DNA from: a virus
Length of the DNA stretch: 22,116 nt
Virus record (IMG/VR): IMGVR_UViG_3300031841_000673
Coordinates: 1-22,116 of that record
Reading direction: 5' to 3' (one strand)
Part shown: piece after piece, positions 1 to 22,116 of the stretch
Layout: the number at the start of each line of letters is the position of its first letter
Numbering within the stretch: position 1 is the first letter of the stretch
Notes under the pieces: model-generated
Databases searched by the model: none
The model's input: only the letters and a program-made list of their open reading frames with translations
What the model was told of the DNA's origin: nothing
Translations under genes and position numbers: made by a program

Positions 1-87
1 AACGATGTCGTTGATTAGATCTACGCTATGTCCCATAGCAGTAAAGTCTTGTGTGCGCTCTTCAGCGGTTCTTGCTTCGTCAGTCAT
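1..87 (-). CDS. Partial gene of unknown function (N-terminal 29 residues)
   Basis: An open frame begins with ATG at 87 and runs off the left edge without a stop. The 29 visible residues start MTDEARTAEERTQDF and continue with a GHSVDLINDIV segment, charged and probably helical. A near-ideal Shine-Dalgarno AAGGAG (95-100) lies 7 bases upstream and overlaps the TAA stop of the preceding chaperone gene, so the start is well supported. It is the next gene after the tail-fibre cassette and is probably co-transcribed with it. I do not recognise a family from this fragment, and no function is proposed. Confidence 0.7.
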   Translation of the reverse strand, partial: MTDEARTAEERTQDFTAMGHSVDLINDIV

Positions 88-98
88 GGATTAACTCC

Positions 99-329
99 TT
101 AGTTTGGTTTAGTTGGCATATACGTTTCGCAGACTGTTCCATCCCAAAGCGTAATACCTGAAAAATCAAGACCACTTGTGACGTCTCTCAACGACTGTCT
201 ATAAGTAGCCCACTCAGTTTTTTTTGCGTCTGTTAATGGAGAATCATTGAATTGCGTCCAATCAGACTCTTGGAGTAACTGATTTCTACGCCTTCTAACA
301 TCCTCCATCATCATGTTTTCTACGTTCAT
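99..329 (-). CDS. Phage tail assembly chaperone-like protein, second copy (PF16778 type)
   Basis: This 76-residue protein has the layout of the small phage tail assembly chaperone family: a basic helix (RRRRNQLL), the signature DWTQFND, then TDAKKTEWATYRQSLRD and a C-terminal proline-rich end (MPTKPN). It is clearly related to the protein at 6051-6251, which shares DWTQ, TDA, WATYRQ and LR at the same spacing. The start follows the stop of the giant fibre gene by one base (TGATATG) and has a GAGG Shine-Dalgarno inside the last codons of the fibre gene, so translation is probably coupled. Family members are encoded beside tail fibre genes and are thought to help fibre folding or attachment. 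Inference: this copy serves the repeat fibre immediately upstream. The C-terminal half differs from the first copy, as expected if the partner differs. Confidence 0.8.
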   Translation of the reverse strand: MNVENMMMEDVRRRRNQLLQESDWTQFNDSPLTDAKKTEWATYRQSLRDVTSGLDFSGITLWDGTVCETYMPTKPN

Positions 330-330
330 A

Positions 331-3300
331 TCACACCTCTAAAAGAGAAACGTTTTGTGCCAAGCCGCCGCTGTGACTCGTCCACTCCATGTCGTACATA
401 AAATTATAAGTGCCGCCAGCCGAGCTAACTGTTTGTGTTATTGAAAGCACTACTTCTGTGCCAGTAGCTGAGGCAATAGCAATGGTTGGATCACGAGTTG
501 TAATGTCACTGCTCAGTGCGTTTAACAAGCTTGTGCTTCCGTTCCAAAAAAGTCGGAAGGTTTTAGTTCCCGTACCAATGTCTACTCCGACATCATCTAA
601 AACATATTTTAAAGTCAAAAGACCATACATATTGCCGCTTTGACCTTTAATTTTTATAAAGTTTGTTGTTGTAGCACTAGCAATTGATGCCTTTTCAGCT
701 ACCAGCCTAACAGCAACGGCTCCCGCATTATCAGAGCAATAACGCTCTGCGCCGTTTGCATCAATGCTTAACCGTGGATTACCGTCACCATCTGACAAGA
801 CGATGTTGTTGTTTCCGGTGCGGATGTCGAGGCCGCCTTGGTTGCCGTTGTAGGCACCAAGAATGGTGTTCTTCGATCCAGTGGTAATTGCACTACCAGA
901 ATTTGCTCCAACAACAGTATTTATGTTTCCTGTCGTAGCCGCTCCAAGCGCTCCGTTTCCGATAGCAACGCAATCGTTTGCCGTCGTAAGCGCGTCACCC
1001 GTTTGATATCCCAAAAGGGTATTGGCGTAACCTGTAGTAATTGCCTGTCCAGCTTGCAAGCCTACGGCGACGTTGTAATAACCGGTGGTGTTTAGTCGAA
1101 GTGCTTGATAGCCAACGCCTGTGTTGTTTGAGCCTGTTGTAGTTTCAGTCAAAGACTCATAACCGACAGCCGTGTTCGCACCTGCCGTTGTATTTGCATC
1201 CAGTGCAAGAGCGCCTATTGCGACACTATTTGCACCTGTGGTGTTTGCAGTAAGCGACTGATAACCCACAGCGGTGTTGTTGTTGGCGGTGGTGTTTGAC
1301 TTTAGAGAAGCAACACCTACCGCTGTATTACTAGAGCCGGTTGTATTGAAACGTAATGCGCCGGCGTTTGTGCCATCAAAACCACCAATACCTACGTTAG
1401 ATGTGCCTGTAGTGTTAGCGGCTAGGACAAAAGAGCCTACAGCCGTCACAGTTCCGGTTGTATTGCCAAGTCCAGCCTGATACCCAACGGCTGTGTTGTT
1501 AGCCGCAGTGGTGTTTGCAGTAAGCGCCTCATAACCTACGGCAACGTTGCTGGATGCTGTAGTGTTTGAATCAAGAGCCGCCGCACCGACTGCTACATTA
1601 CTTCCACCGGTAGTGTTTGCCGCAAGAGCGTTGTTACCTACTGCAACGCTTGATGAGCCAGTAGTATTTGCATTCATTGCTGTTGTACCAACAGCCACGT
1701 TTGAGCTACCTGTTGAGTTATACAGCGCCTGTACACCAACACCTACGTTGTTTGATGCGGTAGTTGCAGTACCTACAGCGTTCACACCGATAGCTATGTT
1801 GTAGTTACCTGTAGTAATTGCATCACCTGCAAAAGCGCCTACTGCCGTGTTTTGTGTGCCTGTAGTATTTGCATTTAATGCAGTCTTACCAAACGCTGTG
1901 TTGTTGCTGGCCGTAGTGTTGGAACGTAAGGCTTGATGTCCCATTGCTGTGTTGCTACTACCTGTTGTATTTAAAGCAAGAGTTCCGACATCGACACCAT
2001 TAATACCAGATCCCACAGCTACGTTTGCAGTTCCAGTTGTATTAGATACTAAAGTACCATTACCGACAGCAGTATTATCAGAACCTGTGGTATTGCTACC
2101 TAAAGCATCTTTACCTATAGCTGTAACACCACTACCAGTAGTGTTTGCGTCTCCAGCTAGGGCACCAATAAAGGTATTGTTTGAGCCTGTGGTTGTATAT
2201 AAACCTGCGTAAAATCCCAAAGCAGTATTGTAGGCATTAGTGGCAGTAGTAAAGTTTTGAGTGTATAAAGCCGCCGTTCCAATAGCGGTGGATCTACTAC
2301 CTAATGTATCGGCGGTAAGAGCTAAGTTTCCTACTGCAACATTAAAATCGCCATCAGTGATAGCACGACCAGCCTGACTACCAACAAAAGTGTTTTCTTG
2401 ACCTGTCGTTAATGACCGACCAGCTTGATAACCAAGACCAGTATTTTCTGTGCCTGTAGTGTTTGCATACAGCGACTGATAACCAACTGCGGTGTTGTTG
2501 TTGGCGGTGGTGTTTGCATTAAGCGCCTGCCTACCTACCGCAGTGTTGCTTGCACCCGTCGTATTAGCTTTTAGGGTGTCGCTTCCAATCGCTACATTGT
2601 CATTCGCAGTGGTGTTGTTTTCTAGTGCGCCATAACCAAAAGCGTCGTTAGCCAAACCCGTAGTATTGTCTTGTAAAGCTAAATTACCTACTGCCGTGTT
2701 GTATGAGCCTGTAGTGTTGTAGGTTAACGCCAAACGACCTACACCAGTGTTAGCTGATCCAGTAGTGCTTCGGAATAACGTTTCGTGACCTACTGCGGTA
2801 TTTGAGAGACCTGACGTATTACCAGACAGCGCACGATAACCAACAGCAGTTAAGGCTCCTTGCGTAGTTATAGCGTCCAGCGCATAGTTGCCAACCGCTA
2901 CGTTTTCAGTCGCAGTTGTTGCGTTGTTCATTGCGACTGCGCCTACGGCAGTATTCAAGCCGCCAGTGCTAAGAGTTGCGCCAGTAGCATAGCCAATCAT
3001 TACGTTATTAGCGGCAGACGTTTGTGCTGTAGCCGCTTCATAGCCTATGGCAACGTTAAAGTTACCTGTCACAACAGCGTCAAGTGAGTAAGCGCCAAGA
3101 GCAGTGTTGTACTGGCCTGTTGTTAAGCCTCCGCCAGAGTTGTATCCAACGGCTGTGTTTAAAGCCGCTGTTGTAGATGCAGTAAGTGCACTTTGACCGA
3201 TAGCAACGTTTTGACCGCCAGTGGTGTTTGCGTATAGCGACAGATACCCAACAGCAGTGTTGTTGGAGGCGGTGGTGTTTGCTCCTAAAGCACTTCTACC

Positions 3301-4170
3301 AACGGCTGTGTTGTTACTACCCGAAGTATTTGCAAGCAAGGCACTATCACCTATTGCGGTGTTAAGTGCGCCAGTGGTGTTGGAATAAAAAGACTGATTA
3401 CCAAAAGCGGCGTTGTTATACCCCGTCTGGTTGCTATATCCGGCCTGATAGCCCACCGCCGTGTTGTTAGAGGCTGTGGTGTTTGAGTTAAGCGCCTGAC
3501 GGCCAATAGCTACGTTGTTTGAGCCTGTAGTGGTGCTGTATAACGCATTCAAACCCATTGCGGTGTTATTGCCACCTGTTGTATTGCTATAAGAAGCATT
3601 AACACCAACAGAGGTATTAGACGCGCCGGTAGTATTGGAATAAAGGGTTTGATGCCCTAAAGCTGTATTGTTATCTGCTGTGGTAGCGGCGGTTAAAGCA
3701 GTCGAGCCCAGTGCGACGTTTGCAGTGCCTGTAGTGTTTGCAAACAAAGCGCGATGTCCAACTGCCACGTTATTATTAGCCGTGGTATTATCAGTTAATG
3801 CTTGCATACCAACGGCGGTATTTTGAGTTCCAGAAGTATTTGCTTCGAGCGCGGCAAAGCCTAATGCGGTATTGGAAGATGCTGTGTTTGCCGTCAGCGC
3901 ATTAGCACCGATTGCTGTTGAATAATTACCTGATACAAGACTATCCAACGCAGTATTACCCAGCGCTACGTTGTCCGTACCAACAGGATAGTTACCATCC
4001 AGCTTGATTGTGCCGCCATCGACTGACAGGTTGCTTGAAATAGTAACCGCGCCAGTAAACGTAGCACCCGACAGTTCAGCCTTATCGGTGTTAAGGTTGG
4101 TGAAGTTAGCATCCACCTCGTTGTTAGTGAGAGGCGAACCCTTCCCAGAGCGTGTTGTAATCGTAGTCAT
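331..4170 (-). CDS. Giant tail fibre or adhesin with 61 YadA-head-like repeats
   Basis: This 1279-residue protein is probably a long side or tip fibre that contacts the host surface. Residues 1-66 form an N-terminal anchor beginning MTTITTRSGKGSPLTNNEVD, a start seen in many phage fibres. Residues 67-1121 are, by my count, 61 consecutive units of a 17-residue repeat with consensus NTAVGxxALxxNTTGxx. The conserved Asn, small and hydrophobic positions and invariant Gly resemble the left-handed beta-roll of trimeric autotransporter (YadA, Hia) heads. Four units carry insertions of 4 to 7 residues and three lack one residue. Residues 1122-1279 are a non-repeat C-terminal domain, a candidate receptor-binding or trimerisation head. 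The ATG follows a GAGG Shine-Dalgarno at 6 bases. A small chaperone gene follows directly. Structural role is sure from context; trimeric beta-roll fold is inference. Confidence 0.85.
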   Translation of the reverse strand: MTTITTRSGKGSPLTNNEVDANFTNLNTDKAELSGATFTGAVTISSNLSVDGGTIKLDGNYPVGTDNVALGNTALDSLVSGNYSTAIGANALTANTASSNTALGFAALEANTSGTQNTAVGMQALTDNTTANNNVAVGHRALFANTTGTANVALGSTALTAATTADNNTALGHQTLYSNTTGASNTSVGVNASYSNTTGGNNTAMGLNALYSTTTGSNNVAIGRQALNSNTTASNNTAVGYQAGYSNQTGYNNAAFGNQSFYSNTTGALNTAIGDSALLANTSGSNNTAVGRSALGANTTASNNTAVGYLSLYANTTGGQNVAIGQSALTASTTAALNTAVGYNSGGGLTTGQYNTALGAYSLDAVVTGNFNVAIGYEAATAQTSAANNVMIGYATGATLSTGGLNTAVGAVAMNNATTATENVAVGNYALDAITTQGALTAVGYRALSGNTSGLSNTAVGHETLFRSTTGSANTGVGRLALTYNTTGSYNTAVGNLALQDNTTGLANDAFGYGALENNTTANDNVAIGSDTLKANTTGASNTAVGRQALNANTTANNNTAVGYQSLYANTTGTENTGLGYQAGRSLTTGQENTFVGSQAGRAITDGDFNVAVGNLALTADTLGSRSTAIGTAALYTQNFTTATNAYNTALGFYAGLYTTTGSNNTFIGALAGDANTTGSGVTAIGKDALGSNTTGSDNTAVGNGTLVSNTTGTANVAVGSGINGVDVGTLALNTTGSSNTAMGHQALRSNTTASNNTAFGKTALNANTTGTQNTAVGAFAGDAITTGNYNIAIGVNAVGTATTASNNVGVGVQALYNSTGSSNVAVGTTAMNANTTGSSSVAVGNNALAANTTGGSNVAVGAAALDSNTTASSNVAVGYEALTANTTAANNTAVGYQAGLGNTTGTVTAVGSFVLAANTTGTSNVGIGGFDGTNAGALRFNTTGSSNTAVGVASLKSNTTANNNTAVGYQSLTANTTGANSVAIGALALDANTTAGANTAVGYESLTETTTGSNNTGVGYQALRLNTTGYYNVAVGLQAGQAITTGYANTLLGYQTGDALTTANDCVAIGNGALGAATTGNINTVVGANSGSAITTGSKNTILGAYNGNQGGLDIRTGNNNIVLSDGDGNPRLSIDANGAERYCSDNAGAVAVRLVAEKASIASATTTNFIKIKGQSGNMYGLLTLKYVLDDVGVDIGTGTKTFRLFWNGSTSLLNALSSDITTRDPTIAIASATGTEVVLSITQTVSSAGGTYNFMYDMEWTSHSGGLAQNVSLLEV
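808..3972 (-). repeat. 61 tandem 51-bp coding repeats (17 residues each)
   Basis: The coding repeat spans 3165 bases, equal to 1055 residues: 61 units of 17 residues, plus 21 inserted and minus 3 missing residues. Units are diverged at DNA level, but blocks recur. For example, a 46-base stretch at 1253-1298 matches 2471-2516 at 44 of 46 positions. Two units with the longest insertions (near 1340-1410 and 1955-2030) are each followed by similar unit series, which suggests block duplication of several units at a time. Confidence 0.9.
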
Positions 4171-4188
4171 GGTTAACCTCTTACTAAA

Positions 4189-4635
4189 TTAGGATGCAGT
4201 TAAAGTGATAGTCCAGTTGACAGTCAGCGTATCGTCAGCCGCTTTGTTCACTACACTAAACACAGTACGGCAGAGCATAGTTCCGCCAGATGAAGCATTG
4301 AAGATACCTGCCTCAGTCACCGCACCAGTTGCGTCACCAGCCTCGAATGAAGAGACGTAGACAATCTGGTTGTTAGTAACTGTGGAAGAGTCTAGTGCTT
4401 CGCGTGAGCCAAGCTGTGAACCCAGGGTGGTATCGCCAGCCGCCGCAGCGGTAGAGCCAGAACCCAACGCCATATGAGTCATCGCTGTCTCATCGTCTTT
4501 CATTCGATCGCAGATAAAGTTCAAGCCAGTATCTACAATCAAGTTTTCGATTAGACGCTCATCTTTGATGTTGCCATCTTTGTCCCGGAGAACTAGAGCG
4601 ACATCGCCTCGCAATTTCAATCCATCATTCATCAT
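4189..4635 (-). CDS. Tail fibre-type structural protein, 148 residues
   Basis: This protein has a mostly beta-strand, Gly/Thr/Ala-rich composition typical of small phage fibre or tip proteins. Visible landmarks are LIVDTGLNFICDRM near residue 33, then HMALGSGSTAAAAGDTTLGS, then TEAGIFNASSGGTMLCRTVF and a strand-rich end. The stretch pairing MALGSGSTAAAAGDT with TEAGIFN is a pattern I associate with phage proteins annotated as tail or hypothetical structural proteins; no enzymatic motif is seen. The gene starts with ATG overlapping the TGA stop of the 355-residue repeat protein (ATGA), with a GAGG upstream, and ends 18 bases before the giant fibre gene. It belongs to the accessory fibre cassette between the two chaperone genes. 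The precise structural role is not known. Confidence 0.65.
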   Translation of the reverse strand: MMNDGLKLRGDVALVLRDKDGNIKDERLIENLIVDTGLNFICDRMKDDETAMTHMALGSGSTAAAAGDTTLGSQLGSREALDSSTVTNNQIVYVSSFEAGDATGAVTEAGIFNASSGGTMLCRTVFSVVNKAADDTLTVNWTITLTAS

Positions 4636-5699
4636 GTAAATGTCCTCGATGCGCCGACATAATCCTCGGCAAAGTAAGTGAAGTCACAATAACCCTGACT
4701 TCTTAGGGTTCCTGAACTCGCTGCTGAAGGTGACTCAGTAAGCGATTTACTCATTGATTTTACATCTGAATCAGTCAATGCGCCATCATCAGACTTGACA
4801 GCATCAAAAGTTATCGTGTCTGAATCTGAGGCGCTAGGTGACTCAGTGAAGTCTCGAATATATACAACCGTTTTGGCAAACGTATCTGAGGCTGTTCCGC
4901 TGTCACTTACCAGCCTTAGAAGAGTCTTAGCTGGGCTATCATTGGCCGCTGGCGTCTCACTAAAGTTACGGATGAATGCAACGTCTCTGTCAAACACATC
5001 GCCGATAGAGACGATCTCAGAGCGCGTCTTAACAAAGTCAATTTCCTGATCATCCTCAGCAGATGCCTCACCGTCTAAGTCATCAGTGACAAAGGTTTGA
5101 TCAGATAGATTCTTGACGTAAGTAAACTCTTGCTCATCGCCCAAAAAGATTCTGTCGAGTCTATCGCCCGCAACATAGTCCTCAAGGAAGTACGTCACAT
5201 CACAATAATCATGAGCGGTATCACCGCCCACATCTTTCGTAACGTCCAAGGTGTCGTTATCAGTGAATGTTGATGCGTCGGTGAACACCTTACCCGGTGT
5301 AAGCGTCGCGTCCTCCGCAACAGATCCCGCATTGCTGAACGGCTTTGTGACATCGAAAGCGTGCGCCTCAGAAGCGCCAGGCTGTTCTGTCAGATTCTTA
5401 GCAACCGCCAGAGTGTCATCGTCACTGATAACTGATACATCTGATGTATTTTTTGATACATCTAGTGTGTCATCGTCAGAGCCAGATGGTGATTCTGACA
5501 GATTCTTTGTTACATCGAGCGTGTCGTTGTCAGATGTATTTGCTGTGTCAGCGAAAAGAATGATGCGGATGAAAAAGCCAAGTATCACCTCAGCCTTGAG
5601 TGCTTGAGCAACAACGACAGATTTCAGCGCAGACGCAACTGTATTAGCTTTGAGCGCTAATGCCGTTACCTTCGCTGAAAACCCGCCTTTTAGTCTCAC
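4632..5699 (-). CDS. Acidic 18-residue-repeat structural protein
   Basis: This 355-residue protein starts with GTG in a GTGA overlap with the BppU-like gene; there is no ATG near the start. Residues 1-49 are Lys/Ala-rich and end in a hydrophobic patch (VILGFFIRIILF). Residues 50-333 hold about a dozen units of a roughly 18-residue acidic repeat with consensus SDDDTLDVxKNLSExPSx. A motif of the form YCDxTYFxEDYVxxxR occurs twice, at residues 165-180 and 337-352, once in the middle and once at the very C-terminus. I do not recognise a named family. Context in the tail fibre cassette suggests an elongated virion protein or linker on the tail tip. The many Asp residues could bind metal ions, but that is inference only. 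Confidence 0.7.
   Translation of the reverse strand: MRLKGGFSAKVTALALKANTVASALKSVVVAQALKAEVILGFFIRIILFADTANTSDNDTLDVTKNLSESPSGSDDDTLDVSKNTSDVSVISDDDTLAVAKNLTEQPGASEAHAFDVTKPFSNAGSVAEDATLTPGKVFTDASTFTDNDTLDVTKDVGGDTAHDYCDVTYFLEDYVAGDRLDRIFLGDEQEFTYVKNLSDQTFVTDDLDGEASAEDDQEIDFVKTRSEIVSIGDVFDRDVAFIRNFSETPAANDSPAKTLLRLVSDSGTASDTFAKTVVYIRDFTESPSASDSDTITFDAVKSDDGALTDSDVKSMSKSLTESPSAASSGTLRSQGYCDFTYFAEDYVGASRTFT
4701..5552 (-). repeat. Degenerate 54-bp coding repeats (about 18 residues each)
   Basis: Imperfect tandem units of about 18 residues fill the middle of the 355-residue protein. The clearest consecutive units read SDDDTLDVSKNTSDVSVI and SDDDTLAVAKNLTEQPGA. Units diverge and change length towards the C-terminus. 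Confidence 0.75.
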
Positions 5700-6025
5700 G
5701 CGAAGTCTTCCCTCACGTAAAAGTCGATCACCTCGTAAACCGTCTCACGAGTGCCACCGCTTGAAACAACCTCAATCTCGCCCTCATAGTATCCAGCGTC
5801 GATATCCAATTGGCCCGATGCAAAGATAAAGATGCAAACACCATCATCAAGGTTTTCATCGCTCGCCTGGTTGTCCATTGTGAACAATACGGTTGTGGTG
5901 TCTTTCTTTCTGAAGTGCAGCTTGATTGTTGCACCAGTGAGATCCTCAACAGCGCCCGTGTCTGAGCGCGTGATTGTCGCCTTAATCTGTGGGCCTGTAT
6001 CACCCTGAACTAAACTGATTCCCAT
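5696..6025 (-). CDS. BppU N-terminal-domain-like baseplate/tail tip protein
   Basis: This 109-residue protein begins MGISLVQGDTGPQIKATITR and continues with DLTGATIKLHFRKK, then LDIDAGYYEGEIEV and ends IDFYVREDFA. The order of motifs (QGDTGP, DLTGATI..FR, AGxYEGEIE and a final FYVRED) matches the Ig-like N-terminal domain of BppU-type baseplate upper proteins (PF10651) that dock receptor-binding parts onto the tail tip. Here the domain stands alone, without a downstream coiled coil. The start has an AGGAGG Shine-Dalgarno (6031-6036) 5 bases from ATG, one of the strongest in the window, so this gene can be translated independently of the chaperone gene upstream. The stop overlaps the next gene (GTGA). 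Inference: it is an adapter for the repeat proteins that follow. Confidence 0.75.
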   Translation of the reverse strand: MGISLVQGDTGPQIKATITRSDTGAVEDLTGATIKLHFRKKDTTTVLFTMDNQASDENLDDGVCIFIFASGQLDIDAGYYEGEIEVVSSGGTRETVYEVIDFYVREDFA

Positions 6026-6050
6026 GATCGCCTCCTAAAGACGCATTTTA

Positions 6051-6251
6051 TCATGCTGGCTTATTCGGCCATACAATATCTGACTTGTCTGTTGCGCTTG
6101 AGTAGGTATCAGGAAGATTCCGCAGCGCTTGCCGGTATGTCGCCCACTTAGTACGTTGTGCATCCGTCATGCCGTTATCGCTAAGTTGCGTCCAATCAGT
6201 GCGCGCTAATAAATCATCTCTTTTGCGTCTTATCTTGTCCCAATCAATCAT
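6051..6251 (-). CDS. Phage tail assembly chaperone-like protein, first copy (PF16778 type)
   Basis: This 66-residue protein starts MIDWDKIRRKRDDLLARTDW and has the family signature DWTQLSDNGMTDAQRTKWATYRQALRNL, here split for reading as DWTQ, TDA, WATYRQALR, followed by a VWPNKP end. I chose ATG at 6251 because it overlaps the TGA stop of the tip protein gene (ATGA); a longer frame starting at 6278 would lie inside the tip protein gene. It sits directly after the gpJ-like gene. Proteins of this family are thought to help assemble tail fibres or tips. A diverged second copy lies at 99-329 after the giant fibre. Confidence 0.85.
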   Translation of the reverse strand: MIDWDKIRRKRDDLLARTDWTQLSDNGMTDAQRTKWATYRQALRNLPDTYSSATDKSDIVWPNKPA

Positions 6252-9200
6252 CGGATACCTACAATAATCGTGTCGCACTTACTAACGGTGATTCTGTCTT
6301 GTGATACTTGCCCATCAAAATTGGTAACACTTCCTTTGATGTAAAACGTCTTACTTGCAGTTATCGCAGTATCAAAAAAGCCAATCATCTCAGCTGTGAA
6401 CTTTTCATAATTAGCTGATGTGTCATTAAAGAACGGATGCGTATAAACAAAATTAGCAATCGTTCCTAATGCACTAGCACCAGATTGATCATTAACAATA
6501 AATTCAACCTCGGGCAAATCGCCGCCATCGTCGTCCCAGTTGCTAGAGCCGATAATGTTCCACTCCATCTTAACGATGACTAGAGGCTTGTGGCCCACCG
6601 TCGTATCATCTGGCGCACCCAGCACAACACTGTCAATAGTGACTAAACCGTCGCCTGGCGCAATACTCACAGCTGTCGCTAAAGTATCAGTGACGTTTTC
6701 GTTAACGCCACCAAGCAGCTTGTCAAAGCTAATCGTGCCAGCAGTAATCTTTGCAGCAGTTACCGCATTAGCGGCAAGCTCATCAGTATTTATTGCCCCT
6801 GCCGCAATTTGTCCTGCGGTGATTGTATTAGCCGCGATTTCATTAGCTGTGACTGCGCCAGCATCTAGCTTTGCGGTAGTCACTGCGCCCGCAGCTATCT
6901 CATCAGCCGCAATCGCACCTGCGGCTATCTGATTTGCTGTGATCGTGTCTGAAGCGATTTCTGATGCTGTGATAGTGCCAGCGGCAATCTCTGTTGCTGT
7001 TATCGCACCAGCCGCAATCTCACTCGCAGTGATAGCGCCAGCGGCTATTTTTGCTGTGCTAATCGCATCATCTGCAATGGTTGTTGTGGTAATCGCACCA
7101 GCAGCAATCACGTCAGATGTAATCGCATCAACTGCAATCTTAGCGTTTGTGATCGCATCATCATCAATCTGTGATGAGCCTACAGTGTCGAGCGCGGCTA
7201 AATTCCCTGCGCCAGTGACATCACCAAGTGCGATTGCTCGCGTCCAAGCAGAGCCATCGTAACGATAAAGATTGTTATCAGTTGTCAAAAATGCCATGTC
7301 GCCTTGTGAGGCTGTTGCTGGCAAGGTTGAAACAACCTGCACCGGATTGATGCCTGATGCGAAAGCAGCAATATCGACAGCGCCATCTGCAATCTGATCG
7401 CTTCCCACGGCATCATCGGCAATCTGATCGCTTCCAATGGAATCATCCGCAATGTCGCTAGATCCTGCGGTTGATGCTGTGCCGTTAAAACTCGCTGTGG
7501 CGGCTGATTTGTTTCCAGAGAAGTCCACGGCTTTTAGCCAGAAATAACGAGTGTCGCCACCAGAAAGGCCCGTTACGATGTATTCCTCACCATCTACAAC
7601 AGCCGTTGGTGATGCTGGGATACTATCGGAGGTATTCACAAACACTTCTGTGTGCTTGAAATCAATATCACTAGGGTTGTCCCACTCAGCGGTGATAGTT
7701 TGCACGCCGCCTGTAGCCGCGCCCCCTGTTGGTGCGCTTGGTGCAGTCGTGTCCCCATTTAGTGCTTGATTAGTGAGTGTCGTGCCGGTGCTGGATACGC
7801 CAAGAAGATTCTGCGCTTGCACGCGGAAATCATAATTAGATGTGATGTCTAATCCTGATATGTATACACGCGGCTCACGCGATTCAGCATACAAATAATC
7901 AGTTGTTCCGTTCTTGTTATAACGGATCTTATAGAACTCAATAAATGCGTCATTAGGCTCAGTCCAGGTAAGCTCAACAGCGCTGAGAACCTGCCCATCT
8001 GGGCCTTGAAAGCCGATCTCTGTGAATGCCAGGCTTGTGACGTTATCGACAGTGCGCCCATCATATAGATCAAGTTCACCGCCAGCTAAAAAGTCCACCT
8101 CATCTGAGGTTGTCCAATCGTAAACAGCCGCAGCTGTTTCAATCAGCGTGAGCTTAACGCCAGATTCGCCGCTTGGCGTGATCATCAATTCGTAATCAAT
8201 AACCTCAAATACTTTGTTGGTATAGCCCAAGCGATCATTGGTGATGTTAACGGTATCGCCAACCTTAACTTTTAAGCCAGAGAGGTTGACTGTGAATGAC
8301 AGCACTACCTGCTGGCGTGATTTGAGCAATGCAATTTTAGCAATCCGCTGTGCTTGCAGGTTGTTAGTCACAAACGGCAAGGGCATATCAAGATAAACAG
8401 GATCGCCGTCCTCAGTCTCATATGTCGAACTGAGTTGCGCCGGATAATCCATAATCTTGTAATTCTTTTCCTCAGATATAAACGTGCCTTTCACGCCGTT
8501 ATAAACTGAGCGACGTGATTGCTTTGTTTGAATCGTTATTGCGGTGATGGTGTTCGATTCATCGAATGAGAAAGTAGGCGCGACATACTCCGCACCTTGG
8601 ATGAAATACTTGCCGTTTGAGTAAGCGATACGCCCGCCCATAGATGACAATAGGTTTTCGATATTCGCTTTGATTTGGTTTGACGTGTCGATGACACCGT
8701 TGCACTGATAGCGATCCTGAGTGCCGCCACCATCGAGACTCACTTGCTCATCACAAAGATCAGCCGCCGCCTCAAGCGCATCAGAATCAATGTTGGCATT
8801 TATCTCACCCAAGCCATAAGTGCTATCAAGCAAGTAATCGCGGACACACAGTGCTGGGTTTGTACTGTAAGCAGTGACATTTGTACGGGGATCAAAAACA
8901 CGCTTACCTTTGATGACTGCCGTGATATTTGGCACGCCTTGCGGGAACTTGTCTTGGTTCCACTCAAGTTTGAATGCGATGTATGCAATACCACTTAGCT
9001 TGTGATCTGATGTCCATTCAGTGATTGGCGTTAAAACACTTGAAGCGCTCTGCGCTGCTGTGCCTAGCTTGGTTGTATCCATTGTGACGTAAGTACCCCA
9101 GTCACTCTGAAAACCGCCTGATGCTGTCCAAATCTTATTGTCGTTAAACCACACCTCTTCATATGAATTGATGTAATGCGTAGCAAAAACCACAGCGAGG

Positions 9201-9481
9201 TGAAGGTATTTATTGTCATCGCCTGAGTGTGCAATGAAAACGACATTGCCACCGACACGCGCTTGTCCATAGATAATTTTTCTAGGCCCAGCAGCATCTC
9301 GCGTGGTAACAGTCGTACCGCGCATCTGTGATCCCAAATCAGGCTTTGGAATTAACGCATTGCTAACAGCAGATATGCCAGCGCCTAATGCAAACGCACC
9401 AAAAAAGACAGCCGCAGAAAAGCCCATCGCTACGCTTGCGCCTACCGCTGTGACTAACCCGACAACTGCACTTACCGCCAT
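6248..9481 (-). CDS. J: Tail tip attachment protein, gpJ-like (central tail fibre)
   Basis: This 1077-residue protein is the likely tail tip hub and host-contact protein, equivalent in position to lambda gpJ (1132 residues). Residues 4-43 are strongly hydrophobic (AVVGLVTAVGASVAMGFSAA followed by a second hydrophobic stretch). Residues 60-460 carry the conserved tip-protein core, including RKIIYGQARVGGNVVF, VWFNDNKIW and NPALCVRDYLLDSTYGLG. Two fibronectin type III-like domains lie at about 478-570 and 575-670. Ten-residue repeats follow at 679-708 and 774-923, separated by a segment with SQGDMAFLTTDNNLYRYDGS. The end, 924-1077, is a non-repeat domain that probably carries receptor specificity. 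The ATG at 9481 has a GAGG Shine-Dalgarno and lies 3 bases after the acetyltransferase stop. Identification is secure; the symbol is by analogy with lambda. Confidence 0.9.
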   Translation of the reverse strand: MAVSAVVGLVTAVGASVAMGFSAAVFFGAFALGAGISAVSNALIPKPDLGSQMRGTTVTTRDAAGPRKIIYGQARVGGNVVFIAHSGDDNKYLHLAVVFATHYINSYEEVWFNDNKIWTASGGFQSDWGTYVTMDTTKLGTAAQSASSVLTPITEWTSDHKLSGIAYIAFKLEWNQDKFPQGVPNITAVIKGKRVFDPRTNVTAYSTNPALCVRDYLLDSTYGLGEINANIDSDALEAAADLCDEQVSLDGGGTQDRYQCNGVIDTSNQIKANIENLLSSMGGRIAYSNGKYFIQGAEYVAPTFSFDESNTITAITIQTKQSRRSVYNGVKGTFISEEKNYKIMDYPAQLSSTYETEDGDPVYLDMPLPFVTNNLQAQRIAKIALLKSRQQVVLSFTVNLSGLKVKVGDTVNITNDRLGYTNKVFEVIDYELMITPSGESGVKLTLIETAAAVYDWTTSDEVDFLAGGELDLYDGRTVDNVTSLAFTEIGFQGPDGQVLSAVELTWTEPNDAFIEFYKIRYNKNGTTDYLYAESREPRVYISGLDITSNYDFRVQAQNLLGVSSTGTTLTNQALNGDTTAPSAPTGGAATGGVQTITAEWDNPSDIDFKHTEVFVNTSDSIPASPTAVVDGEEYIVTGLSGGDTRYFWLKAVDFSGNKSAATASFNGTASTAGSSDIADDSIGSDQIADDAVGSDQIADGAVDIAAFASGINPVQVVSTLPATASQGDMAFLTTDNNLYRYDGSAWTRAIALGDVTGAGNLAALDTVGSSQIDDDAITNAKIAVDAITSDVIAAGAITTTTIADDAISTAKIAAGAITASEIAAGAITATEIAAGTITASEIASDTITANQIAAGAIAADEIAAGAVTTAKLDAGAVTANEIAANTITAGQIAAGAINTDELAANAVTAAKITAGTISFDKLLGGVNENVTDTLATAVSIAPGDGLVTIDSVVLGAPDDTTVGHKPLVIVKMEWNIIGSSNWDDDGGDLPEVEFIVNDQSGASALGTIANFVYTHPFFNDTSANYEKFTAEMIGFFDTAITASKTFYIKGSVTNFDGQVSQDRITVSKCDTIIVGIR
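6713..7162 (-). repeat. Fifteen 30-bp coding repeats in the tip protein
   Basis: Residues 774-923 of the tip protein are fifteen exact-length units of 10 residues, consensus AGAITAxEIA, for example AGAITASEIA, AGAITATEIA and AGTITASEIA in a row. Three related units (DDSIGSDQIA, DDAVGSDQIA and a decayed third) occur at 7358-7447. Such Ile/Ala/Thr repeats are typical of extended shafts in phage fibres. Confidence 0.9.
7358..7447 (-). repeat. Three further 30-bp repeats in the tip protein
   Basis: Units DDSIGSDQIA, DDAVGSDQIA and DGAVDIAAFA follow the second fibronectin-like domain. They are the same 10-residue pattern as the main array at 6713-7162 but separated from it by about 65 non-repeat residues. 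Confidence 0.7.
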
Positions 9482-9484
9482 TGT

Positions 9485-9934
9485 TTACCTCACGCACTTA
9501 GCGTAAACACGCTCAATGTTCTCAAAGCCTTGACGCTCAAGAATGCGATCAAAAGGCTGATGAATTTTTGTATTAATGTTGATCTGTCGCACGCCCTCGC
9601 GCTCAAGACACTCCACCGCATATTTAATCAGTTTAATCCCGGTGAAGCCCTCACGCACGTCGGCTCTCAAAAATATGATGTCGTTGTTTGCAAAGATGTG
9701 ATCTTTGTAATGCAATGATGGGCCAACAATCAGCACAAAATAACCGAGCAACTCGCCACTCTTACGTGCTGTGTAAACACGCAACTTGCCAGCTGTATCA
9801 AGTGCAGCGTAAGCCTCCCAATCTGGGTTCAACTTGATGACATCTTGATTGAGCGCTATTTCTTCCCAATGCTCTTCAATGAGCGGCTTGATCTCATCTT
9901 TTACTTGGGTGAATGACTCGTGAGCAAATTCCAT
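9485..9934 (-). CDS. GNAT-family N-acetyltransferase-like protein
   Basis: This 149-residue protein has the length and strand/helix order of GNAT acetyltransferases, which move an acetyl group from acetyl-CoA to an amine. Visible are the central strands LLGYFVLIVGP and DIIFLRADVREGF, then a helix GIKLIKYAVECLEREG in the acetyl-CoA-binding position, and a C-terminal INTKIHQPFDRILERQGFE with the usual late FDRILERxGF element. The canonical Q/RxxGxG/A loop is not well matched; EGFTGIK occupies its place. The gene overlaps the upstream tail gene by TAATG and ends 3 bases before the tip protein gene, so it is embedded in the tail operon. The substrate is unknown. Modification of a virion protein or of a host protein are both possible. 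Confidence 0.7.
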   Translation of the reverse strand: MEFAHESFTQVKDEIKPLIEEHWEEIALNQDVIKLNPDWEAYAALDTAGKLRVYTARKSGELLGYFVLIVGPSLHYKDHIFANNDIIFLRADVREGFTGIKLIKYAVECLEREGVRQININTKIHQPFDRILERQGFENIERVYAKCVR

Positions 9935-10566
9935 TATCTATGCTGCCCACCATGTCGTTCATCGCCGCCACCGCCGCCTCCGCCGCCACCGCCGCCACTA
10001 CCGGCTTGAGTGCTGCCCCAAACAATTTCCTTTTCAGCCATTTCAGCGACAAACTCCAAGCCTTTATCATTTGGGTAATCAATCTTTTGATCCTCAGATG
10101 TGTAACGGCGTTGACGTGAACGCTCAAACTCAATCAGCCTGTTCTCAACAGTGACTTTGATGGTTGAGGTATCACCAGAATCGGTGATTGTCATCGTATC
10201 CATGAAGCCTGAAAAGATCACAAACGGATTGCTGATCAGCGAGTTACTTGAGTTCATAGTGCCAAGCAATATCTTTAGCTCGCGTCCTTGGTAATCCTCA
10301 TCACGCGCTTTAGACAATAGCGGCTCAGTCACGCCTGACAGTTGTACAGTTGCGCCGTTAGCCTGTAACTCTGTTGATTCTTTGATGCCGCTTACAGCCA
10401 GCAATGTTCCCGCGCCAACGTATGTGACGCTGCCAGCGGTTAAGCTACCGATGCCGCCCCAGAGATTAAGATTGCCAGAATCAAACGCGCACTGAACAAA
10501 AAGAACTGGGCGAACGACATCAGCCGATACCGCATTGGCAACCGCTGTTGGTAATCCGCGACTCAT
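9934..10566 (-). CDS. Distal tail protein with C-terminal polyglycine
   Basis: This 210-residue protein begins MSRGLPTAVANAVSADVVRP and contains FDSGNLNLWGGIGSL, ATVQLSGVTEPLLS, DEDYQGRELKILLG and TVENRLIEFERSRQRRYTSE. These motifs recur in a phage tail protein family encoded between the tape measure and the tip protein, in the lambda L neighbourhood. I believe it is a distal tail or hub component but cannot name the family with certainty. The C-terminus holds eleven consecutive glycines followed by DERHGGQHR. ATG at 10566 overlaps the TGA of the preceding gene (ATGA), and the stop overlaps the acetyltransferase start (TAATG), so translation is coupled on both sides. Confidence 0.75.
   Translation of the reverse strand: MSRGLPTAVANAVSADVVRPVLFVQCAFDSGNLNLWGGIGSLTAGSVTYVGAGTLLAVSGIKESTELQANGATVQLSGVTEPLLSKARDEDYQGRELKILLGTMNSSNSLISNPFVIFSGFMDTMTITDSGDTSTIKVTVENRLIEFERSRQRRYTSEDQKIDYPNDKGLEFVAEMAEKEIVWGSTQAGSGGGGGGGGGGGDERHGGQHR
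9964..9996 (-). repeat. GGC-rich 9-bp tandem repeat encoding polyglycine
   Basis: On the coding strand the 33 bases read as 9-base units GGCGGCGGT or GGCGGCGGA, 3.7 copies, encoding eleven glycines. The tract is a candidate for replication slippage. Gain or loss of whole units would change glycine number without shifting the frame. Confidence 0.85.
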
Positions 10567-11102
10567 AATGCCTCAACACAAGCAAACGTGAATGAATAAA
10601 AGCTGGATTTATCAATGTCCCACTCAATATCATTAGATGATAAGCGCCAGGTGCCTTTGGGCAACGTGAAATCAAGTTGTGTCGATGATGAAATTGCGGC
10701 TCTTAGTGGCGGCATGATGTCAAATGTCGATGAATCAATGCCGGTAATAATGTAAAGCGCAGAACCAGTTTCAAAGTAATCGCCCACAACGGCGTTGCTC
10801 AATGTGCCTGTCACTGTTGTTGCGTTAGCCGCGCCACTGGTGATTGTTCCTGTCGCTGTCGTTGTATGAAGCGGGTTGCCCATTGTGAACGTGCCGGATT
10901 GCCCGCGTAACGACGCGAAAAAACCCTCAACTTGCTTTGCCTCAGAGCGCGCGAGCGGTGGCAAAGTCACCTCAGCCTCCCAACGAACGCCTTGATGCTC
11001 ATGCACCTGCTGATCGAATGTGAATGGCGATGTGCTGATTTGTGTGGCTGATTTAAGCCGCATCGTCATTTTTTCAAAGCCTACATTTGGAAACGCTGCC
11101 AT
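10563..11102 (-). CDS. Tail protein after the tape measure (distal tail type)
   Basis: I place the start at ATG 11102, giving 179 residues (MAAFPNVGFEKMTMRL), because it lies one base after the tape measure stop (TAAGATG); a longer frame from 11138 would sit inside the tape measure gene. Landmarks are VRWEAEVTLPPLARSEAKQV, FFASLRGQSGTFTMGNP and an end with WRLSSNDIEWDIDK and FTFACVEAL. I recognise this pattern from tail proteins of lambda-like and marine siphophages that follow the tape measure gene (the lambda M neighbourhood), probably a distal tail or tip-joining protein. No enzymatic motif is present. The stop forms an ATGA overlap with the next gene. Confidence 0.75.
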   Translation of the reverse strand: MAAFPNVGFEKMTMRLKSATQISTSPFTFDQQVHEHQGVRWEAEVTLPPLARSEAKQVEGFFASLRGQSGTFTMGNPLHTTTATGTITSGAANATTVTGTLSNAVVGDYFETGSALYIITGIDSSTFDIMPPLRAAISSSTQLDFTLPKGTWRLSSNDIEWDIDKSSFYSFTFACVEAL

Positions 11103-11103
11103 C

Positions 11104-12912
11104 TTATGCCCCCAAAGCCCGCGAATACCCGCCGCCACGCATCCTAGAATCCGCCACAGCCGCTTTTGCGGCTTCAGTGATAGCTGGGAGCATATTTGCG
11201 ATTTCGGCTCTTACAGTCTGTTGTATGCCCGTTGTGACGTTGATCGTCTGTTGAACGATCACCTTCTCGCCACCGCCTTTTGTATGATCAATCACTGATT
11301 CGTTGGGGTGCAAGATAGCCGGGAAGCCACCCTTGCCGTCGATGCCGCCAGCACGAGCGCCTATGCCAGTGAAACCACCGCCCTCGAAGCTCTGAGATCG
11401 AATTGAGGCAACTTGAGCCATACCACTCGCAACAACAGCCGCAGCCATCGCAAAGTTAATTGGTGGCGGGAATGACGCGAGCGCTTTAGTCGCGCCAGTA
11501 TATGTGTTCATTACCGCTTGCGCTATCTGCACGCCCTGTTGAAGCCTAAAGGCCGCTTTGTTGTGCTTAGCAATGCCAGACAATTGATCATTCAAGCCGC
11601 CCAGAACAATCTGTGTTTGCTCCATCGTTGACTTGCGCTTGAAATCTTTCAGTGCTTGCTCGCCTTCCATGCGTGCTTTAGTCACTGGATCCATTTGTGT
11701 CACAACCGGTGGTATCTCAGCATCTGCTTCAGCAGCAACCACAGCCGGTGCGTTAGCAGCAATCACTTCAGCTGTCTCACGCGCCTTAGCCTGGACGCCA
11801 TTAAACCACTCCTCAATCGCATCAGATGGTGGCGCCTCAGCCATTTCAGCTAGTTCGATCTTGAAGGTATCACCCATCTGTCTAAATTCTTCTGCTGTAT
11901 TTCGGAACGATTGCCCAACATTGTCTTCAATTGTTCCCATGCCGAAAAACTGCGCAACTTTATTGTATTGACGTATTAAGAAGTCTGCGCCATCGCCAAT
12001 TTCAGCAAAACCTTTCAAAAGCGTTTCAGTGAACCGCGCAAAAACAAGTTGAATGCCTTTGATTAGGATCTTTATCCCGTGAATAGCATCCGCCAAGACG
12101 CCAAAACCTTTCACGAGCAACTCAGCGACTCGGTTACCGATGTTGCCGAATCCTTCAGTGTCCAATGCTGTCTGATAGAAGTTCGCAGCAAGCTCGCTGA
12201 TAGCCGGTGATAGAGCAACCGTTACCTGATTAGCCAAGCCCTCAAAGACGCCCTTGGCGCGTGTCACATTATCGTTGGCTTGTTCTATCTGTGCGGCATC
12301 AACGCGACTAAGACTAATGCCTAGTTTCTCAGCCTCCGCCGCCATCTGTTTAAGCCCATCAGAGCCACCGGCAAGCGTGTTGACTAACGCCACACCCTCA
12401 CTATCAAACAGCTTCATCGCGAGCCTTACGCGATCTGATTGCTTTTCAACGCCTTGCATAGCATCAGCGACAACTTGCATCTGCTGATCCAGTGGAAGTT
12501 TTGCGAGAGCGGCAGCGTTGATGTTTAGCTCTTCAAGTGCGCCTTTAGCTTCACCCGTACCCACAGCGGCCTCCGCAACGCGCCTTGTCATGCGTTGCAA
12601 TGCCATGTTCATTGTGTCCGTTCCGACACCAGTGAGTTCAGCGGCGTGCTGTAAGCCAGCAAGCGCCTCAGTTGTTACGCCCAGCTTGTCAGCAGTTTTT
12701 GCGAGGTTGTCGATAGCGCTAAGACGCATCTTAACCATCGCAGCGGTTGCGGCAGCACCAGCGGTTGCAAAAGCCACGCCAATCTTAGCTGTTCGCTTAA
12801 CAGTCTTGGCAGCGGCTTTGTTTAACGATCCAAGGTTGCGAGTTACGGAATCAAACGCCTTCTGCGTTTTATTCTTGGCCGTAATGTCAATCTGAGCGTT
12901 CATGCGACTCAT
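11104..12912 (-). CDS. H: Tail tape measure protein
   Basis: This 602-residue protein sets tail length and is probably ejected with the DNA. It is Ala-rich and helical, with a phage tape-measure N-terminus (KTQKAFDSVTRNLGSLNKA), a hydrophobic segment at about 43-63 (KIGVAFATAGAAATAAMVKM), a helical core with KTADKLGVTTEALAGLQHAA, further hydrophobic stretches at about 265-295 and 487-504, and a Gly-rich C-terminus (FEGGGFTGIGARAGGIDGKG, then HPNESVIDHTKGGG) like that of lambda-type tape measures. The ATG overlaps the TGA of the frameshifted chaperone extension (ATGA), with AAGGA upstream. Using the usual 1.5 angstroms per residue, the tail would be about 90 nm. The symbol is by analogy with lambda. 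Confidence 0.9.
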   Translation of the reverse strand: MSRMNAQIDITAKNKTQKAFDSVTRNLGSLNKAAAKTVKRTAKIGVAFATAGAAATAAMVKMRLSAIDNLAKTADKLGVTTEALAGLQHAAELTGVGTDTMNMALQRMTRRVAEAAVGTGEAKGALEELNINAAALAKLPLDQQMQVVADAMQGVEKQSDRVRLAMKLFDSEGVALVNTLAGGSDGLKQMAAEAEKLGISLSRVDAAQIEQANDNVTRAKGVFEGLANQVTVALSPAISELAANFYQTALDTEGFGNIGNRVAELLVKGFGVLADAIHGIKILIKGIQLVFARFTETLLKGFAEIGDGADFLIRQYNKVAQFFGMGTIEDNVGQSFRNTAEEFRQMGDTFKIELAEMAEAPPSDAIEEWFNGVQAKARETAEVIAANAPAVVAAEADAEIPPVVTQMDPVTKARMEGEQALKDFKRKSTMEQTQIVLGGLNDQLSGIAKHNKAAFRLQQGVQIAQAVMNTYTGATKALASFPPPINFAMAAAVVASGMAQVASIRSQSFEGGGFTGIGARAGGIDGKGGFPAILHPNESVIDHTKGGGEKVIVQQTINVTTGIQQTVRAEIANMLPAITEAAKAAVADSRMRGGGYSRALGA

Positions 12913-13384
12913 TTTTTCGCTTCCTTTAATCTAAACCACGCAATCCAACCCAGATATTCCCTCATATCCATCGCTTCGATTTCGCCGACTGTTTTGCTTA
13001 GGGTTTCCGCTAAATGAAAACGGAATTGCAAGTCATAGTCGGTTTTTAGTTTCCCGCGACTTCATCCTCATCAGGATCGTTAGAGCTAATGTCGCCCACA
13101 ACACGAGCAAGCACATCAGGATCAACGTGGCGCATAAGTTCCGTCTTATCAGCTTTTCTGAAGATAGGCACGCCCTCTTCATCAATTAGACGATAAATCA
13201 GCGTCATTGCCATAGCCTCAGCAGTCTTACCGCCTTGACTAAGTTCAAGAATCTCGCCCATCTGTGCAAGATTGATCCCTGGCTTTACATAAGCCGTGGT
13301 TTCCCACTCAGGGATCTCAATCTTTGACGGGCTCGCGCTGAGAAGAGCCTTGTAGTGGCCCTTTGCCTTATCTAAGACACTCAT
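12909..13384 (-). CDS. GT: Tail assembly chaperone GT, made by -1 frameshift
   Basis: A -1 shift at 13049-13055 joins the 112-residue chaperone to 46 further residues, giving 158 residues in total. The extension is open from the slippery site to a TGA at 12909-12911 and contains TDYDLQFRFHLAETLSKTVG, EIEAMDMREYLGWIAWFRL and a KEAKK end. The pattern of a helix ending LSKTVGE and then REYxxWIAWFRL is typical of the T part of lambda-like GT chaperones. The TGA stop overlaps the tape measure ATG (ATGA), which strongly supports the reading frame as real. In lambda the GT protein binds the tape measure and recruits tube subunits. There is no independent start in the T frame with a good ribosome binding site. 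Confidence 0.85.
13046..13384 (-). CDS. G: Tail assembly chaperone G, unshifted product
   Basis: This 112-residue protein is the zero-frame product of the G/GT gene. It contains IEIPEWETTAYVKPG, a common start pattern of these chaperones, a central helical part with AQMGEILELSQGGKTAEAMA and LIYRLIDEEGVPIFRKAD, and an acidic end (DPDEDEVAGN). It lies between the tail tube and tape measure genes, the conserved place for this chaperone. The ATG is 3 bases after the tube protein stop (TAACGCATG) with no good Shine-Dalgarno, so translation probably depends on coupling to the tube gene. The slippery site is the last two sense codons. Confidence 0.85.
   Translation of the reverse strand: MSVLDKAKGHYKALLSASPSKIEIPEWETTAYVKPGINLAQMGEILELSQGGKTAEAMAMTLIYRLIDEEGVPIFRKADKTELMRHVDPDVLARVVGDISSNDPDEDEVAGN
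13049..13055 (-). other. Slippery heptamer for programmed -1 frameshift
   Basis: The coding strand reads G GGA AAC in the zero frame, directly followed by TAA. This fits the X XXY YYZ rule and is one base from lambda's G/T site GGGAAAG. After slippage the frame continues CTA AAA ACC and stays open for 46 codons. Confidence 0.85.
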
Positions 13385-13387
13385 GCG

Positions 13388-13777
13388 TTATACCGTAGTC
13401 TCTGACAATGCGCCGTCACCCTGCACTGAAATCGACGCCTCAATGTTGCCATCGAATGACGCTGATCGAGTAATGCCAGTGACAATTGCTGTGCCGGTGT
13501 AATAAGTATCACCAGACGTGTCGCCTTCAGGGTAGAAGTTCAACGTAACCTCTGCACCGATAGTAAGCGCGCCTTGTCCGCTTGTATCTGTCTCATCCCA
13601 GTAGACATCAACAGAGCCACTGAATGTGCTAAGACTTGCAACATAAGCGCGGCTTGTTGCGCCCATAATTGTCTGCTCTAAGGTGTCTGCTGACTCCTCA
13701 ATTGAATAAGAACGAATGTTGGCAATCGCATTTGATCCAACCTTCACCGTTCCTTCTGAACCTTTATGAATTGCCAT
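13388..13777 (-). CDS. V: Major tail tube protein
   Basis: This 129-residue beta-rich protein starts MAIHKGSEGTVKVGSNAIAN and has YSIEESADTLEQTIMGATSR, then FSGSVDVYWDETD, NFYPEGDTSGDTYYTG and TGITRSASFDGNIEASISVQ. The pattern of an early G/V strand, a loop with ADTLEQT and a late FDGxIEASISVQG is that of tail tube proteins in siphophages. Position between tail terminator and assembly chaperone agrees. The start has AGGAGG (13786-13791) 8 bases upstream, the strongest site in the tail block, which fits a protein needed in many copies. It lacks the extra C-terminal Ig domain of lambda gpV (246 residues). The symbol is by analogy. Confidence 0.85.
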   Translation of the reverse strand: MAIHKGSEGTVKVGSNAIANIRSYSIEESADTLEQTIMGATSRAYVASLSTFSGSVDVYWDETDTSGQGALTIGAEVTLNFYPEGDTSGDTYYTGTAIVTGITRSASFDGNIEASISVQGDGALSETTV

Positions 13778-13780
13778 CGT

Positions 13781-13945
13781 TTATTCCTCCTCGGAATCTT
13801 CGTTTTCTATCACTTCCACTTGAGGCTCTTCAGCCTCCACAACAGGCTCTTCAGCCTGAACCAGTTTCCAGCCTTTACGCAACATCTCATCAACCTTGTG
13901 AGCCATCACTTTAATGTGCGTTTCACCGTAATTCATTTTGATCAT
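13781..13945 (-). CDS. Small acidic protein between tail terminator and tube genes (54 residues)
   Basis: This short gene encodes 54 residues beginning MIKMNYGETHIKVMAHKVDE, followed by MLRKGWKLVQ and a very acidic tail (AEEPVVEAEEP and later ENEDSEEE). Its ATG overlaps the TGA stop of the gpU-like gene (ATGA) and a GGAG lies about 8 bases upstream. Its final Glu codons double as the Shine-Dalgarno of the tube gene. The N-terminal part with KMLxKGW resembles short phage proteins of unknown function; the Glu-rich end contains a repeated AEEP. No function can be assigned. Possible roles are a tail-assembly factor, or mainly a translational link to the tube gene. Confidence 0.75.
   Translation of the reverse strand: MIKMNYGETHIKVMAHKVDEMLRKGWKLVQAEEPVVEAEEPQVEVIENEDSEEE
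13786..13791 (-). promoter_or_regulatory. Strong ribosome binding site for the tail tube gene
   Basis: AGGAGG on the coding strand lies 8 bases before the tube ATG at 13777 and is read as Glu codons at the end of the 54-residue protein. It is much stronger than the sites of the neighbouring tail genes. Confidence 0.75.
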
Positions 13946-14385
13946 ATCGCTGTCTCCGCGTCATCTTCCCCAGTGAAGTAATCAATCTCAACTTCCATTG
14001 TCGCGTAAGCAATCGGCTGATCACCATCACCAGAGAATTGTGAATCAAATGATACCACTCGTGTATCTTTTGCGAATCCGCCTCTCGTTAAATCTGTGTA
14101 AAGTGCTGCCTCAACCTCAAGCGCTATCTTATCCAGTGTGTCATCATAATTGGTGAGCGCCTTCACATATGCCTCAACCGCAATCCTCAGTGTGCGCTCT
14201 TTAGCGCGAGGCACCGTGATTGTCTGATATTCAACATCCTCAGTGCGCGTATAGATCGCAATGCCTGGCAACTTGTCCTCAGCCAGCGGATACACGCGCG
14301 TCTGATAAACATTCGAGCCTGTTGTTGTTAGGCCCGTTAATGCGGTTTTGACGTTATCCCTGATCGACTTTCTTACGTGAGCCAC
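13942..14385 (-). CDS. U: Tail terminator protein, gpU-like
   Basis: This 147-residue protein starts with GTG at 14385 with GGAG 8 bases upstream; the start overlaps the end of the head-tail joining gene by 13 bases. It reads MAHVRKSIRDNVKTALTGLT, then TRVYPLAEDKLPGIAIYTRT, ERTLRIAVEAYVKA, DDTLDKIALEVEAALYTD and a late strand IAYATMEVEIDYFTGE. The pattern VYPLxxDxLPGIxIYT, LxxxVEAYVK and DDTLDxIAxEVExAL is typical of the gpU family that caps the finished tail tube and joins it to the head. Order after gpFII and before the tube matches this role. The end overlaps the small 54-residue gene. Confidence 0.85.
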   Translation of the reverse strand: MAHVRKSIRDNVKTALTGLTTTGSNVYQTRVYPLAEDKLPGIAIYTRTEDVEYQTITVPRAKERTLRIAVEAYVKALTNYDDTLDKIALEVEAALYTDLTRGGFAKDTRVVSFDSQFSGDGDQPIAYATMEVEIDYFTGEDDAETAI

Positions 14386-14690
14386 GGATCTTTCTCCAGC
14401 ATTATCTCAGTCATGCCGGTTCCATCTGGCATCACAACGCGAATAGTGTAATCCACGTTTGAGATAGTGATCACGTCACCCTCTTTCATGCCCGAGATAT
14501 CGCCATCGCGCGCTAAAATCTTTGGTTGTTGTGTGGCAAAAGCAACGCTACCGCCAACATCAACATCCAAGTATTCGTTGTCGAAAATTACTGTGATGCT
14601 TTTCTCTGCGCCAAATGAGGGCGTATATGTAGCCGTTACCCCAAAGTCAGCAAGGAATATTGCGCGATCATCAGCAAGCTCGACAGCCAT
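14373..14690 (-). CDS. FII: Head-tail joining protein, gpFII-like
   Basis: This 105-residue beta-rich protein contains IFLADFGVTATYTPSFGAEK, ITVIFDNEYLDVDVG, QQPKILARDGDISGMKEGD and VDYTIRVVMPDGTGMTEIML. The order of ADFG, VIFD, GD and a final YTIRxxxPDGTGxTxIxLE matches the gpFII family (lambda FII is 117 residues), a ring that completes the head connector and receives the tail. ATG at 14690 overlaps the TAA of the preceding small gene (TAATG). The next gene overlaps its end. The symbol is by analogy with lambda. Confidence 0.85.
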   Translation of the reverse strand: MAVELADDRAIFLADFGVTATYTPSFGAEKSITVIFDNEYLDVDVGGSVAFATQQPKILARDGDISGMKEGDVITISNVDYTIRVVMPDGTGMTEIMLEKDPWLT

Positions 14691-14908
14691 TACTCAGCCT
14701 TTTTCTTTGCGCGAGTTCTTCGCTTAGGCTTAGTTTCCTCATCAAGGCCAACAGAGCGATTCACTGTCTCAGCCTTCTTTTCCGCTACAGGCGAAATTCT
14801 GTTAATACCTAACAGAGACTTCACCTCGTTTTCTGGCACTTCAACAACATCACCCGCTTTAACAGACGCGCCACCGATCACTGTGCCTTTTAGAACTAGA
14901 TATTTCAT
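14690..14908 (-). CDS. Small basic-tailed protein in the FI position (72 residues)
   Basis: I choose ATG at 14908, which has GAGG 6 bases upstream; a TTG at 14920 in the same frame is less likely. The protein reads MKYLVLKGTVIGGASVKAGD, then VVEVPENEVKSLLGINRISP, and ends in a Lys/Arg-rich tail (KPKRRTRAKKKAE). The first 45 residues look like a small beta-barrel of the kind found in short phage proteins between capsid and head-tail joining genes. It lies after the capsid terminator and before gpFII, in the place of lambda FI. The basic tail suggests nucleic-acid or capsid-surface contact, but its function is unknown. Confidence 0.7.
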   Translation of the reverse strand: MKYLVLKGTVIGGASVKAGDVVEVPENEVKSLLGINRISPVAEKKAETVNRSVGLDEETKPKRRTRAKKKAE

Positions 14909-14920
14909 AAACAACCTCAA

Positions 14921-14943
14921 GAAAACCCGCCCCGGAGGGCGGG
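14921..14943 (-). terminator. Intrinsic terminator after the major capsid gene
   Basis: The minus strand shows a perfect 7-base-pair GC stem (CCCGCCC at 14937-14943 read on the coding strand, pairing with GGGCGGG at 14926-14932) with a 4-base loop, then TTTTCTT. It lies 10 bases past the capsid TAA stop. It probably lets only part of the transcription continue into the joining and tail genes, so the capsid is made in excess. Confidence 0.85.
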
Positions 14944-14952
14944 CTATGAGCT

Positions 14953-16185
14953 TTAGCCGTCGTTACCGAATGCGAAGCTAACCGCGTGGCGTACTGCCAC
15001 ATCTACAGACTGAAGCGCTACAACGCGAACAGTGCCGCTAGTGCTGTTGGTGTATGGATCAACAACGATGTCGAGTCCACCGAACATACCAACAAGCAAA
15101 TCAGCAAAGTTACCGAAGTAGAGGTTTCCAGCTGTACACTGGTTAGAAACGATGCCACGGTAGCCGTTGATTGAACCGCCAGGCTCAACAACGAACTGAG
15201 CAGTGCCAGACGCTTTCTCAGTTGTCTTCAGAGCGCCGTACATAGAAGCTGGCAAGATATATGCCAAGTTTCCAGTAAGAGCGTTGTCTTCAGCAACCGC
15301 AGTTTCCAGAGTTACAACTTCAGCGAAGGTTGGGTTAGCAGCCGCGAAAGCAGTCACAGTGTTGACACCAGAGGTGTTCAAGATGCCTGTGGGCTGTCCG
15401 CTTGAGCCAGAACCTTCAAGACCAGCCAAGTCAATCGCAGTTGCGATAGCTTGAGCCAAGTCATCACGCATCATTGCCTCAACATCCATTGAAGATTGGA
15501 TGAGCAGCTGACGTGTTACGTCAGTGTGCGCGCCGAGTGTCTTAGGTGTCATTGAAACCTGTCCAACAACCATTTCTGATTCAGCCGATGCACCGCCTTC
15601 AGTAGCGATCCAACCCGCTGAAGCAGCAGTTGTTTTCTTAGGAATCTTAACGTCACCAGAAAGGCCACCGAGCATACGTGCGCCCGCTTGCATTACAGAT
15701 GAAGCGTTGCGGAGTACGTCGATGAACTCACCACCACGGAAGTCGTCAGTAAACAACTCTGCCTCATCCGCTGAGTTTAGATCGCGAGTCCAGTTACGCA
15801 GAACGTCAGCTGGGAGCATGATGCCCTGCGCTGATTTGCCATACTGATCAGCAGCGGCGCGTGAACATTCAAATTCAAACGCAGCGGCTTCCTGAGCGCG
15901 TCGATCAGTTGGGTTTGCCATAGCGTGTACAGCGCGAACAAGTGAAAAGCGTTGTGCTTCTTTCTTGTTCAAGCCGATTTCTTGGCTTTCCAATGAACGA
16001 TCAGAGCCAATCACTTCAAGCAACTCGCCACGAAACTCTTCGATAGACTTGCCTTCTGAGATTGCACGCTGTGCGAGATCAGATTTGCTGTGACGTGCGC
16101 CAAGCTCAACAATTTGAGCGGCGTTCTTTTGGGCGGCTTTACGAGCATCTGCTTCGACTGCCGCGATATCAATTGATTCTGACAT
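14953..16185 (-). CDS. Major capsid protein from an internal start
   Basis: An in-frame ATG at 16185 (Met504 of the fusion) has AAGGAGA 5 bases upstream, better than the site of the full-length frame. It would give a 410-residue HK97-fold capsid protein. The start MSESIDIAAVEADARKAAQK opens a charged helical region (to about 150) that looks like the scaffolding delta domain removed on maturation. The shell part includes AGWIATEGGASAESE, LGAHTDVTRQLLIQSSMDVE, LEGSGSSGQPTGILNTSG and a C-terminal VRVVALQSVDVAVRHAVSFA. Separate capsid translation would supply hundreds of copies while the fusion gives only a few protease copies. Whether both products exist is not shown by the sequence alone. Confidence 0.75.
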   Translation of the reverse strand: MSESIDIAAVEADARKAAQKNAAQIVELGARHSKSDLAQRAISEGKSIEEFRGELLEVIGSDRSLESQEIGLNKKEAQRFSLVRAVHAMANPTDRRAQEAAAFEFECSRAAADQYGKSAQGIMLPADVLRNWTRDLNSADEAELFTDDFRGGEFIDVLRNASSVMQAGARMLGGLSGDVKIPKKTTAASAGWIATEGGASAESEMVVGQVSMTPKTLGAHTDVTRQLLIQSSMDVEAMMRDDLAQAIATAIDLAGLEGSGSSGQPTGILNTSGVNTVTAFAAANPTFAEVVTLETAVAEDNALTGNLAYILPASMYGALKTTEKASGTAQFVVEPGGSINGYRGIVSNQCTAGNLYFGNFADLLVGMFGGLDIVVDPYTNSTSGTVRVVALQSVDVAVRHAVSFAFGNDG

Positions 16186-17694
16186 GGGTATCTCCTTAAA
16201 GTCAGTTTTAATCACGGGTTGAGATGAAGCAGAGCCTGATCGCCCAACCCCTACGGAGGCATCCGCAGGAATTGAAACCAAACTTGCCTCGACTGGACGC
16301 CAAGACTTAGCCACATAAGTGTCCTTGTCTTTTCTTTCCAGTTTGTTGATGGCGTAACCAATGGACACGTTAGCCTTGATCCCATCAACTACATCGTCGA
16401 AAGCCTCTCTAGCAAGTGCGCCTTTGCCAAAACGCACCGTCGCACGGAGCCGCCGTGCCGAGCCGTCGAGATCGACAGATTCCACAACGCCAATTTGTCT
16501 TTCTGGATCGTGATCCAAAAGAAGCGGGGCGCGTCCGCTGTTCAAGAAACTCAGATCAATTGCTTCTTCTGAGTGTTCTAATACTTCCATTCCGAATGAG
16601 CGCTGTACTGGCTCTTCAGAACTCACAGCCATCTTTACGCGGCGCGACTCCTCATCAACCGCCTTTGCTGAAAGTTCCATTGCACGATGAGTAATCTCAA
16701 CACTGCCTTTGCGTTCTTCCGCTTCCTCTTCTTCAGCATCATCTTCAGACTTGCCGAACTCGATAATCACTGAATCAGCAGTTTCAGTTACATTCTTGAT
16801 ATGACGCTCTTCTTCATCATATCCACGGATAGGATCAATCTTAGTCAGCGTCGAAAAGCGGTGGCCTACTCGCACATCACTCTCGTTACCTTCGCTGTCA
16901 TAGACGCGAATCAACGCCGCAGGATCTTCCTCAGTACCGTTCACAGTAAAGTCTGAATCAGGCACATTGATTGATCCATCACGCTCAATGCGCTCGATCT
17001 TTCCTCTCGCTCTGCCACCGGATGAATTCCAGCTTACAAAGTCGCCAACTGATAACTCATCTGGCTCTGCGCGTTTTTCTGTTTCCATTGCACGTTCCTC
17101 AATGGCCGGTTCAAATTCCAAAACTTCCCAGTTATTTTCACGCAACCATTCGCGCGCTTCATCCTCTGAGAACTGTGACGAATCAAAGCGTATCGACTGA
17201 ATCTCTGTTTCGCCGTCTTTATAACCAACGATTATATCAATTCCCTCACCAAGTTCATCATTTATGCGTCTGAACTGTTCGTATTGGCCAGGCTCTCTGA
17301 TTCTCGCCGCGTGTTCATTGGGGTATGGACGCTTATCCTCGTAAGCGCGCTCATCTAGTGAATTGAGTCTTTGCGTGATTCTGTTTGCCCAAGACTCTCC
17401 AGCATCTCCTCCCCAAAGCTCCCAAGCAATTCGTCCTGCGCTGGGGAATCCTTCCTCTCCACTACTGAATCCTTCTGCCTGTTTATCGACAGTGTGTCGC
17501 GCAAAATAGCTATACATACGCCGAACAGTATTGATACTGAGATCGCGACGGTTAATGAGATCACGAGCGCGAGCGACGCCAACCTCAGTACCGCCACGCC
17601 CAAATTCCTCACGCCACTCCAAACCGCGTTTAGCATTGTTTGCCATCGCCTCCGTTGGTTTTGTATTTATTTCCTCGCCCTTATACGTCGCCAT
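14953..17694 (-). CDS. Prohead protease - major capsid protein fusion with extra N-terminal domains
   Basis: This 913-residue polyprotein has several parts. Residues 10-115 form a helical domain (NNAKRGLEWREEFGRGGTEV, later SAGRIAWELWGGDAGESW) known at the front of some phage head proteins. Residues 165-195 carry IRFDSSQFSEDEAREWLREN, as in XkdF-type proteins. Residues 214-287 (VGDFVSWNSSGGRARGKIER) match the Tudor-like DUF2945 pattern. Residues 335-485 are an HK97-type prohead protease with likely catalytic His395 (LLLDHDPE) and Ser444 (NVSIGYAI). Residues 504-913 are an HK97-fold capsid protein. A GAGG site precedes the ATG, which overlaps the portal gene end by 14 bases. Inference: the protease cuts the fusion during maturation. 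A possible further start at Met203 (17088), behind a GAGG, is weaker evidence. Confidence 0.9.
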   Translation of the reverse strand: MATYKGEEINTKPTEAMANNAKRGLEWREEFGRGGTEVGVARARDLINRRDLSINTVRRMYSYFARHTVDKQAEGFSSGEEGFPSAGRIAWELWGGDAGESWANRITQRLNSLDERAYEDKRPYPNEHAARIREPGQYEQFRRINDELGEGIDIIVGYKDGETEIQSIRFDSSQFSEDEAREWLRENNWEVLEFEPAIEERAMETEKRAEPDELSVGDFVSWNSSGGRARGKIERIERDGSINVPDSDFTVNGTEEDPAALIRVYDSEGNESDVRVGHRFSTLTKIDPIRGYDEEERHIKNVTETADSVIIEFGKSEDDAEEEEAEERKGSVEITHRAMELSAKAVDEESRRVKMAVSSEEPVQRSFGMEVLEHSEEAIDLSFLNSGRAPLLLDHDPERQIGVVESVDLDGSARRLRATVRFGKGALAREAFDDVVDGIKANVSIGYAINKLERKDKDTYVAKSWRPVEASLVSIPADASVGVGRSGSASSQPVIKTDFKEIPMSESIDIAAVEADARKAAQKNAAQIVELGARHSKSDLAQRAISEGKSIEEFRGELLEVIGSDRSLESQEIGLNKKEAQRFSLVRAVHAMANPTDRRAQEAAAFEFECSRAAADQYGKSAQGIMLPADVLRNWTRDLNSADEAELFTDDFRGGEFIDVLRNASSVMQAGARMLGGLSGDVKIPKKTTAASAGWIATEGGASAESEMVVGQVSMTPKTLGAHTDVTRQLLIQSSMDVEAMMRDDLAQAIATAIDLAGLEGSGSSGQPTGILNTSGVNTVTAFAAANPTFAEVVTLETAVAEDNALTGNLAYILPASMYGALKTTEKASGTAQFVVEPGGSINGYRGIVSNQCTAGNLYFGNFADLLVGMFGGLDIVVDPYTNSTSGTVRVVALQSVDVAVRHAVSFAFGNDG
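16191..16197 (-). promoter_or_regulatory. Internal ribosome binding site for the capsid protein
   Basis: The coding strand reads AAGGAGA, then TACCC, then ATG at 16185. This strong site lies within the protease-capsid fusion gene, at the protein boundary between the protease and the capsid delta domain. Confidence 0.8.
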
Positions 17695-19159
17695 CAGTCA
17701 CCTCGGGAACCACCGGCATCATCATCGCCGCGTAAGGCTCAAGCGCATATTTAACGCCAAACTGCTCCATCAAGCTCTTATCGCGCTGTATCTCAGCAAG
17801 TAGCTCTTCAGTGTCTTTCCCGTACTGGCTCGCCACGTCTTGCAGACTGAGAACGCCAGCCTTCATTCCGTTGATAGCCGCATTCATTTCTTTCTGTGGA
17901 TCAACCCAATTCCACGCACGGCCTCGGAACTCAGCAGCGCCTTTAAACTTATCAAGGGTGGACAGCGGCAAACGCACGCCCTGCACCTCAAGTGCCGACT
18001 CAAGCCACGCCTCAAACACGGGGCGTACAAAGTGATCAATCATGAATTGCTGAAGGTTGCGATAATAATCACGTTCCTCAAGCGCACCCTGGCGAATAGA
18101 GCTATAAGACGTAGCCTCAAGATCGTTAGCCAGTGACGTATATGAAACATTAAGCGCCGACGCGATGCCCTTTAGCACCGACTTGTGGAAGCTGTCGAAT
18201 TCGCTGTTGGGGTATTGCGGATCAAACGTCTTGAAATCGACGCCGTTTGGCAGTTGGTGGAAAGTGCCAGGCTGTGCATCAATGATTGGCACGTTGCCAT
18301 CAAGCTCATCCGCGACAAAGCCGTCACCTGATGGACTCGTAAAGAATCCCATCTTTGATGCGCCCATACGCGCAGCGACAATTGATGCCTCACGCCAGCC
18401 GTTTAGCTGTTTGAGCGATGCCATTGCTGGGGCCATCCACGGCTCACCGCGAGTTTGTCCGGGGCGCAAAGGCTGAAATATATGAATAACGCGATCAGCA
18501 GGGATGCGACGATGCTTAGGAGAGCGTGTCTGCGTCGTAAAATCGTAATCACCGGGGTGATATGTGAGCAAATGATACGCGATAGGCTTGCGGAACTTAT
18601 CCAGTTCGACACCCATACGAATCTCATTGCCATTCGACAATCTCTCAGACTTTTCTTCATCTACCTGATCAGGCTCTATAAATTCCAACGCAAACGAGTC
18701 ATGAAAGTCGTTTCCGCGATGCTTGATGATGAAAACCTCACCATCACGCGCCAGACTCTCAATAACCATCTTCTGCACGTCAATCCAAGACATCTTCCCG
18801 TCCGCCGTGCAGTTCCCCTTGCGCCCCCAAGCCTTAAAACCCTGTTCAACAGCACTGTTCCCTGGCTGATCTAAAGCACCAGCGGGATCGAGTGCTTTGA
18901 CTTGTAGCTTTACACCGTACTGCCCAACGGTATTTGTCTTGAGAAGCGACAAATAACGCTTGGCGTACTCGTTGTTACGCGCCAGATCCCGTGATCTTGC
19001 ACGCATACGCGATATGACTGGATAAAGCTCGCTATCAGCAGAGCGCTCTGACTCTCGATAATCAGCAAACAAACGGCCTGTATTAGCCGCTGAATACGCT
19101 CTTTTGAAAGTCTTGTTCTTTGTATCAGGTTTAGATTTCAAAAAATCGAACAGAGCCAT
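17681..19159 (-). CDS. B: Portal protein, lambda gpB family
   Basis: This 492-residue protein forms the DNA entry ring of the head. The start MALFDFLKSKPDTKNKTFKR leads into SELYPVISRMRARSRDLARN and KRYLSLLKTNTVGQYGVKLQ, the conserved front of lambda-type portals. Further marks are ESLARDGEVFIIKH, ALEFIEPDQVDEE, the IHIFQPLRPGQTRGEPWMAP segment and LSTLDKFKGAAEF. It is near the length of lambda gpB (533). The ATG directly follows the TAA of the gpW-position gene and has GAGG 6 bases upstream. The 3 prime end overlaps the protease-capsid start by 14 bases. Confidence 0.92.
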   Translation of the reverse strand: MALFDFLKSKPDTKNKTFKRAYSAANTGRLFADYRESERSADSELYPVISRMRARSRDLARNNEYAKRYLSLLKTNTVGQYGVKLQVKALDPAGALDQPGNSAVEQGFKAWGRKGNCTADGKMSWIDVQKMVIESLARDGEVFIIKHRGNDFHDSFALEFIEPDQVDEEKSERLSNGNEIRMGVELDKFRKPIAYHLLTYHPGDYDFTTQTRSPKHRRIPADRVIHIFQPLRPGQTRGEPWMAPAMASLKQLNGWREASIVAARMGASKMGFFTSPSGDGFVADELDGNVPIIDAQPGTFHQLPNGVDFKTFDPQYPNSEFDSFHKSVLKGIASALNVSYTSLANDLEATSYSSIRQGALEERDYYRNLQQFMIDHFVRPVFEAWLESALEVQGVRLPLSTLDKFKGAAEFRGRAWNWVDPQKEMNAAINGMKAGVLSLQDVASQYGKDTEELLAEIQRDKSLMEQFGVKYALEPYAAMMMPVVPEVTDGDV

Positions 19160-19753
19160 TTAAAACCTCACCTGAATCGTCGAGCCGTTCTTTTTGCCGC
19201 GCTTCACTAACTCATTGTTTTCATGTTGCACAATCTCGCGGCGGTAATAATCACGCGCCTCAACCAACTCGCTAAAGCTCAACTTGGTGAGCGATCGCCC
19301 AGCGATTGAGTAGCTTGCAACATCTGAGTCAGCCTTGCCAGATAAGAGCGATTCGATCTTAGTCAGCATGATCTCAGCGTGAATACGGGGATCAGCTTGG
19401 TTGTTATCCATGTCAGGGATAGCGGTAAAGTCGCCAATATCGACAACAATGCGATTCCCTGAGCTTGTTTGAGTGATTTCCAGCTGCCAGTGATGTTTGC
19501 CTACTGCAAAATCAGCACTTGTAGTGCTGTCAGCAGTAAAAAGGTAATAACTGTCAGTTGAACCAGCGGCTTGTGCTATTTTAATCTCGGAGGCACCGCC
19601 ACCTGTAATTCTTGCCACATATTCGGCTGTGTAGCCGCTAGAAGTTGGATAATCTTGCGCGATATCAGATCGCTTCCATTGTATGAAGTCGCCAACTACG
19701 ATCTCATCAGGTTCACCTTCTGGAGCGTTCGCAGCAAGAAATAAGTTCGCCAT
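19160..19753 (-). CDS. W: Head-tail joining protein in the gpW position
   Basis: This 197-residue protein lies between large terminase and portal, as gpW does in lambda, but is about three times as long (lambda gpW is 68 residues). The N-terminal 100 residues look beta-rich (EGEPDEIVVGDFIQWKRSDI, later YVARITGGGASEIKIAQAAG). The C-terminal part has DPRIHAEIMLTKIESLLSGK, then SIAGRSLTKLSFSELVEARD and YYRREIV, where the GRSLTKLSFSEL helix-turn resembles the gpW core. It ends in a basic strand (KRGKKNGSTIQVRF). I infer a two-domain protein with a gpW-like C-terminal domain that seals the portal. The ATG is 3 bases past the terminase stop, without a clear Shine-Dalgarno. Confidence 0.7.
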   Translation of the reverse strand: MANLFLAANAPEGEPDEIVVGDFIQWKRSDIAQDYPTSSGYTAEYVARITGGGASEIKIAQAAGSTDSYYLFTADSTTSADFAVGKHHWQLEITQTSSGNRIVVDIGDFTAIPDMDNNQADPRIHAEIMLTKIESLLSGKADSDVASYSIAGRSLTKLSFSELVEARDYYRREIVQHENNELVKRGKKNGSTIQVRF

Positions 19754-19756
19754 ATT

Positions 19757-21589
19757 CTATCGCCATGATGTCGCAAAATTCCCACGCGGCTTCCCACGCT
19801 GGAGGTAAGAGGTTTGTTTCTGCTCTTGTTCACTACTTTCAACCGCATCTTGCGCGTTTTCTAGTTTGTCAGCAAGGGCATTGACATTCACCCCTAATAT
19901 ACCATATGCCGCTAATGCGTACACCATACAGTCGAGCGCCTCATTTCGAGGGCGAATCTTCTCGAAAACACGCTTTTTATAGCCTCTGTGGAAGCGAGTC
20001 ACAATCTTTTCAGCCGTAAGTTGCCGGAAGTATTCATCATTTAGAGCATCAGCGAAGTGCATATACCCCGGCCCAGTCTCTTTGATTCGCATCCTGGCGA
20101 ATAACAAATCCTTTGCAGTGTCTACGCCAACGGGAAAAAGCAGACATTTGCCGATATTATTCTTGGATGGACGCCCAGAAATAGGTTTTCCCTCTCCACC
20201 AACACCCTTGATAGCAAAAATGCGCCTTGGTGCGTTCTTTTTGCAGTACGCATACACAGAATTCGTAAAATGTCCGCCCGAATCCACGCAACTTGCGCGA
20301 ATTGCTATCTGTCGGCCTGATTCCGTCTCAAATTGCGTGTTTAAGACAGAATCGAGGTTAGTCCACAGCTGCGGAGTGCTTGGATCGCCGTAAAGCGTCT
20401 CGTGCGCGATCACGTACGTCTCATCATCACGTCCCCAGCCGATTATCGACACCTCAAGCCGGTTATCCTGCACATCCACGCCCGCTGTCATCAAAATCAC
20501 GTCATCTGGCACGTTTGGCATCTGTTCGCGGCGTTCAGACAGTTCATAATCGTCCACTGTCTCGCCCTCATCCTCCCAAGTTTGGCCCCAATACGTGTTG
20601 CAGAACACTCTTAGCTGTTCAGGGTTCTTTTTGACGCTCAGAAACTCGCGCACAGCGTCGCTAAGTGATGTCCAAGGCGAATACATCCCGTTGATAGCAA
20701 AGCCCGCCACGCTCGATTCTGGCTGTGTCACAACCCATTCACCATTGCGAATAGCCCAAATGCGATCACTCTCAGTCCACATAACGGCACAATGCTCACA
20801 CACATAGTGCGCTGAATCGGGGTTTCCATCGTCCCAGCGGACGTTTGCCCACTTCATCACCTGCGGCTCGTGGCAATGCTTACAGGGTACGTGGTAAAAG
20901 CGCTTATCAGACGCCTCAAAAGCCTCTTCGATGCGTGATGAGTTTTTGTTGGTGGGTGTTGAAACCATAATCACCTTGCGATTCCAGAAAGTCGCGCTTC
21001 GCTTGCGTGCTAACTGTATTGGATCACCCTCAGAGCCAGCGGACGTGGGATAGCGATCAACCTCATCGCATAAAACGATTCTTATGGGGCGGCTCGCCAA
21101 ACCTGCCGGAGAATTTGCACCAACGATAGTGATCGCGCCTCCTGGAAAGACTTTGTGCAGCGTCGTGTTGCCAGAATCACGCGCTCGGGGATCTTTGACT
21201 TTATCTTGCAGACAAGGTGTCGAGCGTAGTAACCCCGCAGCGATACGATCCTTACTAAATGCTTGAGCCATTTCCAACGTCGGCTGTAGCACCAGAATTG
21301 GACTCGGATCGTTATCAATATGATATCCAATGATATTAAGAAGCGCTTCAGTCTTACCAAGCTGCGCTCCCGCCATAACAACGACTTCTTTGATTGTGGG
21401 ATCACTGCAAGCATTCATTATCCCCCGTTGATATTCAGCCCTTGAAGTATACCATCGGCCAGGCTCCGAACTACTCTGCGAATCAAGCCGCCTTTCAGCA
21501 TCAGCCCAATCAGCCACGTTAAGTTTTGGCGGTGGACTCCAAGCGGACATTCCAGCCAATAGCAATTCACGCGCATCACTTAGCTTCAT
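19757..21589 (-). CDS. A: Terminase large subunit, GpA family
   Basis: This protein, 610 residues from ATG 21589, is the DNA packaging motor and end-cutting nuclease. The ATPase half has a Walker A-like AGAQLGKTE (73-81) and Walker B IVLCDEVDRY with Asp175 and Glu176, followed by VSTPTNKNSSRIEEAF, the coupling motif. A zinc-finger-like pair CKHC (236-239) and CEHC (264-267) follows, common in GpA proteins. The nuclease half has Asp372 in AGVDVQDNRLEV, Asp436 in CVDSGGH and Asp553 in NEALDCMVYALAA. It is close to lambda gpA (641). The ATG overlaps the small subunit end by 14 bases. A TTG at 21607 in frame would add 6 residues. Confidence 0.93.
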   Translation of the reverse strand: MKLSDARELLLAGMSAWSPPPKLNVADWADAERRLDSQSSSEPGRWYTSRAEYQRGIMNACSDPTIKEVVVMAGAQLGKTEALLNIIGYHIDNDPSPILVLQPTLEMAQAFSKDRIAAGLLRSTPCLQDKVKDPRARDSGNTTLHKVFPGGAITIVGANSPAGLASRPIRIVLCDEVDRYPTSAGSEGDPIQLARKRSATFWNRKVIMVSTPTNKNSSRIEEAFEASDKRFYHVPCKHCHEPQVMKWANVRWDDGNPDSAHYVCEHCAVMWTESDRIWAIRNGEWVVTQPESSVAGFAINGMYSPWTSLSDAVREFLSVKKNPEQLRVFCNTYWGQTWEDEGETVDDYELSERREQMPNVPDDVILMTAGVDVQDNRLEVSIIGWGRDDETYVIAHETLYGDPSTPQLWTNLDSVLNTQFETESGRQIAIRASCVDSGGHFTNSVYAYCKKNAPRRIFAIKGVGGEGKPISGRPSKNNIGKCLLFPVGVDTAKDLLFARMRIKETGPGYMHFADALNDEYFRQLTAEKIVTRFHRGYKKRVFEKIRPRNEALDCMVYALAAYGILGVNVNALADKLENAQDAVESSEQEQKQTSYLQRGKPRGNFATSWR

Positions 21590-22049
21590 ATTCAGTAAGC
21601 TCTTCAAGCGCCTCGCGCATTAAGTCATCAATAATGTCCTGAACCATACCCGCCTCAGTCTCAGCCGCCACAATCGGTGCAGCCTTCGACGGCACAGTTA
21701 ATAATCGGTTTTTGCAGTCAGTGATAATCTGATACCAGTGCCGGGATACGTCATCAGCTGGGACAAGATTGGCACTCATCGACTCAACCTCAAGCTCTGC
21801 CTTATCAGCCTGTAGCTTAGTCAGCCGCGCTTTCTCTTCCTGATAATTCTCACCCTTTGAGTAGTTGCCAAGGTTCTTACCGGCTTGATAATTAACGTAA
21901 TCCTGCACGGCATCAATCAGGATGAATGTGTTTCGCTTTGCCTTGCGTATCACGTTCTCTTTCACCAATTGCTGAACGCGCCGATCACTAAGCCCTAAAA
22001 GGGTTGCAAGCTCTGAACCTGTTACTGTTTGCTTATAATCAAATGTCAT
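21576..22049 (-). CDS. nu1: Terminase small subunit, Nu1-like
   Basis: This 157-residue protein is the DNA-recognition part of the terminase. The N-terminal 60 residues form a winged-helix pattern (TGSELATLLGLSDRRVQQLV, then KRNTFILIDAVQDYVNY) like lambda Nu1 DNA-binding domains. A charged middle helix (EEKARLTKLQADKAELEVES) and a C-terminal helical region (MVQDIIDDLMREALEELTEY) serve oligomerisation and binding to the large subunit. Lambda Nu1 is 181 residues. An in-frame TAA precedes ATG 22049, which is the first ATG; the ribosome binding site is weak. This gene begins the late block, and cos-type sites usually lie upstream, here at or past the window edge. Confidence 0.88.
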   Translation of the reverse strand: MTFDYKQTVTGSELATLLGLSDRRVQQLVKENVIRKAKRNTFILIDAVQDYVNYQAGKNLGNYSKGENYQEEKARLTKLQADKAELEVESMSANLVPADDVSRHWYQIITDCKNRLLTVPSKAAPIVAAETEAGMVQDIIDDLMREALEELTEYEAK

Positions 22050-22105
22050 AACGTACTGATTTTTTATGTCCTATTACTAGCGAAATTCTGCGCTGCTGCG
22101 TTACC

Positions 22106-22116
22106 AGATCGGAAGA
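22106..22116. other. Illumina adapter remnant at the contig end
   Basis: The final 11 bases, AGATCGGAAGA, equal the first 11 bases of the common Illumina read-through adapter. The chance of an exact 11-base match at this fixed place is about 1 in 4 million. These bases are probably not biological. Confidence 0.85.

Follow-up and report, generated by a model that had tools for sequence, protein, structure and literature searches.

A putative phage tail fibre with a 17-residue repeat array, a conserved cap and a head that also occurs on other arrays

The closest described counterparts of the protein studied here are the YadA-like heads of bacterial autotransporters (YadA 1P9H, EibD 2XQH, BoaA 3S6L, BpaC 7O23, and AtaA 3WP8). 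These are beta-rolls of 14-residue layers, each layer with an invariant glycine, a conserved alanine and a hydrophobic residue, and they can form long arrays (42 layers in BpaC; PMC9543794). In such rolls position 7 faces the threefold axis, and inserts between positions 14 and 1 are rare (PMC9543794). YadA-type domains are also known in marine phage fibres (PMC3909814, PMC7029224); mass spectrometry detected a YadA-domain protein in virions of cyanophage S-SZBM1 (PMC9146016), and that of S-TIM4 mutated during host adaptation (PMC6224464). As far as the accessible portions of these four papers go, such proteins are tail associated and carry YadA-type segments, as does the fibre considered here, and those portions describe neither a 17-residue layer, nor a conserved cap, nor exchange at the cap. 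In Alteromonas phages, a fibre and its cognate chaperone are common to distantly related phages (PMC10579305).

Here we analyze a viral record of 22,116 bases (the window), which carries a tailed-phage structural module on its minus strand. Its fibre shares with the YadA-like heads the predicted beta-roll, the long array, and the glycine, alanine and hydrophobic residue at the same relative positions in each layer. The layers have 17 residues rather than 14, the protein has neither a YadA_head match nor a membrane anchor, and, unlike the autotransporter heads, it is encoded among phage tail genes and terminates in a cap followed by a head. It belongs to the same array family as fibres with Peptidase_S74 (the endosialidase chaperone), whereas it lacks that domain and is accompanied by a separate chaperone gene. 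Alteromonas phage A5/V22 shares a whole host-recognition module (PMC10579305); in our case only the tip and the chaperone appear to have moved, with the tip joined at the cap onto a different shaft.

The fibre gene and its repeat array

The structural module encodes a major head protein, a tape measure, a distal tail protein and a J-like central tail protein (6248..9481, minus strand; Pfam Phage-tail_3 and fn3; PHROG central tail fiber J). The fibre gene (331..4170, minus strand; ATG at 4170, stop at 331) encodes 1,279 amino acids and lies between the J-like gene upstream and a tail assembly chaperone gene downstream (99..329, minus strand; Pfam Phage_tail_APC, E of 1.5e-16). PHROG virion-structural and tail-spike families match the fibre through its repeats. 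The preliminary description, made from the sequence alone, had called the protein a phage fibre, and the tail module, the adjoining fibre chaperone and the virion-structural relatives agree with it.

The first 39 residues (KGSPLTNNEVDANFTNLNTDK...; 4054..4170) form a module presumed to attach to the virion, and they are followed by a linker, residues 40 to 66 (SNLSVDGGTIKLDGNYPVGTD; 3973..4053), that runs into the array. Residues 1 to 42 have counterparts of up to 93% identity in other phages, and residues 32 to 77 recur at many loci with 70 to 90% identity, there without the part corresponding to residues 1 to 31. A query with residues 1 to 77 found at least 559 relatives among the candidate loci. 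Clusters of N termini drawn from BLAST linkage were discarded, as the linkage was too loose to be of use.

The array consists of about 60 units of 17 residues (residues 67 to 1100; 871..3972). The 61 units with the consensus NTAVGxxALxxNTTGxx that had been reported are real: about 61 can be counted (61 ± 1 when degenerate units are included) over residues 67 to 1121, or 808-3972. The last unit (residues 1101 to 1117) and residues 1118 to 1133 are better taken together as a conserved cap, distinct from the repeats. Spacing is nearly strict, as had been claimed, with 49 successive spacings of exactly 17 residues in a position-specific scan; the others are 16 to 21 residues or involve units with small inserts. 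Identity at a lag of 17 residues is 0.43, against a mean of 0.12 and a maximum of 0.15 in 1,000 shuffles. Glycine occupies position 5 in 54 of 54 units, asparagine position 1 in 49 and threonine position 13 in 50, with a regular threonine ladder at positions 13 and 14. Thr, Ala, Gly, Asn and Ser make up about 70% of the array, which has almost no charge. At the DNA level the units are on average 50% identical (maximum, 80%), and no exact repeat of 30 nucleotides or more was found within the array. Because the units average only 50% identity and close copies are lacking, we consider the array old rather than freshly amplified, and it has probably been kept by selection on the protein. Recent amplification or slippage was also considered and set aside, as the array has no close DNA copies and near-identical pairs of fibres align without gaps and have equal numbers of units.

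Repeats and unusual reading frames occur elsewhere on the minus strand of the window. About ten AAGAITAxEI repeats of 10 residues close the J-like protein (6600-7140; identity of about 0.4 at lags of 10, 20 and 30). Between the fibre module and a BppU_N-like gene, a 355-residue protein with a GTG start (4632-5699) contains imperfect 18-residue repeats (SESPSGSDDDTLDVSKN-like) and has no Pfam or PHROG match. Eleven consecutive glycines lie near the end of a tail-protein open reading frame (9934-10566), which is overlapped by a frame in another register, making this a possible frameshift site. A 913-residue protein (14953-17694; phrog_2859 match) joins a protease to the major head protein and has about 320 additional residues at its N terminus.

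The conserved cap and the head

The array ends in a cap, or connector (residues 1101 to 1133, NTILGAYNGNQGGLDIRTGNNNIVLSDGDGNPR; 772..870), with the motif GNQGGLDIRTxxNxIVLSDGDGNPR. It is nearly invariant in a set of 40 fibres chosen without use of the motif: the stretch from GNQGGLDIRT to GNPR is mostly 85 to 100% conserved, including residues outside the search pattern, and conservation falls from 0.85 to 0.20 one residue past the cap. About half of the distinct relatives picked without regard to the cap contain it (50 of 92), and so do seven phage records, among them the Roseobacter isolates CRP-1, CRP-7 and CRP-831, and also the isolate phage S-SCSM1. A literature search that reached largely papers open without subscription returned no description of this cap or of the 17-residue layer.

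Beyond the cap lies the C-terminal head (residues 1134 to 1279; 334..771), the presumed receptor-binding tip. A separate head had been proposed and is present, but its size is 146 residues rather than about 158. Within IMG/VR, this head occurs only in L085, L086 and L087, besides a second contig identical to the window over positions 1-4187 (L002), and it was not found in isolate phage records. Its model is all-beta and of low confidence (pLDDT, 57), so its role as a tip is argued from position and exchange. The model was too weak for the fold to be named, and matches to the CspB jelly roll (Z of 8.1) and T4 gp9 (Z of 6.8) are simply recorded. Peptidase_S74 was found neither in this fibre nor in that of L085, with Pfam or with a purpose-built profile. 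The latter detected it in 73 of the 92 distinct relatives not chosen by the cap, and Pfam in all 10 tails checked, twice below the curated cutoff. A mutual exclusion of cap and S74, suggested by a regular-expression count, was dropped when Pfam found S74 in members that the expression had missed; a profile recount leaves a weak trend.

Among 159 fibres with the cap, all 26 pairs whose heads agree at 70% or more have unrelated arrays (34 to 56% identity), and where both N termini can be seen they differ. The opposite arrangement, near-identical arrays with unrelated heads, occurs in two pairs. We favor, with a probability of roughly 0.78, the reading that the protein is a tail fibre (side or tip) composed of a beta-roll shaft, a connector and a swappable receptor-binding tip. 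The N-terminal module would anchor the fibre to the virion. Some 60 stacked layers, in each of which a YadA-type layer of 14 residues is extended by a constant NTT insert, would form a stiff shaft of approximately 29 nm (at 4.8 Å per layer, the rise taken from PMC9543794), probably a trimer about a hydrophobic position 7 column; and the cap would close the roll. The 146-residue tip past the cap would bind the host surface, and the adjoining Phage_tail_APC product would aid its folding in trans, replacing the intramolecular Peptidase_S74 chaperone of most relatives. Tips, here with the chaperone, would be exchanged at the cap, while the phage's own anchor and shaft stay. We infer the trimer, the virion attachment, the receptor binding and the pairing of chaperone and tip.

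It might instead be the array that adheres, over its whole length, to glycans, host surfaces or particles, the C-terminal part serving mainly as a trimerization or folding cap. YadA-like rolls are indeed binding heads in bacteria (those of YadA bind collagen), and the cyanophage YadA-domain protein is reported to have gained substitutions under host adaptation (PMC6224464). Against this, one head occurs with different arrays, the arrays have few charged residues, and sharp variability begins past the cap and not within the array, so we regard an adhesive array as unlikely.

The predicted fold of the array

AlphaFold2 was given an ungapped alignment of 80 eight-unit windows, that is, of paralogous repeat windows, and the eight-unit model has a mean pLDDT of 81.8 and a pTM of 0.76, with mean pLDDT values between 44 and 82 across the five models. 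Each unit is predicted to contain two short strands, as in a parallel beta-roll. Solved autotransporter heads match this model well in VIA-align (Z of 13.9 for EibD, 13.5 for BoaA, 13.4 for BpaC, 13.2 for YadA and 13.1 for AtaA) and outrank the hexapeptide transferases; all five superpose at 2.0 to 2.4 Å over 112 to 114 of 136 residues, or about 14 per 17. From these matches we infer that the predicted roll is left-handed. Viral models in BFVD match the eight-unit roll with a TM score of up to 0.97, and proteins of giant viruses have the same predicted fold. Foldseek alone found no match in the PDB at an E value of 0.001 or below, and sequence and profile searches of the PDB gave nothing significant. 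The beta-roll that had been proposed is thus borne out at the level of prediction.

The unit length is 17 residues, compared with 14 in YadA-like layers and mostly 15 in UspA1. As 112 residues equal 8 times 14, the superposition suggests that each unit comprises a canonical 14-residue left-handed layer plus a constant three-residue insert. When the register is anchored by setting Gly5 of the unit as position 8, a choice made on that glycine, 2,552 units have Gly at position 8 (0.99), Ala at 6 (0.81), Val, Ile, Leu, Phe or Met at 7 (0.95), and Thr or Val at 5 (0.84), which resembles the layer signature reported for autotransporter rolls (PMC9543794). The constant NTT then falls between positions 14 and 1, the site of the rare inserts in those rolls. 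The equivalent of position 7 is hydrophobic in 54 of 54 units of the array; as that position faces the axis in autotransporters, the fully hydrophobic column speaks for a trimer but does not prove one.

The best single structural match is the ice-binding protein of the plant Lolium perenne (3ULT; Z of 16.0, 22% identity in the structural alignment), and the roll alone is for that reason no proof of trimerization. A monomeric solenoid with an ice-binding-like or hydration surface, in place of a trimeric shaft, would account for this match and for the threonine ladder. The unbroken hydrophobic column at the axis-facing position (PMC9543794), the tail context and the S74-type relatives, typical of trimers, all speak for the shaft, and the fibre shows no sign of ice binding or of close sequence kinship with the plant protein. 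We consider the solenoid very unlikely.

The likeness to the YadA family that had been pointed out holds for the predicted fold but not for the profile. The proposed search with YadA-head profiles came back negative, as the fibre protein has no Pfam match even at an E value of 1, and three of the 81 family segments touch YadA_head (PF05658), in no case with significance (best E, 0.056). Nor did Pfam detect a C-terminal YadA anchor barrel in this protein, whose C terminus consists of the cap and the head. The suggestion that the phage borrowed a bacterial adhesin, in the form of a recently captured fragment of a trimeric autotransporter, would explain why the predicted fold is the same as that of the YadA, BoaA and BpaC heads. 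However, with neither YadA_head nor anchor matched in Pfam, with many phage fibres among the sequence relatives, and with the bacterial relatives scanned being S74 proteins without an anchor, a recent loan is highly improbable.

Relatives of the fibre and exchange at the cap

Relatives of the array fibre are encoded at no fewer than 597 loci in a scan of IMG/VR viruses and in 98 isolate-phage records, including Synechococcus, Prochlorococcus, Pelagibacter, Roseobacter and Bacillus SPO1-type phages, and the relatives sampled hold the 17-residue period. Those of HTVC111P and CRP-7 are annotated as tail fibre or tail structural protein. The protein had been thought long for a phage fibre; at 1,279 residues it is not, given that complete relatives in a sample biased to strong matches have a median length of 1,134 residues, a 95th percentile of 1,762 and a maximum of 2,810. 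Since lengths reach this maximum, 61 units are in the upper range but not exceptional. The repeat fibre belongs to a very common family, of which it is an ordinary example and whose fold is a variation on one already known.

Bacterial chromosomes also encode relatives, mainly in Bacteroidetes and mostly as secreted proteins; in seven of seven scanned, Peptidase_S74 is present and the YadA anchor absent. These secreted Bacteroidetes-type proteins (L210-L287) combine 17-residue arrays with Peptidase_S74, and one (L254) has a near-threshold type IX sorting domain. Their signal-like N termini raise the idea that the fibre is a secreted or lysogen-surface protein merely encoded beside tail genes. 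We give this little credence, as the fibre of the window lacks a signal-like N terminus, its gene is flanked by tail genes on one side and a fibre chaperone gene on the other, and isolate relatives are annotated as fibres.

Exchange at the cap is clearest in L085. Its fibre carries the same head on another array, one with irregular layers, and has a different N terminus (MATYVNDLRLKE...), and a single block of 830 bases (window positions 887-58), spanning head and chaperone, is 93.1% identical. Within the array, identity at the DNA level is about 0.5; it climbs at residue 1125 and then stays at 0.84 to 1.00 through the head and the chaperone. The Phage_tail_APC-type gene begins 5 nucleotides downstream of the fibre in the window and in L085, and its product is 98.7% identical in L085 and L086, there likewise 5 nucleotides after the fibre. 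Apart from the chaperone paralogue, other genes of the window have no match in L085, L086 or L087. Because the window holds a second, resident chaperone 3' of the J-like gene (6051..6278, minus strand; 47% identical over 55 residues), the 99..329 copy looks like an imported partner of the head. In the pairs examined, the DNA switch points map to the cap or its edge; in L061/L181 the ungapped register does not persist past it, and L057/L300 are identical for about 200 codons beyond it. The comparisons demonstrate that head plus chaperone have been transferred and that heads and arrays are decoupled. Fourfold-site identity is 0.57 in the cap and 0.39 in the preceding array, which would fit exchange at the DNA level, and the excess may also come from codon use and the non-homologous registers of the arrays.

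That the exchange reflects chimeric assembly of metagenomes at the conserved cap, whose DNA could mislead assemblers and beyond which L057/L300 are identical for so long, is scarcely credible, since over head and chaperone 7% of positions differ between the window and L085, which are thus separate alleles, L002 repeats window positions 1-4187 in a second contig, and the cap is present in isolate genomes. L002 continues beyond the start of the window with genes whose translations resemble a lysozyme and an ERF-like recombination protein.

Exchange of tips at the cap would be possible because the cap is nearly identical in many phages. It may be a standard socket, common to many environmental phages of different lineages, in whose conserved DNA recombination would swap in foreign receptor-binding tips, sometimes with their chaperone, while the phage's own anchor and shaft are kept; tips would then form a gene pool across lineages. 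We see the case for this broader proposal as evenly balanced. Tip exchange itself occurs between otherwise unrelated phages, and the cap as its boundary is the part worth following. Arrays of this kind are abundant in environmental phages and are mostly missed by the standard domain library, which is why such fibres often go unlabeled; reading the layer as 14 plus 3 residues gives them a fold. The cap is a sequence mark for the end of the shaft and the start of the host-specific tip, and with its help the receptor-binding tips of metagenomic phages could be demarcated and their host range tested.

Follow-up and report, generated by a model that had tools for sequence, protein, structure and literature searches.

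A single open frame in the head region of a tailed phage probably encodes at least two products: a capsid precursor of 410 aa with a delta region, which would be abundant and started internally at Met504, and a scarcer 913-aa fusion that places the protease in the prohead. The probability of this reading is put at roughly 0.8. The frame lies on the minus strand of the window, which is the whole 22,116-nt stretch of viral DNA that was analysed, and is unbroken over 913 codons and a stop codon. As far as sequence can tell, it contains several domains and an internal start site that is conserved and under constraint. Its features, in the order of translation, are:

14953..17694, minus strand: whole open frame of 913 aa, in which front modules, S78 protease and HK97-type capsid precursor are fused
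17698..17704, minus strand: GAGGTGA, Shine-Dalgarno (SD) sequence of the annotated start (ATG 17692-17694)
17338..17694, minus strand: module N1, helical, residues 1-119 (phrog_2859 and predicted model)
17110..17316, minus strand: module X, small alpha/beta unit, residues 127-195 (predicted model)
17095..17100, minus strand: GAGGAA, SD-like, ahead of Met203 (ATG 17086-17088), with a possible 711-aa product
16825..17076, minus strand: Tudor-like domain (Hva1_TUDOR, DUF2945), residues 207-290 (Pfam and fold)
16681..16809, minus strand: acidic low-confidence linker, probably disordered, residues 296-338 (predicted model)
16225..16677, minus strand: S78 (HK97-type) prohead protease, residues 340-490 (Pfam, PHROG, alignment)
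16183..16197, minus strand: internal RBS and start, with AAGGAG (16192-16197), a 6-nt spacer and ATG 16183-16185 = Met504 (sequence, conservation)
15769..16185, minus strand: delta/scaffold-like region of the nested capsid precursor, residues 504-642 (partly helical prediction of low to moderate confidence)
14956..15768, minus strand: predicted mature HK97-fold capsid protein, residues 643-913 (Pfam, R4C match)

The ORF has portal, head-tail joining, terminase and tail genes as its neighbours, which places it in a tailed-phage head region, and its annotated start is overlapped by 14 nt by the portal gene. The initial annotation, which did not give the strand, had described one frame with a helical domain, a protease and a capsid protein, and Pfam, PHROG and the predicted model agree with this. 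That the N-terminal part might be a misread separate gene was considered and rejected: among the best 80 relatives, 69 carry this part in the same frame, and of the 11 that lack it, six begin at a contig edge. The closest cultured relative seen is the Roseobacter phage CRP-811, with 64% identity over the 577-aa protease-capsid part, and we infer a marine alphaproteobacterium as the host. A scan of genomes for relatives gave one, a contig within a MAG labelled Euryarchaeota.

The protease and capsid assignments made earlier both hold. Peptidase_S78 (PF04586) matches residues 377-479 in Pfam with 22.6 bits, against a cut-off of 21. The candidate catalytic residues His395 and Ser444 lie in the LLLDH and NVSIGY columns, which are presumably those of the S78 catalytic residues, and H and S are present in all 14 aligned proteins. 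Phage_capsid (PF05065), an HK97-type profile, matches residues 656-911 (E 4e-43, Pfam), and PHROG 617, a major head protein, spans residues 336-911. The frame from Met504 is 410 aa long and so comparable in size to HK97-type precursors; gp5 of HK97 has about 385 aa. Similarly, the TIGR01554 profile has 385 positions, of which position 100 aligns to residue 622. The predicted capsid model is poor (mean pLDDT 45.6).

A match to a capsid of known structure is provided by phage R4C (8gta, E 1.8e-62), whose gene is a fusion of the same type with a joint Met189 and an SD of -9.5. The deposited chain of 268 aa matches the C-terminal part only. It begins near residue 362 of the 629-aa R4C gene product, near residue 643 here, but may be just the modelled part, so that the end point of the mature capsid protein is a proposed one. 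In the R4C paper, the capsid protein is identified as vBDshSR4C_006, with 415 copies, and the words 'protease' and 'cleav' are absent from the portion of its text examined (PMC10276861).

Where protease and capsid meet, the DNA reads TTTAAGGAGATACCC-ATG. The combination of AAGGAG, a 6-nt spacer and ATG occurs once in the window, counting both strands, where 0.16 occurrences would be expected. No other start codon inside the ORF has SD pairing as strong as that of Met504 (-9.2 kcal/mol); Met203 comes next (-6.2), and the annotated start has -7.2. Of the 21 ORFs listed, two have a better SD than Met504, namely that of the major tail protein (-11.8) and another (-10.2).

This site is conserved among relatives. 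In an alignment of 113 distinct rows, including the window and excluding 30 duplicate loci, Met is present at column 504 in 110. Of the exceptions, L132 and L133 have an ATG preceded by GAGGT about ten residues further on, and the sequence of L112 begins past the column. The peptide preceding Met504 varies, with 43 distinct 8-mers (FKEIP, FKEDK, REETP, AQEQI, NMEKT, IEVNL and others), and an SD-like word is retained in differing codon phases despite these changes. The mean SD at the column is -7.42, whereas 2172 in-frame ATGs elsewhere average -2.04. When every column with Met in half or more of the rows is compared, 504 ranks first of 21, followed by 203, 319 and the annotated start. One of the peptide patterns used to find relatives (TDFKEIPM) covered the site itself; a second locus scan without any site-derived pattern gave the same picture, and the site survives in relatives that are 71-100% identical over the capsid part. 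An internal start with its own RBS, conserved among relatives, is what characterises a nested in-frame gene pair, and the present frame has such a site. The term 'polyprotein' in the initial annotation is probably just part of the picture: protease and capsid do share one frame, but it passed over the conserved internal capsid start at the joint.

Codon choice around the site points in the same direction. With synonymous codons shuffled in the 43 distinct peptides, the observed mean SD is -7.48 vs -4.89 for the null; a paired test over the 43 gives p 1e-10, although the sequences are related. Only one of the 43 is individually significant, because Lys and Glu codons favour SD-like words. Glu at codon -4 is encoded by GAG in 25/25 cases vs 44% elsewhere, and at codon -3 in 17/34. 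Synonymous variation, normalised per pair, is lowest in the windows at residues 502 and 496 (ranks 1 and 2 of 841). A first scan may have been biased in fast-changing linkers, where identical residues stem from closer pairs; the result was kept in both the present family and that of PAJU2 when the scan was redone with a per-pair expectation.

The PAJU2 gene has been published as a 'capsid polyprotein', according to passages of PMC8306868. Its family repeats the full signature of the joint. The joint reads CAGGAGGGCAACGAC-ATG with an SD of -10.8, Met is found in 66/68 ORFs with a mean SD of -9.55, and the two lowest synonymous windows lie there (ranks 1-2 of 660). Three further families show parts of the signature. 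The S1-type genes have a different capsid family, PF25209, and their joints mostly have a strong SD and an ATG despite varied sequence, with exceptions that include L326, L329, L331, L332, L334-L336, L361, L363 and L374; synonymous constraint is middling (best rank 17 of 649). In the KA2-1 and phiHAP-1 families, Met is kept in 22/23 and 15/16, respectively, the SD is moderate, and the per-pair scan found no synonymous constraint at the joint.

Among cultured phages, 14 of 19 have a joint ATG with an SD of -5.5 or lower, and the SD is weak in S-CBS3, S-LBS1, FoX2, Mica and MQ-4. A better-scoring in-frame ATG lies elsewhere in KA2-1, PT1, RcSaxon, S1 and Bas97, and Nocturne116, for which the scan gave one locus, has a tie. 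When the five families are pooled, with identical joint regions counted once and truncated ORFs dropped, the joint holds the in-frame ATG with the strongest SD in 125/214 distinct ORFs vs 41.4 expected; since these ORFs are related, the comparison is not a probability. It seems fairly probable that a general rule applies, namely that the protease-capsid 'fusions' of tailed phages are overlapping in-frame gene pairs and not simple polyproteins. A selected RBS at the joint would yield the bulk of the capsid precursor, and the fusion would supply the protease as a minor subunit that targets itself. This would be a phage equivalent of Gag/Gag-Pol, and it would exist with two capsid families or more (PF05065 and PF25209).

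Initiation at Met504, the ratio of products, co-assembly and cleavage are steps that we infer. Initiation at 17694 would give the 913-aa fusion N1-X-Tudor-protease-delta-capsid, while initiation at Met504 (16185) would give the 410-aa precursor of delta region and capsid. Internal initiation would set the ratio of the two. Given that the internal RBS is stronger than the annotated one, the plain precursor should dominate as the major product. The fusion, as a minor subunit, would join the assembling shell by way of its own capsid part and so bring the protease inside the prohead, where the protease would cut off the delta regions and itself. Because entry through the capsid part makes separate targeting unneeded, the front modules would be dispensable, an optional cargo of the protease-bearing form, which would account for their loss in L036, L037, L060, L106, L140 and others.

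A third or further nested product is compatible with this model, and its chance is put at slightly under even. Met203 would then also act as a start, giving a Tudor-protease-capsid protein without N1 and X. Its column has a mean SD of -6.86, second of the 21 conserved Met columns, Glu at -4 is encoded by GAG in 14/16 cases vs 46%, and the relatives lacking N1 and X (L037, L060, L106 and L140) have no good start ahead of the homologous ATG, which is itself a good one. Against this, there is no synonymous constraint at Met203 (observed/expected 1.16-1.26), and Met is present in just 39/71 rows. A Met203 start is thus possible, and weaker than that at Met504. In L140, the SD and the ATG of the Met203-type site are separated by a stop codon.

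The front modules drew attention in the initial annotation. The AlphaFold model of residues 1-290 is mostly confident; residues 15-119 are helical, 127-195 form an alpha/beta unit, and a beta-barrel takes up about 217-290. In the PHROG search, phrog_2859, a family of unknown function, matches residues 11-117. For the front modules, a sequence profile search gave no relative of solved structure and Foldseek against the PDB gave nothing at E 0.001; a second structural search was filled by Tudor-barrel matches and hardly probed N1 and X. The viral structure matches of the full model include many prohead proteases as well as portal proteins and several XkdF-annotated proteins, for which the listing does not show the matching module. 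An XkdF identity of the RFDSSQF segment in module X, proposed earlier, was rejected as unproven, PF14550 being missing from the Pfam matches of the ORF (E up to 10). The sole Pfam match of the segment is BRX, below threshold (24.1 vs a cut-off of 24.5 bits).

The DUF2945 proposal fared better. Hva1_TUDOR (PF11160, formerly DUF2945) matches residues 217-263 in Pfam with 30.1 bits, over a cut-off of 24.1, and the predicted barrel aligns to Tudor domains, among them SETDB1 (Z 7.7) and C. neoformans CNAG_02591 (4p5n; Z 6.2, 27% identity), which we take to be the Hva1 protein. Although a Z below 8 is weak alone, the fold and the Pfam match together make the Tudor assignment convincing. Inside the prohead, the barrel may bind a partner protein or nucleic acid, a role proposed with low confidence. 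The domain is real but not singular. The order Tudor-S78-capsid, looked for in other phages, is found in CRP-811 within one 816-aa protein, and a Tudor fusion peculiar to the present phage was rejected on this ground and on that of the relatives that carry Tudor. By BLASTP against the best 80 relatives, a set biased in that it was found by patterns drawn from these regions, N1 is present in 69, X in 16 and Tudor in 28, the last including two partial cases (L031 and L068). To call the front domains unusual was thus an overstatement, given these counts, the Nodularia phages, where Tudor and the N1 helical module occur together in a 'minor head protein', and the many viral structure matches.

It was also suggested that the front modules steer the protease, with N1, X or Tudor binding the portal, DNA or scaffold. 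The annotations of proteins that contain N1 include portal, head morphogenesis and prohead protease, and N1 or Tudor is present in two haloviral proteins, one a prohead protease and the other for head morphogenesis. However, several relatives have neither N1 nor X nor Tudor, which argues that these are not needed for protease inclusion, and in PaBG a free-standing 110-aa N1 protein adjoins DNA genes. Steering by the front modules is considered rather unlikely. Another module, DUF5824, is present in 16/48 aligned relatives. With modules present in some relatives and missing from others, the front end amounts to an exchangeable set.

In a pure polyprotein, the 913-aa protein alone would be made and its protease would cut it into equal amounts of protease and capsid, the internal site being unused. 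Such equal release was proposed for PAJU2, as quoted in a passage of PMC8306868, and the frame is continuous in nearly all relatives. It leaves unexplained why the joint retains an RBS although the peptide encoded there changes, and why synonymous variation is lowest there in two families. It also needs a protease and all front modules for every shell subunit, of which R4C has 415 copies (PMC10276861). The internal start would argue against release of the capsid solely by cleavage of the fusion, and the polyprotein is considered improbable. Less probable still is a relic, in which adjacent protease and capsid genes were fused by loss of a stop codon and the old RBS lingers unused; modules do join at start sites, as the Met203-type first starts of relatives without N1 and X indicate, and part of the joint pattern could be explained in this way, but a relic should decay, while the site persists with replaced upstream peptides and synonymous constraint.

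Two products from one frame would bear on the question of how tailed phages load the right number of proteases into the prohead. If the joint is an internal start, protease copy number is set by two RBSs in one frame and can be read from sequence. Many phage 'major capsid protein' entries of 600-900 aa would then need correcting to a precursor of about 400 aa, and a ready natural system for loading cargo into shells by fusion would be at hand.

Protease-capsid fusions are already known (passages of PMC6563490 and PMC8306868), and full-text searches of an open library, which takes in few subscription journals, found no description of an internal capsid start in them. The fusions of PHROG 617, NCBIfam NF045541 and PAJU2 likewise join an S78 protease to an HK97-type capsid within one frame, but are known as a fusion or polyprotein, whereas here there is a probable internal capsid start. 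What appears to be new is the combination of this known fusion with the known principle of a nested start, at the capsid joint. The Hva1_TUDOR/DUF2945 family shares the Pfam match and the fold; elsewhere it is a small free protein, and here it is a module of a head protease. In HK97, the S78 protease gp4 and the delta-bearing capsid protein gp5 are encoded by two separate genes; protease, delta region and capsid fold are the same here, but in one frame. In lambda C/Nu3, a nested in-frame start at the module joint gives a minor protease form and a major scaffold form. The present frame shares the protease fusion and the position of the nested start, but its predicted nested product is a capsid protein with a delta region instead of a scaffold. 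In retroviral Gag/Gag-Pol, a few copies of the shell protein carry the protease into the particle, as is proposed here; the ratio is set there by frameshift or readthrough and here, probably, by internal initiation, a likeness that is not claimed as homology.

In one subclade of relatives of the protease-capsid gene, which comprises most of the loci L019-L028 together with L041, L095, L096 and L098, further strong Shine-Dalgarno sequences followed by an ATG are encountered shortly upstream of the protease. Pairing with the anti-Shine-Dalgarno tail reaches -12.0 kcal/mol at the EEERS-M site and is about -8.4 kcal/mol at the SEEPE-M site. This suggests that the protease of these phages may have its own start just upstream.

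The front ends of the relatives also carry other modules. DUF5824 (PF19141) was matched in 16 of the 48 aligned relatives, L029, L033, L038 and L050 among them, where it lies between the helical front module N1 and the protease. A further combination is found in a Nodularia phage:

L160 2680-4281: kac65v151 gp017, annotated as 'minor head protein'

This single protein combines the Tudor domain (DUF2945) and N1 with a domain resembling inorganic pyrophosphatase (PF18823, E 1.3e-32). A close relative, L299 (74% identity in the best segment), is located on contig JABJFP010000292.1 of a metagenome-assembled genome labelled Euryarchaeota; this is probably a mis-binned phage contig.

Elsewhere in the window, three reading frames deserve mention:

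331-4170, minus strand: 1279-aa protein made up of short NTTG..NTAVG repeats
9934-10566, minus strand: 210-aa ORF among the tail genes
13046-13384, minus strand: 112-aa ORF at the tail assembly chaperone position

Pfam searches gave no matches for the first two. PHROG families of virion structural proteins and of tail spikes match the repeat-rich protein, each in 10-13 stretches. In the 210-aa ORF, about 11 consecutive glycines precede the stop codon by a few residues, and the next ORF directly adjoins this one. At the position corresponding to the 112-aa ORF, the cultured phage RcSaxon has a two-piece gene.

The gene of Dinoroseobacter phage R4C is also a protease-capsid fusion:

L376 502-2391: R4C gene, product of 629 residues

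The word 'protease' is absent from the accessible portion of the R4C paper, and the deposited capsid chain matches the C-terminal stretch of 268 residues out of the 629.

Follow-up and report, generated by a model that had tools for sequence, protein, structure and literature searches.

The fused protease-capsid gene on the minus strand of the window (the whole stretch of DNA analysed, a virus record of 22,116 bases) very probably gives rise to two in-frame products that would assemble together, one joining protease, delta and capsid and the other a delta-capsid precursor. Internal initiation at Met504, yielding a 410-amino acid protein made up of the delta region and the capsid protein, is very likely on the evidence of sequence comparison. 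The internal start had been proposed in an original prediction made from the window itself, and this interpretation is now supported by conservation of both the start codon and its Shine–Dalgarno (SD) sequence, and by recurrence of the arrangement in a non-homologous family of protease-capsid fusions.

The minus-strand gene order was terminase large subunit, head-tail joining protein, lambda-type portal, fused gene, and then connector and tail genes. The fused gene (17694..14953, 913 amino acids) was delineated from its open reading frame and profile matches as an N-terminal domain, a TUDOR domain, an S78-type prohead protease, a linker, a delta region and an HK97-fold major capsid protein. 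Its ATG (17692..17694) lies within a 14-nucleotide overlap with the gene for the portal protein of the lambda family (17681..19159, minus strand). The N-terminal domain matched phrog_2859 and is followed by an Hva1_TUDOR domain at residues 217–263 (16906..17046; E 5e-7), while the protease domain, at about residues 346–485 (16240..16659), was identified by a match to the Peptidase_S78 and proheadase_HK97 profiles. His395 and Ser444 were invariant among 30 aligned relatives and are candidate catalytic residues, the role being assigned by homology only. The best profile match of the whole gene was phrog_617 (E 1e-149), and a protease and an HK97-fold capsid protein were found in a single open frame, as in fusions of the phrog_617 type; the score against NF045541 was 143.8 bits, below the curated cut-off of 525. 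The gene did not match NCBIfam NF045540, which describes the ClpP-type fusions, and a ClpP-like protease of the Gifsy-2 kind was not found in it. Short relatives, VP882 and RcCronus among them, are without the extra N-terminal modules, that is, the phrog_2859 domain and Hva1_TUDOR. Elsewhere on the same strand of the window, an open reading frame of 1279 amino acids (331–4170) consists mostly of short repeats (NTAVGYQAL.../ANTTG...) and resembles a repetitive fibre- or adhesin-like protein.

The internal start, read 5' to 3' on the minus strand, has the sequence GACTTTAAGGAGATACCCATGTCAGAA. The original prediction of an AAGGAGA motif five bases before an in-frame ATG was confirmed: AAGGAGA (16197..16191) is separated by the 5-nucleotide spacer TACCC (16190..16186) from an ATG (16185..16183) that is in frame with the open reading frame 17694..14953 and encodes Met504 of 913. 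No other internal ATG of the gene had so strong an SD. The anti-SD duplex at Met504 had an energy of −9.2 kcal/mol, a value reached at just 1.9% of codon positions in the gene, while the remaining internal in-frame ATGs gave +1.9 to −6.4. The SD of the full-length start (GAGGTGA, 17698..17704) gave −11.0 kcal/mol, and at the remaining genes in the window the values ran from −3 to −12 kcal/mol. The RNA at the window's own Met504 site was not unusually open (−13.1 kcal/mol, z −1.0).

The site had also been predicted to lie exactly at the protease/capsid boundary, and this placement at the junction held but could be refined to the linker that joins the protease to the delta part of the capsid precursor. 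AlphaFold2 was run on 30 sequences and returned a mean pLDDT of 68.5, hence the domain limits alone were used. Met504 fell inside a stretch with pLDDT below 50, the predicted disordered linker (residues 475–508; 16171..16272), directly upstream of helix 510–534, which opens a delta-like (scaffold-like) helical region. With its boundary set by alignment to 8gta chain A, this region spans about residues 504–643 (15766..16185) and is presumed to be taken off at maturation. The core of the mature capsid protein, placed at about residues 644–911 (14962..15765) by a profile match and the 8gta alignment, includes a Phage_capsid domain match at residues 656–911, and would therefore begin about 140 residues past Met504. 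The best relative among solved structures, the Dinoroseobacter phage R4C capsid protein (8gta), comes from a gene product of 629 amino acids of which the deposited chain covers residues 362–629, so the protease and delta parts are missing from the modelled R4C shell protein. The R4C shell is T=7 with 415 copies of the capsid protein (PMC10276861), and the words 'protease' and 'cleav' are absent from the text of that paper.

The relationship between the fusion and the internal start was studied in a close-relative set of 80 viral loci, comprising 69 non-identical sequences, for which one of the six search patterns (TDFKEIPM) overlaps the internal site and introduces a slight bias. All 80 loci were fused and all 80 had the junction ATG; Met504 was present in each of the 69 non-identical sequences and an SD core in 65 of them. 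The mean SD energy at Met504 was −7.73, compared with −7.66 for the gene's own start (from the 20 relatives whose sequence extended far enough upstream), while other conserved Met columns had means of +1.2 to −5.7, Met203 being second best. The set was then widened by 80 bacterial-genome loci and 160 more viral loci, using search patterns that do not overlap the site. Every locus with both protease and capsid parts was fused (341/341), and a search for split relatives among these 341 loci returned none. An ATG with an SD-like sequence was kept in phages CRP-811, CRP-821, CRP-406, ECOO78, PT1, Persinger, Alexa, Mano, PPpW-3, RcCronus, R4C and VP882 and likewise in plasmid-borne relatives, the residues flanking the ATG being unrelated among them. 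In Mica, FoX5 and a Klebsiella plasmid the ATG was kept and the SD was weaker or farther away.

Aligned all together, the 327 sequences gave too loose an alignment for the Met to be located in each clade, and alignments were made clade by clade instead. When the sequences were grouped into 108 clusters at 70% identity, Met occupied one junction alignment column in 86 rows and an ATG lay within six residues of that column in 91 clusters. An SD core ending 4–10 nucleotides upstream of the junction ATG was found in 74 of these 91, as against 5–17 in windows shifted by 30–90 nucleotides, and 13 of the 17 remaining clusters had a different SD-ATG within the linker. At 50% identity the junction SD was present in 23 of 28 clusters (2–6 in shifted windows). 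The original prediction had held that it would fail if the site were not conserved while the fusion was; the start codon proved to be kept across a deeply diverged family that is always fused.

It could be that only the full-length protein is made, that the protease cleaves itself off at the linker, and that the SD-like sequence arises incidentally from acidic and basic linker residues encoded by Lys-Glu and Glu-Glu codons. The linker is indeed rich in Lys and Glu, its codons contain AAGGAG-like sequence, synonymous shuffles keep much of the SD signal, and a mature R4C capsid protein that lacks the N-terminal part is expected from either product. The family mean was −6.2 observed and −4.8 shuffled, the observed value lying below all 100 shuffles. 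The excess in single genes was only moderate (p<0.05 in 16 of 106 genes), as the residues used at the site themselves call for purine-rich codons. Synonymous shuffling was consequently dropped as the main test on account of its weak discrimination, and shifted windows, a codon-frame count and a structure profile were used instead. The SD core began in codon frames 0, 1 and 2 in 21, 14 and 26 clusters, respectively, and was encoded by 51 distinct tripeptides, always at the spacing of a start; the SD is thus kept at the nucleotide level while the encoded residues vary, as judged by these comparisons. Across the family, the mean folding energy of 40-nucleotide windows reached its minimum in structure at the ATG (−3.7 kcal/mol), against −9 to −11 about 60–100 nucleotides away. 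GAG outnumbered GAA at the site (30:8, versus 1264:1622 elsewhere, counts that are uncorrected for shared ancestry), and the bias among Lys codons at the SD was not significant. The junction Met was moreover the most conserved position of an otherwise variable linker, and in one clade GTG was its sole substitute. Taken together, these observations make a by-product of linker composition very unlikely.

The clade in question comprises relatives of cyanophage S-LBS1 (loci L264–L343), in which the SD has been lost and the upstream side of the junction is C-rich and unstructured. A start codon was nevertheless present at the junction in 80 of 80 loci, as ATG in 62 and as GTG, the only replacement, in 18. 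This retention supports a role as a start but is short of decisive, since GTG makes up 46% of the valine codons in these genes and the 18 cases are non-independent. An explanation of the SD loss by cyanophage hosts that do not use SD sequences was discarded, as 89 of 168 neighbouring genes carried an SD compared with 210 of 383 elsewhere (a rough count).

Genes of the Gifsy-2 type (NF045540; loci L349–L436) encode a ClpP-like protease fused to a different capsid protein. Like the gene in the window, they are in-frame protease-capsid fusions with an internal SD-ATG at the junction; their capsid protein belongs to another subfamily and their protease is unrelated to the S78-type enzyme found here. 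Among 42 clusters of ClpP-type fusions, the junction column held Met in 40 and an ATG was present in 41, of which 39 had an SD at the right spacing (0–5 in shifted windows). The dip in structure at the junction ATG was present in these genes too, and in Escherichia phages LLS and PhiR40_1 the sequence GAGGAA precedes an in-frame ATG in the corresponding region. That two unrelated proteases come with the same design argues more strongly than any other evidence for an internal start that serves the fusion, and a multi-start design is apparently general for protease-capsid fusions, to judge from these two families. It also bears on whether the internal SD-ATG is a relic, now without a role, of a once-separate capsid gene that became fused in frame. 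The internal product has the layout of HK97 gp5, delta followed by capsid, as expected from two joined genes. However, with no split relative among the 341 loci the fusion must be old, the site persists at 40–60% protein identity and recurs in the second fusion family, and the hypervariable linker would have let a relic decay, so that a functionless remnant is hardly probable at all.

On the favoured interpretation of these data, ribosomes starting at 17694 would produce the 913-amino acid protease-delta-capsid fusion, while those that initiate internally, at the SD-ATG at 16185, would produce the 410-amino acid delta-capsid precursor, the equivalent of HK97 gp5. As both products share the delta and capsid parts they could co-assemble, the fusion subunits carrying the protease covalently into the procapsid, where it would then cut the delta part, and its own domain, off every subunit. 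Synthesis of both products and this route of co-assembly are inferred from the sequence. The short capsid product could alternatively be made from a separate internal transcript, as with herpesvirus UL26.5, which would solve the same dosage problem. In this case the internal SD-ATG would still be needed, and a sigma-70-like promoter was not found in 16150–16700 (a weak test); a dedicated transcript is highly improbable.

For two starts on one message, the short product is presumably in excess, a conclusion that comes from an assembly and volume argument; SD strength in the window leans towards the full-length start and does not predict the ratio. In a shell of 415 subunits the 503 extra residues of each would occupy about 27,800 nm3 and the delta parts about 8,000 nm3, against an interior of 24,400–33,500 nm3 at an assumed inner radius of 18–20 nm, which we take to be that of HK97-like proheads. 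Procapsids made entirely of full-length subunits thus look overfilled, and the short form would have to dominate. The fusion start may itself be limited by the overlapping portal gene. It is rather unlikely, though less so than the alternatives above, that internal initiation is real but yields the two products in similar amounts, with the fusion as a major shell component: the two starts have comparable SD energies in the window and in relatives, but the volume estimate speaks against shells rich in 913-residue subunits, as does the fact that HK97-like heads need few proteases.

The original prediction had likened the arrangement to lambda C/Nu3, in which an in-frame internal start in the head-protease gene gives a shorter, protease-free product that shares the C-terminal part. 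The likeness holds for a conserved in-frame start with its own SD at a domain boundary and for the shared C-terminal part. It fails for the nested product, which in lambda is the scaffold, the capsid protein being encoded by a separate gene; here it would include the Phage_capsid domain and be a capsid precursor carrying a delta of its own. The protease also differs, being S78-like. In herpesvirus UL26/UL26.5, protease-bearing and protease-free nested forms likewise assemble together, but each form has its own transcript, and the nested one is again a scaffold. The nested-start logic here therefore differs in having the capsid precursor itself as the nested product. HK97 gp4 and gp5 also pair a protease with a delta-capsid precursor, as separate genes, the 410-amino acid product having the gp5 layout. 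The prohead protease-capsid fusions of phrog_617 and NF045541 have the same domain order as the gene studied here, which has the N-terminal and TUDOR domains in addition, and an internal start is not mentioned in the descriptions shown for the two families. A literature search, whose scope did not take in the Gifsy-2 paper of Effantin (2010), returned no description of an internal start in protease-capsid fusions. Relatives of the fused gene are common: 246 phage records matched its protein and, where annotated, show it as a single product. Should each relative encode a capsid precursor in its own right as well, many annotations of phages would be incomplete; a nested start would explain how a fused protease can occur in few copies, and would make covalent loading of the protease into the procapsid directly testable.

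Met203 (17086..17088) may be a weaker second nested start. It is preceded, with a spacer of 7 nucleotides, by GAGGA (17096–17100), and lies within a segment of pLDDT below 50 (197–207) between the N-terminal and TUDOR domains. The SD was present in 30 of the 35 close relatives that have an ATG there, compared with 1–12 in shifted windows, although part of this signal may reflect a Glu-Glu protein motif. If used, Met203 would give a 711-amino acid form without the N-terminal domain. It is possible, but tentative, that protease-capsid fusions in general are multi-start genes that arose on two or more occasions with unrelated proteases, and that the marine-lineage gene has three starts (Met1, Met203 and Met504), in which case the full-length protein, a shorter one missing the N-terminal domain, and the bare delta-capsid precursor would all come from one frame. 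Met626 was rejected as a start: all close relatives had an SD-like core there, but it coincides with a conserved protein motif and structured RNA.

Finally, in Roseobacter phage CRP-823 (locus L084, about 2173–2176) a short T run contains an extra T relative to CRP-821, which breaks the frame of the N-terminal domain and accounts for the annotation of two 'major capsid' genes in this phage. The extra T is either a sequencing error or the mark of a phage that depends on a later start.
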